Positions 1 to 64,000 of a stretch of 64,000 nucleotides of DNA are shown here, one piece after another. The notes under the pieces are model-generated. The model was not told the origin of the DNA. It worked only from the letters and a program-made list of their open reading frames with translations, and searched no databases. The position numbers were made by a program, and so were the translations under genes. Source of the stretch: Nakamurella aerolata (GTDB lineage Bacteria; Actinomycetota; Actinomycetes; Mycobacteriales; Nakamurellaceae); the NCBI RefSeq assembly GCF_013002705.1, contig NZ_JABEND010000001.1, forward strand, positions 682,001-746,000, given 5' to 3'. Each line of letters begins with the position of its first letter. The stretch's first letter is position 1.

Positions 1-79
1 AGCGGGCGGGACCGAGCCGGCGCACGCCGCGGCCGGGGGTGGGACGTCATGAGGTGATCATGGCATCGCCGGATGTGTG

Positions 80-322
80 TCAGCTGCGCCCCTGATCCGC
101 ATCGGGTGACGGTCCGGCACCGCGTGATCCGTCCGCCCAGGCCTGGTCCTCGGCCTCCAGTTGCTGCTCGCGTTCCCGGACGCTGGCGAGCGCGGCTTCG
201 GCGGCCTGCCTGGTCGGGTACGGGCCCAGGTGGTCGGTGCCCTTGCCCTCACCTTCCTGCTCGACCTTGCCGGTGACCACGTTGTAGTACCAGCGGGTGT
301 TCTGGCCGATCTCGTCGCCCAT
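80..322 (-). CDS. small SPOR-domain-like protein
   Basis: An 80-residue protein with an N-terminal RWYYN...G.VEQ pattern followed by DHLGPYPTRQAAEAAL. This pattern is typical of the short actinobacterial proteins annotated as SPOR-domain-containing. It has no signal peptide or membrane segment. The second half is charged and probably helical (REREQQLEAED), with a disordered Gly/Ser/Asp tail. The ATG start is supported by an AGGAGG Shine-Dalgarno sequence six bases upstream. Whether it binds peptidoglycan like true SPOR domains is unknown. It lies downstream of the RNB ribonuclease on the same strand with a 33-base gap, so it may be cotranscribed. The 79 bases to its left, at the window edge, hold no gene I can support. 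Confidence 0.75.
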   Translation of the reverse strand: MGDEIGQNTRWYYNVVTGKVEQEGEGKGTDHLGPYPTRQAAEAALASVREREQQLEAEDQAWADGSRGAGPSPDADQGRS

Positions 323-355
323 TGCTGCCTCCTGAGGGGTTGGGTGTGGTGCCGG

Positions 356-1792
356 TCAGCTTGTCGTGACGGGCGTTGCGGTGTAGCCGCCATTGTCGTT
401 GGCTTGCACCCGGACGTCGATCCGGCTGCCCTCGGTGAGTCCGGCCGCCGGTCCCTTGACGCTGACCGGCGGATCGTCCAGCGCAATCGTCGCCCGCGCC
501 TTGCTCGGGTCGTCGTTGTCGTCGATCTGCACAACGACGCCGCTGAGCCGCTGCCCGACCCTGGACGCCAGCAGGAACGCCGACACCGCGCTCTCGCACC
601 GCCGTTCCAGGTCGTGAGCGGTGCGGTCGGTGCGCTCCATGGTCTCGACCACCTCGGCCAACTGCTGCCGCACCCAGTCCGGGACCGGCTGCTTGGCGAT
701 GTGGGCGAGGCAGATCTCGGTGCCGTAGCGATCGCACAGCCGCCGCAGCGGAGCCGTCACGTGGGCGTACGGGGCGCCGACGCCGGCATGCCCGGAATCG
801 GCGGGGGGCTGGCCGTCGAAGGCCGTGTAGCCGGCGCCGCGCAGCAACATCAGGGCGTCCTGCAAGAACGCCGCGTCGGCGGGCTTGGCGCCGTCCAGCC
901 CGGCAATCACGTCGCCGGCAGGGGCGCCGTCCGGCCACGGGATGCCGAGCGCTGCGGTCTCCCTGCGCAACCGCTTGACGTCCTTGGCGGTGGGTGACGG
1001 CAGGGTCCGCAACAGGCCGAACCCGTTGTCCAGCATGATCTTTGCCGCGCACATCCCGGTCAGCAGGCTGATCTCGGCGTTCCACTGCTCCGCCGGCAGC
1101 ACCGCCCGCAACTGCAGCGTCCACTCCCCGTCCTGGGTGCGCTCCACCTCGGCGTCCGGCAGGTCAAGGGTGATCGCGTGCCGCTGCCGCGCCAGCGCCA
1201 ACCGCAGCGGGCCGACCTGCTCAAGCAGCGCGATGGAGGGGTGCATGGTCTTGGACTCGACGGTCTGCTGGACGGAGGCATAGTCCAGCTGTGCCACCGA
1301 TTTCACCAGCGCGCGGCGCAGGTCGACCGACACCACGTCGCCGGTGGCATCCAGTTCGATGCTCCACAGCACCGCCGGACGCACCTGGTCGGCCAGCAGG
1401 CTGGCCGCGCCCTCCGACAGTTCCACCGGATGCAGCGGGGTGGCCAGGTCGGGGCTGTAGTAGGTCTGTCCGCGGCGCCGGCTCTCCAGGTCGATCGGCG
1501 AATCCGGGGTGACGAACCTGGCGACGTCGGCGATCGCGTACCGCACCAGGTAGCCGCCGCTGTCGGTGGCCGAGATGTGCAGCGCCTGGTCGAGATCTTT
1601 GGAGCCCGGCGGGTCGATGGTGACGAACGGGATGTCGGTCTGGTCGGGCAGATCGGCCGGGAGCGGCTGCTGTGCCAGCTGGACGGCCTGTTGCACCGCA
1701 TCGGCCGGATAGTCCTGCGGGATCTGCAACTCACGCCTGATGTCCCCGAAATCGATCTTGGCGGCATCGGTGTTGATCTTCAGGTTCGGCAC
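356..1792 (-). CDS. RNB-domain ribonuclease (RNase II/R family)
   Basis: A 478-residue RNB-family exoribonuclease, much shorter than E. coli RNase II or RNase R because the N-terminal cold-shock OB domains are nearly absent. The catalytic metal-binding loop is at residues 60-69 (DPPGSKDLDQ), giving Asp60, Asp66 and Asp68. The fourth acidic position of the classical D-x5-D-x-D-D motif is Gln69. The C-terminal ~80 residues resemble a small OB/S1-like RNA-binding domain (VVVQIDDNDDPSKARATIALDD). The family degrades RNA 3' to 5' hydrolytically. The start is GTG; TAACCT lies six bases upstream and there is no Shine-Dalgarno sequence, suggesting a leaderless mRNA. It is transcribed divergently from the RNase P RNA gene. 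Confidence 0.93.
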   Translation of the reverse strand: MPNLKINTDAAKIDFGDIRRELQIPQDYPADAVQQAVQLAQQPLPADLPDQTDIPFVTIDPPGSKDLDQALHISATDSGGYLVRYAIADVARFVTPDSPIDLESRRRGQTYYSPDLATPLHPVELSEGAASLLADQVRPAVLWSIELDATGDVVSVDLRRALVKSVAQLDYASVQQTVESKTMHPSIALLEQVGPLRLALARQRHAITLDLPDAEVERTQDGEWTLQLRAVLPAEQWNAEISLLTGMCAAKIMLDNGFGLLRTLPSPTAKDVKRLRRETAALGIPWPDGAPAGDVIAGLDGAKPADAAFLQDALMLLRGAGYTAFDGQPPADSGHAGVGAPYAHVTAPLRRLCDRYGTEICLAHIAKQPVPDWVRQQLAEVVETMERTDRTAHDLERRCESAVSAFLLASRVGQRLSGVVVQIDDNDDPSKARATIALDDPPVSVKGPAAGLTEGSRIDVRVQANDNGGYTATPVTTS

Positions 1793-1827
1793 CGGCCCAG
1801 GTTAGCCGGTGGGCTGTCGGGCGCCGA

Positions 1828-1833
1828 TAGACT
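1828..1833 (+). promoter_or_regulatory. -10 promoter element of rnpB
   Basis: The hexamer TAGACT ends seven bases before the inferred 5' end of RNase P RNA, the spacing expected for a sigma-A-type -10 box. The same hexamer recurs upstream of the DEAD-box helicase (36787) and the cyclophilin gene (46778). No good -35 match is visible. Confidence 0.6.
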
Positions 1834-1839
1834 GGCGGT

Positions 1840-2244
1840 GGATCAGGTGGTCCGGGCGGCCGCGTCGGCCGAGGCGTCAGGCACTGACGGCTCGGTCGCC
1901 GAGGAAAGTCCGGGCTCCGCAGGGCAGGGTGGTTGCTAACGGCAACCCGGCGTAAGCCGCGGGACAGTGCCACAGAGAACAGACCGCCACCGCTGTGCGG
2001 TGGTGAGGGTGAAACGGTGGTGTAAGAGACCACCAGCGCCGCGGGTGACCGCGGCGGCTAGGTAAACCCCACCCGGAGCAAGGTCACGAGCAGCCGGCTG
2101 GTCCGGTTGTGCGCGAACGTTTGAGGGCGGCCCGCCCGAGTTCGCGGGTAGACCGCTGGAGCACGTCGGCAACGGCGTGCCGAGATGGATGGTCGCCGCT
2201 GGCTTCGGCCAGCACAGAACCCGGCTTACAGGGCCACCTGATCC
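1840..2244 (+). ncRNA. rnpB: RNase P RNA, bacterial type A
   Basis: This is the catalytic RNA of RNase P, which removes 5' leaders from pre-tRNAs. The conserved 5' core GAGGAAAGTCCGGGCTCC is at 1901-1918 and the 3' core ACAGAACCCGGCTTACAG is at 2214-2231. The internal GGTGAAACGGTG element is near 2009-2020. The terminal P1 helix is a perfect ten-base pairing of 1841-1850 with 2234-2243. The length of about 405 nt fits type A RNAs of actinobacteria. End positions are inferred from P1 and are uncertain by a few bases. Confidence 0.97.
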
Positions 2245-2271
2245 CCACCCGCGCTGATCCCTACCGCGCGT

Positions 2272-3000
2272 TCAGTCGCGGATCAGGATGGCCCCGCACT
2301 CGCTGCAACGCACCACGGCATCCGGTGCGGCAGAACGGATCTCGCCGAGCGCGACGGTGTCGAGGGTGAGCCGGCAGGCCTGGCACTGAGCGCCGATCAG
2401 CTTGGCGGCGCCGACCTTCCCCGTTGCCCGCACCCTGTCGTACACCGCGAGCAGTTCCGGCGGCACCTCGGCGACCTGCTCGGCGCGGGCGGCGTCCAGC
2501 CGGGCCAGTTCGTCGTCCAGATCGGCCTGTTGGTCGGTGAGCCGCACCCGCGCCGCGTCCACCTCGGCGGTGGCGGCGTCGTGCGCCTCGACCGCGTTGG
2601 CCAGCTTCTGGTCGGCCTGCTCGCGCTGTTCCATCAGCTCGAGGGCCTGGTCCTCCAGCACCCCTTGGCGACGCGCAAGCGTGTCGATCTCGTGCTGCAG
2701 GCTGGTGAGGTCCTTTGCCGGGCCGGCGCCGCTGGTCAGGCGCTGGGTGTCGCGGTCCGCCCTGGCGCGCACCTGGTCGATCTCGGCGTCGAGTTTGCTG
2801 CCCTGCCGCTGCAGGTCCGACACCTCGGTCTCGGCGATGATCCGGTCGGAGCGCAGCGCCGCGATGCGGCTGTCGCCCTCGGCGATCACCGCACGTTCCG
2901 GCAGGGTCTCGCGCCGGTGCCTGGCCGCGGCGATGGCCCGGTCCGATTCGGCGACATCCAACAGCCGGCGCTGCCGCTCCGGGTCTACCTGCAGGGCCAC
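2272..3000 (-). CDS. zinc-ribbon coiled-coil protein (CdsZ/Rv2229c family)
   Basis: A 242-residue protein made of a long charged coiled coil (roughly residues 5-180, with heptad-like Leu/Ala/Glu/Arg runs) and a C-terminal C4 zinc ribbon with CxxC pairs (CQAC and CSEC). This is the DUF164-type zinc-ribbon family, whose mycobacterial member Rv2229c is called CdsZ. I chose the GTG at 3000 because GGAG lies five bases upstream and the longer frame adds only a shadow sequence. In many actinobacteria the gene sits beside an LMW phosphatase and rnpB, as here. The precise molecular role is not evident from sequence. Confidence 0.9.
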   Translation of the reverse strand: MALQVDPERQRRLLDVAESDRAIAAARHRRETLPERAVIAEGDSRIAALRSDRIIAETEVSDLQRQGSKLDAEIDQVRARADRDTQRLTSGAGPAKDLTSLQHEIDTLARRQGVLEDQALELMEQREQADQKLANAVEAHDAATAEVDAARVRLTDQQADLDDELARLDAARAEQVAEVPPELLAVYDRVRATGKVGAAKLIGAQCQACRLTLDTVALGEIRSAAPDAVVRCSECGAILIRD

Positions 3001-3081
3001 GCGCGCTCCAATCGTTCGGGGACACCACTGGTGGCAGCGACGGTACCCGGTGGCCGCCACCGGTCAGGGCACAATGTTCAC

Positions 3082-3606
3082 GTGGCCGCTCCCGAATCCT
3101 CCTCCGAACCAGCCCCGGCCGCGCAGCGGCCGCTGCGCATCGCCGCGGTCTGCTCCGGCAACATCTGCCGCTCCCCGATCGCCGAGAAGGTGCTGCAGCG
3201 CGCGTTCACCGAAGCCGGCCTGGACGACGCGGTGCTGGTGGAGAGCTTCGGCACCGGATCGTGGCATGTCGGCCAGGGCGCAAACAGCAAGGCGGTCAAG
3301 GCATTGCGCCGGGCCGGCTATCCCACCGAGCACACCGCACGGCAGCTCACCGCCGACCAACTGGACGAGCTGGATCTGGTGGTGGTGGCCGACCGCGGCC
3401 ACCTGCGCCAGGTGCAGGCGATGGCCGCCGACCCTTCCAGGGTGCGGTTGCTGCGCAGCTTCGACCCTGACGGCATCGACCGAGCCGACCAGGAGGTGCC
3501 CGACCCCTACTACGGCACCGACGCCGACTTCGACGAGGTGCTGGCGATGACGCTGGCGGCAGCCCCAGGGGTGGTCGAGGCGGTGCGCGCCGAGTTGGGC
3601 CGATGA
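3082..3606 (+). CDS. low-molecular-weight protein-tyrosine phosphatase
   Basis: A 174-residue LMW-PTPase. The phosphate-binding loop C-x5-R-S is at residues 24-31 (CSGNICRS), with Cys24 as nucleophile and Arg30 binding phosphate. The general-acid Asp is about residue 141 in the PDPYYG motif. These enzymes dephosphorylate phosphotyrosine proteins and resemble mycobacterial PtpA. The 15-residue Pro/Ser/Glu-rich N-terminus is probably disordered. The GTG start has the -10-like hexamer CACAAT six bases upstream and no spaced Shine-Dalgarno, suggesting a leaderless message. Its stop overlaps the SURF1 start (ATGA), as in the M. tuberculosis ptpA-SURF1 order. Confidence 0.95.
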   Translation: MAAPESSSEPAPAAQRPLRIAAVCSGNICRSPIAEKVLQRAFTEAGLDDAVLVESFGTGSWHVGQGANSKAVKALRRAGYPTEHTARQLTADQLDELDLVVVADRGHLRQVQAMAADPSRVRLLRSFDPDGIDRADQEVPDPYYGTDADFDEVLAMTLAAAPGVVEAVRAELGR

Positions 3607-4493
3607 CGGAGGTGGCGCCCCCCGTGACGCGACCGCCGGCCGACCGCCGGGGCGGTGGCCGTTGGCGGTTCCTGCTGTCTCCCGGGTGGATCACCGCAGG
3701 GGTGCTCGCCGTCGGTTTCGCCATCGCCTGCTACACGGTGCTCGCGCCGTGGCAGTTCGGCCGCAACGCCGAACGCGCGGCCCAGAACAACGCCATCGCC
3801 GAGGCGGCCAACTCCCCGGTACAGCCCATCGACGCGGTGCTGCCGCCCGGGGGTAATACCGACGGCAAGGCGTGGCGCCAGGTCACCGCCACCGGCGAGT
3901 ACCTGTCCGGCCTGCAGGTGGTGGTGCGGCTGCGGCAGAACTTTGCCGGCCAGCCGTCCTCGCAGGTCGTCACCCCGCTGCAGTTGTCGGACGGGTCGGT
4001 GGTGCTGGTCAACCGCGGCGACGTCGACGTGAACGCCCTGGCCGGCGGGGCCGCGCCACCACCGGCGCCCAGCGGCGAGGTCACGGTGACCGGCCGGCTG
4101 CAGGCCATGCAACCGGACCCGCTCGACCGCGCTCCCCAACGCATCGGCCAGCGCACCGAGGTGTACGGCATCGACCGGGCGAGCATGCCGCCGCTGCCGG
4201 GGCCGTTGCGCGACGGTGTGCTGCTGCTGATGCCGGGACAGCCGGGGGTGTTCACGCCGATCGAGGTACCGCAGCTGGACGCTGGTCCCTTCCTTGCCTA
4301 TGCATGGCAATGGTTGATCTTCGGCACCATGGGGCTGCTGGCCTTCGGCTACTTCGCCGTCCGGGAGGCCACCGACCCGCGCGAGCCGGTCGACTCCGCG
4401 CCCGCCGCCGCCCCCCGTGCCGCACCGGACCGGGCGCCGGAACGCCGCCGGCGCGGATTCGACCGCAGCCAGCTCTACGACACCGACAGCTGA
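3603..4493 (+). CDS. SURF1 family cytochrome oxidase assembly protein
   Basis: A 296-residue membrane protein with the SURF1 plan: an N-terminal membrane helix (about residues 27-50, ending in the conserved LAPWQFGRN), a large extracytoplasmic domain, and a C-terminal helix (about 227-250, LAYAWQWLIFGTMGLLAFGYF). SURF1 proteins assist heme-copper oxidase (cytochrome c oxidase) assembly. The tail is a charged Arg/Pro/Ala-rich cytoplasmic segment. It overlaps the upstream phosphatase gene by four bases and the downstream GH76-like gene by one base, so the three form one operon. Confidence 0.93.
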   Translation: MTEVAPPVTRPPADRRGGGRWRFLLSPGWITAGVLAVGFAIACYTVLAPWQFGRNAERAAQNNAIAEAANSPVQPIDAVLPPGGNTDGKAWRQVTATGEYLSGLQVVVRLRQNFAGQPSSQVVTPLQLSDGSVVLVNRGDVDVNALAGGAAPPPAPSGEVTVTGRLQAMQPDPLDRAPQRIGQRTEVYGIDRASMPPLPGPLRDGVLLLMPGQPGVFTPIEVPQLDAGPFLAYAWQWLIFGTMGLLAFGYFAVREATDPREPVDSAPAAAPRAAPDRAPERRRRGFDRSQLYDTDS

Positions 4494-5644
4494 TGCCGAC
4501 ACCGGACGGACCCAAGTGGGCCGAGCGCGCCGCGGCGATGGAGACCGCCGTTGTCGGGCGGCAGTTGCGCCGGCTGTGGGCGATACCGGCCACCAGACTC
4601 GGCGTCGTCGCCTGGCCGCCGACGCTGTCGCAACGGCTGTTCTGGCGGTGGCACTACTGGTGGCAGGCGCATCTGCTCGATTGCCTGACGGACGCCGAGA
4701 TCCGCTCCCCCGACGCCCGCCGCCGGGCGCAGGCCCGGTCGTTGATCCGCGGGCACTGGCTGCGCAACGGCGGCCGCTGGGGCAACAACTACTACGACGA
4801 CATCGCTTGGTGGGCCTTGGCTTTGCAGCGGGCAGCACCGCTGATCGGGCCGGGACGGCGCTTCTCCAGGGCAGCCGACAAGGCCGTGAAGGCGCTGTCC
4901 GCCCGGCTGGATGCCGCCTGGGACGATGCCGCAGGGGGCGGCATCCCGTGGCGGCGCGGCGATGTGTTCCACAACACCCCGGCGAACGGGCCGGCGGCGA
5001 TCCTGTTGGCCCGCACCGGTTTTCTGCCGCGGGCCGCCGCGATCGCCGACTGGATCGACAGCCGGCTGCTGATCGCCGATACCGGCCTGATCGCCGACGG
5101 GCTGCTGCCGGCCCCTGAGACCGCCGAGGACCAGCGCGGCTACCGGGTCGACGACACCGTCTACACCTATTGCCAGGGCGTTGTTCTCGGCGCCGAGCTG
5201 GAGCTGGTATCGCGTAACGACGCCGCCCCGGAGCGCATCCACCGGCTGGTCGACGCCGTCGCCACCGAACTGGCCACCGACAACGTGATCCGCAGCGACG
5301 GCGGCGGCAACGGCGGGCTGTTCCCCGGCATCCTGGTGCGCTATCTGACCGACGTCGCCATTGAACTGCCCGTCCGCTCCCCCGCGGACGAACGCTGCAC
5401 GGCGACGGCTCGCGAGCTGGTGCTGGCGTCGGCGCGGGCCTGCTGGGCCGGGGCCGCGCAGGCGCCGCACGGGCCGCTGGTGTCAGCGGACTGGGCGAAG
5501 CCGACAACGGTGCCGCGCCGCGGCGGCACCGGCAAGGTGCGGGGCAACGCGATGGTGGCCGCCAGCGTCGAGCCGCAGCGTGACCTGTCGGTGCAGCTGT
5601 CCGGCTGGATGCTGATGGAGTCGGCGGCGCGGCTCACCCGTTGA
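4493..5644 (+). CDS. glycoside hydrolase family 76-like protein
   Basis: A 383-residue protein resembling GH76 alpha-1,6-mannanases. The hallmark adjacent aspartates are Asp102-Asp103 in NNYYDDIAWW, and further barrel motifs include the GGIPW region and DDTVYTYCQGVVLGA. Family enzymes cleave alpha-1,6-mannan. Here there is no signal peptide or membrane anchor, so the protein appears cytoplasmic, which is unusual for a polysaccharide hydrolase. The ATG start overlaps the last base of the SURF1 stop codon. The specific substrate is not determinable; mannose-containing glycans linked to phosphatidylinositol mannosides are a possibility only. Confidence 0.85.
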   Translation: MPTPDGPKWAERAAAMETAVVGRQLRRLWAIPATRLGVVAWPPTLSQRLFWRWHYWWQAHLLDCLTDAEIRSPDARRRAQARSLIRGHWLRNGGRWGNNYYDDIAWWALALQRAAPLIGPGRRFSRAADKAVKALSARLDAAWDDAAGGGIPWRRGDVFHNTPANGPAAILLARTGFLPRAAAIADWIDSRLLIADTGLIADGLLPAPETAEDQRGYRVDDTVYTYCQGVVLGAELELVSRNDAAPERIHRLVDAVATELATDNVIRSDGGGNGGLFPGILVRYLTDVAIELPVRSPADERCTATARELVLASARACWAGAAQAPHGPLVSADWAKPTTVPRRGGTGKVRGNAMVAASVEPQRDLSVQLSGWMLMESAARLTR

Positions 5645-5652
5645 CCACAGGC

Positions 5653-6216
5653 TCAGCGCTGGATGCCGGCGCTGCGCCGCGTCACCGGCGCCGGATCGGC
5701 CCGGCCGGACAGCAACCAGCCACCGGCGACCAGCATCAGCACGCCGCCGATCGCCGACACCACCGGCCCGGCACCGGCCGCGGCGTCGCCGGCGGCCAGC
5801 ACCCCGGCGGCCGTCCCCGGCGCGAACGTCCGCCACAGGCCCCACCCGGCGGTCAGCACCCCGAGCAGCAGCAGCGGCAGCGACACCCAGCGCCACGGCC
5901 TGGACCCACGCACCCCGCCGGCCGCGGCCAGCACGATGCCGATGCCGAGCAGCACCGTGATGATGCCGGCGACCAGCCCGACCAGGCCGGGCCGGTAGCT
6001 GCCGACCCCGCCGATGGCGATCAGATCGTTCAGGTTGCTGCCGCCCAACTGACTGCCGGTGATCGAGCCCAAGCCGCTGATGCCGATCCGCCCGCCCTCG
6101 CCCGTCGTGCTGATCCACGGCAGCACCGCACCGACGATGGCCGCGGCCCCACCGAGCCCAGCGACGATCCCGGCGAACAGCGCCGGACTGCTGCGACGAC
6201 GCTCGTTGTAGACCAC
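5653..6216 (-). CDS. predicted four-helix membrane protein, unknown function
   Basis: A 187-residue hydrophobic protein with about four transmembrane segments (near residues 12-34, 75-98, 111-127 and 148-168) and a Gly/Ser-rich extracytoplasmic loop after the first helix. I recognise no family or catalytic motif. The start is GTG, preceded at six bases by TACCGT and lacking a Shine-Dalgarno sequence, which fits leaderless translation. It converges on the GH76-like gene with only eight bases between stop codons. Confidence 0.7.
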   Translation of the reverse strand: MVYNERRRSSPALFAGIVAGLGGAAAIVGAVLPWISTTGEGGRIGISGLGSITGSQLGGSNLNDLIAIGGVGSYRPGLVGLVAGIITVLLGIGIVLAAAGGVRGSRPWRWVSLPLLLLGVLTAGWGLWRTFAPGTAAGVLAAGDAAAGAGPVVSAIGGVLMLVAGGWLLSGRADPAPVTRRSAGIQR

Positions 6217-6250
6217 GGCGCCACGGTACCGACCGAGCCTTGGCCGTCGG

Positions 6251-6895
6251 TCAGCTCAACACCAGCGCGAGCCAACTGCCGGCGATCAGGAACGGCCCGA
6301 AGGCGATGGCCGACCGCATCGTCCAATGCCGCAACGCGATGCCGGCCAGCGCCACCACGGCGGCGAGCACGAACCCGCAGGCCAGCGCGAGCACCAGCGT
6401 CGGCACCCCGACGTAGCCGGTGAGCAGCGCCAGCGACGCCACCAGCTTCACATCGCCCCAGCCCATCGCTGCGGGTGCGGCCAGCGCGAGCATGGCGAAC
6501 AGGCCGCTGGTCACCACGGCACAGATCAAGCCTCGCAACACGTTTCCGGAATCGGCGTCGATCAAGGTTGCCAGCAGCACCAGCCCGGCGGAGCCCCCGA
6601 TGCCGGGAACGGTGAGCGCATCCGGCAGCCGGTGGTGCCGCAGATCCACCGCAGCCAGCGCCGCGCCCCACCAGCTCAGCCAACACACCAGCAGCAGCCG
6701 ACCCGGCTGGTCGATGGTCAACAGACAGCCGGCCCCCGCCAGCACCGCGGTCGCGGCCTCCAACGGCCAGGGCGGCAGCCTGGTGCCGCGGCGCAGCCGG
6801 GCCAGCAGTAGCCGCGACAGCCGGCCGGCGGCGGCACCCAGCACCACGGCCGCGCCCACCACCGCAGCCACTGCCGCAGCCGACCAGCCGTCCAT
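6251..6895 (-). CDS. prepilin peptidase, A24 family
   Basis: A 214-residue polytopic membrane aspartic protease. The two catalytic aspartates are visible: Asp84 in VDLRHHRLPD and the Asp of the signature GWGDVK (G-x-G-D). It lacks the N-terminal cysteine-rich methyltransferase domain of E. coli-type PilD, as do most actinobacterial members. The family cleaves type IV pilin or Flp/Tad prepilin leader peptides in the cytoplasmic membrane. No pilin or secretion genes lie nearby. M. tuberculosis has a similar gene (Rv2551c) just beyond aroE, so the position is conserved. Confidence 0.9.
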   Translation of the reverse strand: MDGWSAAAVAAVVGAAVVLGAAAGRLSRLLLARLRRGTRLPPWPLEAATAVLAGAGCLLTIDQPGRLLLVCWLSWWGAALAAVDLRHHRLPDALTVPGIGGSAGLVLLATLIDADSGNVLRGLICAVVTSGLFAMLALAAPAAMGWGDVKLVASLALLTGYVGVPTLVLALACGFVLAAVVALAGIALRHWTMRSAIAFGPFLIAGSWLALVLS

Positions 6896-6958
6896 GCCGG
6901 TCAGCGTGTCACGGATCGCCGATTCGGGTCGGGGCTGTGCACACCCGGCGCCGCCGCC

Positions 6959-7813
6959 TCAGACCGGCAGCGGCAGCGGCAGCCCGGTGGCGTCCAGCAG
7001 CGCCCGGCGCATCGCGGCGCGCGGTGCCGGTAACGAGGTGAACAGTTCGAACTGCCGGAAAGCCTGATGCAGCAGCATGTCGAGGCCGGTGACGGTGACC
7101 CGGCCGGCTGCGCCGGCGGCGGCCAGTCTGGTCGGCCACGGATGGTAGATGGCATCGAGCAGGGCCGGCACCGAGGCGAGCGGGCCGGCCAGCGGGTCGG
7201 CGGCACCGGCCGGCACCGTCGACACCGCCAGCTCGACATCGGCACCGCCGGCCGCCCGCACCGCCGCGGCGGTGAAGTCGGACTCCGCGACCGTGATGCC
7301 GGCCGAGCTGGCCTGCCGCACCACCTCGGCCCTCGACTCTGGTCGGCGTCCGGCCACCACCAGCCGGCGGGTGCCAAGCCGGGCCAGAGCTGCCACCACC
7401 GCCTTCGCGGTGCCGCCGCCGCCCAGCAGCAGCACCTCCGCCGGGGCGGTGATCCCGTGTGCGCGCAAGGCGCCGAGCACCCCGTCGACGTCGGTGTTGT
7501 CGGCCAGCCAGCCGCCGGACTCGGTGCGCACCAACGTGTTTGCCACGCCGAGCTGTTCGACCGTTGCGCTGCGCCGTTCGGCGACGGCCGCGGCTGCCGG
7601 CTTGCCCGGCATCGTCACGGACAGCCCGCGCCAGTGTCGGTCGAGACCGGCGACCAGCCCTGGCAGCTGCCGTTCGTCGCACTCGATGGCCCGGTAGCGG
7701 GCGCGGCGCCAGTACGGGTCTTGGACGGCGGCGAACGCCGCGGTGTGCAGCGCCGGCGACAACGAGTGCGCGACCGGCTGCCCGAGCACGGCCAGCTCGG
7801 GGCGGTCAGCCAT
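6959..7813 (-). CDS. aroE: shikimate dehydrogenase
   Basis: A 284-residue NADPH-dependent enzyme reducing 3-dehydroshikimate to shikimate in aromatic amino acid synthesis. The substrate-binding SLSP motif is near the N-terminus. SVTMPGK carries the catalytic Lys and NTDVDG the catalytic Asp. A Rossmann glycine loop (GGGGTAKA) follows. I chose the ATG at 7813, which lies inside the last codons of mltG with an eight-base overlap and gives the usual length. The gene belongs to the conserved alaS-ruvX-mltG-aroE block. Confidence 0.95.
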   Translation of the reverse strand: MADRPELAVLGQPVAHSLSPALHTAAFAAVQDPYWRRARYRAIECDERQLPGLVAGLDRHWRGLSVTMPGKPAAAAVAERRSATVEQLGVANTLVRTESGGWLADNTDVDGVLGALRAHGITAPAEVLLLGGGGTAKAVVAALARLGTRRLVVAGRRPESRAEVVRQASSAGITVAESDFTAAAVRAAGGADVELAVSTVPAGAADPLAGPLASVPALLDAIYHPWPTRLAAAGAAGRVTVTGLDMLLHQAFRQFELFTSLPAPRAAMRRALLDATGLPLPLPV

Positions 7814-9155
7814 CGAAAACCCCGGCCGCCCTTGCCTTTTCCACACACTGCTGGTGCTGGGCGATGGTGGTGCTGAAGCACGAGGCCCCGGCCTTGTCCA
7901 CCTTGACGAAGAACAGCCACGGCCCCGGCGGCGGGCTCAGCGCCGCGTCCATGGCATCGGGACCCGGCGAGCTGATCGGCGTCGGCGGCAGCCCCTGGTG
8001 CACATAGGTGTTGTACGGGCTGGGATTGCTGCGCTCGGCGGCGGCGGTGGCGATCTGGGCGTGCCCGGCCGCATAGTTCACCGTCGAGTCCATCTGCAGC
8101 GGCATCGGCTTGCTCAGCCGGTTGTAGATCACCCTGGCCGCTGCCGGCATGTCAGGGGTCAGCACCTCCTGCTGCACCACCGACCCGACGATCAGCGCCC
8201 GGTACGGGGTCATCCGCTGGGCGGCCGCCGCCGCGACGATGTTGCCGGAGTTGAACTCAACCGCCGACGCGCTGATCACGGCCTTGAGGGTGGTGACCGC
8301 GTCGGCGTTGGGCGGGATGTTGTAGTCGCCGGGGACGATCATCCCCTCCAGCCGCTTGTCCTTCTCCGGCGCCCCATCGACGTCGGCCACCGCCCAGCTC
8401 ACCACTCCGAGCTGCGCGGCCGGGGTGGTGCTGGCCGCCTGCTGCAGTTCCGCCGCGGTGACGCAGCGCCTCCGCTGGTCGACCGGAACGCAAGCGGCAG
8501 CGGCGATCTGGCTCAGGTACCCGGGCACGGTGCGCGAACCCGCGGTGATGTCGGCCAGCCTGCCGCCGGGGTTGAGGCGCACCTGACCGACCCGGTTGGC
8601 CGGGTTCACCAACTCGTCGGCGGCGGCCGCCGCGGAGGCGTGCTGGCGCACCCGGTAGTAGCCGGGCGGCAGGGCCATCACGTCGGCGTCGTCCTCCGCC
8701 GTGCTGGCAAAGGCATCGGCGCTGGCCACCACCTGCGCCCGTGCCAGCGTCTCGGCTATCACCGGAACTCCGTCGCCGGACTGGATCTGGATGATCACCG
8801 TCGAGTCGCCCGGCCCGGCGAAGTCAGCGATCGCCGCTGCCGGGGTGCGCCGCCACAGGGTGAAGCCGACCGCGAGGCCGCCGGCGATCAGCGCGAGCAC
8901 CAGCAGCGCGATGAGCACCGACCACCTGCGCCGCCGGCGACCGGCCGGCACCACCGGCGTCGGCGCCGTCACCGGTGCGCCACCCGCGCGGCTGGCCAGG
9001 GCCGAGCGCACGGCGCCCGGGTCGAGGTCCGGCGCCGGCCCTGCCGGCGTGGGCGGCGCCGCACCGCGCCGGCGTCGGACCGGACGCTTGGCATGTGGTG
9101 CGGCGTCGGCGCCGATCCCGAACAGCCCGAGGTGGTCATCCTGCTGGTCGGTCAT
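7806..9155 (-). CDS. mltG: endolytic murein transglycosylase MltG
   Basis: A 449-residue single-pass membrane protein. It has an ~75-residue Pro/Arg-rich cytoplasmic N-terminus, one membrane helix (about residues 79-101) and an extracytoplasmic YceG/MltG domain. Family signatures are GSVVQQE (Glu expected to be catalytic), RVIYNRL, LQMDSTVNYA and the terminal SPYNTY-GLPPTPI-PG block. MltG cuts nascent glycan strands near the membrane and helps end peptidoglycan polymerisation. It overlaps ruvX by four bases upstream and aroE by eight bases downstream, indicating translational coupling. Confidence 0.95.
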   Translation of the reverse strand: MTDQQDDHLGLFGIGADAAPHAKRPVRRRRGAAPPTPAGPAPDLDPGAVRSALASRAGGAPVTAPTPVVPAGRRRRRWSVLIALLVLALIAGGLAVGFTLWRRTPAAAIADFAGPGDSTVIIQIQSGDGVPVIAETLARAQVVASADAFASTAEDDADVMALPPGYYRVRQHASAAAAADELVNPANRVGQVRLNPGGRLADITAGSRTVPGYLSQIAAAACVPVDQRRRCVTAAELQQAASTTPAAQLGVVSWAVADVDGAPEKDKRLEGMIVPGDYNIPPNADAVTTLKAVISASAVEFNSGNIVAAAAAQRMTPYRALIVGSVVQQEVLTPDMPAAARVIYNRLSKPMPLQMDSTVNYAAGHAQIATAAAERSNPSPYNTYVHQGLPPTPISSPGPDAMDAALSPPPGPWLFFVKVDKAGASCFSTTIAQHQQCVEKARAAGVFDG

Positions 9156-9610
9156 CCGACGCCCGTCCTGAGCGCGTCCAGCCGGGCCTGCAGGATGGCG
9201 ACGGCGGCGGCCTGGTCGACCACCGACCGGCGGTGCCGGCTGCGCACACCGCGTTCGGCGAGTTGCCGGTTGGCCGTCACGCTGGTCAGCCGTTCGTCGA
9301 CGAACACCAGCGGCACCGGCGCGCCGACCCGCTCCAGCGTCCTGGTCAGCCGGGTCGCGTAGTCGCGTGCGGCGGCGACGGCCTTGCCGTCCTGGCCACG
9401 CAGCGTGCGGGGCAGGCCGACAACGATCTCCACCGCCCCATACTCGACGATGAGTTCGGCCAACGCGTCAAGGTCGGCCCCGGCGCGCTCCCGCCGCAGC
9501 GTGACCACCGGGGTCGCCAAGAGCCCGTCAGGGTCACTGGCGGCGACTCCTACCCGGACGCTGCCGACATCGACGCCGACGCGCACCCCACGGCTACTCT
9601 GCTCGGCCAC
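9152..9610 (-). CDS. ruvX: Holliday junction resolvase-like protein RuvX/YqgF
   Basis: A 152-residue RNase H-fold protein with the YqgF motifs GVDVGSVRVGVA at the N-terminus, VVGLPRTLRG in the middle, VDERLTS, and a C-terminal DQAAAVAILQ segment carrying the last acidic residue. The family acts in pre-16S rRNA 5'-end processing and has been proposed as a junction resolvase. It sits six bases after the alaS stop and overlaps mltG by four bases, the canonical actinobacterial order. Confidence 0.95.
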   Translation of the reverse strand: MAEQSSRGVRVGVDVGSVRVGVAASDPDGLLATPVVTLRRERAGADLDALAELIVEYGAVEIVVGLPRTLRGQDGKAVAAARDYATRLTRTLERVGAPVPLVFVDERLTSVTANRQLAERGVRSRHRRSVVDQAAAVAILQARLDALRTGVG

Positions 9611-9616
9611 CTGCGG

Positions 9617-12325
<2,709 letters not shown>

Positions 12326-12440
12326 TGTGGTGCTTGCTTTCCATGTGGGCGCGGGCCGCGGGTCGGGACGGGGCCGAACCAGGCGAGGCCACGCGAAGGG
12401 CCGGCTGTCGGGGCGCGGCCGGAGGTGCAGCGCCGGCCGG

Positions 12441-12779
12441 TCAGGCCGAGCGACGCTCCGGCCGCTCGGTAGCGGCCGCGGTCTCGGCGAGTTGCTGCGG
12501 CATCTGCTCGGGCGGCAGCAGCAGCACACTGCCGCGGGCATCGTCGATCACCGGGCGGTAGGAGGCGCGCCGGTTCGCCGCCCCCTGCTTGACGTCGGCG
12601 TAGAACGAGCCGACCGCGTTGCCCAGCTCCGCGATGGAGTCGGCGACGTCGGCGGCGATGGCCGACGGGGTCAGCTTGGCCTTCAGCGCGTCGCGGGCGG
12701 CGATCTTGGCCCTGCGGGTGCGGCGGGTGGCCGCGACGCCGAGGACGACGCCGGCGGTGAACACGTACCTGCTCTTCAC
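12441..12779 (-). CDS. small membrane-associated protein of the pre-alaS type (DUF6167-like)
   Basis: A 112-residue protein with one short N-terminal hydrophobic segment (residues 5-17) followed by Arg/Lys-rich and amphipathic helical sequence. It resembles the small protein commonly found immediately upstream of alaS in actinobacteria, annotated DUF6167. Function is unknown. The ATG has AAGGAG seven bases upstream. It is probably cotranscribed with alaS, and it diverges from the FAD/Fe-S dehydrogenase gene across a 166-base intergenic region. Confidence 0.75.
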
Positions 12780-12945
12780 GGCTCTCCTTGGCGGTTTGGC
12801 GGCGGTTGGCGGCTGTGGGTGCGGTGGGGGTTGCGGCGCAATGGAGCCTACCGAATCGGCGCAACCCGGACGACGGGCGCGGGGCCGGGCCCGCAGACCT
12901 GAACCCTGGTTTCATCCCGGCATCCGGACCGGGAACACTGGAGGC

Positions 12946-15900
12946 ATGACAGCAGTAGCGCCGCCGGAGCCGGCGTCCCCCGAGCCGTCCGCCGCGCCGC
13001 CGGCAGGCGCGCCGGGGACGTACGTCGACCGCAACACCGTCGACGAGTCCAGCAGGGTGGCCTTGGGCCGCAGCATCGCCGCGAAGATCGACGGCGTCGT
13101 GGCGTTCGACGACGCCACCAGGGCGGTGTACGCCACTGACTCGTCCAACTATCGGCAGATCCCGCTCGGCGTGGTCTTTCCCCGCTCGGCGCGGGACGTG
13201 CAGACCGTTGTCACCGAGTGCGCGGCGGTCGGCGCCGCGGTACTGGGCCGCGGCGCCGGCACCGGACTCGCCGGTCAGACCGTCAATGTCGGTGTGGTGC
13301 TTGACTTCTCGCGCTTCATGAACGCGATCCTCGACATCGACCCCGCGCGCAGGGTGGCCAGGGTGCAGCCGGGTCTCGTCCTTGACGATCTGCGGGCCGC
13401 GGCCGAGGAGTTCGGGCTCACCTTCGGACCCGACCCCGCCACCCATGCCTGGTGCACCCTCGGCGGGATGATCGGCAACAACTCGTGCGGCACCCACGCG
13501 TTGTATGCCGGCAAGACCGTCGACAACGTGCGCCGGCTGCGTATCGTCACCGCCTCCGGTGCCGACTTCTGGGTGGGCCGCTACGACGACGCCGGCTACG
13601 CGGAGGTGATCGCCGAGGCGGGTTCGGAGTCCGACAGCAGCGGCGGCGAGCTGGCACGGCTGCTCGGCGGGGCCCGCGAGCTGGGCCGGCGGTACGCCGA
13701 ACTGGTGACCGAGCGCTTCCCTGACATCCCGCGGCGGGTGTCCGGCTACAACCTCGATCAGGTGCTGCCGGGCCGGCCCGCCGACCTGGCCAGGTTGTTG
13801 GTCGGCTCGGAGTCGACGCTGGCGCTGGTGGTGGAGGCCGAGCTGGACCTGGCTCCGTCGCCGGCGCAGCGGCACCTTGTGGTGCTGGGCTACGACGACA
13901 TCTTCTTGGCCGCGGACGCGGTGCCGTCGCTGGTGGCTTTCGGCCTGCTGGGTCTTGAGGGCATGGACCAGACGTTGATCGACCAGTCAGCGGCGATCGG
14001 GCTGAACACCGAGGGCATCGCGCTGCTGCCGCCCGGCCACGGCTGGCTGCTGGCCGAGATCGGCGACGACGACCCTGACGTCGCCGAGCGCAGGGTCACC
14101 GAGTTCATCGCCGGGCTGCCCGCCGGGGTGGCGGCCAAGCGGATCAGCGATCCGGTCGAGGTGAAACAGATCTGGTCGGTGCGCGAGTCCGGGCTGGCGG
14201 CCACCGCCCGGCCGCCGGGGCGGCCGCCGAACCACGAGGGCTGGGAGGACGCGGCGGTGCCGCCGGACCGGCTCGGCGAGTACCTGCGCCGGATCACCGC
14301 GCTGTGGGCCGAGTACGGGTATTCGGGCGCGTGGTACGGGCACTTCGGCCAGGGCTGCGTGCACACCCGCAACCCGTTCGACTTCCACAGCGCCGAAGGC
14401 TTGCGTGCCTATCGTTCGTTCATCGAGCGGGCGGCCGACGTGGTCGCCGAACTCGGCGGGTCGGTGTCGGGTGAGCACGGTGACGGGCAGGCCCGCGGCG
14501 AACTGCTCGGCCGGATGTTCGGCCCCGAGATCATCGAGGCGTTCCGATCGCTGAAGTCGCTGTTCGATCCTGCCGGGATGCTCAACCCTGGCAAGCTGGT
14601 CGATCCGTTTCCGTTGGACACCAACCTCAAACACGGCCCGACGCACCATGTTTCAGCCCTCGGCAAGCTCACCATCCATGCGCTGCCGCGGGACAACGGC
14701 TCGATCGTCGAGGCCGCGGAACGATGCGTCGGCGTCGGCCGGTGCCGGCGCGACGACCTCGGGGTGATGTGCCCGTCGTACCGGGCCACCCGCGACGAAC
14801 GGCACTCGACCAGGGGCAGGGCCAAGGCCCTGCAGGAGATGTTCGCCGGCGAGATTTCTGCGGAGAGTTGGCGCAACGACGATGTGCACGACGCGTTGTC
14901 GTTGTGCTTGGCCTGCAAGGGATGTGCTGTCGACTGCCCGACCGGCGTCGACATGGCTACCTACAAGAGCGAGTTCAACGCGCACTACTATTCCGGCAGG
15001 CTCCGGCCACGGCACATGTTCGCGCTCGGGTTGCTGCCGTGGGCGTCCAGGCTGGCGGCGAAGATCCCCGCGGTGGCCAACAGGGTGCTGGCCATGCCGG
15101 CGCTGTCGTCGCTGGTGCGCCGCACCGCGGGGGTCACCACCAGCCGGCCGGCGCCGCGGTTCGCCGGAAAGTCGTTCCGCGCCACGGTGCGCAGGGATGT
15201 GCGACGCGGTAAGACCGATGGCGCACCGCCCACCACCACCGGGCGGCCGAGCGTGGTGCTCTGGCCCGACACCTTCACCGACGTCTTCGATCCGCAGCTG
15301 GGCAGCGACACCCTTGCGGCGCTGCAACTGGCCGGTGAGAGCGTGCATGTGCCGACCGAGTGGGCCTGCTGCGGCCGCACCCTGTACGACCCCGGCATGC
15401 TGTCGCTGGCCCGCACATCGCTGCGCAAGGTGCTGGACATTGTCGATCCGTTTACCTCGCAAGGGATTCCGGTGGTGGTGCCGGAGCCGAGCTGCCTTGC
15501 GGCGTTCCGCGACGAGCTGCCGCAGCTACTGCCGGACGACCCGCGGGCGGCGCGCCTGGCCGGGTTGGCCCGCTCGCTGGCCGAGCATCTTGTCGTCACC
15601 GGCGTGCTCGACCCGCGCAGCCCCGACCAGCCGGACGGGGCGGCACCGGAACCGGTGCTGGTGCACCCGCACTGCCACGGCCGGGCCACCGTTGGCATCG
15701 GCTTCGACCGAGATGCCTTGACCGCCTTGGGATATCCCGCGGCGGTGGCGGATGCCGGCTGCTGCGGCCTTGCCGGTTCGTTCGGCTTCGCGGCTGAGAC
15801 GTCGGCGCTGGGCCGGCAGATCGGCGAGCAGCAGTGGCTGCCCAAGCTGCGCGCCCAGGCGCAGACCGCGGGCGCCGGGCGCATCGCGATGGACGGCTTC

Positions 15901-16008
15901 TCGTGCCTGACCCAGTACACCCAGTTGTCCGAGGCGACCGAGTCGGATCCGGTCACGGTGGCGGCGCTGATCAGGGCCGGGCTGCAGCGCCGGGGATCGA
16001 TTCAGTAG
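12946..16008 (+). CDS. FAD/Fe-S D-2-hydroxyacid dehydrogenase (D-lactate or 2-hydroxyglutarate type)
   Basis: A 1020-residue fusion of three modules. The first is an FAD-linked oxidase of the vanillyl-alcohol-oxidase type (GRGAGTGLAGQ and GGMIGNNSCGTHA). Next is a ferredoxin-like module with a variant first cluster site (RCVGVGRC...MCPSY) and a regular second one (CLACKGCAVDCPTG). Last comes a heterodisulfide-reductase-like CCG domain (WACCGRTLYDPG and DAGCCGLAGSFG). Such proteins oxidise D-lactate or D-2-hydroxyglutarate and pass electrons to the membrane chain. The ATG at 12946 has a GGAGG only one base away, too close, and a -10-like AACACT six bases upstream, so a leaderless start is likely. 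Confidence 0.92.
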   Translation: MTAVAPPEPASPEPSAAPPAGAPGTYVDRNTVDESSRVALGRSIAAKIDGVVAFDDATRAVYATDSSNYRQIPLGVVFPRSARDVQTVVTECAAVGAAVLGRGAGTGLAGQTVNVGVVLDFSRFMNAILDIDPARRVARVQPGLVLDDLRAAAEEFGLTFGPDPATHAWCTLGGMIGNNSCGTHALYAGKTVDNVRRLRIVTASGADFWVGRYDDAGYAEVIAEAGSESDSSGGELARLLGGARELGRRYAELVTERFPDIPRRVSGYNLDQVLPGRPADLARLLVGSESTLALVVEAELDLAPSPAQRHLVVLGYDDIFLAADAVPSLVAFGLLGLEGMDQTLIDQSAAIGLNTEGIALLPPGHGWLLAEIGDDDPDVAERRVTEFIAGLPAGVAAKRISDPVEVKQIWSVRESGLAATARPPGRPPNHEGWEDAAVPPDRLGEYLRRITALWAEYGYSGAWYGHFGQGCVHTRNPFDFHSAEGLRAYRSFIERAADVVAELGGSVSGEHGDGQARGELLGRMFGPEIIEAFRSLKSLFDPAGMLNPGKLVDPFPLDTNLKHGPTHHVSALGKLTIHALPRDNGSIVEAAERCVGVGRCRRDDLGVMCPSYRATRDERHSTRGRAKALQEMFAGEISAESWRNDDVHDALSLCLACKGCAVDCPTGVDMATYKSEFNAHYYSGRLRPRHMFALGLLPWASRLAAKIPAVANRVLAMPALSSLVRRTAGVTTSRPAPRFAGKSFRATVRRDVRRGKTDGAPPTTTGRPSVVLWPDTFTDVFDPQLGSDTLAALQLAGESVHVPTEWACCGRTLYDPGMLSLARTSLRKVLDIVDPFTSQGIPVVVPEPSCLAAFRDELPQLLPDDPRAARLAGLARSLAEHLVVTGVLDPRSPDQPDGAAPEPVLVHPHCHGRATVGIGFDRDALTALGYPAAVADAGCCGLAGSFGFAAETSALGRQIGEQQWLPKLRAQAQTAGAGRIAMDGFSCLTQYTQLSEATESDPVTVAALIRAGLQRRGSIQ

Positions 16009-16038
16009 CCGCGGCCAGCTGCCTTTACGCTTGGCGCC

Positions 16039-17838
16039 ATGACTTCAGCGGACACCCTCGACCAGCCGGCAGCCGCCGGCACTCGCACCGACCCGGAGTG
16101 GTGGCGCTCGGCCGTTGTGTATCAGATCTATCCACGCAGCTTCGCCGACGCCGACGGCAACGGGGTGGGCGACCTGCCCGGCATCACCTCGCAGTTGCCG
16201 GCGCTGGCCGATCTCGGGGTGGATGCGGTGTGGTTGTCGCCGTTCTACACCTCACCGCAGGCCGACGCCGGGTACGACGTGGCCGACTACCGCGACGTCG
16301 ATCCGATTTTCGGCACCCTCGCCGACTTCGATGCGATGGCGGCCAAGGCCCGTGAGCTGGGGCTGCGGCTGATCGTCGACCTGGTGCCCAACCACTCCTC
16401 CGACGAACATCCGTGGTTCCAGGCGGCGCTGCGGGCGGCTCCCGGTTCACCGGAGCGGGCCAGGTATCTGTTCCGGGACGGTCGCGGGCCGAACGGCGAC
16501 GAGCCGCCCAACAACTGGCGCTCGGTGTTCGGCGGGCCGGCCTGGACCAGGGTCACCGAGGCCGACGGCCGGCCAGGGCAGTGGTACCTGCACCTGTTCG
16601 ACACCAAGCAGCCCGACTTCGACTGGACCAACGAGGAGGTCAAGGAGGAGTTCCGTCAGGTGCTGCGGTTCTGGCTGGACCGCGGCGTCGACGGCTTCCG
16701 GGTCGACGTTGCGCACGGCATGGTCAAGCAGGCCGGTCTGCCGGACGAGGCGGAGGACGCCGAAACCGCTGTGATGGCACAGGCTCCGGTGGTCGAGGCG
16801 GAGGGGGCGGGAGCGGCCCAGCCCGGCCAGCAGGTGACCGCGTCGGAGGCGTCGGCGGCTCCGCAGGCGTCGTCCGACGAGCCGGCGGTGACCGACCGGT
16901 CGCTGTACTCCAACTACTCCCCCGCCTGGGACCAGGACGGCGTGCACGAGATCTACCGCGACTGGCGGCGGATCCTCGACGAGTACCCGGGCGACCGCAT
17001 GATGGTCGCCGAGGCCTGGGTGTCGCCGCTGTCCCGGCTGGCCCGTTACATCCGGCCGGACGAGATGCAGCAGGCCTTCAACTTCGAGTTCCTGTCCGCC
17101 CGCTGGGACGCCAAGACGCTGCGCACCGTCATCGACGCCTCGCTGGCCACCGCCGGCAGCGTCGGCGCCCCGTCCACCTGGGTGCTCAGCAACCACGACG
17201 TGATCCGGCATGCCTCCCGCTTCGGCATCGACTACGTCGACCGTCCCAACGGCATCGGCCCCGACGACCCGCAGCCGGACGCCGCCCGCGGGTTGCGCCG
17301 GGCCAGGGCCGCGACCCTGATGATGCTGGCGCTGCCCGGCTCCGCCTACCTGTACCAGGGTGAGGAACTCGGCCTGCCCGACAACACCACGATGGCGCCG
17401 GAGTTCCGGCAGGATCCGGTGTTCCGGCGTTCCGGTGGCACGGAGGTGGGCCGGGACGGCTGCCGGGTGCCGATCTCGTGGCAGGCCGACGCGCCAGCCC
17501 TCGGTTTCAACGAGACCGGCAAAACCTGGTTGCCGCAACCGGATTCGTACCGCGAGCTGGCCCGCGACCAGCAGGCCGGCAAGGCGGACTCGACACTGGA
17601 GATGTACCGCGCTGCGCTGCGGCTGCGGAAGGAGAACGGTCTCGGTGACGGCGCGCTGCAGTGGGCGGCCGAGCAGCCGGACACCGCGGTCGCGTTCAGC
17701 AACGCGGGGGTCGGTGTTGTCGCCAACCTCGGCGACGCGCCGATCGCCGTCCCGGCCGGCGAGGTGCTGATCAGTTCCGGTCCGCTCACCGACGACGGTT
17801 TGCTGCCGCCGGAGACCACGGTCTGGGTGCGGACCTGA
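16039..17838 (+). CDS. GH13 alpha-glucosidase with acidic low-complexity insertion
   Basis: A 599-residue GH13 (alpha/beta)8-barrel enzyme of the alpha-glucosidase/oligo-1,6-glucosidase branch. It opens with WWRSAVVYQIYPRSF, then DLVPNHSSDEHPWF. The nucleophile is Asp223 (GFRVD), the acid/base is Glu325 (VAEAW) and the transition-state Asp is Asp387 (LSNHD). It lacks a signal peptide, so it acts on intracellular alpha-glucosides. Residues 236-286, between nucleophile and acid/base, are an Ala/Glu/Gln/Ser-rich stretch unlike catalytic sequence. The ATG follows TACGCT by seven bases with no Shine-Dalgarno, suggesting a leaderless mRNA. Its stop directly abuts the stop of the convergent oxidoreductase. 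Confidence 0.94.
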   Translation: MTSADTLDQPAAAGTRTDPEWWRSAVVYQIYPRSFADADGNGVGDLPGITSQLPALADLGVDAVWLSPFYTSPQADAGYDVADYRDVDPIFGTLADFDAMAAKARELGLRLIVDLVPNHSSDEHPWFQAALRAAPGSPERARYLFRDGRGPNGDEPPNNWRSVFGGPAWTRVTEADGRPGQWYLHLFDTKQPDFDWTNEEVKEEFRQVLRFWLDRGVDGFRVDVAHGMVKQAGLPDEAEDAETAVMAQAPVVEAEGAGAAQPGQQVTASEASAAPQASSDEPAVTDRSLYSNYSPAWDQDGVHEIYRDWRRILDEYPGDRMMVAEAWVSPLSRLARYIRPDEMQQAFNFEFLSARWDAKTLRTVIDASLATAGSVGAPSTWVLSNHDVIRHASRFGIDYVDRPNGIGPDDPQPDAARGLRRARAATLMMLALPGSAYLYQGEELGLPDNTTMAPEFRQDPVFRRSGGTEVGRDGCRVPISWQADAPALGFNETGKTWLPQPDSYRELARDQQAGKADSTLEMYRAALRLRKENGLGDGALQWAAEQPDTAVAFSNAGVGVVANLGDAPIAVPAGEVLISSGPLTDDGLLPPETTVWVRT

Positions 17839-18834
17839 TCAGTGCTCAGGGATCAGTAGCAGCTTGCCGGTGGTGCGCCGCGCGGCCAGGTCGTCCTGCG
17901 CCCGCGCGGCGTCCGGTAGCGGGTACTCGGCGCCGATCGACACGGTGAGCCTGCCGTCGGCGATCCAGCCGAACACCTCGTCGGCGCGGCGCAGCAGTTC
18001 GTCACGGCTCGCCACGTGGTCTTTCAGGGTCGGCCTGGTCAGGAACAGTGAGCCGGCGGCGTTCAGCCGTTGCGGATCGACCGGGGCGACGGGGCCACTG
18101 GCGGCGCCGAAGAGCACCAGCGTGCCGCGGGTGGCGAGGCTGGCGAGCGAGTCGTCGAAGGTCGCCTGGCCGACGCCGTCGTAGACGGCGGCGACGCCGG
18201 TGCCGTCGGTGAGATCGCGGACGGTGCCCGGGATGTTCTGGTAGCCGACGATGACGTGGTCGGCGCCGGCCCGGCTGCTCAGCTCGGCCTTGTCGGCGGT
18301 GGACACGGTGCTGATGACGGTGGCGCCGAGGATCTTGGCGATCTGGGTGAGCAGCAGCCCGACCCCGCCGGCACCGGCATGGATCAGCACGGTGTCGCCC
18401 GGCTGGATGCGATAGCTGTCGCGGGCCAGGTAGTGCGCGGTGAATCCCTGCAGCGGCACCGCTGCGGCCTGCTTCAGCTCGACGTGCTCCGGTACCGCGA
18501 CCAGCCGATCGGCCGGACCGGTCACCGCGTCGGCGTACGAGCCCGGCAGTGATTCCCACGCCACCCGGTCGCCCACCCGTACCCCGGTGACGTCCGGCCC
18601 GACCGCTTGCACGGTGCCGGCGCCCTCGCTGCCGGCCACGGCCGGCAGCTGCATCGGATAGCGGCCCTCACGCTGGTAGATGTCGATGAAGTTCACTCCG
18701 GCGGCGGCAATGTCGACGGTGACCTCGCCGGAGCGCGGAGCCGGCAGCGGCACCTGGGTGTACTGAAGCACGTCGGGTCCGCCGGTGCGGCTGTACTGGA
18801 TCGCATTGACCTGCTGGGTATCGGCTGCGCTCAT
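17839..18834 (-). CDS. NADPH:quinone oxidoreductase (zeta-crystallin type)
   Basis: A 331-residue zinc-free medium-chain dehydrogenase/reductase similar to quinone oxidoreductase QorA. It has GVNFIDIYQREG near the N-terminus, GSEGAGTVQAVG, the NADP-binding loop HAGAGGVGLLLTQIAK, and a C-terminal GKLLLIP ending typical of Qor. The family reduces quinones with NADPH in the cytosol. ATG 18834 is chosen because AAGGAG lies nine bases upstream and the longer frame is a shadow of the opposite-strand gene. It is divergent from the HdeD-like gene. Confidence 0.93.
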   Translation of the reverse strand: MSAADTQQVNAIQYSRTGGPDVLQYTQVPLPAPRSGEVTVDIAAAGVNFIDIYQREGRYPMQLPAVAGSEGAGTVQAVGPDVTGVRVGDRVAWESLPGSYADAVTGPADRLVAVPEHVELKQAAAVPLQGFTAHYLARDSYRIQPGDTVLIHAGAGGVGLLLTQIAKILGATVISTVSTADKAELSSRAGADHVIVGYQNIPGTVRDLTDGTGVAAVYDGVGQATFDDSLASLATRGTLVLFGAASGPVAPVDPQRLNAAGSLFLTRPTLKDHVASRDELLRRADEVFGWIADGRLTVSIGAEYPLPDAARAQDDLAARRTTGKLLLIPEH

Positions 18835-18972
18835 CCCACTGGCTCCTTGAACGTCCGCAGGAACATCGAATTTTGTTGGTGTTTCAACTCGTGTTGAGCA
18901 CCGATCGGGTGTCGAATATTCCCAGACGCCCGGCCGATGCCGGTCGCCCCGTCTACCCGGGAGGTAACAGTC

Positions 18973-19545
18973 ATGACAGCTCCGTTGACCGGCGCCGGTT
19001 TGTTCAACTCGATCCGCACGACGGTGATCATCAATGCCATTGTCGGCATCGCTCTGGGTCTGATCGCGCTGTTCTGGCCGGGGCCGACGTTGTTGGTGAT
19101 CGCGCTGCTGTTCGGCTTCGCGCTGATTGTCGCCGGCATCTTCCGGATCGTGATGGCCTTCAGCGCCACCGAGCTGTCCGGCGGTTCGAGGGCGCTGCTC
19201 GGCGTCCTCGGGGTGTTGATCGTGATTGCAGGGTTCATCTGCCTGTTCCATCCGGGTGACGCGTTGGTGGTGCTGGCCATCGTGATCGGCGTCGGCTGGA
19301 TCTTCTCAGGGGTGCACGATCTGATGCTCGGCTTCCGGGGCACCACCGTGGGCCCGCGGTGGTTGTCGTTCGTGTCCGGTGTGCTGTCGATCATCGCCGG
19401 CATCATCATGTTCACGCTGCCGGGGCTCACCCTTGCGGTGTTCATCACCTGGGGTGCCATCTTGCTGATCATCGTGAGCATCGTCGCGCTGTTCAACCTG
19501 CCGGCGAAGGCCACCGAACGCACTGACGCCACCGTCGGCCGGTAA
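18973..19545 (+). CDS. HdeD/DUF308-family membrane protein
   Basis: About 190 residues with six predicted transmembrane helices arranged as three repeated pairs, each beginning with a G-x-I-x-G-x-x-x-x-x-P-G type turn (ALFWPGPTLL, CLFHPGDALV, MFTLPGLTLA). This is the DUF308 repeat pattern of E. coli HdeD, a membrane protein linked to acid stress. Function in actinobacteria is unproven. I chose ATG 18973 because GGGAGG lies about ten bases upstream; an in-frame earlier ATG at 18937 would add 12 residues. Confidence 0.88.
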   Translation: MTAPLTGAGLFNSIRTTVIINAIVGIALGLIALFWPGPTLLVIALLFGFALIVAGIFRIVMAFSATELSGGSRALLGVLGVLIVIAGFICLFHPGDALVVLAIVIGVGWIFSGVHDLMLGFRGTTVGPRWLSFVSGVLSIIAGIIMFTLPGLTLAVFITWGAILLIIVSIVALFNLPAKATERTDATVGR

Positions 19546-19556
19546 CGCTCTGACGG

Positions 19557-20939
19557 CTACCGGCCGCGGATTGCCTTACGGAGCTTGGGCAATCGCTCGG
19601 CGACCGGCCGCTCGGCTCCCCTGGCGACCGGCTGGTAGTAGTCGACACCCACCAGCTGATCGGGCGGATACTGTTGCTGCGCAACGCCTTCGGGACGATT
19701 GTGTGGGTAGATGTAGTTCTGGTGGTTGCCCAGTTTTGCGGCGCCTGGATAGTGGCCGTCGCGCAGATCGGGCGGCACCAGCCCGGCCTTGCCGGCCCGC
19801 ACGTCGGCCATGGCGGCATCGATCGCGGTGATCACCGAGTTCGACTTCGGCGCCATCGCAAGGTGGATGGTGGCCTGCGCCAAGCCGATTCTGGCTTCCG
19901 GCAGGCCGACCAGCTGCACCACTTGGGCGGCGGCCACCGCGGTCGGCAGCGCGGTCGGGTCGGCCATGCCGATGTCTTCGCTGGCGTGCACCATCAGCCG
20001 GCGGGCGATGAAGCGAGGGTCTTCGCCGGCCTCGATCATCCTGGCAAGGTAGTGCAGGGCGGCGTCGACGTCGCTGCCGCGGATCGACTTGATGAAGGCA
20101 CTGATCACGTCGTAGTGCTGGTCGCCGTCGCGGTCGTAGCGCACCGCGGCCTTGTCGAGGGCGCGTTCCACCGCTTCGAGATCGATGACGGATGACGAGC
20201 CGACGCCGTCGGCGGCGGCTTCCAGCGCGGTGAGGCTGCGCCTGGCGTCGCCGCCGCCGAGCGCGATCAGGTGGGCCTTGGCCTCGTCGGCGAGTTGGAA
20301 TCGGCCGCCGAGGCCACGCTCGTCGGCGAGCGCGCGGTCGATCAGCTCGGCGAGGTCGTCGTCGGTGAGTGGGCGCAGCTGCAGCACCAGCGAACGCGAC
20401 AGCAGCGGCGAGACCACCGAGAAGAACGGGTTCTCGGTGGTGGCGCCGATCAGGATGACGGTGCGGTCCTCCACTGCGCCGAGCAGCGAGTCCTGCTGGG
20501 TCTTGGAGAAGCGGTGCACCTCGTCGATGAACAGCACCGTCTGATCGCCGGTGCGGCGCAACGACTCTCTGGCTTCGGCGATGACGGCGCGCACCTCTTT
20601 GACGCCGGCGGATAGCGCCGACAGCTGCGCGAAGCGGCGGCCGGCGGCGCCGGCAACCAGGGTGGCAAGGGTGGTCTTGCCGGTGCCTGGCGGGCCGTAC
20701 AACAGCATCGACGACGGCGCCCCGCCCTCCACCAGCCGGCGCAGCGGCGCCCCCGGCCCGAGCAGGTGCTGCTGGCCGAGCACCTCGTCCAGCGTGGCCG
20801 GCCGCATCCGCACCGCCAGCGGCGCGTTCGGGTCGACCGGTTGACCCGGCCGCCACTGCCCCGCGCTGCCGGCCCCGCCGTCGGGCGCCGAGCCGGCACC
20901 CGACGCCGCTGGCGCGTCGAAGAGTCCCTGTTCCGTCAT
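19557..20939 (-). CDS. rarA: replication-associated recombination ATPase RarA/MgsA
   Basis: A 460-residue AAA+ ATPase. It has Walker A in GPPGTGKTT, Walker B FIDEVHR, sensor 1 GATTENP, then the RarA-specific C-terminal oligomerisation region ([24 protein letters not shown] and YPHNRPEG). RarA acts at stalled replication forks with SSB. The first ~35 residues are Gly/Ala-rich. The ATG at 20939 fits the family N-terminus (TEQGLFD); an ATG 48 bases further upstream remains possible because neither has a strong Shine-Dalgarno. It lies 54 bases after the aldehyde dehydrogenase on the same strand, so read-through is possible. Confidence 0.95.
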
Positions 20940-20993
20940 GTCCACTCGACGGTACCCAAGACGTCCGACAGCGACGTCCGTCATCACCCCAGA

Positions 20994-22526
20994 TCAGTAC
21001 TTGATGTTGATCTGCTTGACCTGGGTGAAGCCCTCCATGGCGCCCTCGAGGGAAACCTCACGGCCGATGCCGGACTGCTTGTAGCCCCCGTAGGCCTGGC
21101 CGATCACCTGGCCGCCGCCCTGGTTCACCTGCACCCAGCCGGAGTCGATGCGGTGCGCGGTGTCGAGGGCCTCGTCAAGGTCGTCCGACCAGACGTAGGC
21201 GGCCAGCCCGTAGTGCGAGTCGTTGGCCATCCTGATCACCTCGTCGCGGTCGGTCCACGGGATGGCGACCAGCACCGGCCCGAAGATTTCCTCCTGCGCC
21301 ACCCGCCAGGAGTTGTCGCCCATCGAGAAGATGGTCGGGCCCTGGTAGAAGCCGTCGAGATCGTCGGGGATGTCGGTGGACTTGTCGACGGCCAGTTGCA
21401 CACCGTCCTGGCCCTTGCCGTCGGTGATGTACTCGTTGATCCGGTTGAACTGCTTCTCGTTGATGATGGCGCCCATGTCGGTGGCCTCGTCCAGCGGGTC
21501 GCCGACCTTCATGGCAGCGGCCTTCTCGGACACCGCGGCCAGCACCTGGTCGTAGACGTCGGCGTGGATGAACAGCCGCGAACCTGCCGTGCACGACTGG
21601 CCCTGCCGGGCAAACCTGGTGGACAGCAACAGGTTCTGCGCCAGGGTGTCGATCATCTCAGGGTTCTGGGCGGCCGACGGGAACACGATCGACGGGCTTT
21701 TGCCGCCCAGCTCCAGCGACATGTGGGCCAGCCGCTCGCCCGCCGCGGACGCCACGTGCTTGCCGACGCCGGTGGAACCGGTGAACGACACCTTGTCGAC
21801 GTCGGGGTGCTGCACCAGCGCCTCGCCGATCTCGGCGCCGTAGCCGGTGACAACGTTGAGCACACCCGGCGGCAGGAACTCGGCGGCGATCTCGGCCATC
21901 CGCAGGATGGTCAGCGGTGCGTCCTCGGCGGCCTTCAACACGATGGTGTTGCCGGCGGCCAGCGCCGCCGGGGTCTTGAAGCCGGCGATCATCAGCGGCG
22001 AGTTCCAGGGCAGGATCCCGGCGACGACGCCGAGCGGTTCCCGCCTGGTGTACTGCAGTTGCCGTTCGCCGGCCGGCAGTGTGACGCCCTTGAACTCGCC
22101 GGCCACTCCGGCGAAGTACCTGAACAGGTCGACGAGGGTCTGCGCCTCCGGCCTGGCCTGGGTGCGGATGGCGTTGCCGGTGTCCTTGGCGGTGAGCACC
22201 GCCAGTTCCTCGGCGGCGTCAGCCAACGCATCGGCCACCTTCCCCAGCGCCTTCTGCCGCTCCTTGAAGTGCAGGTCACGCCAGGCCGGGAAGGCCGCCC
22301 GCGCTGCCTGCACCGCCTTGTCGGCGTCCGCCTCCCGCCCGCGCGGCACCCTGGCAAGGGTGACCGACCGACGTCCGGCCGAGACCACGTCGATCCATTC
22401 GCCGGCCTCAGCGGTGACCGCCTCGCCGCCGACGTGCATGGCGACGTCGGGGACGGCCACGTTGTCGGCGTTGTCGTTGGTGGTGGCGGCGCCGGCACTG
22501 CTGGACTGCGGTGCGGTGGTGGTCAT
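20994..22526 (-). CDS. aldehyde dehydrogenase, NAD(P)-dependent
   Basis: A 510-residue ALDH-superfamily enzyme with Asn175 (PWNSP), general base Glu272 (LELGGKSP) and nucleophile Cys312 (GQSCTAGSR) all present. It oxidises an aldehyde to a carboxylate. The substrate is unknown; sequence resembles the broad betaine-/hydroxy-aldehyde group rather than CoA-acylating methylmalonate-semialdehyde dehydrogenase. The ATG has AAGGAG eight bases upstream. It is third in the dehydrogenase-transporter-ALDH operon, 23 bases after the transporter, so it may oxidise an aldehyde derived from the transported compound. Confidence 0.94.
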   Translation of the reverse strand: MTTTAPQSSSAGAATTNDNADNVAVPDVAMHVGGEAVTAEAGEWIDVVSAGRRSVTLARVPRGREADADKAVQAARAAFPAWRDLHFKERQKALGKVADALADAAEELAVLTAKDTGNAIRTQARPEAQTLVDLFRYFAGVAGEFKGVTLPAGERQLQYTRREPLGVVAGILPWNSPLMIAGFKTPAALAAGNTIVLKAAEDAPLTILRMAEIAAEFLPPGVLNVVTGYGAEIGEALVQHPDVDKVSFTGSTGVGKHVASAAGERLAHMSLELGGKSPSIVFPSAAQNPEMIDTLAQNLLLSTRFARQGQSCTAGSRLFIHADVYDQVLAAVSEKAAAMKVGDPLDEATDMGAIINEKQFNRINEYITDGKGQDGVQLAVDKSTDIPDDLDGFYQGPTIFSMGDNSWRVAQEEIFGPVLVAIPWTDRDEVIRMANDSHYGLAAYVWSDDLDEALDTAHRIDSGWVQVNQGGGQVIGQAYGGYKQSGIGREVSLEGAMEGFTQVKQINIKY

Positions 22527-22549
22527 GTCACAAGCTCCTTCGATCGGTG

Positions 22550-23998
22550 TCAGCCGACCCGGTTCGCGGTCTTCGCCAGCCGCGGATCGGCAGCGTCGAC
22601 CTCGGCCAGGTCCTGACCCTTGGTCTCGCGGTACAGCAACGTACCGATGACGGACACCAGGCCCATCGCCGCGATGTACACCGCGACCCAGCCCCAGGTC
22701 GAGTTGGCACTGGTGATCTCGTCGACCGGTGTGCCCTTGGCTGCCACGTTACCCAGCAGCGCCACCCCGATCAGCGGGGCTATCGAGCCGGAGAACACGC
22801 TGGTGAGTTGCGCGCCGATAGACACTGCGGTGTAACGGATCTTGGTGGGGAACATCTCGCTCATCAGCGCCGGCTGCACCGAATACATCAGGCCGTGGAT
22901 GAACACCCCGAGCACCAGCCCGAGGGTGAACCACAGGTACGAGCCGTGGTTGCGGCTGCCGTCGAAGAGCAGGAAACCGACCCAGGCATAGCCGATCATG
23001 CCGAGCGCGCCGATCAGATAGATCGGCCGGCGGCCGATCCGGTCGGCCCAGGACGCCACCAGCGGGATCCAGAAGATCTCGAGGCCGTGCGCGATCAGCA
23101 TGAAGCCGAGGATCGGCACCGCCGGTATGCCGACGCCGGTGAGATAGGTGATCGAGAACGTCACCACGGTGTAGTAGAGGACGTTCTCGCCGGCCCGCAC
23201 CAGCATCGACACGATGATCTGCCGCGGGTAGTGCTTGAACACGTCGATGAAGGCGATCCTGTTGGACTCCAACTGTTCTTCGCGCTGCTGCGCCGCCTTG
23301 AAGATCGGCGCGTCTTCGACGCTGCGGCGGATCCACCAACCGATCAGCACGATGACCGCCGACAGCCAGAACGCCACCCGCCAGCCCCAGCTGTAGAACT
23401 GGTCCTGGGTGAGCACCGCGTTCAGCACCAGCATCACCACGGTGGCGATGAAGTTGCCCAACGGCACCCCGACCTGCGGGAAGCTGCCGTAGAAGGCGCG
23501 TTTGTCGTTCGGCGCATGCTCGGAGATCAGCAGCACCGCTCCGCCCCACTCACCGCCGACGGCGAAACCCTGGATGAAGCGCAGCACCACAAGGATGACG
23601 GCCGCTGCGTAACCGATGCTGTTGTAGCTGGGGATGCAGCCCATCAGGAAGGTGGCGACGCCGACGATGAGGATCGACAGCTGCAGCAACGTCTTTCGGC
23701 CGATGCGGTCGCCGAAGTGCCCGAACACGATGCCGCCGAGCGGCCGGGCGATGAACCCGATGGCGTAGGTGGAGAAGCCGTAGATCAGGCCGGTTTTGGC
23801 GGTCTCGCCGGGGAAGAACACCACGTTGAAGACGCCGAGTGCCACGGCGGTGCCGTATACGAAGAACTCGTACCACTCGACAACGGTGCCGGCCATCGAC
23901 GCCGCAACGATCCGGCGGAGTTTGCCCCAGCCGGCGGGGGGTTTCGCCTCGGCGGACACGGTGCCGACAGCCGGCGGGTTCTTGCTGAGGTCACTCAT
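22550..23998 (-). CDS. MHS-family MFS transporter
   Basis: A 482-residue, 12-helix major facilitator of the metabolite:H+ symporter (MHS) group. It begins with the conserved SMAGTVVEWYEFFVYG, followed by RPLGGIVFGHFGDRIGRK between helices 2 and 3 and RFIQGFAVGGEWGGA in helix 4. MHS proteins import shikimate, proline/betaine, dicarboxylates or aromatic acids with protons; the substrate here is not predictable. ATG 23998 is preceded by AAGGAG and lies within the last codons of the upstream dehydrogenase gene (eight-base overlap). Confidence 0.93.
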   Translation of the reverse strand: MSDLSKNPPAVGTVSAEAKPPAGWGKLRRIVAASMAGTVVEWYEFFVYGTAVALGVFNVVFFPGETAKTGLIYGFSTYAIGFIARPLGGIVFGHFGDRIGRKTLLQLSILIVGVATFLMGCIPSYNSIGYAAAVILVVLRFIQGFAVGGEWGGAVLLISEHAPNDKRAFYGSFPQVGVPLGNFIATVVMLVLNAVLTQDQFYSWGWRVAFWLSAVIVLIGWWIRRSVEDAPIFKAAQQREEQLESNRIAFIDVFKHYPRQIIVSMLVRAGENVLYYTVVTFSITYLTGVGIPAVPILGFMLIAHGLEIFWIPLVASWADRIGRRPIYLIGALGMIGYAWVGFLLFDGSRNHGSYLWFTLGLVLGVFIHGLMYSVQPALMSEMFPTKIRYTAVSIGAQLTSVFSGSIAPLIGVALLGNVAAKGTPVDEITSANSTWGWVAVYIAAMGLVSVIGTLLYRETKGQDLAEVDAADPRLAKTANRVG

Positions 23999-24965
23999 CG
24001 CGGGCTCCTTGCTGCTGCGCTGTCGTCCCGGCTGCCGGGCCGGGCTGGGTCCCGGCTGAGCCGTCTGAGCCGTCTGAGCCGTCTGAGCCGTCAACAAGGC
24101 GGACCATGATGGCGCAATCCTTGTTCTCCCAACCCTTTTCCACCAGCTGGTCGAGCCGGTCGGACACCGCCTGGGCGAAGGCCAGCGGGGTGCCGGTGGT
24201 GTCGCCGGCCTGCAGCGCGAGGCCGATGTCCTTGCGCAGCAAGGCGGTCGCGAAGCCACCCTCGAAATCCCGGTTCACCGCTGCGGTGTCGGTGACCCCG
24301 GCGATCGGGTACCAGGTGCGCAGCGCCCAGCTGTCGCCGGACGAGACCGAGGCGAGTTGGTAGAAGGTCTGGGCGTCCAGCCCGAGCCGCTCGGCCAGCA
24401 CCGCACCCTCGCAGGTGGCCTGCAGGCAGATGCCGAGCATCATGTTGTTGGTGATCTTCGCGGCCTGTCCGTTGCCCGGTCCGCCGCAGTGGAAGATCTT
24501 GCCGGCCATCACCTCGATCGCCGGGCGGGCCACGTCCAACACGTCGGCGTCGCCGCCGACCATGAAGGTGAGGGTGCCGGCAGCGGCGCCGGAGACACCG
24601 CCGGAGACCGGGGCGTCCAGGAACCGGAACCCGGCGCCGGCCGCCGCGTTGTGCAGCTCCCGCGCCGTGTCGATGTCGATGGTGGACGAGTCGATGACGA
24701 CGGCGGTCTGCGGCGCGCTCGCGAGCACGCCGTCGGCGCCGGTGATCACCGCCTTGGCGTGTTGGCCGGCGGGCAGCATGGTGAAGATCAGGTCGGCGTC
24801 GGCCACCGCGTCGGCCACCGACTCCACCACGGTGACGCCCCCGGCCGCGGCCGCCGCCCTGGCCGGCTCGCTCAGGTCGAAACCCTTCACCCGATGCCCG
24901 GCGGCGACCAGATTCGCCGTCATCGGGGCGCCCATGTTGCCCAGTCCGATCCAGCCGATGTTCAT
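23991..24965 (-). CDS. 3-hydroxyisobutyrate dehydrogenase-like beta-hydroxyacid dehydrogenase
   Basis: A 324-residue NAD(P)-dependent beta-hydroxyacid dehydrogenase. It has the N-terminal GLGNMGAPMT Rossmann motif, substrate-binding FLDAPVSGGVSGA, and a catalytic Lys within GNGQAAKITNN. HIBADH, tartronate-semialdehyde reductase and related enzymes share these motifs, so the exact substrate is open. The last ~30 residues are an extra tail beginning with four Asp-Gly-Ser triplets encoded by a nine-base tandem repeat (24058-24092). It is first in an operon with the transporter and ALDH, and divergent from a LysR gene. Confidence 0.92.
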   Translation of the reverse strand: MNIGWIGLGNMGAPMTANLVAAGHRVKGFDLSEPARAAAAAGGVTVVESVADAVADADLIFTMLPAGQHAKAVITGADGVLASAPQTAVVIDSSTIDIDTARELHNAAAGAGFRFLDAPVSGGVSGAAAGTLTFMVGGDADVLDVARPAIEVMAGKIFHCGGPGNGQAAKITNNMMLGICLQATCEGAVLAERLGLDAQTFYQLASVSSGDSWALRTWYPIAGVTDTAAVNRDFEGGFATALLRKDIGLALQAGDTTGTPLAFAQAVSDRLDQLVEKGWENKDCAIMVRLVDGSDGSDGSDGSAGTQPGPAAGTTAQQQGARDE

Positions 24966-25070
24966 TGCCGGAACATCCTTTCCACGACTCCGTTGTCTGA
25001 AGGTGCACTCATCTTGCGACCTGGGTGCGGTGATGCCAACCATTCGAGCCGTGCCGATCTCGCACACGGA

Positions 25071-25088
25071 CTGTGCAATCTTGCACAG
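25071..25088. promoter_or_regulatory. perfect inverted repeat, probable LysR operator
   Basis: CTGTGCAA-TC-TTGCACAG is a perfect palindrome with eight-base arms and a two-base spacer. It lies in the 151-base gap between the divergent dehydrogenase operon and the LysR-type gene, 29 bases before the LysR start. LysR regulators commonly bind dyads in such divergent regions. The assignment to this regulator is inferred from position. Confidence 0.65.
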
Positions 25089-25116
25089 CAGCGCTCGCTG
25101 CTTCAGGCTGGACCAT

Positions 25117-26022
25117 GTGCTGCGCGCCGACGATCTGCTCGTCCTGCTCGAGGTGGCCCGTAGCGGCACCCTGATCGGCGCCGCGGCCTCGTTGGGCATG
25201 GACCACACCACCATTTCCCGTCGGATCAGCGCACTGGAGGCCGCCGTCGGGGCGCGCGTGATGATCCGCTCGGCGCGCGGCTGCGAGCTCACCGAATTGG
25301 GCAGATCGCTGCTGGCCGCATCGGAAACGGTGGAACACGCGGTCGGGCAGGTGCGCACTCTCGCACAGCCGGGAGGGGTCAGTGAGCTGTCCGGTCTTGT
25401 CCGGATCTCGGCTCCCGACGCGTTCGCCGCGGAGTTCGTCGGTCCGGCGATGGCGCGGATGGTGCGCACCCACCCACGGGTCAGCGTCGAGCTGATCTCG
25501 GCCACCCGGCCGATGGTGCAGGGTCACGGCGCCGACATCGAGATCGGTCTCGGCTCGTCGTTGCCGAGGTGGGAAACCGTGCTGCTCAGCGAGTATCGGC
25601 TGGGGCTGTACGCCTCCAGCGACTACCTGGGCGATCACGGCAGCCCGGCCACCATGGCCGAGCTGACCGGCCACCAGTTGGTCTATTACGTCGAGTCGTT
25701 GCTGCGGGTGCCTGAGCTGGATGTGTTCGACCGGCTGTTTCCCGGGTTCGAGGTGCGGGTCGGTTCGACCAGCGTGCACGCGCAGCTGGCCGCCACCGTC
25801 GCCGGCGCCGGGATCGGTTTGCTGCCAACGTATCTGGCCGACCCGCAGGTGTCGCTGCGCCGGGTACTGCGGGCCGAGGTGGACGTCTCGCAGCGCTACA
25901 TCGCCGGCCTCGCACCACGGGCGCTGCGCCGGCCGGCCACCACCGTGATGATGCAGGAGCTGCGCGCCGAGGTACGCGCCCGCCAGCACGAGCTGCTCGG
26001 TCGCGGCGCCCCACCCGGCTGA
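25117..26022 (+). CDS. LysR-type transcriptional regulator
   Basis: A 301-residue LTTR with an N-terminal winged HTH (LLVLLEVARSGTLIGAAASLGMDHTTISRRISALE, about residues 6-40) and a substrate-binding effector domain. Divergence from the dehydrogenase-transporter-ALDH operon suggests it controls that operon in response to a pathway metabolite. I chose GTG 25117, directly before the HTH, because the only upstream ATG (25033) would put the palindromic operator inside the coding region. That choice is an inference. Confidence 0.9.
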   Translation: MLRADDLLVLLEVARSGTLIGAAASLGMDHTTISRRISALEAAVGARVMIRSARGCELTELGRSLLAASETVEHAVGQVRTLAQPGGVSELSGLVRISAPDAFAAEFVGPAMARMVRTHPRVSVELISATRPMVQGHGADIEIGLGSSLPRWETVLLSEYRLGLYASSDYLGDHGSPATMAELTGHQLVYYVESLLRVPELDVFDRLFPGFEVRVGSTSVHAQLAATVAGAGIGLLPTYLADPQVSLRRVLRAEVDVSQRYIAGLAPRALRRPATTVMMQELRAEVRARQHELLGRGAPPG

Positions 26023-26027
26023 CCTGA

Positions 26028-26456
26028 TCAGACGGCGATCTCGGCCCGCTCCCCCGGCCCGGCCAGCCGCACCACGCGCTGCGGGGTGGCGAGATAGCAG
26101 CCGAGCAGCTGTACCGACGCCATGCGGCCGGCCTCGATCATGGCTTGGTGCCAGGCCCTGGTGTCGTCGTCGAGATAGGCGCCGGGGCGACCGAACGCGG
26201 CGACCAGGGTGCCGTGGATCGGCAGCTCGGACAGCAGCCGGCCGAGCTGCCGCGCCGCCCCCTCGTCCGGGGCCGACGGCAGTTGCTCAAGGCAGATCGG
26301 CTGCACCAGCCTGCCCTGCTCGTCGCAGAGCAGCAGCGCAAGGCTGTTGTTCTCCCGGTCGCGCAGGCTGCAGCACAGGTCGACAACGTCGGCGGCCAGG
26401 TTCGGATCGATCAGCGACTGGCTGGGCCAGCCCGTTGGCAGGTCTTCAAAACTCAT
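26028..26456 (-). CDS. conserved hypothetical protein
   Basis: A 142-residue soluble protein without signal peptide or membrane helix. Visible features are a DLCCSLRDRENN segment, LLLCDEQGRLVQPI, and a C-terminal FGRPGAYLDDDTRAWHQAMIEAG followed by LLGCYLATPQRVVRL. I do not recognise the family. It converges with the LysR gene, with five bases between stop codons, and precedes no same-strand partner closely (aspS ends 29 bases upstream). The ATG at 26456 follows a GGTGG; a GTG two codons earlier is possible. Confidence 0.65.
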   Translation of the reverse strand: MSFEDLPTGWPSQSLIDPNLAADVVDLCCSLRDRENNSLALLLCDEQGRLVQPICLEQLPSAPDEGAARQLGRLLSELPIHGTLVAAFGRPGAYLDDDTRAWHQAMIEAGRMASVQLLGCYLATPQRVVRLAGPGERAEIAV

Positions 26457-26485
26457 GCCCACCAGGGTGATCGATCCCGGCCGGC

Positions 26486-28390
26486 TCAGCCGGAGTTGTC
26501 CACACTCCCCGGTTCGGCACCGTCGGCGGACGCGGCTGTTGGGGCCGTTGCAGCCGGCTCAGCAGGTTTCGCCGGGCCGGCCGGTTTGCTACCACCGGCC
26601 GGCTTGGTGTCGACGCCGGCTTCCTTGCGCTGGGCTGCGGTGACGGGTGCCGGCGCCCCGGTCAGCGGGTCGTGGCCGCCACCGGACTTCGGGAAGGCGA
26701 TCACCTCGCGCAGCGAGTTGGCACCGGCCAGCAGCATCACGATCCGGTCCCAGCCGAAGGCGATGCCGCCGTGCGGCGGGGCGCCGAAGCTGAAGGCGTC
26801 CAACAGGAACCCGAACTTTTCCTTCGCCTCGTCCTCGGTCAGGCCCATCACCGAGAACACCCGCTCCTGCACATCGGCGCGGTGGATACGGATGCTGCCG
26901 CCGCCGATCTCGTTGCCGTTGCAGACGATGTCGTAGGCATAGGCCAGCGCGCTGCCGGGGTCGGTGTCGAAGGTGTCCATCGACTCCGGTTTCGGCGAGG
27001 TGAAGGCGTGATGCACCGCCGTCCATGCCCCGCTGCCGACGGCGACGTCACCGGCCGCGGCGGCGTCGGCGGCCGGCTCGAACAGCGGCGCGTCCACCAC
27101 CCAGACGAACGACCACTGCGCATCGTCGATCAGCCCGTCACGACGGGCGATCTCGTTGCGGGCAGCACCGAGCAGTTCCTGGCTCTGCCGCCGCGGGCCG
27201 GCGGCGAAGAACACCGCGTCGCCCGGCTGGGCGCCGACCTGCTCGGCCAACCCGGCGCGCTCGGCGTCCGAGATGTTCTTGGCGACGGGACCACCGAGGA
27301 CGTGCCGGCCCTGCTCGTCTTCGGTCACCGTCACATACGCCAATCCCTTGGCGCCGCGCTGTTTTGCCCATTCCTGCCAGGCGTCGAAGCCGCGCCGCGG
27401 GGTGGCTGCTCCGCCGCGCTGCACCACCGCGCCGACGTAGGGCGCCTGGAACACCCGGAACGGGGTGTCGGAGAAGAAGTCGGTGAGTTCGGTGAGCTCA
27501 AGGTCGAACCGCAGGTCCGGCTTGTCGCTGCCGTAGCGGTTCATCGCGTCGGTGAAGCTGATCCGCGGGATGGGGGTCGGGATCTGGTAGCCGATCAGCT
27601 TCCACAGCGCCACCAGCACCTGTTCGGCCAGCGCGATCACGTCGTCCTGGTCGACGAAGCTCATCTCGACGTCGAGCTGGGTGAACTCGGGCTGCCGGTC
27701 GGCGCGGAAATCCTCGTCCCGGTAGCAGCGGGCGATCTGGTAGTAGCGCTCCATCCCGGCCACCATCAGCAGCTGCTTGAACAGCTGCGGCGACTGCGGC
27801 AGCGCGTACCAGCTGCCCGGCCGCAGCCGGGCCGGCACCAGGAAGTCGCGGGCGCCCTCCGGCGTGGAGCGGGTCAACGTCGGGGTCTCGATCTCCACGA
27901 AGTCGTGGTCGGCCAGCACCCCGCGGGCGGCGGCGTTCACGGCCGAACGTAGCCGCAGGTTGGCGGCCTGCTCGGGCCTGCGCAGGTCGAGATAGCGGTA
28001 CCGCAGCCGGGTTTCCTCGCCGACGGCGCCGGGCGCGCCCGGTCCGCTCGAGTCGCCGATCTGGAACGGCAGCGGCGCCGATTCGCTGAGCACGTCGAAG
28101 TCGGTGACGGAGATCTCCACCTGCCCGGTGGGCAGCTCGGGGTTGTCGTTGCCCTCGGGCCGCCGCTCCACCACCCCGGTCACCTGTAGGCAGAACTCGT
28201 TGCGCAGCCGGTGCGCCCGCTCGGCCGCCTCGCCCTCGCGGAAGACCACCTGAACAACACCGGAGGCGTCCCGGAAGTCGATGAAGATGACGCCGCCGTG
28301 GTCGCGCCGCCGCCCGACCCATCCGGCCAGCGTGACGGTGGTGCCTTCGTCGGCGAGGGTCAGCGATCCAGCGGGGCGGTCACGCAGCAC
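26486..28390 (-). CDS. aspS: aspartyl-tRNA synthetase
   Basis: A 634-residue bacterial-type class II synthetase. It has an N-terminal anticodon-binding OB fold ([21 protein letters not shown]), motif 2 ([18 protein letters not shown]), the bacterial GAD insertion domain, and motif 3 ([14 protein letters not shown]). About 50 C-terminal residues are an Ala/Pro/Lys-rich extension beyond the usual end. GTG 28390 is chosen because it yields the typical start (LRDRPAGSL) with GAAGGA eight bases upstream; a TTG two codons earlier is the alternative. Many actinobacterial AspRSs also charge tRNA-Asn; this cannot be decided here. Confidence 0.97.
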
Positions 28391-28508
28391 AGTCAACGTC
28401 CTTCGGTGCGGTGGTGGCGGGTGGAGCGGGTCGGGAGTACCGGGTTGGCTGGTACGGAGCCGCCGACGATCCTACGGCGTGCCGCGCCGCCGCTCACTGC
28501 GCCGAGCC

Positions 28509-28562
28509 AGTGCTCATCTCGCAGTGCTCATCTCGCAGTGCTCATCTCGCAGTGCTCATCTC
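28509..28562. repeat. 14-bp tandem repeat, 3.9 copies
   Basis: AGTGCTCATCTCGC is repeated exactly at 28509, 28523 and 28537, with a fourth copy from 28551 that diverges after 12 bases. The last copy contains the stop codon of the GntR gene (28556-28558), so the array sits at the 3' end of that gene and upstream of aspS. Function is unknown. Confidence 0.95.
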
Positions 28563-29296
28563 TCGTCGATCATCAGGTTGATGGTGTAGCCGTCGGAGCG
28601 GTAAGCGTGGTCACCGAACTCGATCCCGCCGCCCTGGGCGTCGAACGCCATCCGGCTCATGGTGAGCAGCGGCTGGGAACCGCGGATCTTCAGGTGTTTA
28701 CGTTCGGTCGCCGTCGGCATCCTGGCGCCGATCGACTGCCTGGCCACCACCGGCTTTACCCCGCGCTCGCGCAGCAGCGCGTACAGACCCCTGATGGCCA
28801 GCTCGGTCTCGGTGAGATCGGACAGCGCCGGCGGCAGCCAGTTGTGCAGCACCGCAAGCGGGCTGCCGTCCGCGGTGCGCAGCCGGACAACGGCCAGCAG
28901 CGGAGTCCCGGCCGGCAGGTCGAGCGCGGCGGCGGCGCGTTCGTCCGTTGTGGTCTCCATCGAAAGCACCGTTGTCTGCGGAGTGCGCCCGCTGCGCTGC
29001 AGATCGTCGAACAGGCTGGTGAGCTCGGCCCTGCGGTGCACCTTGCGGCTGGCCACCGTTGTACCGAGGCCGCGGCGGCGCACCAGCAGGCCGTGATCGA
29101 CCAGCTCGCCGATCGCCCTGCGCACCGTCGGACGGGACAACCGCAGCCGCTGCGCCAGCGCTGTCTCGTTCTCGAACGGGTCGCCGGGCTGCAACACCCC
29201 GCTGCTGATAGCGGCGGAAAGTTGCTGTGCCAGTTGGTGATACAGCGGTACCGGGGACGACCGGTCGATCGTCACGCTCAGCGGCTGCGCTGTCAT
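28556..29296 (-). CDS. GntR-family regulator with UTRA domain
   Basis: A 246-residue HutC-type GntR regulator. The winged HTH occupies about residues 10-80 (PLYHQLAQQLSAAISSG, ENETALAQRLRLSRPTVRRAIGELV). A UTRA ligand-binding domain follows (TPLLAVVRLRTADGSPLAVLHNWLP). It is divergent from the inositol operon and is the obvious candidate for its repressor. The ATG at 29296 is preceded at eight bases by TACCAT and lacks a Shine-Dalgarno, fitting a leaderless message. Its stop codon lies within the 14-bp tandem repeat. Confidence 0.92.
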   Translation of the reverse strand: MTAQPLSVTIDRSSPVPLYHQLAQQLSAAISSGVLQPGDPFENETALAQRLRLSRPTVRRAIGELVDHGLLVRRRGLGTTVASRKVHRRAELTSLFDDLQRSGRTPQTTVLSMETTTDERAAAALDLPAGTPLLAVVRLRTADGSPLAVLHNWLPPALSDLTETELAIRGLYALLRERGVKPVVARQSIGARMPTATERKHLKIRGSQPLLTMSRMAFDAQGGGIEFGDHAYRSDGYTINLMIDER

Positions 29297-29355
29297 GACC
29301 GGCGATGGTAGCCGCCGGAACCCCCTGGCACCACAACCACACGACAAACTGTGCA

Positions 29356-29369
29356 TATGTCAGTACATA
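29356..29369. promoter_or_regulatory. inverted repeat, possible GntR operator of the iol operon
   Basis: TATGT-CAGT-ACATA is a dyad with five-base arms in the 134-base region between the GntR gene and iolE. It is AT-rich against very GC-rich surroundings and could overlap the iol promoter. Half-sites of this size suit GntR/HutC regulators. Binding is inferred from position and symmetry only. Confidence 0.5.
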
Positions 29370-29430
29370 GCGTTGACAGCCCGGTGCGGGCCCCGGCAGG
29401 CTGGCAGGCAGCCGGCTTGGAGGACATTTC

Positions 29431-30360
29431 ATGACACATTCGTTGCGCGCCGCCGCCGATCGCATCGCCGGGGCGCCGATCTCCTGGGGAGTCTGTGAGG
29501 TCCCCGGCTGGGGCTTTCAGCTCCCGCCGGACCGGGTGCTCGAGCAGATGCGCGAGGTCGGCCTGGTCGCCACCGAGTTCGGGCCTGACGGGTTTCTTCC
29601 CGAACAGCCCGCGGCGAAGGCGCAAACCCTTGCCGCCCACCGGCTGGCCGCCGTCGGGCAGTTCGTCCCTGTGGTGCTGCACCGGCGCGACCACGATCCC
29701 GAACCCGAAGTCCGGCAAGCGATCGATGGCCTGCTGGCGGCCGGGGCGAGCACGGTTGTGCTGGCCGCTGCCACCGGCACCGAGGGTTACGACCAACGCC
29801 CCGAGCTCGACCTCGACAGCTGGAACCTGTTGCTGAGCAACCTGAATCGGCTCGTCGCGGTGATCCGCGCGGCGGGCCTCACCCCGGCGGTGCATCCGCA
29901 CGTCGGCACCATGGTGGAGTCCGGCGACGAGGTGCAGCGGGTGCTGGACGGCAGCGACATCGGCATCTGCCTCGACACCGGGCACCTGCTGATCGGCGGC
30001 GGTGATCCGGTGGCGCTGGCCACCGAGCACCCCGACCGGATCGCGCACGTTCATCTCAAGGACGTGAATGCCGCGCTGGCCGGGCAGGTGCGCTCGGGTG
30101 CGGTGGCCTACGCCGCCGCGGTCGCCGACGGGTTGTACGTGCCGCTCGGGGCCGGCGACGTCGACGTCGCGGCGATTGTCCGCGCGCTGGAGCAAAACGG
30201 CTACCAGGGCTGGTACGTGCTGGAGCAGGACGCGGTGCTCTCCGGCGACCCCGCCACCGATCCGAACGCCGCCGACCCGCTGGACGACGTCCGCACCAGC
30301 ATCGCCTTCATCCGCAGCACCGTCGCCGCACTGCCCGGCAACACCGAAGGGGCTCAATGA
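29431..30360 (+). CDS. iolE: IolE-like inosose dehydratase (sugar phosphate isomerase/epimerase fold)
   Basis: A 309-residue TIM-barrel protein of the AP-endonuclease-2-like isomerase/epimerase family. It has the N-terminal APISWGVCEVPGWG seen in IolE, metal-ligand motifs HPHVGTM, CLDTGHL and HVHLKDV, and an acidic C-terminal strand (WYVLEQD). IolE dehydrates scyllo-inosose to a cyclohexane-trione/diketo-inositol. GGAGG lies seven bases before the ATG. It is first in a run of six genes that overlap by four to eight bases, giving one translationally coupled inositol operon. Confidence 0.88.
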   Translation: MTHSLRAAADRIAGAPISWGVCEVPGWGFQLPPDRVLEQMREVGLVATEFGPDGFLPEQPAAKAQTLAAHRLAAVGQFVPVVLHRRDHDPEPEVRQAIDGLLAAGASTVVLAAATGTEGYDQRPELDLDSWNLLLSNLNRLVAVIRAAGLTPAVHPHVGTMVESGDEVQRVLDGSDIGICLDTGHLLIGGGDPVALATEHPDRIAHVHLKDVNAALAGQVRSGAVAYAAAVADGLYVPLGAGDVDVAAIVRALEQNGYQGWYVLEQDAVLSGDPATDPNAADPLDDVRTSIAFIRSTVAALPGNTEGAQ

Positions 30361-31316
30361 GTTTCGACCTGCTGGCCATGGGCCGCTCCGGCGTCGACAT
30401 CTATCCGCTCGATCACGGAGTACCGCTGCCCGAGGTGAAGACCTTCGAGAAGTTCCTCGGCGGCAGCGCCACCAACGTCGCGGTGGCCACCGCCCGCTAC
30501 GGGCACCCGGCCGCGCTCGTCACCGGGATCGGACGCGACCCGTTCGGGCAGTACGTGCACGACGAAGCCGCCCGGCTGGGCGTCGACCCCCGCTACATCA
30601 CCCCGATCAAGCAGACCGACGGCCCGCCGACCCCCGTCACCTTCTGCGAAGTGTTCCCGCCCGACGACTTTCCGCTGTACTTCTACCGCTACCCGATCGC
30701 TCCCGACCTGCTGATCGAGCCGGACCAGCTGCCGCCGGAGGAGGTGATCCGGCAGGCAAAGGTGTTCTGGTGCACGGTGACCGGGCTCAGCCAGGAACCC
30801 AGCCGCGGCACCCATTTCGCGGCATGGCAGACCCGCGGGCGCGCCAGGCACACCGTTCTTGACCTCGACTACCGCCCGATGTTCTGGGACAGACCGGCCG
30901 CTGCCACCGAGCAGGTCGGCAGGGCGCTGGAGCAGGTGACCATCGCGGTCGGCAACCGGCAGGAGTGTGAGATCGCTGTCGGCGAAACCGATCCGGACCG
31001 CGCGGCCGACGCCCTGCTGGAGCGTGGCCTCGAGCTCGCCGTCGTCAAACGCGGACCGGAGGGGGTGCTGGCGGCCACCGCGGACGAGCGGGTGCTGGTG
31101 CCGCCGTTCGAGGTCCCGGTGGTGAACGGGCTCGGCGCCGGCGACGCATTCGGCGGGGCGCTGGTGCACGGTCTGCTCTCCGGCTGGGGGTTGCAGCAGA
31201 CCCTGCAGTTCGCGAACGTGGCCGGAGCCATCGTGGCGTCCCGGCTGGAGTGTTCCACCGCCATGCCGACCGCCGCCGAGGTGCAGCAAGCCATCGACAC
31301 CGGGGTGGCGCCATGA
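30357..31316 (+). CDS. iolC: 5-dehydro-2-deoxygluconokinase
   Basis: A 319-residue PfkB-family sugar kinase. The N-terminal GGSATNVAVATARYG and C-terminal GLGAGDAFGGAL (anion hole and catalytic Asp) are both present. In inositol catabolism IolC phosphorylates 5-dehydro-2-deoxy-D-gluconate. Placement among iolE, iolB, iolD and iolG makes this assignment strong. It overlaps iolE by four bases and the aldolase-like gene by four bases. Confidence 0.92.
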   Translation: MSFDLLAMGRSGVDIYPLDHGVPLPEVKTFEKFLGGSATNVAVATARYGHPAALVTGIGRDPFGQYVHDEAARLGVDPRYITPIKQTDGPPTPVTFCEVFPPDDFPLYFYRYPIAPDLLIEPDQLPPEEVIRQAKVFWCTVTGLSQEPSRGTHFAAWQTRGRARHTVLDLDYRPMFWDRPAAATEQVGRALEQVTIAVGNRQECEIAVGETDPDRAADALLERGLELAVVKRGPEGVLAATADERVLVPPFEVPVVNGLGAGDAFGGALVHGLLSGWGLQQTLQFANVAGAIVASRLECSTAMPTAAEVQQAIDTGVAP

Positions 31317-32227
31317 GCGTCGAAGGCCTCACCGATATCAGGGCCACCGCGCCGGAACGCGTCGAGCAGGGCTGGACCGCCCGTCGCCGGCGTCCGCTGC
31401 TACGCCCGGACGGCCGGCTGATGCTGGTGGCCGCTGACCACCCGGCCAGGGCGGCGCTCGGCGTGCGGGACCGGCCGGACGCCATGGCCGATCGCGCCGA
31501 CCTGTTGCGGCGCTTGCTGATCGCCCTCGCCAACCCCGCTGTCGACGGGGTGCTCGGCACCGCAGACATTCTTGACGACCTGCTGCTGCTCGGTGCTCTG
31601 GACGGCAAGGTGGTGATCGGCTCGATGAACCGGGGCGGCCTGCAAGGATCCGTCTTCGAGTTGGACGACCGGTTCACCGGGTACACGGCCGCTGTGCTGG
31701 CGGCCCGCGGGTTGGACGGCGGCAAGATGCTCACCCGCATCGACCCTGACGATCCGGCGACCGTGCGCACCCTCGAGCGGAGCGCGCAGGCGATCGACCA
31801 ACTGGCGGCGCAGCGACTGCTGGCGATGGTCGAACCGTTCTGGTGCCGGCGTTCCGACGGCCGGGTGCACAACATGCTGACGCCCCAGGCCATCATCCGG
31901 TCCATCACGGTCGCCTCGGGGCTGGGGGCGGATTCCTCCCACACCTGGCTGAAACTGCCCGTGGTCGAGGGTCTTGAGCAGGTCATGGCCGCCACCACGC
32001 TGCCGACGCTGCTGCTGGGCGGCGACCCGACGGGTCACCCGGACGACACCTACGCCGCCTGGGGCGCAGCACTGGCGCTGCCACCGGTGCGCGGCCTGAT
32101 CGTCGGCCGGGCGCTGCTGTATCCGCAGGACGACGACGTGGCCGCGGCGGTGGCCACCGCGGCCGAGCTGGTGCACGGGCAGCAGCTCCCCCGCCAACCC
32201 GACGAGACGGAGAGCCTGCATGGCTGA
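31313..32227 (+). CDS. Cgl0158-family (beta/alpha)8 aldolase-like protein
   Basis: A 304-residue TIM-barrel protein resembling the DeoC/LacD-like Cgl0158 family found in actinobacterial inositol clusters. Visible elements are LMLVAADHPARAALG, GVLGTADILDDLL, GSMNRGGLQGSVFELDDRFTGY, MVEPFW and LLLGGDPTG. By position it probably cleaves 5-dehydro-2-deoxygluconate 6-phosphate to malonic semialdehyde and dihydroxyacetone phosphate, the step performed by IolJ in Bacillus. That role is inference. ATG 31313 overlaps the iolC stop by four bases. Confidence 0.82.
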   Translation: MSVEGLTDIRATAPERVEQGWTARRRRPLLRPDGRLMLVAADHPARAALGVRDRPDAMADRADLLRRLLIALANPAVDGVLGTADILDDLLLLGALDGKVVIGSMNRGGLQGSVFELDDRFTGYTAAVLAARGLDGGKMLTRIDPDDPATVRTLERSAQAIDQLAAQRLLAMVEPFWCRRSDGRVHNMLTPQAIIRSITVASGLGADSSHTWLKLPVVEGLEQVMAATTLPTLLLGGDPTGHPDDTYAAWGAALALPPVRGLIVGRALLYPQDDDVAAAVATAAELVHGQQLPRQPDETESLHG

Positions 32228-33155
32228 CGGCACCGGAGCCGACAACAACCGCTGGGTGTTCCCGGACGGCCGGCTGCGCACCGGCGAGTACCGCACCCTG
32301 GTCGACCCTCAGCAGCCGGACATTGAGGGTTGGCAGCACACCGGTCTCGGCATCGTCGAGCTGGGCGGCGCACGGACCCACCGACTCACCCTCACCGACC
32401 GCGAGGCCATCGTCGTGCCGCTGCGCGGCGGAGTGCAGGTGAGCACCGAGGCCGGCACGCTCACCCTGGCCGGCCGCGCCTCGGTGTTCGACGGACCCAC
32501 CGATGTCGCCTACCTGCCGCCGGGCAGCACCGCCGAGCTGACCGCAAGCGACGCCGAAGCGGAATCTTTGGTAGCGGTGACTTTTGCCGTCGTCCCGCCG
32601 GATCTCGCCGCGACCGAGGGGGGATCGGCGCCGGTACTGGTTGCTGCCGCTGAGGTTCCGGTGGAGCGACGCGGCGCGGGCCAGTGTTCCCGGCTGGTCC
32701 GCAATTTCGGGACCCCGGACGCGCTGCCCCAGGCACGGCGCATCATCGCCTGCGAGGTGGTGACACCGGCCGGGAACTGGTCGTCGTTCCCGCCGCACAA
32801 GCACGATGCCGAGCGGCCCGGCGAAGAGACCGAGCTTGAGGAGATCTACTACTTCGACGTCAGCGCCACCGATCCGCACAGCGGCGATCCGGTTGGCCTG
32901 CAACAGGTCTACGCCAGCGACGACCGGCCGATCGATGTGCTCACCGAGGTCCGCCCCGGCGACGTTGTGCTGGTGCCGTACGGCTGGCACGGACCGGCGG
33001 CGGCACTGCCGGGTTACCACCTGTACTACCTGAACGTGATGGCCGGGCCGGGGCCGGAGCGGGCCTGGCTGATCAGCGACGACCCGAACCGCGGGTGGGT
33101 CCGCGACAGCTGGCAGCAGCAACCGCTCGACCCCCGATTGGAGGGCATGCAGTGA
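32220..33155 (+). CDS. iolB: 5-deoxy-glucuronate isomerase
   Basis: A 311-residue double-cupin enzyme of the KduI/IolB family. It has GWQHTGLGIVELGG in the first cupin and the metal-binding FPPHKHD and EEIYYF motifs in the second, then PYGWHGP and YYLNVMAGP near the C-terminus. IolB isomerises 5-deoxy-glucuronate to 5-dehydro-2-deoxygluconate. It overlaps the aldolase-like gene by eight bases and iolD by four bases. Confidence 0.93.
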   Translation: MADGTGADNNRWVFPDGRLRTGEYRTLVDPQQPDIEGWQHTGLGIVELGGARTHRLTLTDREAIVVPLRGGVQVSTEAGTLTLAGRASVFDGPTDVAYLPPGSTAELTASDAEAESLVAVTFAVVPPDLAATEGGSAPVLVAAAEVPVERRGAGQCSRLVRNFGTPDALPQARRIIACEVVTPAGNWSSFPPHKHDAERPGEETELEEIYYFDVSATDPHSGDPVGLQQVYASDDRPIDVLTEVRPGDVVLVPYGWHGPAAALPGYHLYYLNVMAGPGPERAWLISDDPNRGWVRDSWQQQPLDPRLEGMQ

Positions 33156-35137
33156 CCGCACCCCAAACCCTGCGACTGACCACAGCGCAGGCCCTTGTCC
33201 GATTCCTGGCCGCGCAGTACACCGAACGCGACGGCCGGCGGCAGCGGCTGTTCGCCGGCGTGCTCGGCATCTTCGGGCACGGCAACGTCGCCGGGGTCGG
33301 CCAGGCCCTGCTGGAAAACGAACTGGCCCAACAGGACTCTGCCGATCCGGCTCCGGCACTGCCGTACGTGCTGGCCCGCAACGAGCAGGCCATGGTGCAC
33401 ACCGCCGTCGGCTACGCCCGCCACCACGACCGGCTGCAGACCTGGGCCTGCACCGCCTCGGTCGGGCCCGGCTCCACCAACATGCTCACCGGCGCCGCGC
33501 TGGCCACCATCAACCGGATCCCGGTGCTGCTGCTGCCGTCCGGCACCTTCGCCACCAGGGTGAGCGCTCCGGTGCTGCAGGAGCTGGAATCCCCTGCTGC
33601 CGGCGATGTTTCGGTCAACGACGCGTTCCGGCCGCTGTCGGCCTACTTCGACGAGGTGGAGCGCCCCGAGCAGCTGCCGTCGGCGTTGCTGACGGCGATG
33701 GCGGTGCTCACCGACCCGGCCCGCACCGGCGCCGTCACGGTGTCGCTGCCCCAGGATGTGCAGGCCGAGGCCGCGGACTGGCCCGTCACCCTGTTCGCCG
33801 AGCGCACCTGGACGGTGCCGCGGCAACGACCCGACGTCGAGCAGCTGCGCAGGGCCGCCGAGCTGATCCGCGGCGCCAACACCCCGTTGATCGTGGCCGG
33901 CGGCGGCGTGCACTACTCCGGCGCCGAGGACGAACTGGCGGCGCTCGTGGCCGACACCGGCATCCCGGTCGCCGAAACCCAGGCAGGCAAAGGCGCTTTG
34001 CTGCATGGCGACCCGGCGTTGCTCGGCGCCATCGGCTCCACCGGCACCACCGCAGCCAACGCGATCGCCGCCGACGCCGATGTGGTGATCGGCATCGGTA
34101 CCCGCTACAGCGACTTCACCACCGCCTCGCGCAGCGTCTTCGGAAATCCGGACGTGCGCTTCGTCAACGTGAACGTTGCGGCCGCGGACAGCGTCAAGCA
34201 GTCCGGCCTTGCCGTCACCGGTGATGCCAAAGAGTCGTTGCGGGAGTTGCGGTCTGCGCTTGCCGGCTATCGAGTGCCGCAGCCGCTCACCAATCGCGTC
34301 GGCGAGCTCTGGCGGGAGTGGGACCGGCAGGTGCAGGCCAGCTATCAGCCGCCGGCCGAGGTGACCGACCGGCTCGACGCCGGGCTGCTCACCCAGGGCC
34401 AGGTGCTCGGCGCGGTGAACGAGCTGTCCGATCCGCGCGACGTGGTGTTGTGCGCCGCCGGGTCAATGCCCGGCGATCTGCACAAGCTGTGGCGGGTCCG
34501 CGACCGCAAGGGCTATCACGTCGAGTACGGATACTCATGCATGGGCTATGAGATACCGGCGGCCATCGGCGTCAAGCTCGCCGACCCGGCCCGCGACGTC
34601 TTCGCCATGGTGGGCGACGGCGGCTACCTGATGATGCCGGCCGAGCTTGTCACCGCGGTGCAGGAACGCGTCAAGATCATCGTGGTGCTGGTGCAGAACT
34701 ACGGGTTCGGCTCCATCGGCGCGTTGTCCGAATCCCTCGGCTCGCAACGCTTCGGCACCCGCTACCGCTACCGTGACGGCGCCCCCGACGCGGGCGGGCA
34801 ACTTGACGGCCCACTCATCGAGATCGATCTGGCCGCCAATGCCCGCAGCCTCGGTGCCACCGTGATCGAGGTGTCGGACGCCGACCAGCTGGCGGCGGCC
34901 ATCGCCACCGCCAAGGCCGCCCCCGACGACGGCGGGCCGGTGGTGATCCACGTCAGCACCGACCCGTTCGTCTTCAGTCCGGACTCGGCGGCCTGGTGGG
35001 ACGTTCCGGTGGCGCAGGTGTCGCACCTGGACTCAACGCAAACGGCTTTCGACGAGTACACCGAACACAAGAAGCACCAACGCGAATACCTCGCACCGGC
35101 AGATCCCGGCCCGACAGCACCGAAAGAGCACTCATGA
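33152..35137 (+). CDS. iolD: 3D-(3,5/4)-trihydroxycyclohexane-1,2-dione hydrolase
   Basis: A 661-residue thiamine-diphosphate enzyme. It has an acetolactate-synthase-like N-terminal domain with NEQAMVHTAVGYAR (ThDP-activating Glu region), a central domain, and the ThDP-binding motif from MVGDGGYLMM to VQNYGFGS. IolD opens the ring of the trihydroxycyclohexanedione to 5-deoxy-glucuronate. GTG 33152 overlaps the iolB stop (GTGA), with GGAGG about seven bases upstream; longer frames are shadows of iolB. It overlaps iolG by four bases. Confidence 0.95.
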   Translation: MTAPQTLRLTTAQALVRFLAAQYTERDGRRQRLFAGVLGIFGHGNVAGVGQALLENELAQQDSADPAPALPYVLARNEQAMVHTAVGYARHHDRLQTWACTASVGPGSTNMLTGAALATINRIPVLLLPSGTFATRVSAPVLQELESPAAGDVSVNDAFRPLSAYFDEVERPEQLPSALLTAMAVLTDPARTGAVTVSLPQDVQAEAADWPVTLFAERTWTVPRQRPDVEQLRRAAELIRGANTPLIVAGGGVHYSGAEDELAALVADTGIPVAETQAGKGALLHGDPALLGAIGSTGTTAANAIAADADVVIGIGTRYSDFTTASRSVFGNPDVRFVNVNVAAADSVKQSGLAVTGDAKESLRELRSALAGYRVPQPLTNRVGELWREWDRQVQASYQPPAEVTDRLDAGLLTQGQVLGAVNELSDPRDVVLCAAGSMPGDLHKLWRVRDRKGYHVEYGYSCMGYEIPAAIGVKLADPARDVFAMVGDGGYLMMPAELVTAVQERVKIIVVLVQNYGFGSIGALSESLGSQRFGTRYRYRDGAPDAGGQLDGPLIEIDLAANARSLGATVIEVSDADQLAAAIATAKAAPDDGGPVVIHVSTDPFVFSPDSAAWWDVPVAQVSHLDSTQTAFDEYTEHKKHQREYLAPADPGPTAPKEHS

Positions 35138-36183
35138 GCACACCTTTGCGGGTCGGCGTCATCGGCGTCGGGATGATGGGTGCCGACCACGCCAACCGCC
35201 TGGCGAACCGGATCGCCGGTGCCCAGTTGACGGTGGTGTCCGATCCCCGCGCCGACCAGGCCACCGCGGTGGCGCAGCAGTACGGTGCAAGGGCCGAGGC
35301 TGATCCGCTGCGGTTGATCGCCGCCGACGACGTCGATGCGGTGCTGATCGCCTCCCCCGGCGTTGCCCATCCCGAACAGTTGCTCGCCTGCATCGCGGCC
35401 GGCAAGCCGACGCTGTGCGAGAAGCCGATGACGATGGACTCCGAGTCGTCCATCGCGGTGCTGCGGGCCGAGGCGGCGGCCGCCGAGCCGGTGCTGCAGA
35501 TCGGTTTCATGCGCCGCTTCGACCCCGGTTATGTCGAGTTGAAGGCGCTGCTCGACTCCGGCGAGCTCGGTCGATTGTTGTTGCTGCACAACGTGCACCG
35601 CAACAAGCAGGTCCCCAACCCCGACTTCCGCTCCGAGATGATCGTGCGGGACTCGCTGGTGCACGAGGTCGACGTCGCGCGGTTCCTGTTCGACGAGGAG
35701 ATCACCGCCATCCAGGTGCTGTCGCCGGCGCCGAGCAGCCTGGCCGGAGCGGGGGTCATCGACCCGCAGGTGGCGATCTTCACCATGGCCGGCGGCGGCA
35801 TGGTGACCAGCGAGGTGTTCTGTAACAGCCAGACCGGTTACGAGGTGCGCTGCGAGGCCGTGGCCGAGCGCGGTTCGGTGATCGCCGGCCAACCGTGGAA
35901 CACCCTGTACCGCACCACGGTTGACAGTGTCGCCGGCGCTGGTGGCACCGGCGGCTCGGTGGGCAGGTGGGGCGGGCGGCTCCCCGACGACTTCACCCAG
36001 CGCTTCGCCCGCGCCTACGACATCGAGGTGCAGGCCTGGGTGGACGCGGCCCGGCGCGGCGAGCGGATCGGTCCGAGCGCCTGGGACGGTTACGCCGCCA
36101 CCGCCGTGTGCACCGCCGGCATGCAGTCGCTGGTCAGCGGCGAGCGTGTCGCCGTCGACCTCATCGCACCGCCGGGCGCCTAG
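35134..36183 (+). CDS. iolG: inositol 2-dehydrogenase (Gfo/Idh/MocA family)
   Basis: A 349-residue NAD-dependent dehydrogenase with GVIGVGMMGADH (Rossmann), CEKPM (catalytic Lys in the EKP motif), MRRFDPGY and the catalytic DSLVHEVDVARFL (Asp and His). It oxidises myo-inositol to scyllo-inosose, the first pathway step. The start overlaps the iolD stop (ATGA), and the gene ends the operon one base before the stop of the convergent carbonic anhydrase. No dedicated inositol transporter or methylmalonate-semialdehyde dehydrogenase adjoins it. Confidence 0.93.
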   Translation: MSTPLRVGVIGVGMMGADHANRLANRIAGAQLTVVSDPRADQATAVAQQYGARAEADPLRLIAADDVDAVLIASPGVAHPEQLLACIAAGKPTLCEKPMTMDSESSIAVLRAEAAAAEPVLQIGFMRRFDPGYVELKALLDSGELGRLLLLHNVHRNKQVPNPDFRSEMIVRDSLVHEVDVARFLFDEEITAIQVLSPAPSSLAGAGVIDPQVAIFTMAGGGMVTSEVFCNSQTGYEVRCEAVAERGSVIAGQPWNTLYRTTVDSVAGAGGTGGSVGRWGGRLPDDFTQRFARAYDIEVQAWVDAARRGERIGPSAWDGYAATAVCTAGMQSLVSGERVAVDLIAPPGA

Positions 36184-36184
36184 C

Positions 36185-36718
36185 TCAGCAAACCTGTTCC
36201 AGCAGACCGGAATCCACGTCGTAGAGGAAGCCGCCGACCTGCACCCGGTCCCCGAGCAGCGGATGACTGCGCACCTTGGTGACCTCCTCGACAATGTCGT
36301 GCCGCTGGTCGGTGATCACCCCGAACGTCATCCACGAAGCGTCCTGCCCGGAGGCCGACGACACCCGCTCCCGCATCTCCGCCTCATCGGCCGAGGCCAT
36401 CGCGCAACGGGTGTGCTGCACCACCAGCACCCGCTGCACCCCGAGCAGGTTCGCACCGAGCACCAGCGCCACCAGCACCTGGTCGCTGACCCGGCCGCCG
36501 GGGTTCCGCAGGATCTTGGCGTCACCGGGCCGTAGCCCGATCATGCCGAGCGGGTCGATCCGCGAGTCCATGCACGTGACCATGCACACACCGGCGCGGG
36601 CCACACCGTCGAAGCCACCGAAGTCGAATTCGGCGGCGAAAGTCCGGTTGGCAGAAAGCAAATCGTCGAAGGCGCCGGGCTCGGCGACGCCGCCGGGAGC
36701 GGCTTCGGGAGTGCTCAT
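36185..36718 (-). CDS. beta-carbonic anhydrase
   Basis: A 177-residue beta-class carbonic anhydrase. The zinc ligands and catalytic dyad are Cys49, Asp51 and Arg53 (CMDSR) with His102 and Cys105 (HTRC). The family interconverts CO2 and bicarbonate in the cytosol. I chose the ATG at 36718, with TACCGT five bases upstream, as a likely leaderless start; a longer frame adds eight residues. It is convergent with iolG and divergent from the DEAD-box helicase transcript. Confidence 0.94.
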   Translation of the reverse strand: MSTPEAAPGGVAEPGAFDDLLSANRTFAAEFDFGGFDGVARAGVCMVTCMDSRIDPLGMIGLRPGDAKILRNPGGRVSDQVLVALVLGANLLGVQRVLVVQHTRCAMASADEAEMRERVSSASGQDASWMTFGVITDQRHDIVEEVTKVRSHPLLGDRVQVGGFLYDVDSGLLEQVC

Positions 36719-36786
36719 GGGCTCACGGTAGCCGGTGCGCACGCGGCCGCGGCGGGCGGTTGGTCGGCGGGTGCCGCGCGATGCCG

Positions 36787-36792
36787 TAGACT
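36787..36792 (+). promoter_or_regulatory. probable -10 box of the DEAD-box helicase transcript
   Basis: TAGACT matches the hexamer placed seven bases before rnpB. Transcription from here would start near 36799 and leave a leader of about 300 nt before the helicase ATG. Promoter use is inferred. Confidence 0.5.
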
Positions 36793-36797
36793 GGACA

Positions 36798-37097
36798 GGT
36801 TGGATCCGGCTCTGCCAACCGGCTGCGGTGCAGCCAGGCTGGCCTTGTTTACCGGGAAGAGCGTGTTCCCGGTGTTCTTCAGTTCTTTCTTGTCAGCTTC
36901 TGCCGCAGCGTTCCATGGAATCTGTTCCTCGGAGTCGCTCGGTGCGGGCCTGACTGCGATGGATGATCGGCGCACGGTGGAAGTGCAGTCGACGAGAGCA
37001 TCCGCTGCTGGAACCGACACCGCGCAGTACCGGCCCGTGACGTCCGGTGCGCAGGAGTATCCGTGTTCCGTTTCTCAAGCTGATTGGTTGTTGTCGC
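36798..37097 (+). promoter_or_regulatory. structured 5' leader with three hairpins before the DEAD-box helicase
   Basis: The 379-base gap before the helicase contains no credible gene, but it holds three consecutive inverted repeats. GGTTGG pairs with CCAACC (36798-36803/36815-36820). GGCTGC pairs with GCAGCC around a three-base loop (36821-36835). ACCGGGAA pairs with TTCCCGGT around a seven-base loop (36851-36873). The third is followed by a T-rich tract (36874-36895), giving the look of an intrinsic terminator or attenuator within the leader. The distal part to 37097 shows no further clear structure by eye. Confidence 0.55.
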
Positions 37098-38924
37098 ATG
37101 TCTGCGTCTGTTGAAGCTGTACTGTCCCCTGCCCCCGAATCCATTACCCCGCAACCTATTACCCCGGAATCCACCAACCCCGAGTCGCCCAACCCCGAGT
37201 CCACCAACCCCGAGTCGCTGAACTCCGACAACGCGGCAGCCGGTCCCGGCTTTGCCGAACTGGGCCTGCCGGCGAGGCTGCTGACCGCGATCGAGCGACT
37301 CGGCTTCACCACCCCGACCGCCATCCAGGCGCTCACCATTCCGGCCCTGCTGGCCGGTCGGGACGTCGCCGGCGTTGCGCAGACCGGTACCGGCAAGACC
37401 GCCGCGTTCGGGCTGCCGCTACTGGCGGGCATCGACCCGGCGCAGCACGGCGTGCAGGCGCTGGTGCTCTGCCCCACCCGCGAGCTGGCGATGCAGGTCG
37501 CCGACGCGCTCACCGCTTTCGCCTCCGGCATGCCGGGAGTGACTGTGGTCAGCGTCTACGGCGGTGCGCCGTTCTACCCGCAGAAGCAGGCGCTGGCCCG
37601 CGGCGCCCAGGTGGTGGTCGGTACTCCGGGCCGGCTGATCGATCACCTCAATCGCGGCAGCCTCGACCTGTCCGGGTTGCGGCTGCTGGTGCTGGACGAG
37701 GCCGACGAGATGCTGGCGATGGGCTTCGCGGACGAGGTCGAGCAGATCCTGTCCGCGGCACCGGCACAGCGGCAGACCGCGCTGCTGTCGGCCACCATGC
37801 CGCCCGCCATCCGGCGGGTCGCCGACACCCATCTCACCGATCCGGTCGACGTGACGGTGCGGGCCGCCACCCGCACCACCGGCACCGTCGAGCAGCAGTA
37901 CCTTGTACTCCCGTTCCGGGAGAAGACCGACGTGCTGTTGCGGCTGCTGCACCTGCGCAAGGACGCCGATCAGGCGGCGATCGTTTTCGTGCGGGCAAAG
38001 TCGGCGTGCGAGCAGTTGACCTCGGCGCTGGCCGCCGACGGGTTGCGCGCCGCCAGCCTGAACGGCGACGTGCCGCAGGCCGAGCGTGAGCGCATCGTGC
38101 AGCGGCTGCGCGAGGGCAGCATCGACGTGCTGGTTGCCACCGATGTCGCCGCTCGCGGTCTCGACGTCGAGCGCATCGCCCTTGTGGTCAACTTCGACGC
38201 CCCGCGCGACCCGGAGACCTACGTGCACCGGATCGGCCGCACCGGCCGGGCCGGGCGCACCGGCACCGCGCTGACGTTCTTCACCCCGGCCGAGCGGAAC
38301 CGGGTGCGCACCATCGAGCGCGCCACCGGTGCCAAGCTGACCGCGATCCAGCCGCCCACCCCCGGCGATCTGGTTGCCGCCAGGTCGGCGGCGGCGCTCA
38401 CCGCGGCCGCCACCCGCGCCGGCGCGCTGCGGATGGACGAATTCACTCTGCGCGCCGAGCGGTTCGCCGCCGACTCGGGGCTGAGCACCACCGAGCTGGC
38501 CGCTGCGCTGCTGGCCATGGCCGCCGGCGACGACGGCGCGCCGCTGCCGGAGCCGACGCGCCGACCGCAGCACACCGGCTCGGTGGGTTCGGTCCGGGAG
38601 CCACGCAACCGGGCCGACCGGCGGGCCGGCGAGCGGCGCACCCGTCCGGAGCGCACCGGCCCGCGAGGCGCCGACCGCCGCAGCACCGGTCCGCGCTGGC
38701 GGATCGCGGTCGGGCGCAAGCACGGGGTCCGGCCGGCCGGCATTGTCGGCGCGATCGCCGGTGAGGGCGGGCTGTCCGGGCGCGACCTCGGCCGGATCGA
38801 CATCTTCGACAGCTACAGCCTTGTCGAGATCATGCCGTCGCTGAACGCGGCGACGGTGGGCCGGATCGGCGCCGCCACCATCAACGGGCAGCGGCTGCGG
38901 CTGCGCCGGGAACGCGAGCGCTGA
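37098..38924 (+). CDS. DEAD-box ATP-dependent RNA helicase with DbpA-type C-terminal domain
   Basis: A 608-residue DEAD-box helicase: Q motif region (FTTPTAIQ), Walker A QTGTGKTA, PTRELA, motif II DEAD, motif III SAT, then the C-terminal helicase lobe with ATDVAARGLD and HRIGRTGRAG. The last ~75 residues (GVRPAGIVGAIAGEGGLSGRDLG) are a DbpA/CsdA-type RNA-binding domain, joined by an Arg/Gly/Pro-rich linker. The N-terminus carries about six imperfect five-residue repeats (xNPES). Such helicases unwind rRNA or mRNA during ribosome assembly and cold adaptation. No Shine-Dalgarno precedes the ATG; a GTG at 37047 is an alternative. Confidence 0.93.
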   Translation: MSASVEAVLSPAPESITPQPITPESTNPESPNPESTNPESLNSDNAAAGPGFAELGLPARLLTAIERLGFTTPTAIQALTIPALLAGRDVAGVAQTGTGKTAAFGLPLLAGIDPAQHGVQALVLCPTRELAMQVADALTAFASGMPGVTVVSVYGGAPFYPQKQALARGAQVVVGTPGRLIDHLNRGSLDLSGLRLLVLDEADEMLAMGFADEVEQILSAAPAQRQTALLSATMPPAIRRVADTHLTDPVDVTVRAATRTTGTVEQQYLVLPFREKTDVLLRLLHLRKDADQAAIVFVRAKSACEQLTSALAADGLRAASLNGDVPQAERERIVQRLREGSIDVLVATDVAARGLDVERIALVVNFDAPRDPETYVHRIGRTGRAGRTGTALTFFTPAERNRVRTIERATGAKLTAIQPPTPGDLVAARSAAALTAAATRAGALRMDEFTLRAERFAADSGLSTTELAAALLAMAAGDDGAPLPEPTRRPQHTGSVGSVREPRNRADRRAGERRTRPERTGPRGADRRSTGPRWRIAVGRKHGVRPAGIVGAIAGEGGLSGRDLGRIDIFDSYSLVEIMPSLNAATVGRIGAATINGQRLRLRRERER

Positions 38925-38942
38925 CCCAGCGCCGGGCCCGGC

Positions 38943-40100
38943 TCAGATCAGCCGGAGTTGTTCTCCGGCAACGGATCCGCCGGCTTGCCTGGGTTCACTG
39001 TTTGTGTGCCTGGCGGCCGGCGGTGGCAGGCTGCCGTCCGGGAAGCGTGCGGACGCGTCACCAGGGACGCCGCGCGCTGCCGGCCGGCTGGCGGAGGCGT
39101 CCGGTAGCGGATTGCTGAAGCTCGTGCTGCCGACCGTGCGCCGGGCCGCGGCGATCCTGGCCTGCACCTGGCTGCGGTAGCTCTTGGGCAGATAGCTGCC
39201 GCCGCGGTACAGCTCGGTGTAGCGATCGACCAGCTCGGGGTGGCGGCGGGCCAGCCAGGCCATGAACCATTCCCTGGCACCGGGCCGCAGATGCAGGCTG
39301 ATGCCGCTGATCCCGGTGGCGCCGGCATCGGCCAATTGCCGGGCCAGCGCCTCGATCTGCTCGGCGCTGTCGGACAGCCCCGGCAGCAGCGGGGCCATGA
39401 AGACGCCGCAGGGCAGCCCGGCGTCGCGGATCTTGCTGATCAACTGCAGTCGCGCCTTCGGCGTCGGGGTGCCGGGCTCCAGCCCCCGCTGCAATTCGGG
39501 GTCGAGCAGCGCCAGCGAGATACCGATGCCCACCGGCACCTGCCCCGCCGCCTCGGTCAGCAGCGGCAGATCGCGGGCCAGCACCGTGCCCTTGGTCAGG
39601 ATCGAGAACGGGGTGCCGGAATCGGCCAGCGCGCTGATGATGCCCGGCAGCAGCGCGTAACGCCCTTCCGCGCGCTGGTACGGGTCGGTGTTGGTACCCA
39701 TCGCGACATGTTCCCGTTGCCAGCCGGGCTTGCTGACCTCACGCCGAAGCACCTGCGCCGCATTGGTTTTCACCACGATCTGGGAGTCGAAGTCGCGGCC
39801 GGCGTCGAAGTCGAGATAGCTGTGGGTGTTGCGGGCGAAGCAGTAGACACAGGCGTGCGAGCAGCCCCGGTACGGGTTGACGGTGTACCGGAAAGGCACC
39901 GCCGACCGCGGTGGCACCTTGTTCAACACCGACTTGGCATGCACCTCGTGGAAGGTGACCCCGGCGAACTCCGGCGGCCGCACCGAGCGCTGAAACCCCT
40001 GCAGCAGCGGCATTCCGGGCAGCATCGGATCGGCCGGCGCCTTGGCCGATTCTGGTCCTGACCCCGGCCGGTGCCCGGCGCGTTGCGATTCCCACCTCAT
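38943..40100 (-). CDS. Rv2578c-family radical SAM protein
   Basis: A 385-residue radical SAM protein related to the SplB-like Rv2578c family. Cys80, Cys84 and Cys87 form the CxxxCxxC [4Fe-4S] site (CSHACVYC), and the family-specific VAMGTNTDPYQRAEGRY, TKGTVLARDLPLL and MAPLLPGL follow. The biochemical activity of the family is not established. The ATG at 40100 gives the conserved MRW start. A perfect LexA box lies eight bases upstream, so it is predicted to be DNA-damage inducible, which suggests a repair-related role. The Pro/Ser/Ala-rich C-terminus is probably disordered. Confidence 0.92.
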   Translation of the reverse strand: MRWESQRAGHRPGSGPESAKAPADPMLPGMPLLQGFQRSVRPPEFAGVTFHEVHAKSVLNKVPPRSAVPFRYTVNPYRGCSHACVYCFARNTHSYLDFDAGRDFDSQIVVKTNAAQVLRREVSKPGWQREHVAMGTNTDPYQRAEGRYALLPGIISALADSGTPFSILTKGTVLARDLPLLTEAAGQVPVGIGISLALLDPELQRGLEPGTPTPKARLQLISKIRDAGLPCGVFMAPLLPGLSDSAEQIEALARQLADAGATGISGISLHLRPGAREWFMAWLARRHPELVDRYTELYRGGSYLPKSYRSQVQARIAAARRTVGSTSFSNPLPDASASRPAARGVPGDASARFPDGSLPPPAARHTNSEPRQAGGSVAGEQLRLI

Positions 40101-40108
40101 CTCCCCTA

Positions 40109-40124
40109 TCGAACACTCGTTCGA
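40109..40124. promoter_or_regulatory. LexA (SOS) box
   Basis: TCGAAC-ACTC-GTTCGA is a perfect match to the mycobacterial/actinobacterial LexA consensus TCGAAC(N4)GTTCGA. It is located eight bases upstream of the radical SAM gene start, in the 61-base gap after the GH2 gene. LexA bound here would block the downstream gene until RecA-driven cleavage of LexA. Confidence 0.88.
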
Positions 40125-40161
40125 GTCGATGCGCAAGTGGGTCAGAGTTCGACGCAACCGA

Positions 40162-43059
40162 TCAGCGCCCGAATGTCACCTCACCACGAACGTCCTGGGC
40201 GTCGGTGTTGATCACCAGCGGCACCTCGCCACCGCGCAACCGGGAGGCTTCGGCGTCCAGATTCCACCCGTCCAGCCGCACCGCCAGCTTCCTGCCAGCC
40301 GCCGCGGCGGCCGGAACTGCGATGGTGACGGTCGCGGTCTCCCGCGGCACGATCGAGCAGTAGTTGTTGTCGTAGAAAGCCGGTAGCACCCGCTCCCCCG
40401 TCGCGCTGTCGAACGGTTGCAGGTGCAGCATCACCGCTACGGCGGGCGACAGGTTCCGCAGCTCTACTTTGATCAGCCGGTCATCGCCGTCGGTGCCGGC
40501 CGGTACCGCGGTGCCCTGGACGGCGGCAGACGGCATGGTGTCCATGGCGGCGTAGTTGCGATCACTACCGGACGTGTCGTGCCAGTAGAAGCTGCTGACC
40601 GGGTCACCACCGCCGGACGGGGTGAACCTCAAGCGCACCAACGCCACCGGCTCATCGGCGGCGGCGAGCGCGGCGATCGGCTCCTGCAGCGAGCCCAATC
40701 GCGCGTACGAGCTGCCCGCGACCGACGGCACCTGGATGGTGCCGGTGTGGTGCACCCGCCCGGCCAGGGTGTAGATGTCGGCGCGGACAGTGCCGGCGAC
40801 CGGATCGTGAGAGTGGTTGGCCAGCACGACTTCTCGGGTGGCGGCGTCGAAGATGACATTGCGCCGGCGGCAGCCGCGCTGCACCGCGGCGTACGCCGAG
40901 TGGGTATCGAGGTCGTGGCTGTACATCTGCCACACCATGCTCGGCTGCGCCGGGTGGCTCATCCACATGATGACGCCGGTGACCGGTCGTGGAACGGCCG
41001 CCGTCGCCGGCGCCAGCATGGCGGCGGCGTGGCCTTCGTAGATCGCCCTGATGCATTCGTAGTTCATCAACTGCGACTTGCGGACGAAGTCGGCGAGGTT
41101 GCGCACCTGCCCGTATCGCTGGCCGGTGAGGGCGAGATAGCCGCGCATGCCACCGTTTCCGCCGTTGCCGTTGCAATCCCGGTCGGCCCAGTAGTCGTCG
41201 GGCTTCTCCCACGACGGCTCGGGCAGCATTGCCCGCATGGTCTCCAGCGTCGGGATCGAGTAGCAGCCGACCTCGTTGTGGAACCGGATGGAACTCCGGC
41301 CGCGGAACCGGTCGAAGTGCGAGGCCGGCGTCACCCAGTGGTACGGCCCGCCCGAGGCAAAACCGGTGTAGTTGTCCGCACCGGTGTCGCCGGCCGAGCT
41401 GGTCAGGCAGGCCCGCTTCGGGTCGAGCTCGGCCACCAACGCATCCAACGCCTGCACCAGCGGCTGCGGCGGCGAACCCTCATTTCCACCACACCACAAC
41501 GCGATCGACGGGTGGTTGCGGTACCGGATGATGCAGTCGCGGATGTTGGCGACGTCGCGATCAACGTCGGCAGCGGCCGGACCTTCGGTGGAGTAGAAGA
41601 AGTCCTGCCAGACCAGGATTCCGTACTCGTCGCAGGCATCGAAGAGCTCTTCGCTGGTGTTCTGCCCGTTCCAGTCACGGATCAGGTTCAGGTTGGCGTC
41701 GCGGTGCAGCCGCAACTGCTGCCGCAGACGCTCGACCGGGATGCGTTTGAGCACCTCGTCAAGGCCCCAGTTGCCGCCCATCACCATGATCGGCACGTTG
41801 TTGACGATCAACTGCAGCTGCCTTGTCGGGTCGTCGGCGGCGCGGCAAACGATGGACCTGATGCCGAAACGCAGCTCGTGCTGGTCGGACTGCTGGTTGG
41901 GCGTTGTCCCGGCCGAGCCGACCGCCAGCCGCAGCGTGTAGCGGTTCGGGTCGCCATAACCGTTGGGCCACCACAGTTTCGGCTCGGTGACACGCAGAGC
42001 GGCGACCTGCTCGGGGCCGAGCCGCAGGGTCGAGGTGCCGGCCGGCACAGCCAGCTCGGCGCGGACCTCGACCGCCGTACCGTCCGGGCCGGTCAACGTC
42101 CCGGAGATCACTGCGCTGGTCTGTTCGCCCGCGTTGTCCAGGGTGAGGTCCAGCGCGATGTCGGCGCTGGACAGGTCGCCGGTGAGGGTTGGGTCGACCC
42201 GGACGTCGGCGATCCTGATCGGCCCGGTGGTGCGGTGGCTGACCGGTCGCCAGATCCCGAGGTTGCGGTCCGGGATGGTGGGCAGCCAGTCCCAGCCGGC
42301 GCTGCAGAAGAAGGTCGGCCCGTTCTTCAGGGTGACGCCGGTGGGTCCACCGTTGCGGCCACCGCGGGTGACGCCGCTGGCGTAGCTGGGCAGCAGCGGG
42401 CCTTCGGAGAAGTCGAGCTTGCCGACCTTGACGGCAAGGTAACCGCGGCCACCGTCGGGTGCGGTGGCCAGCACGGTTTCGGTGACGTCGAAGTCGCCAC
42501 GGATGAACGCGCCCTCCATCCGGCCGATCTGCCGACCGTTCAGGAAGACGTCAGCCAGGTAGTTGACACCGGCGAAGTGCAGCCAGAACCGTTGCCCCGC
42601 TTGCAGTGCCGGCAGCTCGAACTCGGTGCGGTACCAGTAGTCGGTGTCTTTGAGGGTGTCCGGGATGGTGTCGGTGACGATCCGCTTGTGGAACGGGTCA
42701 GGGTAGTCGCCGTTGGCGAGCATCGCGGTGAGCGCGGTGCCCGGCACGACGGCCGGTTCGAGCGTGACCCCCGGGTCCGCGCTGGCGAGCCGCTGGCCGG
42801 TGACGCCGGGCAGCTGGTTGGCTGGCCCGTACAACCAGCCAGCTGTGATCGGGGTGCCTGCGGCCGATCCCGGCCCAGCGGCTGCGGCGGCCTGCTCCGC
42901 CGCCGGGGTCTGGGCGGCTGCGGCGCGGCCGCCGGTCAGCGCGGTCACCGCCCCACCGCCGACGACGAGCGCGCCCGCCGAGAGAAAGTGCCGGCGATCA
43001 AGACCACCGGTGGCCGGGCGCGGTGCTGATGGGGTGCCGGCGGATGGTTCGAAAGACAT
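40162..43059 (-). CDS. Tat-exported GH2 enzyme, CsxA-like exo-beta-glycosidase
   Basis: A 965-residue glycoside hydrolase with a twin-arginine signal (DRRHFLSAGALVVGG, about residues 21-50), so it folds in the cytoplasm before export. The GH2 plan follows: jelly-roll, Ig-like domain, then barrel with acid/base Glu527 (WCGGNEG) and nucleophile Glu596 (FHNEVG). Spacing resembles exo-beta-D-glucosaminidase CsxA, which trims chitosan oligosaccharides, but beta-mannosidase-like specificities cannot be excluded. GAGGAG precedes the ATG, and a LacI-type operator lies about 98 bases upstream, suggesting sugar-responsive control. Confidence 0.88.
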   Translation of the reverse strand: MSFEPSAGTPSAPRPATGGLDRRHFLSAGALVVGGGAVTALTGGRAAAAQTPAAEQAAAAAGPGSAAGTPITAGWLYGPANQLPGVTGQRLASADPGVTLEPAVVPGTALTAMLANGDYPDPFHKRIVTDTIPDTLKDTDYWYRTEFELPALQAGQRFWLHFAGVNYLADVFLNGRQIGRMEGAFIRGDFDVTETVLATAPDGGRGYLAVKVGKLDFSEGPLLPSYASGVTRGGRNGGPTGVTLKNGPTFFCSAGWDWLPTIPDRNLGIWRPVSHRTTGPIRIADVRVDPTLTGDLSSADIALDLTLDNAGEQTSAVISGTLTGPDGTAVEVRAELAVPAGTSTLRLGPEQVAALRVTEPKLWWPNGYGDPNRYTLRLAVGSAGTTPNQQSDQHELRFGIRSIVCRAADDPTRQLQLIVNNVPIMVMGGNWGLDEVLKRIPVERLRQQLRLHRDANLNLIRDWNGQNTSEELFDACDEYGILVWQDFFYSTEGPAAADVDRDVANIRDCIIRYRNHPSIALWCGGNEGSPPQPLVQALDALVAELDPKRACLTSSAGDTGADNYTGFASGGPYHWVTPASHFDRFRGRSSIRFHNEVGCYSIPTLETMRAMLPEPSWEKPDDYWADRDCNGNGGNGGMRGYLALTGQRYGQVRNLADFVRKSQLMNYECIRAIYEGHAAAMLAPATAAVPRPVTGVIMWMSHPAQPSMVWQMYSHDLDTHSAYAAVQRGCRRRNVIFDAATREVVLANHSHDPVAGTVRADIYTLAGRVHHTGTIQVPSVAGSSYARLGSLQEPIAALAAADEPVALVRLRFTPSGGGDPVSSFYWHDTSGSDRNYAAMDTMPSAAVQGTAVPAGTDGDDRLIKVELRNLSPAVAVMLHLQPFDSATGERVLPAFYDNNYCSIVPRETATVTIAVPAAAAAGRKLAVRLDGWNLDAEASRLRGGEVPLVINTDAQDVRGEVTFGR

Positions 43060-43156
43060 GTCGGAAACTCCTCGTTGAGTGTCATCTCGCGTCTCGTGAG
43101 CACCGAGCCTCCTTGGTGATCGTCCGGCCTCGCGGTCCGGTCCAGGCTCGCCTGCG

Positions 43157-43170
43157 TGACATCGTTGTCA
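43157..43170. promoter_or_regulatory. LacI-family-type operator
   Basis: TGACATCGTTGTCA is a 14-bp dyad (TGACA / TGTCA arms) with the central CG pair typical of LacI-family sites. It is located between the GH2 gene and its upstream neighbour, about 98 bases from the GH2 start. No LacI gene is in the window, so the regulator would act from elsewhere. The assignment is inference from sequence form and position. Confidence 0.55.
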
Positions 43171-43221
43171 GATGCCGCGTAGCGAACAGTTTCGCGCAGA
43201 GTCGCCGGCTGCGCAATGCCC

Positions 43222-44439
43222 TTACGGCCGCTCGAACCGACGGCGCAGGAACTCCCCGAGGAACTCGTCGGCGCGCAGCTGGTCGGTGGGCAGCTGCACC
43301 GCGTGCAGCCCTGGAACGGTCAGCGTCTCGGCGGGAACACCTTGGGCGGCAAGCTTTTCGGCCAACAGCGGCCCGCCGCCGACCACATCGTCGTGTTCGG
43401 CCAGCACCATCGCCGTCGGCGGCAGCCCGGTCACGTCAGCCGCCAGCGCCGGGGAGGCGAGCGGGTCGTCGGCGGGAAGATCGCCGAGATAAGCGGCCAG
43501 CTGCGCGTCCCGTGCCGCGCGCTGCTCGGGGTCGCGGTGCGCCGGACCGTAGTAGGTCAGATCCAGCGACGGCACCACCAACGCCAGCGCCGCGATCGAC
43601 GCCGGCGCGTCCGCGGCGTCGGCACCATCCGCACCCGCGGCGTCGGCCGCATCAGCACCGGCGGCGTCCAGCAGGGCGGCGACCGTCACGGTGTTCGCAC
43701 CGGACGACAGCCCGCACAGCGCAATCCGTTCCGGATCGACCGACAGCAACTCGGCATGCCGGCGCAGCCAGGCCAGCACCGCCCTGACGTCGTCGATCGG
43801 CGCGGGGTACGGGTGTTCAGGCACAAGGCGCACCTGCACGTCCACCACCAGCGCGCCGACCGCATCGGCCAGCCGCTGGTAACCGGGCTCAAGCACCGGG
43901 CGTTGGATACGGCCGCCACCCATCCAGTAGCCACCGCCGTGCACCTGCACCACGGCCGGCATCGCATCACCAGCACCACCAGCACCACCAGCACCACCAG
44001 CAGCGCCGGCGCGGGGCCGGACCAGCCGTACCGGCACCGCACCGCCGGGGCGGGGCACCATCGCGTCGGTGATCGCCGGTGGGCGGGCGGCACCGCCCGC
44101 GGCCGGTTTGCTGCCGGCCGCCCCGTTCAGCAGCCGGGCGGCGACGGCCTGCTCGTCGCCGAGCAACTGCCCGGCCAGCTCCCGGACGGCCACGGTCAGA
44201 TGAGTGGCCCAGGCATCGGTGGCCGCGCGCACGGCGGCGACGTCACGCTGCCAGTCGGCCACCGGCTGGTCGGGTGCGGGTACCCACGGCGGCGCCGGAG
44301 CCGGCGGCACCCCGCCACCGGCCAGCCAACCCGGCAGCCAGCGCTCCAGTTCCTCCGGCAGCCAGTCGGCCAGCCGGGTCAGCAGCCGGCCGAGCTCGGA
44401 CTCGGGCAGCGGCACGGGCTGTGCCGCACCGTCACTCAC
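43222..44439 (-). CDS. alpha/beta hydrolase of the HSL-type esterase family
   Basis: A 405-residue hydrolase with oxyanion motif HGGGYWMGG, nucleophile elbow GLSSG, and likely catalytic Asp in EHDDVV and His in GLHAVQL. These are the hallmarks of hormone-sensitive-lipase-type esterases acting on short acyl or aryl esters. It has no signal peptide. Two Ala/Gly/Asp low-complexity stretches interrupt the fold; one (43968-44012) is encoded by a nine-base tandem repeat. The start overlaps the hisS stop by four bases, so it is translated from the hisS transcript. Confidence 0.87.
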   Translation of the reverse strand: MSDGAAQPVPLPESELGRLLTRLADWLPEELERWLPGWLAGGGVPPAPAPPWVPAPDQPVADWQRDVAAVRAATDAWATHLTVAVRELAGQLLGDEQAVAARLLNGAAGSKPAAGGAARPPAITDAMVPRPGGAVPVRLVRPRAGAAGGAGGAGGAGDAMPAVVQVHGGGYWMGGGRIQRPVLEPGYQRLADAVGALVVDVQVRLVPEHPYPAPIDDVRAVLAWLRRHAELLSVDPERIALCGLSSGANTVTVAALLDAAGADAADAAGADGADAADAPASIAALALVVPSLDLTYYGPAHRDPEQRAARDAQLAAYLGDLPADDPLASPALAADVTGLPPTAMVLAEHDDVVGGGPLLAEKLAAQGVPAETLTVPGLHAVQLPTDQLRADEFLGEFLRRRFERP

Positions 44440-45851
44440 TTCTCCGCTCCGGATTCGCCGCCCGTACCGCTGCCGGCGCCGGAGCTGCGGACGACCGACG
44501 GTCGCAGATCGTCGGCGGGCGGCTGCCAGCTGGCGGGGTCGGCCGGCACCTGTTCGCCGCTGCGAATGTCCTTGACCTCGTCACCACTGGACTCGCCGGC
44601 ACCGGCGGCGGTGCCGCCGGGGAACCAGACGTAAGGGATGCCGCGCCGCTCCGCGTAGCGGATCTGTTTGCCGAACTTGGCGGCGGTCGGCGCCACCTCG
44701 CAGGCAATCCCCCGCTGCCGCAACGCTTTTGCCACAGCGGCGGACGCCAGCCTTGCTACCACGTTGTCGTTGGCGAGGGCGATCAGCACCACACTGGGTG
44801 TTGACCTCGACGCGCGCACCAGGCCCTTACCGACCAGCAGCCCGACCAGACGGGACACCCCGATCGAGATGCCGACACCCGGGTAGGTGTGCCGATTGTC
44901 CGCGGCCAGCGCGTCGTACCTGCCACCGGAGCAGAACGACCCCCACGACTCGTAGCCGACCAGCTGGGTCTCGTAGACGGTGCCGGTGTAGTAGTCGAGT
45001 CCGCGGGCGATGCGCAGGTCGGCGACCATCCGTCCCGGCGCACCGGCCATACCGGCGGCGATCACCGCCGACAACGCGGCTAGCCCCTCGTCCAGCACCG
45101 GGTGCGTCACCCCCAGCGCCCGCACCCGGTCGACGAAACTCAGGTCGGGAGCGCGGATCTCGGCCAGCGCCAGGCACGCGCCGGCCTGCTCGTCGGTGGC
45201 GCCGGCGCCGATCAGCATGTCCCGCACCGCATCAGGGCCGACCTTGTCCAGCTTGTCGACGATCCGCAACGCCTCGATCACGCCGACCGAGGCGTCCAGC
45301 CCGATACCCCGGTAGAAGCCCTCGGGGATCTTGCGGTTGTTCACCTGGATCACGTACTCGCCCACCGGGAGCCGGTCGAAGATGTCCGCGATCACCAACG
45401 GAATCTCGGCCTCGTACGCCGCCGGCAGCGTGTCGACGTCGATCACATCGATGTCGGCCTGGGTGAACTCGCGGTAGCGGCCCTCCTGCGGGCGCTCCCC
45501 GCGCCAGGCCTGCTGAATCTGGTAGCGCCGGAACGGGAAGTTCAGCTTGCCGGCGTTCTCGACGACGTAGCGGGCGAACGGCACCGTCATGTCGAAGTGC
45601 AGGCCGAGCCGCGGCATTCCCTGCTCGGCACCCCCGGCCAGCCTTGACAGCACGTAGATTTCTTTGTCGGTGTCCTCGCCCTGCGCGGACAGCCGGTCGA
45701 TCGGCTCGACCGAACGCGTCTGGATCGACGAAAAACCGTGCAGCTCAAAGACTTCCCTGATCACGTCGACGATGGATTGTTCGACGATGCGGTCGGCCGG
45801 CAGATACTCCGGGAAACCGCTGATCGGGGCGACCTTCTTGCTGTTGCTCAT
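44436..45851 (-). CDS. hisS: histidyl-tRNA synthetase
   Basis: A 471-residue class II synthetase with motif 1 region (GFPEYLPADRIVEQSIVDVIREVFELHGF), motif 2 (FRRYQIQQAWRGERPQEGRYREFTQADIDVI), the histidine-specific ARGLDYYTG and motif 3 GVGISIGVSRL. A C-terminal anticodon-binding domain follows. An Ala/Gly/Ser-rich tail of about 40 residues is extra. The ATG has CAGAAT six bases upstream and no clear Shine-Dalgarno. It lies 12 bases after the MBL-fold gene, matching the conserved hisS-Rv2581c pair. Confidence 0.97.
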   Translation of the reverse strand: MSNSKKVAPISGFPEYLPADRIVEQSIVDVIREVFELHGFSSIQTRSVEPIDRLSAQGEDTDKEIYVLSRLAGGAEQGMPRLGLHFDMTVPFARYVVENAGKLNFPFRRYQIQQAWRGERPQEGRYREFTQADIDVIDVDTLPAAYEAEIPLVIADIFDRLPVGEYVIQVNNRKIPEGFYRGIGLDASVGVIEALRIVDKLDKVGPDAVRDMLIGAGATDEQAGACLALAEIRAPDLSFVDRVRALGVTHPVLDEGLAALSAVIAAGMAGAPGRMVADLRIARGLDYYTGTVYETQLVGYESWGSFCSGGRYDALAADNRHTYPGVGISIGVSRLVGLLVGKGLVRASRSTPSVVLIALANDNVVARLASAAVAKALRQRGIACEVAPTAAKFGKQIRYAERRGIPYVWFPGGTAAGAGESSGDEVKDIRSGEQVPADPASWQPPADDLRPSVVRSSGAGSGTGGESGAEK

Positions 45852-45863
45852 CGGCTCATTCTG

Positions 45864-46610
45864 TCAAGCCGGGCGAGGTGGCTGCCGGCCGGCCAGGAAC
45901 GGATTGCCGGCCCGTTCGGCGCCGATGGTCGAGGTAGGGCCGTGGCCGGGCAGGATCACCGCATCGTCCGGCCGGGTGAGCAACCGCCGGCCGATCGAAT
46001 CGAGCAGTTGCGCCGAGTCGCCGCCGGGCAGGTCGGTGCGGCCGATGGACCCGGCGAACAGGGTGTCGCCGGTGAACAGGATCTCCGGGTGCGCGGTATC
46101 GCGGTCGGATCCGGTACCGCTGTCGGATCCAGTACCGCCGGCGGCGAGCCGGTACACCACCGAGCCGGGGGTGTGGCCAGGGGTGTGGTCGACGGCCAGG
46201 GTCAACCCGGCCAGCTGCACCGACTCGTCTTCCCCGGCCCGGCCGAGCAACTGCAACTGGGGGGGACGCAGGCCCTGCAGCGCCTCCGGCCGAACGATCT
46301 GCTCCAACGCCAACGCGAGTTCGTCGTTGAGGCCGGACTTGGGATCGTCGAGCAGGTGTTCGTCGCCGGCGTGGATCAGCACCGGCACGTCGTACTCGGC
46401 ACCGACCGCCGCCGCCGACGCGACGTGATCAAGATGCCCGTGGGTGAGCAGCACCGCCGCCGGGGTGATCTGGTTCAGCTGCACCGCCTGCCGCACCATG
46501 CCGAGCGCGTCCTCACCGGGGTCGACGATGACGCCGGGCGCGCCGCGGTCGGCGGCCACCAGGTAGCAGTTGGCCTGGAACATCCCGGTCGGAAAGCCTG
46601 CAATCAGCAC
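45864..46610 (-). CDS. metallo-beta-lactamase-fold hydrolase (glyoxalase II-like, Rv2581c type)
   Basis: A 248-residue MBL-fold protein. It has the metal-binding THGHLDH motif, DHTPGHTPGS, FTGDTLFAGSIGRTDL and the terminal LPGHGP, all as in glyoxalase II and the Rv2581c group found beside hisS. The likely reaction is thioester hydrolysis, but the substrate is not certain. A short Gly/Ser/Asp/Thr insertion (GGTGSDSGTGSD) lies before the third metal ligand. The start is GTG, preceded by TAAGGT at six bases. It diverges from the cyclophilin gene. Confidence 0.92.
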   Translation of the reverse strand: MLIAGFPTGMFQANCYLVAADRGAPGVIVDPGEDALGMVRQAVQLNQITPAAVLLTHGHLDHVASAAAVGAEYDVPVLIHAGDEHLLDDPKSGLNDELALALEQIVRPEALQGLRPPQLQLLGRAGEDESVQLAGLTLAVDHTPGHTPGSVVYRLAAGGTGSDSGTGSDRDTAHPEILFTGDTLFAGSIGRTDLPGGDSAQLLDSIGRRLLTRPDDAVILPGHGPTSTIGAERAGNPFLAGRQPPRPA

Positions 46611-46777
46611 AGCGCCACCTTATGGCCGCCTTAGGCGGCACGCCGCCCTGCCCATCTCACACCGCTTTCTCACGTCGTCCCTGCGGCTTTGAACGCTCGC
46701 TGTGTTCAGGTTGGGCGGGCCCAGCAGTGCTCAGTACCGTCGGGCCCAGCGGTGTCGGGGCCGCCAGGTCCGTCACC

Positions 46778-46783
46778 TAGACT
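46778..46783 (+). promoter_or_regulatory. probable -10 box of the cyclophilin gene
   Basis: TAGACT is identical to the rnpB -10 hexamer and would place the transcription start near 46790, giving a leader of about 56 nt with an AGGAGG at 46833. Inferred from sequence only. Confidence 0.5.
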
Positions 46784-46845
46784 CAGCCGCCGGGGCTGCC
46801 GCAGGGTCGGCGGCCCACCCTTTGACTCACCCAGGAGGACCACCG

Positions 46846-47787
46846 GTGCCGAGCAATCAGCAGCGACGCGAAGCGGCCAGGCGAAAGCTGCAGCGGCAGC
46901 TCCAGCGCCGCGAGGCCGAACGCGCGCGCCGCCGCCGGGTCGCTCTGATCTCCGGGTCCGTCGCCGTTGTGGTGATCGCCGCCGGCGTGGTGTGGCTGGT
47001 CACCGCCAACCGCAACGACAACACCAACAACACCGCGGACGCCGCTGGTTCCAGCGCCGCGCAGTCGTCCGCCGCGCCGGACAACCCCTGCAACTACACC
47101 CCGGGCGGCAAGGCCGCCAAGGACGTCAAGCCGCCGACCAACGTCTCACCGGAGCGGACCGGCACCGTCGACGTCACCATCACCATGAACGGGCAGCCGG
47201 TCGAGGCCAGCCTCGACCGCGCCTCGGCGCCCTGCTCGGTGAACGCCTTCCTGTCGCTGGCCTCGCAGAACTTCTACTCCGACACCAGCTGCCACCGGCT
47301 CACCGCCGCACCGACACTGAACGCGCTGCAGTGCGGCGATCCGACCGGGACCGGTACCGGCACCCCCGGCTACTCGTTCCAGCCGACGCCACCGACCGGC
47401 GACAACGTGAAGTACCCGGTGGGCACCGTGGCCATGGCCACCGACGGCAGCATGGAGGGCTCGCAGTTCTTCATCGTGTACGGCGCCGCCGAGCTGCCGC
47501 CGCAGTACTCGATCATCGGCAAGGTGTCCGACGCCGGCATGAAGGTGATCGACGGCATCGCCGCCAAGGGCGTGCAGAACAACGCTCAGGACGGCAAGCC
47601 GGTCGCCGAGGCCAAGATCGACTCCGTCACCGTCCCCGAGCAGGCAGTCGTCGCCACCACCGCATGGCCGTCGTCCAGCGCGCCGTCGGAACCACCGATG
47701 CCGCCGGCGCCGGCCCCGTCCGGCGCCGGCGAGGCGAGCGGATCGGCCCCCGCCGGCACCGGCGCCGCTCCGGCGTCCAACAACTGA
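46846..47787 (+). CDS. membrane-anchored cyclophilin-type peptidyl-prolyl isomerase
   Basis: A 313-residue protein with an Arg-rich cytoplasmic N-terminus (about residues 5-30), one membrane helix (about 32-54) and an extracytoplasmic cyclophilin domain (TVDVTITMNGQPVEASLDRASAP, SCHRL, GTVAMA, GSQFFIVYG). A Pro/Ala/Ser-rich tail follows. Cyclophilins catalyse cis-trans isomerisation at proline; this one likely assists folding outside the membrane. It corresponds in position to M. tuberculosis ppiB (Rv2582), between the MBL gene and relA. GTG 46846 is supported by AGGAGG seven bases upstream. Confidence 0.94.
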   Translation: MPSNQQRREAARRKLQRQLQRREAERARRRRVALISGSVAVVVIAAGVVWLVTANRNDNTNNTADAAGSSAAQSSAAPDNPCNYTPGGKAAKDVKPPTNVSPERTGTVDVTITMNGQPVEASLDRASAPCSVNAFLSLASQNFYSDTSCHRLTAAPTLNALQCGDPTGTGTGTPGYSFQPTPPTGDNVKYPVGTVAMATDGSMEGSQFFIVYGAAELPPQYSIIGKVSDAGMKVIDGIAAKGVQNNAQDGKPVAEAKIDSVTVPEQAVVATTAWPSSSAPSEPPMPPAPAPSGAGEASGSAPAGTGAAPASNN

Positions 47788-47808
47788 CCGCGGAGCCCGG
47801 CCCCGTAA

Positions 47809-50130
47809 CTAGGCGCTGGTGACCCGGTAGACGTCGTAGACGCCGTCCACCGCGCGCACCGTGCGCAACAGGTGCCCGAGGTGCTTCGGGTCGGCCATCT
47901 CGAACGAGAACCGGCTGATGGCCATCCGGTCTTTGGACATCGACAGGTTCGCCGACAGGATGTTGACCTTCTCGTCGGCCAGGCTCTTGGTGATGTCCGA
48001 CAGCAGCCGGTGCCGGTCAAGTGCCTCCACCTGAATGGTCACCAGGAACACGCTGGCGAAGCTGGCGTCCCAGGAAACGTCGACCAGCCGCGCATGTTCG
48101 GCGCGCAGGGCGTCGGCGTTGGTGCAGTCGGTGCGGTGCACCGAGATCGCCCCGCCCTTGGTGACGAAGCCGAGGATCTCGTCGCCCGGCACCGGGGTGC
48201 AGCAGCGCGCGAGCTTCACCTGCAGGTCGGTGGCGCCGGCCACCAGCACCCCGGACGAGCCCTTGGCGACCCGGCGCCGCACCGTCGCCGGGGCGGACCG
48301 CTCGGCGATCTGCTCGCCGACCTCCTCGTCACCACCGATGACGCCAACCACCTTGGCCACAACGGTTTTCGCCGAAACATGGTTCTCGCCGACGGCCGCA
48401 TACAGCGCCGCGATGTCGCGGTAGCCGAGCTCGTGGGCGGCCTCAGCCATGGCCTGGTGGTTGATCAGCCGCTGTACCGGAAGTCCTTCGCGCCGAACGG
48501 CTTTGGCGATCGCGTCCTTACCGGACTCGATCGCCTCCTCGCGCCGCTCCTTGGCGAAGTACTGCCGGATCTTGGTCTTCGCGCGGGACGACTTGACGAA
48601 GCTGAGCCAGTCCCGGCTGGGCGCCGCGGTCTGCGCCTTTGACGTGAAGATCTCGACGATCTGGCCGCTGGCCAGCGTGCTCTCCAGCGCCACCAGCCGG
48701 CCGTCAACCTTGGCGCCGATGCAGCGGTGCCCCACCTCGGTGTGCACCGAATAGGCGAAGTCGACCGGCGTCGAACCCGCTGGGAGGGTGTGGATGTCGC
48801 CCTTCGGGGTGAAGACGAAGATCTCGCTCGAGGCCATCTCGAAGCGCAGGTTGTCCAAGAACTCGCTGGGGTCGCCGGCCTCGCGCTGCCAGTCGAGCAA
48901 CTGCCGCATCCAGGCCATTTCGTCGACGGTGGTGAGCGCGCCGGCGTGGGTGCCCTTGGTCTCTTTGTAGCGCCAGTGCGCGGCGATGCCGTACTCGGCG
49001 GTGTGGTGCATTTCCCTTGTGCGGATCTGGATCTCGAGGGGTTTGCCCTCCGGCCCGATCACCGTGGTGTGCAGCGACTGGTAGACCCCGAACCGCGGCT
49101 GGGCGATGTAGTCCTTGAACCGGCCGGGCATCGGCGCCCACATGGCATGCACAACACCCATCGCGGCGTAGCACTCGCGGACGCTGCCGACAATGATGCG
49201 CAGCGCCACCAGGTCGTGGATCTCGTCGAACTCCCGGCCCCGCACCTGCATCTTCTGATAGATCGAGAAGTAATGCTTGCCGCGGCCGACCACCTCGGCG
49301 GGGATCTTCGCCGCGCTGAGCTCGGCGCTGACCTGCTCCTTGACGGTGGCGAGGTAGGTGTCGCGGGAGGGCGCCCGGTCGGCGACCAGCCGGACGATCT
49401 CGTCGTACCGCTTGGCGTGCAGAATCGCGAACGCCAGGTCTTCCAGTTCCCACTTGATGGTGGCCATGCCCAGCCGATGCGCCAGCGGCGCAAGCACTTC
49501 CAGCGTCTCCTTGGCCTTGCGCGCCTGCTTCTCCGGCGGCAGGAACCGCATGGTGCGCATGTTGTGCAGCCGGTCGGCCAGCTTGATCACCAGCACCCGC
49601 GGGTCCTGCGCCATGGCGATGATCATCTTGCGGATGGTCTCGGCCTCGGTGGCGTCGCCGTAGCGCACCTTGTCGAGCTTGGTGACCCCGTCCACCAGGT
49701 TGGCGATCTCGGTACCGAAGTCACGTTCGGCGTCGGCGTAGGTGTACGGGGTGTCTTCGACGGTGTCGTGCAGCAGCGCCGCCACCAGCGTCGTGGTGTC
49801 CATGCCGAGGTCGGCCAGAATGGTGGCGACCGCGAGCGGGTGGGTGATGTACGGGTCGCCGGACTTGCGGAACTGACCCTCGTGCGCAACCGCCGCCACC
49901 TCGAAGGCGCGCTGCAGCACCTTCAGGTCGGCCTTCGGGTGCAGGCTGCGGTGCGCGGCGAACAGCGGCTCGAGCACGGTGCGGCCGGGGCTGGCCGGGC
50001 CGGCCTGCCGCTGCCCGCTCATCCGGCGCGCGATCCGGGCCCGCACCCGGCGGGTGGCCGACGGCTGCTCGGCGTCAGCGGCGGGGGTTGCCGGGCCGCC
50101 CGATGAGTTCTGCAGGTCTGGACTGGCCAC
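47809..50130 (-). CDS. relA: bifunctional (p)ppGpp synthetase/hydrolase
   Basis: A 773-residue Rel protein, which makes and degrades the stringent-response alarmone (p)ppGpp. The hydrolase HD motif is intact (LLHDTVEDT, about residue 121). The synthetase domain has [12 protein letters not shown] and [14 protein letters not shown] ([21 protein letters not shown]), helical, zinc-finger-like ([13 protein letters not shown]) and ACT domains follow. I chose GTG 50130 because GGAGGTGG lies immediately upstream; a TTG six codons earlier would bury this ribosome-binding site. The usual neighbour apt is absent between relA and secF. Confidence 0.97.
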
Positions 50131-50196
50131 GTCGCCACCTCCGCTCAAGCGTGTGAATACCGAAGGTGCCAGCCTATCCGCGCGGGCCGGCGAGCG

Positions 50197-51525
50197 TCAG
50201 TGTCGGCGTTTGCCGGTGGGCCGCGCCCCCGGCTTGGGGCGGTTGCCGACCCCGGGCCGGGTCGGGCGCGGCGCGGCGAACACGTCCGTCCCCGACTCAA
50301 GATCGCTGAGCTGCACCCCGGGACGGGCCGGCGGTGCCGCTGCGTCCACCGCATCGTCGCCGGTCGCGGCAGCGTCGGTGGCCGTCGCGGTCTTGGTGGT
50401 CGACACCGCCGCCGAGCCGCTGGTCGCCTTCTTCTTGCCGGTCCTGGCACCGGCGGCCGGGGTGGTGTAACCGACCGGGTCGCCGACCGCGTCGACCAGC
50501 AGCCCGTCGGCGGCGCGGCGCTGCTGCACTCTGCGGGTGTGCGCCTTGATCGCCGACTCCCTGGTGCGCAGGTCGACCGCCATCGGCACCGCGACGAACA
50601 GCGACGAGTAGGCGCCGACGATCATGCCGATCAGCTGCACCAGCGCCAGGTCCTTCATGGTGCCGGAGCCGATCAGCGCGATACCGGCCACCAGCAGCCC
50701 GGCCACCGGCAGCAGCGCGATGAGCGAGGTGTTGATCGACCGCATCAGGGTCTGGTTGACGGCCAGGTTGGCCGCCTCGGCGTAGGTCCGCCGGTTCAGC
50801 GACAGCAGGCCCTTGGTGTTCTCCTGCACCTTGTCGAACACCACAACGGTGTCGTAGAGCGAGAAGCCGAGGATGGTGAGCAACCCGATCACCGTTGCCG
50901 GGCTGAGCTCGAATCCGACCAGGGCGTACACCCCTGCGGTGATGATCAGCACCTGGACGGTGGACGCCACGGCGGCCACCGACGCTCGCCATTCGTATCG
51001 GATCCAGATGAAGATGGCGACGGCGATGAGGAAGACGATCACCGAGATGATCGCCTGCTTCGACACCTCGTTGCCCCAGGTGCCGGACACCTGCGATGCG
51101 GTGATCTGGCTCAGCGGCAGGTGGAAGGTCTCGCTGATCGCGTTGCTGGCGTCCTGGACCTGCCTTGCGCCCTCGCCGGTGGACGAGTCCAGCGGCAGGG
51201 TGGCCTGCAGGCTGGACGTCACGCTCTGCACGGTGACGTCGCTGTCGCCGGTGGCGTCGGCGATCACCCTGGAGAGCTCCGCCCGGTCCACCGGCTGCCC
51301 TGCGGTGGGCGTGACGGTGATCTGGGTGCCGCCGGCGAAGTCGATGCTCAGGTTGAAGCCGCGCACCAGCACGATCAGGATCGACGCCAGCACCAGCCCG
51401 ATCGCGACGATGTAGTAGACGCGGCGCGGCTTGAGAATGTCGAACGCGCCGGTGCCGGTGGACAGCCGCGACAGGAAGCTGTCCTTGCCGGTGCCGACCG
51501 GTGCACCTGTGGTGGGTTCGGTCAT
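50197..51525 (-). CDS. secF: protein translocase subunit SecF
   Basis: A 442-residue RND-related Sec accessory protein. It has a first membrane helix, the SIDFAGGTQITV motif, an extracytoplasmic P1 domain, and five further helices with GFSLYDTVVVFDKVQEN and a later NQTLMRSINTSLIALLP. With SecD it uses the proton gradient to help complete export. About 140 C-terminal residues are a cytoplasmic Ala/Thr/Pro/Lys-rich tail, longer than in E. coli. It follows secD by three bases. Confidence 0.97.
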   Translation of the reverse strand: MTEPTTGAPVGTGKDSFLSRLSTGTGAFDILKPRRVYYIVAIGLVLASILIVLVRGFNLSIDFAGGTQITVTPTAGQPVDRAELSRVIADATGDSDVTVQSVTSSLQATLPLDSSTGEGARQVQDASNAISETFHLPLSQITASQVSGTWGNEVSKQAIISVIVFLIAVAIFIWIRYEWRASVAAVASTVQVLIITAGVYALVGFELSPATVIGLLTILGFSLYDTVVVFDKVQENTKGLLSLNRRTYAEAANLAVNQTLMRSINTSLIALLPVAGLLVAGIALIGSGTMKDLALVQLIGMIVGAYSSLFVAVPMAVDLRTRESAIKAHTRRVQQRRAADGLLVDAVGDPVGYTTPAAGARTGKKKATSGSAAVSTTKTATATDAAATGDDAVDAAAPPARPGVQLSDLESGTDVFAAPRPTRPGVGNRPKPGARPTGKRRH

Positions 51526-51528
51526 GGC

Positions 51529-53478
51529 TCAGGCCTCCTTCGCCACGAGTCGGGAGGTGGCGGCGCGGTGCCGTGCGCCGGCTTCGGCGACGGCGCCGAG
51601 GCCGGAGTACTTTGCCGAGCGGAACAGTCGCGAGTCGGCCGCCAGCGCCACCGCCGGGTGCGTCACCAGGAACACCACCACCAGGTCGAGCACGGTGGAA
51701 AGGCCGAGGGTGAACGCGAAACCCTTCACATCGCCGACGGCGAGCACGTACAGGATCACCGCGGACAGGAAGGTGACGGCGTCCGCGGACAGAATGGTGC
51801 GCTTGGCCCTGGCCCAGCCGCGGGGTACGGCACTGCGGAAGCTGCGGCCCTCGCGGACCTCGTCCTTGAGTCGTTCGAAGTAGACGACGAACGAGTCGGC
51901 GGTGATACCGATCGCGATGATCAGACCGGCAACACCGGCCATGTCGAGGCTGAGGCCGATCCAGCGGCCCAGCAGCACCATCACCGCGTACACCAAAATG
52001 CCGGAAAGGATCAGCGAGGCGACGGTGATGACGCCCAGCATCCGGTAGTAGATGAGGCAGTAGATGACCACCAGCAGCAACCCGATGCCACCGGCGATCA
52101 GGCCGGCGACCAGCGACTCGGAGCCGACCTCGGCGCTGATGGTGTCCACCTTCTCCTCGGTGAACTTCAGCGGCAGCGAGCCGAACTTCAGCGCGTTCGC
52201 GAGCTGGGTGGCGCTCTGCTGGGTGAAGTCGCCGCTCACCTCGGTCTGCCCGCCGGGAATGTAGGCCTGGATGGCGGGCGCGGACAGCACCTCACCGTCG
52301 AGGGTGAACGCCGTCTGCTTCTGGATGTTGGCCGCGGTGTAGGTCGCCCAGACGCCCGCCCCGGTGCTGTCGAACTGCATGTTGATGACCCAACCGTTAC
52401 CGCGCGGGTTCGGCCCTGCGTTCGCGCTGTCGATCTGCGAGCCGGGGATCAGCGTCTTCTCCAGCACGTACATGGCGGTGACGGCCTGGTCGCCGGAGCC
52501 GATGGTGCCACAGGCCAGCAGCGGCTTTTCCGGGTCGTCGTTGCCGATCCAGCGCGGGTCGTTGATGTCTTTGCAGGTGAGCTGACCGCTGGCCAGGCTC
52601 TGCGCTGCCGCGGTCTGCCAAGCGGTGAAGGCCGCTTCGGTGTTGCCCTGCGGCTGGATCGGAATCTTGGGGTCGCTGCCGGCCGGGAACACCCCGCCCT
52701 TGGGAGCGGCGCTGGAACTGGCCGCCGTGCTCGCCGGGCCGGATGCGGCCGCCGAGCTGGCGGGCGCGCCGGACGCCGCAGCTGCGGACGCCGGGGCGCT
52801 GGACGCCGGCGGGGCGGCGGCGCTGCCGCTGGGGGCCGGCGAGGTGGCGGCAGCGGCGGGGCGCAGACCCTGACCGGAGGCGGCGGCGCCGGACGTCGGT
52901 GCGCCCGAGGCGATGGTGGGCGCGGCGGTGGCAGCAGTGGTGGGCGGCGCGGCCGATGCGGCCGGGGCGCTGGGAATCGGCGGCGGGTTGGAGAGCGTCT
53001 CGCCGACGGCGCTGCGGGTGGTCTCCGCGAAGCTGCTGGACGGGCCGGAGGTGGTGGCGCCGGTACTGGAGGTCTGGTCCGGCAGCGCCGTCATGTCCGG
53101 CACCGGTTGGCCAACCACCGGACGGATGTTCAGGATGGCGGAGCGGGTCAGCCCGGCGAGCGCCTCATCGGTTCCCGGGACGGTGACGACCAGCTGCCTG
53201 GCGCCGTCCACCTGCACCTGGGCGCCGGCCACACCGGATCCGTTGACCCGGTTCTCCATGATCACCCTGGCCTGCTGCATGGACTCCCGCGGCGGATCGC
53301 CGCCGCCGAGCAGGCTGGCGCCCAGCGTCACCCTGGTTCCGCCCTGCAGGTCGATGCCAAGCTTGGGAGCGTTGGAGCCCGGGGTGAAAAACACCAATCC
53401 GTACAAGAGCACCACCAGGGCACCGAAGATGCCCAGATGCAGCCATGGCCGGAACTTGCCGGCTTGCGGAGTTGCCAC
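51529..53478 (-). CDS. secD: protein translocase subunit SecD with long low-complexity insertion
   Basis: A 649-residue Sec accessory membrane protein. It has helix 1 (about 13-33), the KLGIDLQGGTRVTL motif, the P1 periplasmic domain, and a C-terminal five-helix block with GITADSFVVYFERLKDEVREG. Residues about 134-260 are an Ala/Ser/Pro/Thr-rich, presumably unstructured insertion within the extracytoplasmic domain; the flanking P1 sequence is intact. The gene belongs to a yajC-secD-secF run, 110 bases after yajC. Confidence 0.96.
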   Translation of the reverse strand: MATPQAGKFRPWLHLGIFGALVVLLYGLVFFTPGSNAPKLGIDLQGGTRVTLGASLLGGGDPPRESMQQARVIMENRVNGSGVAGAQVQVDGARQLVVTVPGTDEALAGLTRSAILNIRPVVGQPVPDMTALPDQTSSTGATTSGPSSSFAETTRSAVGETLSNPPPIPSAPAASAAPPTTAATAAPTIASGAPTSGAAASGQGLRPAAAATSPAPSGSAAAPPASSAPASAAAASGAPASSAAASGPASTAASSSAAPKGGVFPAGSDPKIPIQPQGNTEAAFTAWQTAAAQSLASGQLTCKDINDPRWIGNDDPEKPLLACGTIGSGDQAVTAMYVLEKTLIPGSQIDSANAGPNPRGNGWVINMQFDSTGAGVWATYTAANIQKQTAFTLDGEVLSAPAIQAYIPGGQTEVSGDFTQQSATQLANALKFGSLPLKFTEEKVDTISAEVGSESLVAGLIAGGIGLLLVVIYCLIYYRMLGVITVASLILSGILVYAVMVLLGRWIGLSLDMAGVAGLIIAIGITADSFVVYFERLKDEVREGRSFRSAVPRGWARAKRTILSADAVTFLSAVILYVLAVGDVKGFAFTLGLSTVLDLVVVFLVTHPAVALAADSRLFRSAKYSGLGAVAEAGARHRAATSRLVAKEA

Positions 53479-53588
53479 TTCGTGCCTTTTCTCGGTCTGG
53501 ACGCGCTACCGGCACCGGGCAACCACGGGCTGCTCGCGCCGACATCTTCGGGCGAAGGACGGTTCTACAGCCCGGACGAACGTGGAGC

Positions 53589-54011
53589 CTAGCCGATGTC
53601 GCCGCGACGCTTGTCGAGGCTGATCCCGTCGGCGTCGCTGACCCCGTCGGTGGAGCGGCTCTGCAACTCGCCGTTCAGCTGGTAGCTGCCGTCGGTGCCC
53701 GAGACCGCACCGGTGGCCGAAGTGCCGTCGACGGCGTCGGTGCCGCCGGCCTTGGGGACGACGACCTCACGCACCGCGGCCCGCACCCAGGTGGTGCGCA
53801 GGCCGGGGGCGATCTCCAGCTCGATGGTGTCGTCGGCGACGGCGGTGACATCGCCGTACAAGCCCGAGGTGGTCATCACCCTGGTACCGGGGACGATCGA
53901 CTCCTGCATCTTCTGCTGCTCGGCGGCCATCCGCTTCTGCTTCTTGACGCTGAAGTACATCATCGCGCCGAGTGCCAGGATCATCACAATCGGCAGCAGC
54001 ATGGTTTCCAT
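53589..54011 (-). CDS. yajC: Sec translocon accessory protein YajC
   Basis: A 140-residue protein with an N-terminal membrane helix (LLPIVMILALGAMMYFSV), the conserved KKQKRMAAEQQKMQESIVPGTRVMTTSGLYGDV and a beta-rich cytoplasmic domain. The C-terminal ~45 residues are Gly/Ser/Thr/Asp-rich and poorly conserved. YajC associates with SecDF. ATG 54011 has GGGAG eight bases upstream. Confidence 0.95.
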   Translation of the reverse strand: METMLLPIVMILALGAMMYFSVKKQKRMAAEQQKMQESIVPGTRVMTTSGLYGDVTAVADDTIELEIAPGLRTTWVRAAVREVVVPKAGGTDAVDGTSATGAVSGTDGSYQLNGELQSRSTDGVSDADGISLDKRRGDIG

Positions 54012-54101
54012 GGGTGAAGCTCCCTCAAGTCTGCGGGGTGGGTCAGGCCTTGTGACCTGCAACGCACATCCCGATCAACAGTACCGGAGTATCGCGGCCG
54101 A

Positions 54102-55553
54102 TCAGTCGCCGAACAGGCCGGGATCGGCGCCCGGCGCGGCCGGACCGGCCAACCCCAGATGCTGCCAGGCGGCCGGTGTCGCCACCCGGCCGCTGGCGGT
54201 GCGGGCCAGCATGCCGATCCGCACCAGGTACGGCTCACATACCTCTTCGACGGTGGCCGGCTCCTCGCCGACAGCCACCGCCAGCGTCTTCAGCCCGACC
54301 GGTCCCCCGCCGAAGCTGCGGCACAGCGCGGTGAGCACCGCCCGGTCCAGCCGGTCGAGCCCGAGTTCGTCGACGTCGTAGACGGTGAGCGCCTGCCGCG
54401 CCACCGCCCGGTCCACCGCCGCCGCCGCATCACCGGCCTGCACCTGGGCGAAGTCACGGACCCGGCGCAGCAGCCGGTTGGCGATCCGCGGGGTGCCCCG
54501 GGAGCGCCCGGCGATCTCGGCCGCGCCGTCGGCCCGCAGCTCGACGTTCAGGATGCCGGCGGCGCGGCGCAGCACGGTGGCCAGCTCGTCCGGCGCATAG
54601 AACTCGAGGTGCCCGGTGAAGCCGAACCGGTCGCGCAGCGGCGAGGTGAGCTGGCCGGCCCTCGTGGTGGCACCGACCAGGGTGAACGGTGCCAGCTCCA
54701 GCGGAATGCTGGTGGCGCCGGGCCCCTTGCCGACCACCACGTCGACCCTGAAGTCCTCCATCGCCAGGTACAGCAGTTCTTCCGCCGGACGGGCGATCCG
54801 GTGGATCTCGTCGATGAACAGCACGTCACCGTCCGAGAGGTTGGACAACATCGCCGCGAGGTCGCCGGCCCGTTCCAGCGCCGGGCCGGACGTGACCCGC
54901 AGGGTCGACCCCAGCTCGGCGGCGATGATCATCGCCAGCGACGTCTTGCCCAACCCTGGCGGGCCGGACAGCAGCACGTGGTCCGGCACCGTTCCGCGCA
55001 GCTTGGCCCCGGCGAGCACCAGCTCCAACTGCTGCCGAACCCGTTGCTGCCCAACAAATTCGGTGAGGTCCTTGGGCCGCAGCGAGGCCTCGATGTCGGT
55101 GTCGGTCGCGGTCAGTCCCGGGTCGCTGACCGACAGCGGTTCCGGCTCCGTCACCGCGACCACCTTGTCCTTCAGCTCGAGCACCAACCGTTCAGCGCCC
55201 TTCTTGCCGATCCCGGGGGCGCGGGTGAGCATCGCGGTGTCGCCCGCGGCCAGCGCGGCGCTGAGCTCGTCCGGATCGAACACCGCCAGCAGGGCCAGCG
55301 CGATCTTCGGCCCGACCCCCGATACCGACTGCACCAGCTCGAACAGTTCCTTGGCCGGGCGGTCGGCGAAGCCGTACAGCGTCATCGAATCCTCACGCAC
55401 CACCAGCGTGGTGGCGAGCGTGACCGTCTCACCGGCGGTCAACGCACCCAGCGTCGCCGGCGTTGCCCGCACCGCGTAGCCGACGCCGCCGACGTCCAGC
55501 ACCAGATGGTCGAGCGCGATCGTCTGCACGCTGCCCCGCAATGCCGCGATCAT
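54102..55553 (-). CDS. RuvA-RuvB fusion protein (RuvA domain III missing)
   Basis: One uninterrupted 483-codon frame. Residues 1-~133 are RuvA domains I and II: OB fold MIAALRGSV, acidic-pin Glu54-Asp55 in [12 protein letters not shown], and helix-hairpin-helix motifs [15 protein letters not shown] and [20 protein letters not shown]. RuvB follows directly from about residue 134: Walker [11 protein letters not shown] (196-205), Walker B FIDEIHR (246-252), Arg finger region PLRDRFGF, and sensor 2 [17 protein letters not shown]. RuvA domain III, which in known systems docks on RuvB, is absent along with the ruvA stop. A GTG at 55154 matches the usual RuvB N-terminus and may also start free RuvB. 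The start overlaps the ruvC stop (ATGA). RuvAB drives Holliday-junction branch migration. Confidence 0.9.
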
Positions 55554-56158
55554 CCGCGCGCTCCGGCGCCGAACCCGGTGACGGTCAGCCCGGCCACCCG
55601 TCGTGGCCGGCCGGTCGCCGCCGGGTAGTGCTGCTGCCCGGCGCTGCGGCCGGCACCCTTGGCAGCGAGCCGGGCGGCCAGCGGGCCGCGCCACAGCTGA
55701 CAGATGGCCAGCGCCAACGCATCCGCAGCGTCCGCCGGGCGGGGCTGGGCGTCCAGCTTGAGCAGTTTGGTGACCATGGTGGCGACCTGCTGTTTGTCGG
55801 CAGCGCCGTTGCCGGACACCGCCGCCTTGACCTCGGTGGGGGTGTGCCAGGCCACCGGGATGCCCCTCCGGGCCGCGGCCACCGCGACAACGCCCGCCGC
55901 CTGCGCCGTTCCCATGATGGTGGAAACGTTGTGCCGGTTGAACATTCGCTCCAACGCCAGCTGATCCGGGCGGTGCTCGTCGAGCAGCGCCTCGACGTGT
56001 TCGGCAACCGCCAACAGCCGGGTGGCGACATCGTCGTTCGCCGGGGTGCGCACCACCCCGACGTGCACCAGCCGCAGCTGCCGACCGCCGCGCCCGGTGG
56101 TCTCGACGATGCCGGCGCCACAGCGGGTCAGCCCTGGGTCGATGCCGAGCACCCGCAC
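55550..56158 (-). CDS. ruvC: Holliday junction resolvase RuvC
   Basis: A 202-residue RNase H-fold endonuclease that cuts Holliday junctions. Asp7 ([11 protein letters not shown]), a Glu in [11 protein letters not shown], and the C-terminal [13 protein letters not shown] supply the catalytic acidic residues. The C-terminal ~40 residues are an Ala/Arg/Gly-rich extension. GTG 56158 is supported by GGGAG six to seven bases upstream and the family N-terminus (RVLGIDPG). It heads the ruvC-ruvA/ruvB operon with a four-base overlap. Confidence 0.96.
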
Positions 56159-56178
56159 GCCGCACTCCCTCACTTCGT

Positions 56179-56194
56179 CCGAACACCTGTACGC
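56179..56194. promoter_or_regulatory. degenerate LexA-like box upstream of ruvC
   Basis: CCGAAC-ACCT-GTACGC matches the TCGAAC(N4)GTTCGA consensus with three mismatches, about 20 bases before the ruvC start. ruvC is SOS-controlled in mycobacteria, which makes the site plausible. The match is weak compared with the perfect box at 40109. Confidence 0.3.
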
Positions 56195-56281
56195 GTGGAA
56201 CGTTACCGGGGCAACGCCACCGTTCGGTTCAACGGCGCGCCTTGTCGGGCAACGGCGGCCGATCCGGACAACAATGCCCTG

Positions 56282-56911
56282 GTGACGAACGACGGTCGGA
56301 ACCAGCAAGCACGCCAGCTTCCCGCAGCCGCTGATCCCCCGCCGCGCTGGACCCGACTGGGCTCGTTTCCCGTCGTGGCCGCGGTGCTGGTCGGCCTGAA
56401 CGCCCTGATGATGGCACTGATCGCGTTCGGCAACATCACCGACTTCGACACCAACCACCAGTTCGTCGACCACGTGTTGAAGATGGACACCACCAACTTC
56501 GGCGGCGAACCCGGCGCCGATCTCGACCCCGACGTGATGTGGCGAGCCATCGATTCCGGCGGGCTGCGCACCGCCGGCTACGTGCTGATCATCGCCTGGG
56601 AGACGCTGGCGGCGTTGGTGCTGATCGCCGCGGTGGTGGCCTGGATCGCCGAACGCCGGGCCGGTCACCCGCGGGCCAGGGCGCTGTCGGTGATCGGCCT
56701 GCTGAAGGTGATCCTGCTGTTCTTCGGCGGCTTCCTCGACATCGGCGGCGAATGGTTCCAGATGTGGCGCTCCAGCGCCTGGAACGGCACCGAATCGGCG
56801 CTGCGGAACATCATCGTTGCGGCGATCCCGCTGCTGCTGTTGTTCCTGCCGGCCGGCCGCGACTCCGGCCGCTCCACCGCCACTGCCGACACCGGCGCCG
56901 GCGAGCGTTAG
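56282..56911 (+). CDS. DUF2165-family small integral membrane protein
   Basis: About 209 residues with four membrane helices and the DUF2165 signature: [23 protein letters not shown] after helix 1, then [21 protein letters not shown], and [22 protein letters not shown] before the last helix. Function of the family is unknown. The start is uncertain: GTG 56282 is the best-placed candidate, with no strong Shine-Dalgarno. It converges with yebC, overlapping its stop by four bases, and is divergent from ruvC. Confidence 0.8.
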
Positions 56912-57675
56912 GCGTCGACCTTCTCCATCACGTCGTCGGAGATGTCGGCGTTGGTGTAGACGTTCTGCACGTCGTCAAGGTCTTCCACCGCGTCGATCAA
57001 CTTGAGCACCTTGCGCGCCGCCTCTTCGTCCAGCGGCACAGGGACGCTGCCGACGAAGCTCTGATCGGCCGAGTCGTAGTCGAGTCCGGCGTCCACCACC
57101 GCGGTGCGTACCGCCACCAGGTCGGTGGGCTCGCTGACCACCTCGAAGGCCTCGCCGAGGTCGTTGACCTCCTCGGCGCCGGCGTCCAGCACGGCCAGCA
57201 GCAGGTCGTCCTCGGTGACGTCGGTGTTCTGCTCGGAAGACTTCGGCACCACCACCAAACCCTTGCGGGAGAACATGTATGCCACGCTGCCGGGGTCGGC
57301 CATGTTGCCGCCGTTACGGGTGACGGCCAGCCGGACGTCGGTGGCCGCGCGGTTGCGGTTGTCGGTGAGGCACTCGATCATCATCGCGACGCCGGCCGGG
57401 CCGTACGCCTCGTACATGATGGTCTGGTAGTCGACGCCACCGCCCTCGGCGCCGGAGCCGCGCTTGACCGCCCTGTCGATGTTGTCGTTGGGGACGGACG
57501 ACTTCTTCGCCTTCTGGATGGCGTCGAACAGCGTCGGGTTACCGGCCGGATCGCCCCCGCCGACGCGCGCCGCCACCTCGATGTTCTTGATCAGCTTGGC
57601 GAACAGCTTGCCGCGCTTGGCATCGATCGCGGCCTTCTTGTGCTTGGTCGTCGCCCATTTGGAATGCCCACTCAT
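56908..57675 (-). CDS. YebC/PmpR-family protein
   Basis: A 255-residue YebC protein beginning [30 protein letters not shown], with [23 protein letters not shown] in the middle and an acidic C-terminus. Members act as transcription regulators, and some promote translation of proline-rich stretches on the ribosome. In M. tuberculosis the corresponding gene (Rv2603c) also follows the ruv genes. The pdxT/pdxS genes that often accompany it are missing here. Confidence 0.96.
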
Positions 57676-57693
57676 AACCGTCGAGTCTACGGC

Positions 57694-58155
57694 TCAGGGC
57701 TTGACCACCATCAACACGACGACGGCGACCAGCATCAGGGTGGCGATCCCGTTCGCGGCGGCGATCTTGCCGTAGCCGGCTCTGGCGTCAGCAGTCCCGG
57801 CACCGGCTGACGACCCGGCGGACGCCCGGAGCGCGTCGGCGGCGTCCCGCAGTCCCGGCACCACCACCAGCACGGTGATCAGCACCGCGAGCGCCCAGAG
57901 CACCAGCGACAGCCAGATCCACAGTGACGAGAACGACCAGTCGGCCCAGTCCGGGCGGGTGCCGAGCGCACCGAACCCGAACACCACAACGGCGGCCGAG
58001 ACGATGCTGAACACGAACGTCGCCCTGGCCAGCCCGGCCACCATGCCGGGCGAGTCCTCTCGAATGCCGCGCAGCGCCAGTTGCGGCAGCATCGCCATCG
58101 GGCCGACGGCGAACACCGCGAGCAGCACATGCAGGGCAGTCATCAGGTCGAACAC
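57694..58155 (-). CDS. four-helix membrane protein (DUF2269-like)
   Basis: A 153-residue protein with four predicted helices (about residues 5-28, 44-66, 76-98 and 132-152), the first containing LHVLLAVFAVGPMA, which resembles DUF2269-type proteins. Function is unknown. GTG 58155 is chosen because TACTCT stands six bases upstream, the spacing seen for leaderless genes; an ATG four codons later is the alternative. It lies just after yebC's start region and is divergent from the CocE-type hydrolase across only 25 bases. Confidence 0.7.
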   Translation of the reverse strand: MFDLMTALHVLLAVFAVGPMAMLPQLALRGIREDSPGMVAGLARATFVFSIVSAAVVVFGFGALGTRPDWADWSFSSLWIWLSLVLWALAVLITVLVVVPGLRDAADALRASAGSSAGAGTADARAGYGKIAAANGIATLMLVAVVVLMVVKP

Positions 58156-58180
58156 AACTCAAGAGTATCGGCATGCTGGG

Positions 58181-59956
58181 ATGGATCCCATGCCGCTCGA
58201 TCTGTCGATCCGTCTGTTGTCCGCGCTGGCCCGGCTGCCACGGCCGCGGCACCGCGAACTGCTGGTGGAAAAGGACCTCGCGGTGCCGATGGACGACGGC
58301 ATCACCCTGCTGGCCGACCGGGTGGCCCCGATCGACCTGCCGGCGGCGCCGATCCTTTTGGCACGCACGCCATATGGCAACCGCGAGCCGATGCGGCCGC
58401 TGCGGCTGATCGCGGCGCAGGGGTTTCAGGTGGTGTCGGTGCGCTGCCGGGGCACCTTCGGATCCGGCGGTGAGTTCGATCCGTTCTTCGCCGAGGCCGC
58501 CGACGGGCAGGCCACGCTGCGGTGGCTGCGGGAGCAGCCCTGGTACTCGGGGCAGGTCTGCCTTTTCGGGCCGAGCTACCTCGGCCTGACCCAGTGGGCG
58601 GTGCTGCACTCCGGCGCCGGCGACGACGTCAAAGGCGCGGCAATATCGGTGTCCGCCAGCGATTTTCCCCGCGATCTGATCTATCCGGGCGGGGCGTTCG
58701 GGCTGGACCTGGCGACCACCTGGCTGTACGCGCTCGATGTGCAGGAGCGGTCGTGGCTGACCCGCAAGCGCGCGCAGCTGACCCGCAAACCCCACAAGGT
58801 GGCGGCGGCGGCCGCGTTGCCGGTGGCCGACGCCGACCAGCCGCTGGTGGGCCATCGCATCGGCTACTACCACGACTGGATCGACCACGAGGACGTCACC
58901 GACGAGTACTGGCGGCGCATCGACTTCCGCCCGCTGCCGACGGCCGAGAGCTCCGGCCGGCAGGACGCCGAAACCGCCACTCCCCCGGTCAATCTGGTGG
59001 CCGGCTGGTACGACATCATGCTCACCGGCCAGCTTGCCGACCATGTGCTGCTGACCCAGCGGGCGGCTCGCCGCGGCACTGAGCCGCCGCGGCTGACCGT
59101 CGGGCCTTGGCACCACGCCTCACCGGCGGCGGCGCTCACCGTCGTGCGGGAACTGGTCGGTCACGCCCGCCGAGTGTTCGGCGACACCGAAGAACTCGGC
59201 CCCGCGGTGCGGGTGCGGGTGCTCGGCGCCCCGCGCGGGTCAGCCTGGCTGGAACTACCCAGCTGGCCGCCGAAACCGGCGGAACACCTGTCGCTCTTCG
59301 CCGGCGCCCCCGGGCTGCTCACCCCGGCACCGCCGAGCACCGATACCGAACCGATCGGCAGCTTTGTGCACGACCCTGCCGACCCGGCACCGATGTGCGG
59401 TGGCCGTTCCCTCGACCCGGCGCTGGCCGGCCCGAAAGACCAGGCCCCACGCGAGAATCGGGACGACGTGCTGGTGTTGTCCACCGAGCCGTTGACCGAT
59501 CCGGTGACGGCGGCCGGGGTCCCGGTGGTGCGGCTGCGGCTGCGGCTCAGCAATCCGAACGCCGACATTTTCGTCCGGCTGTGCGATGTGGCGCCCGGCC
59601 GCGGTGCGCGTGAGAAGTCGATCAATCTGACCGACGCCGGGCTGCGACTCGACCCGCGGTTGGATGCGGCACGCGATCGGGCCGCCGACACCGCGGCCGG
59701 CGCGCCGACCGCGGAGGTGCTGCGGCTACCGGACGGCACCGTCGCGGTGACGCTGCCGCTGGCGCCCACCGCCTGCTACTTCGCCAAGGGCCACCGGATC
59801 CGGTTGCAGCTGTCCGGTGCGGCGAATGCGTTGCTGGCACGGAACACCGGCAGCGGCCAGCCGCTGGCCACCGCGACCACCCTCACCTCGACGAGCTATG
59901 AAGTTCTCGGACCGGACGACGGCCCGCTGCTGGAGCTGCCGGTGCTGGATCGCTGA
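58181..59956 (+). CDS. CocE/NonD-family serine hydrolase
   Basis: A 591-residue X-Pro dipeptidyl-peptidase/cocaine-esterase-type hydrolase. It has the N-terminal alpha/beta domain with PILLARTPYGNREPM and VRCRGTFGSGGEFDPF, nucleophile Ser in FGPSYLG, an Asp region near VAGWYDIML and His in GPWHHASP. A C-terminal jelly-roll domain (VRLRLRLSNPNADIFVRLCDV) follows. There is no signal peptide. Such enzymes hydrolyse esters or N-terminal dipeptides; the substrate is unknown. ATG 58181 or 58190 could be the start. It converges with the DUF3048 gene, three bases apart. Confidence 0.92.
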   Translation: MDPMPLDLSIRLLSALARLPRPRHRELLVEKDLAVPMDDGITLLADRVAPIDLPAAPILLARTPYGNREPMRPLRLIAAQGFQVVSVRCRGTFGSGGEFDPFFAEAADGQATLRWLREQPWYSGQVCLFGPSYLGLTQWAVLHSGAGDDVKGAAISVSASDFPRDLIYPGGAFGLDLATTWLYALDVQERSWLTRKRAQLTRKPHKVAAAAALPVADADQPLVGHRIGYYHDWIDHEDVTDEYWRRIDFRPLPTAESSGRQDAETATPPVNLVAGWYDIMLTGQLADHVLLTQRAARRGTEPPRLTVGPWHHASPAAALTVVRELVGHARRVFGDTEELGPAVRVRVLGAPRGSAWLELPSWPPKPAEHLSLFAGAPGLLTPAPPSTDTEPIGSFVHDPADPAPMCGGRSLDPALAGPKDQAPRENRDDVLVLSTEPLTDPVTAAGVPVVRLRLRLSNPNADIFVRLCDVAPGRGAREKSINLTDAGLRLDPRLDAARDRAADTAAGAPTAEVLRLPDGTVAVTLPLAPTACYFAKGHRIRLQLSGAANALLARNTGSGQPLATATTLTSTSYEVLGPDDGPLLELPVLDR

Positions 59957-59959
59957 TCG

Positions 59960-61084
59960 TCAGCCGGTGCTGATCTCGGCGTTCGCCGGCGCCAGCAGAA
60001 CCCAGGTCTTTCCCGGCTTGAACAGCAACGGCTTGCCCGAGGCGTCGACGAAAGCCGTTGGCGCCCCCGCGTTGTCGCGCTTCCAGCTGCCCTTGAGCGC
60101 CTTGCCGTCACGGTACAGCGTTACCTCGCCGGTGCCGACCGTGTGCGACAGCAGCGACGGCTGCCCGTTGGTGTCGACGGTGCCGTCGGGTTCGTCGGTG
60201 ACGCGCTGCACCACCACGTTGTCGGCGACCACAGCACCGCCCGACCGATCGACGTAGTCGCCGTACTTGCTGCTGACCCGGTAGCGGCCGTCGGCGAAGG
60301 CAAAGCTGGTGCGGCCCAACACCATCGTCACCTGAACCGAGCCGACGGCCGGTGCCGACCTCAGCCGGGCGTCGTCCGCGGAGAACTGGAAACCGGGTCC
60401 GGTCGGAGCCGGCAGCCCCGACTCGGCGGCCAGCTTCTGCACGTCGACGTGCAGGTTGTGGGTGCCGTCGCCGGACGACGAGCGCCAGTAGGCAGAGCCC
60501 GAGGTGTCGGCCGAGAGGTTCGCAATGTCGGTGGCGGCCAACATCTCCAGCGGTCCGCCGGCGCCGCCGGAGAACGCCAGGCCCGGCTTGCCGTAGCTGG
60601 GCAGCAGTTCGGTGTCGGTACTGCGCACGCTGCGGATCGGGCCGACCTCCGCGGGCAGCGCGGAGTGGTAGACGGCGATCAGCCGAGTCAGTCCGCCCTC
60701 CACCTGCTCGACGTAGACGATGTCGGCGGCCGCGGTGCCGAACTGCACCCCGAAACCGGCTGCGGTGTTGTCGATCTTGGCGGCGATCACCGGGTTGGCA
60801 CTGGGTTTTCCGCCGGTCAGCGGGTCGACCTTGGCGGTGGTCGGCGGGTTGGCCGGCTTGCGGGAGGTGCTGGCGGCGGTCGGCCGGGTGGTGGCGGTGA
60901 TCTTCGGAGCCACCGGCGGTTCGGAGGCACTCGGCGGGTCGGGGGTACCCGGCGGGCTGGCCGGGACGGCCATCGAGCTGGTGACGGTGACGGACGCCGC
61001 TCCCGACGACGCACACCCGCTGAGCACCACCAGCAATGCAGCCGCGAACATCAGCAGGGGGACACCGGAACGAGGTAAGCGCAC
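59960..61084 (-). CDS. DUF3048-domain lipoprotein (YerB-like)
   Basis: A 374-residue lipoprotein with a signal peptide and lipobox LSGC near residue 22. A Pro/Thr/Ser-rich linker of about 60 residues follows, then the DUF3048 domain (DPLTGGKP, VAAKIDN-type start, GLTRLIAVYHSALPAEVGPIRSVRSTDTELL, and GNGQPSLLSHTVGTGEVTLYRDGKALKGSW-like end). The family is extracytoplasmic and of unknown function. GTG 61084 is preceded by TACCTT at seven bases. It is 29 bases downstream of the LemA-like gene on the same strand. Confidence 0.88.
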   Translation of the reverse strand: MRLPRSGVPLLMFAAALLVVLSGCASSGAASVTVTSSMAVPASPPGTPDPPSASEPPVAPKITATTRPTAASTSRKPANPPTTAKVDPLTGGKPSANPVIAAKIDNTAAGFGVQFGTAAADIVYVEQVEGGLTRLIAVYHSALPAEVGPIRSVRSTDTELLPSYGKPGLAFSGGAGGPLEMLAATDIANLSADTSGSAYWRSSSGDGTHNLHVDVQKLAAESGLPAPTGPGFQFSADDARLRSAPAVGSVQVTMVLGRTSFAFADGRYRVSSKYGDYVDRSGGAVVADNVVVQRVTDEPDGTVDTNGQPSLLSHTVGTGEVTLYRDGKALKGSWKRDNAGAPTAFVDASGKPLLFKPGKTWVLLAPANAEISTG

Positions 61085-61113
61085 GCCGCCGAAGGTAACG
61101 CAGCGCGAACTTT

Positions 61114-61653
61114 TTATCGGGTAGGTGATCCGGCGACGTCGGTCACTGAATCGTCCGGGCGACCCAACGGCCGCAGCTCGGAGATCTCGAAATAGTCGGG
61201 CAGCGCGGCGCTGCCGGCGAGCCGGAAGAGCTTGGTGAATCGCTTGTCGCGCAATGCCCTGGTGTCGCGGACCGCGTCGTTGTAGAAGCGCCGAGCGAGA
61301 CTGAGGCGCTCCTGGGCGTCGAACAGTTCGGCCAGCAACTCCTCGTCGACCGTCGGCGGCAACACCGCGAGCGCCCTGGTGAGATCGTTCTCGGCGTCGG
61401 CGCGGAAGTCGCGGTTGGCGGTGTCGGCCTGCCGGGCCAGCCCCCGGAGCACGGCCGCGCGTTCCGGTTCCAGCCCGCCGGCGGCGGCGATCGCTCTGGT
61501 GGCGACGATGCGGCGCGCCATCGCACCGTCGAGAGCGGCCCAGGCGGCCTCGGTACGAACGTGCAGCCGGTCCAACCGGTTCGCGGTGAGCCACAGCCGC
61601 AGCGCGGCGGCGAGCAGCAGCACCACCACGACCACAACAAGGAAGACCGTCAC
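61114..61653 (-). CDS. LemA-like membrane-anchored helical protein
   Basis: A 179-residue protein with one N-terminal membrane helix (residues 2-20) followed by a long helical region. ANRLDRLHVRTEAAWAALDGAMARR and LARRFYNDAVRDTRAL resemble LemA-family proteins. Function is unknown. It sits between pimA and the DUF3048 gene on the same strand, suggesting an envelope-related operon. The GTG start is preceded by CATCCT at six bases, without a Shine-Dalgarno. Confidence 0.68.
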   Translation of the reverse strand: MTVFLVVVVVVLLLAAALRLWLTANRLDRLHVRTEAAWAALDGAMARRIVATRAIAAAGGLEPERAAVLRGLARQADTANRDFRADAENDLTRALAVLPPTVDEELLAELFDAQERLSLARRFYNDAVRDTRALRDKRFTKLFRLAGSAALPDYFEISELRPLGRPDDSVTDVAGSPTR

Positions 61654-61688
61654 CGGCTCAGGATGACACGAGCAAAGCCCGCCAGGGT

Positions 61689-62837
61689 TCAGTCCGCGGT
61701 CACCACGTGCCGCGGGTCGCCGTCGATCACCGTCTCGTAGACCTTGAGAACGGTGCGGACAACGGTGTTCCAGTCGTACGGCTTGACGGCGATGCGGCCG
61801 CGGCCGGCCAGTTCGGCGGCCAGCGCCGCGTCGTCCAACACGGTGGCGAGGCCGCCGGCCAGCGAGGCCGGATCGCCCACCCTGGTGAGCACCCCCGCGG
61901 TCCCGCCGGCCAGCACCCTGGCGAAGGCGTCCAGGTCGCTGGCCACCACCGGAGCACCGGCGCTCATCGCCTCGGTGAGGATGATCCCGAAGCTCTCGCC
62001 GCCGATGTTCGGGGCGCAGTACACGTCGACCGACCGCAGCAGCGAGGCCTTGTCGGCGTCGCTGACCAGCCCGAGATGCCGGATGTGGCCGGCCAGATCG
62101 GCGCCGGCCTCCCTGCGCAGATCGTCGGCGTCGCCCGGACCGGCCACCAACAACTGCAGGGCAGGTCGGCGCGGCAGCAACCGGCGCAACGCCTGCAGCA
62201 GCACCGGCATGCCCTTGCGGGGTTCGTCGAACCGTCCGACGAAGCCGACGGTGCCGCCGGCGCGCGGATAGCCCGGCAGCGGACGGGCGTCGGCGAAGAA
62301 GTCGACGTCGACGCCGTTCGGGATGATCACCGCATCGCCGCCGAGGTGCTCCACCTGAACCTTGCGCGCGAGCTCACTGACCGCGATGCGGCCGGTGATC
62401 TTCTCCAGGAACGGCTGCAGCACCGGTTGGAACGCGGCCAGCATCCGCGAGCGCGGGTTGGCGGTGTGAAAGGTCGCGACGATCGGACCCTCGGCCACCA
62501 TCAGCGCCAGCAGCGACAAGCTCGGCGCCACCGGTTCGTGCAGGTGCAGCACGTCGAACTGACCGGTCCGGATCCAGCGACGCACCCTGGTGTACGACTT
62601 GGGCCCGAACGAGAGCCGGGCGACCGACCCGTTGTAGGGAATGCCGACGCTGCGGCCGGCGGGGACAACGTAGTCCGGAAGCGGAGAGCCGTCAGGGCCG
62701 GTGCCACCCTCGTCACCGGGGGCCAGCACCGACACCTGATGCCCGAACCTGATCAGCACCCTGGCCAGGTCGGCCACGTGCGCCTGCACGCCGCCGGGCA
62801 CGTCCATCGAGTACGGACAGACAATCCCGACCCTCAT
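61689..62837 (-). CDS. pimA: phosphatidylinositol alpha-mannosyltransferase PimA
   Basis: A 382-residue GT4 (GT-B fold) glycosyltransferase. It has the N-terminal CPYSMDVPGGVQAHV, LHLHEPVAPSLSL, VGRFDEPRKGM, and the nucleotide-sugar-binding GESFGIILTEAMSAGAPVVAS. PimA transfers the first mannose from GDP-mannose to position 2 of the phosphatidylinositol inositol at the inner face of the membrane. It lies ten bases after the acyltransferase gene, in the conserved pgsA-acyltransferase-pimA order. Confidence 0.95.
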   Translation of the reverse strand: MRVGIVCPYSMDVPGGVQAHVADLARVLIRFGHQVSVLAPGDEGGTGPDGSPLPDYVVPAGRSVGIPYNGSVARLSFGPKSYTRVRRWIRTGQFDVLHLHEPVAPSLSLLALMVAEGPIVATFHTANPRSRMLAAFQPVLQPFLEKITGRIAVSELARKVQVEHLGGDAVIIPNGVDVDFFADARPLPGYPRAGGTVGFVGRFDEPRKGMPVLLQALRRLLPRRPALQLLVAGPGDADDLRREAGADLAGHIRHLGLVSDADKASLLRSVDVYCAPNIGGESFGIILTEAMSAGAPVVASDLDAFARVLAGGTAGVLTRVGDPASLAGGLATVLDDAALAAELAGRGRIAVKPYDWNTVVRTVLKVYETVIDGDPRHVVTAD

Positions 62838-62847
62838 GACCCGACCC

Positions 62848-63777
62848 TCATGATCTGGCGGCGGCGGCCCGGCGGGCGGCCAGGTCGGACAGCCACAGCG
62901 GCTGCATCATGTGCCAGTCCTGCGGACGCGCGGCGACGCCGGCGGCGAACTCGTCGGCGATCTGCTGAGTGGCGGCAGCCACCTTGTCGCGCAAGCGTTT
63001 TCCGGCGATCGGGATCTCCGGCTGGACGACGTGCCGCCAGCCGCCGTCGTCGGTGAAGTTGAGCCGGACGGTGCACAACATGGCGCCGGTGAGCGCCGCC
63101 AACATTGCCGGCCCTGCTGGCATCTTGGTCGGCTCGCCGAAGAAGCTGACCGGTACCCCGTTGGCGGTCAGATCGCGGTCGGCGGGCAGGCAGACGATCT
63201 TCCCCCGCTCCAATTCGGCGCGCAGCAGCCCGGACACCGACCCCTGGCCACCGGTGAGCGGCAGCACCGTCATGCCCAGCGAGGTGCGGTAGTCGACGAA
63301 TTTGTCGAACAGCGAGGCCGGTTCCACGCGTTCGGCCACCGTCGTCATGCTGCCGAAGGTGCGGGTGACGACCAGCCCCGCGACGTCCCAGTTGCCGGAG
63401 TGCGGGACGGCGAGCACAACGCCGCGGCCGGAGTCGACGGCCCGCTGCACCCGGTCGAGGCCGTAGGTGTTGTTCCTGGCGTAGCGGTAGACCCGGTCGA
63501 GGTTCATCGCGCCGAGCCGGGTCGTCTCTTTCCAGTACCTGGCGTACGAGAGCATGCCTGCTCTGGTGACGCGGGCCAGGGTTTGAGGTGTCGACCGCTC
63601 CCCCAGCACCCGGTGCAGGTTGCGGGCCAGCTGCACCACCGGGCGGCCCTGGCGACGGAACAGCCACTCACCGCCGGCGGCGAACGCGGCGTCGGCCACC
63701 GGCGCCGGCAACGCCTGAACCAGTTGCCAGCCACCGGCCATCGCGAGGCCGACCAACCGGTTCTTGTCCACCGTCAT
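62848..63777 (-). CDS. phosphatidylinositol mannoside acyltransferase (PatA type)
   Basis: A 309-residue LpxL/HtrB-like acyltransferase with the HX4D motif at His126-Asp131 (HSGNWD) and PADRDLTANGVPVSFFGEPTKMPAGPAMLA downstream. In mycobacteria PatA (Rv2611c) adds an acyl chain to the first mannose of PIMs. ATG 63777 overlaps the stop of the upstream PgsA-type gene (ATGA), supporting an operon with coupled translation; the longer frame extends into that gene's shadow. Confidence 0.94.
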   Translation of the reverse strand: MTVDKNRLVGLAMAGGWQLVQALPAPVADAAFAAGGEWLFRRQGRPVVQLARNLHRVLGERSTPQTLARVTRAGMLSYARYWKETTRLGAMNLDRVYRYARNNTYGLDRVQRAVDSGRGVVLAVPHSGNWDVAGLVVTRTFGSMTTVAERVEPASLFDKFVDYRTSLGMTVLPLTGGQGSVSGLLRAELERGKIVCLPADRDLTANGVPVSFFGEPTKMPAGPAMLAALTGAMLCTVRLNFTDDGGWRHVVQPEIPIAGKRLRDKVAAATQQIADEFAAGVAARPQDWHMMQPLWLSDLAARRAAAARS

Positions 63778-64000
63778 GGATTGGCCTGTTGCTGGCGCTG
63801 ATAGCTGGCCCGCACCTGGAGCAGCCGCTGCACAACCGTGAGACAGCTGGCCACCGCCAGAATCCACAGCAGGATGGGCAGCGCGGCGGTCAGCCCGAGG
63901 CCGGCCAGCCCGGTGCCGAACAGGCCGAGCAGGTTGCGTTCGGCGCGTTCGGCCAGGGCGCCGCCGATGGGCAGCTGCACCGAGTCGGCACGGGCCTTGA
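63774..64000 (-). CDS. CDP-alcohol phosphatidyltransferase (PgsA/phosphatidylinositol phosphate synthase type), 3' part
   Basis: Only the C-terminal ~75 residues are inside the window; the frame stays open to the right edge. The visible sequence (KARADS-LPIGGALAERAERNLLGLFGTGLAGLG, then a hydrophobic helix) matches the end of actinobacterial CDP-alcohol phosphatidyltransferases upstream of the PatA-type and pimA genes. The expected product makes phosphatidylinositol phosphate, the precursor for PIMs. The catalytic DGxxAR motif lies outside the window. Confidence 0.85.
   Translation of the reverse strand, partial: KARADSVQLPIGGALAERAERNLLGLFGTGLAGLGLTAALPILLWILAVASCLTVVQRLLQVRASYQRQQQANP

Follow-up and report, generated by a model that had tools for sequence, protein, structure and literature searches.

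Gene Organization and Domain Content

The window analyzed here is the whole 64,000-nt stretch of the Nakamurella aerolata assembly, and its minus strand carries, directly downstream of ruvC, one open reading frame that encodes RuvA domains I and II followed by a complete RuvB (Table 1). The frame runs from an ATG at 55553 to a stop at 54104–54102 and comprises 483 codons without an internal stop; the plus-strand translation of 54102–55553 is an unrelated frame. The ruvC stop overlaps the ruvA start, and the gene order ruvC-ruvA-ruvB is kept in the window as it is in three compared relatives. From the sequences of the neighboring genes, we take the surroundings to be ruvC and then yebC upstream, and yajC, secD, and secF downstream.

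Table 1. Coordinates of the fused ruvA-ruvB gene, its parts, and adjoining features in the window.
Feature	Position	Strand	Description
ruvC	55550–56158	minus	Start taken at the GTG of VRVLGIDPG; adjoins the fusion upstream
ruvA::ruvB fusion gene	54102–55553	minus	One frame, 483 aa, 50.4 kDa predicted
RuvA domain I (RuvA_N, residues 1–61)	55371–55553	minus	Pfam; includes REDSM (53–57)
RuvA domain II (HHH_5, residues 71–129)	55167–55343	minus	Pfam
LELKDKV, residues 125–131	55161–55181	minus	Final conserved RuvA residues; deletion joint next, at ~55161
AAGGTGGTC, Shine-Dalgarno-like	55158–55166	minus	3 nt 5' of the internal GTG
Spacer, residues 132–157	55083–55160	minus	From residue 134 onward, native N-terminal extension of RuvB
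GTGA	55151–55154	minus	Ancestral ruvB GTG (codon 134) overlapping the ancestral ruvA TGA (55153–55151), out of frame
RuvB core: RuvB_N 158–316, lid 319–395, winged helix RuvB_C 396–466	54156–55082	minus	Pfam
Putative second product, free RuvB	54102–55154	minus	Candidate translation from the internal GTG, 350 aa, 36.8 kDa

The preliminary description of the locus had proposed a single frame joining RuvA domains I and II to a complete RuvB, with RuvA domain III lost, and both parts of this reading are borne out on the minus strand by Pfam and NCBIfam models. By Pfam, RuvA_C (domain III, PF07499) is absent from the 483-aa product, and at the locus the RuvA linker is missing together with domain III. 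The ruvA model TIGR00084 scores 159.3 bits on the fusion (cut-off, 85) and aligns only over profile positions 1–144 of 202, and the ruvB model NF000868 scores 483.6 bits (cut-off, 282) over positions 11–326 of 330; a second ruvB model, TIGR00635, is covered from 2 to 304 of its 305 positions. Because both halves score far over the curated cut-offs, a chance match is excluded. The product is accordingly a RuvB by its near full length, its score, and the presence of all three Pfam domains (RuvB_N, AAA_lid_4, and RuvB_C), and it has the score and domains I and II (RuvA_N and HHH_5) of a RuvA without domain III (RuvA_C), encoded in a single frame instead of the separate ruvA and ruvB genes of a two-protein RuvAB system. 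Solved RuvB and RuvA chains match the fusion as two separate groups (best 60 of 88 sequences). The fusion is a real feature of the sequence, taken from the assembly of one genome.

The core motif strings are all present, as had been described. Those of the RuvB half are GPPGLGKT (197–204), DEIH (248–251), PLRDRFG (305–311), and a 12-residue stretch at 353–364, which we take to be Walker A, Walker B, the Arg finger region, and sensor 2, respectively. The RuvA half retains SGVGPKIA (78–85) and APGIGKKGA (112–120), presumably the helix-hairpin-helix motifs, and REDSM is taken as the acidic pin. Elsewhere in the RuvB half, residues 375–377 (DAA; window 54423–54431) occupy alignment columns that are gaps in all 16 genus relatives. 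The joint is less abrupt than the “almost no linker” originally reported, as residues 132–157 form a spacer that is mostly RuvB’s own N-terminal extension. In the predicted structure, pLDDT per block of ten residues is 86–97 over RuvA residues 1–130 and falls below 50 over residues 138–161, in the spacer region. The RuvB half is modeled poorly (mean pLDDT, 63.9) because just four RuvB rows could be correctly aligned, the alignment behind the model consisting of 20 RuvA and 4 RuvB rows.

Comparison With Nakamurella Relatives

The comparison set consisted of 16 other Nakamurella genomes; two further loci, L038 and L039, were not counted because they come from genomes already represented by L012 and L004. 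All 16 have separate ruvA and ruvB genes with domain III, the ruvA stop being TGA and the RuvA product 201–215 aa long. This stop is overlapped, in 15 of them, by an ATG or GTG that is in frame with ruvB (RTGA) and is a candidate ruvB start; some relatives have another start downstream. The sole genus relative without such an overlapping start is G015 (L018), where in-frame starts lie 21–30 nt downstream.

From the conserved LEL(K/R)D(K/R)V to the ruvA stop, the relatives have 210–252 nt, whereas the window has 7 nt (GTCGCGG) followed by TGA; therefore, ~200–250 nt are missing, from directly past residue 131 to the final ruvA codons. As the window keeps GTGA where the relatives have RTGA, a deletion appears to have joined RuvA to the bases directly 5' of the ruvB start. 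The sequence TCGCGGTGA at the joint resembles the usual end of ruvA, that is, one residue, Arg, and stop. The ruvA stop, earlier thought to be gone, thus survives out of frame within GTGA. The argument that a single small indel cannot explain the fusion is supported, the whole linker and domain III segment being absent. The window and its relatives are alike in RuvA domains I and II, in the RuvB core, and in the overlapping RTGA ruvB start, but RuvA of the relatives has domain III and its own stop, whereas in the window the two frames are joined and the linker and domain III are absent.

RuvA domains I and II (residues 1–134) are 70–75% identical between the window and its relatives, and the RuvB core is 77–83% identical. 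Separate genes in close relatives had been named as evidence that would speak against the joint. Such genes are found in 16 of 16 relatives, but at ~70–75% identity in RuvA domains I and II these genomes are too distant to settle whether the joint is real. A repeat-driven deletion was also considered and rejected: exact inverted or direct repeats linking the edges of the segment were not above control in 15 of 17 loci, the exceptions being L018 (inverted, 0.03) and L009 (direct, 0.05).

Internal GTG and Possible Free RuvB

For the codon 134 GTG, the pairing of the 17 nt at positions –20 to –4 with the 16S tail has an energy of –15.1 kcal/mol, the strongest Shine-Dalgarno pairing among the 36 in-frame ATG, GTG, and TTG codons from codon 8 onward, and just 0.22% of the 3639 ATG and GTG triplets in the window equal or beat this value. 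For comparison, the corresponding range is –2.7 to –12.5 kcal/mol at four sites in the window presumed to be gene starts and –2.0 to –10.7 kcal/mol at the RTGA starts of 15 relatives. The equivalent RuvA site in the 16 relatives, where there is no ruvB start, pairs at –5.8 to –11.0 kcal/mol, and among 5000 synonymous recodings of ELKDKVVA, 14.9% pair at least as strongly as the window’s own sequence (–15.1 kcal/mol). The strength of the pairing is thus partly due to the encoded amino acids, and the synonymous control rules it out as proof of selection. Since the strongest in-frame pairing falls at codon 134, translation may also begin there and yield free RuvB in addition to the fusion, which is plausible from the nucleotide sequence. 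The fusion need not impose the 1:1 RuvA:RuvB stoichiometry that had been expected of it, because RuvB retains its own start codon with strong Shine-Dalgarno pairing.

Search for Other Copies and Other Fusions

The ruvA search of the window’s genome matched the fusion locus only, and no RuvA_C over the cut-off was found anywhere in this 95.3%-complete assembly, which holds one RuvA and one RuvB; the check for a second full-length ruvA, suggested at the outset, therefore returned none over the cut-off. The identical RuvA_C search gave matches over the cut-off in all 16 relatives, so that a stray copy of domain III would probably have been seen. Four RuvA_C matches in the window’s genome were sub-threshold (best E, 0.011). 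A weak, sub-threshold RuvA_C-like stretch occurs at G000:C18:36435–36518 within a 1133-aa frame, and similar weak matches occur in frames of ~980–1210 aa in several relatives; these perhaps represent one shared large protein that is not RuvA.

The full-length fusion was used as a query against four overlapping draws of 61 relatives, 17 genus, 397 order, and 396 phylum genomes, each including the window’s own genome. Matches of any kind were found in 60, 17, 395, and 391 genomes, respectively, and among the matches listed, the window’s genome alone gave a match over residues 1–483 in the four draws. A second query across the joint (residues 90–215) was run against 397 order genomes, 394 class genomes, and 3 genomes of the family of G046. 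Stop-free matches over most of this query, among those listed, came from the window’s genome and from contig C59 of G046. Ten other stop-free matches starting at query residues 18–36 (L122–L124 and L151–L157) proved to be separate genes with a RuvA of 195–211 aa, and L125 and L126 likewise look like separate ruvA and ruvB genes; this reading left out matches with an in-frame stop inside, as well as the remaining ones starting at query residues 33–42 (e.g., G309, G261, and G272).

In the plasmid collection (best 60 of 70 records), matches reaching back to residues 1–53 were in two or three pieces. One-piece matches starting within RuvA were H46 and H47 (from residue 111), H48 (from 77), and H62 (from 63). 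H48 carries no annotation, and H62 was rejected as a fusion, having an annotated separate ruvB and a match that runs on into the neighboring peptidase gene. In the phage collection, the best 20 of 38 matches were all in two pieces. No clean second RuvA-RuvB fusion was found among the matches listed. The preliminary description had also raised the prospect of a RuvA of ~133 aa fused to RuvB in relatives; there is none in the 16 genus relatives and one partial case, G046, outside the genus. The RuvB of two Micromonospora genomes (L098 from 3668 and L112 from 3434) has a large in-frame insertion in Walker A (GPPGLGK/PVSV...VVHN/TTLAN), which looks like an intein.

No description of a RuvA-RuvB fusion was found in the open-access papers searched, in agreement with the earlier statement that none was known. 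PMC8583203 was rejected as a candidate report, the fusion in its available text being a two-hybrid tag.

Sequence Constraint and Age

The 483 codons of the fusion contain neither a stop nor a frameshift, and the branches leading to the window carry 0.26 (RuvA) and 0.21 (RuvB) substitutions per site, values that bear on constraint of the genes and not on the age of the fusion. These branches account for 11.0% of the RuvA tree and 11.2% of the RuvB tree, compared with 3.1–8.1% in the controls RuvC, YebC, SecF, and SecD (control tree of 16 taxa, with G012 left out). The combined RuvA and RuvB share is 1.68 times the control share (bootstrap range 1.23–2.35, with 0 of 100 replicates at or under 1). 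Relatives with ordinary genes have branch ratios of 2.14 (G002) and 1.56 (G009), and the acceleration, raised but unexceptional, was rejected as proof of an old fusion. Private changes in the window number 12 in RuvA (others 1–9) and 22 in RuvB (others 2–14); at otherwise invariant columns, there are 3 in RuvA (others 0–4) and 10 in RuvB, four of them at an indel (others 0–5).

The stretch VDVVVGKG, which we take to be the RuvB hairpin bound by domain III, is identical in 3 of the 16 relatives. As this sequence is ordinary, a relaxed docking hairpin was rejected as a sign of old loss. Slightly beyond the hairpin, the window alone has Leu (SIPLEL), the relatives having Ile or Val. The hairpin sequence tells neither loss nor retention of docking, and the constraint data do not date the fusion. 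The resemblance of the joint to a bare ancestral ruvA end suggests a young event.

Origin and Possible Function of the Fusion

The fusion may have arisen from a chromosomal deletion of ~200–250 nt that cost ruvA its domain III and flexible linker and brought the two reading frames into register, such that the ruvA stop fell out of frame and the ruvB start became codon 134. The RuvA core might still tetramerize on a Holliday junction, and the four attached RuvB subunits could seed two rings through the covalent link instead of docking, while the rest of the ring subunits would be supplied as free RuvB by translation starting at the internal GTG behind AAGGTGGTC. As a covalent tether cannot release, such an assembly could work only with enough slack in the spacer of 26 residues, in short runs, or if its rings undergo no net rotation relative to RuvA. 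A real and possibly functional tethered RuvA(I-II)-RuvB plus free RuvB is our best reading of the locus, and we hold it tentatively, at somewhat less than even confidence. That the fusion is a natural working branch migrase, tethered and supplied with free RuvB and migrating junctions without domain III, is a possibility that we regard as doubtful. According to the available part of PMC9477746, domain III recruits, anchors, and stimulates RuvB, so its loss may abolish function.

The locus may instead be a real but young inactivating deletion, i.e., a natural or laboratory domain III mutant of ruvA in which RecG handles junctions and the frames were joined by chance, as about one-third of deletions keep the frame. 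The unaltered ancestral GTGA at the joint, the lack of a fusion in all 16 relatives, and a docking hairpin stretch that is not visibly relaxed, as expected for a recent loss, would all fit such an origin. A recG match lies at G000:C2:141344–143434 (671 bits, including neighbors in the frame). However, the recG model matches all 17 genus genomes, although over the cut-off only in that of the window; its presence is therefore not a compensation peculiar to this genome. The fusion frame and its core motifs are intact, the ruvC frame is open, and the sequence bears no sign of inactivation, and we consider an inactivated locus unlikely. An assembly or sequencing artifact, in which the organism has normal ruvA and ruvB genes but the assembly omits the domain III segment, draws its main support from G046, a 74%-complete genome of the same order with two contig-end copies of the ruvA-ruvB region that are 98% identical. 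These copies, L141 (1–2000, contig C59) and L142 (1733–3763, contig C32), differ by 5 mismatches and 11 gap openings over 1836 aligned positions. L142 has domain III. In L141, a segment of 202 nt is absent that begins directly past ELRDRI and stops 10 nt short of the ruvB ATG; slightly downstream of this gap, another 15 nt are missing. The loss of nearly the same segment twice in 397 order genomes is the strongest evidence for an artifact or for a segment that is easily lost in culture or sequencing.

The window’s genome is itself a draft of 22 contigs with a completeness of 95.31%, and of the 16 other genomes in the genus, 15 are more complete. The G046 pair, however, may be assembly noise or a mixed culture: it is indel-rich, aligns in two blocks, and has its odd copy at a contig end. 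The window’s own joint, by contrast, is in frame and clean and lies on contig C1, with 8.8 kb between it and the nearer end of the window; the neighboring conserved frames are unbroken compared with three relatives, and no copy of domain III over the cut-off is found elsewhere in the assembly. An artifact seems to us about as unlikely as an inactivated locus.

Comparison With Known RuvAB Systems

Nearly all bacteria have RuvAB, and in the structures and papers compared, RuvA and RuvB occur as two distinct chains. The fusion is a departure from this two-chain system, with a predicted covalent RuvA(I-II)-RuvB known here from the sequence of one genome. Functional work on a RuvA core without domain III is said to have been done by Nishino et al. 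The RuvA chains of PDB entries 7x5a (137 residues) and 8gh8 (140 residues) end after domain II, like the RuvA part of the fusion, but are unfused to RuvB and probably represent constructs. Wolbachia is also a lineage with altered constraint on RuvA, in which, according to the available text of PMC4224334, ruvA was neutralized; unlike in the window, the changes described there are substitutions in separate genes, with no fusion.

A further comparison is with the cryo-EM complex of RuvAB on a Holliday junction. In the accessible portion of PMC9477746, the complex consists of 8 RuvA and 12 RuvB subunits, with two copies of domain III per ring on adjacent RuvB subunits, and a 2022 model is set out in which domain III has to release after every step and then bind anew, its tether being limiting. 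The available text of PMC10272136 likens this release and rebinding to a carbon brush and describes domain III as binding the RuvB hairpin through hydrophobic contact. A fusion without domain III cannot dissociate, and its activity or inactivity would therefore directly test the release step of the model, as well as how far the RuvB rings must turn against RuvA. If the fusion were a working tethered migrase, the release-and-rebind step of domain III in the rotary model would not be obligatory. As far as the parts available of PMC9477746 and PMC10272136 allow comparison, the junction-binding and motor domains and the docking hairpin are common to the cryo-EM complex and the fusion, whereas separate chains joined by domain III in the former are replaced in the latter by a predicted covalent joint without domain III.
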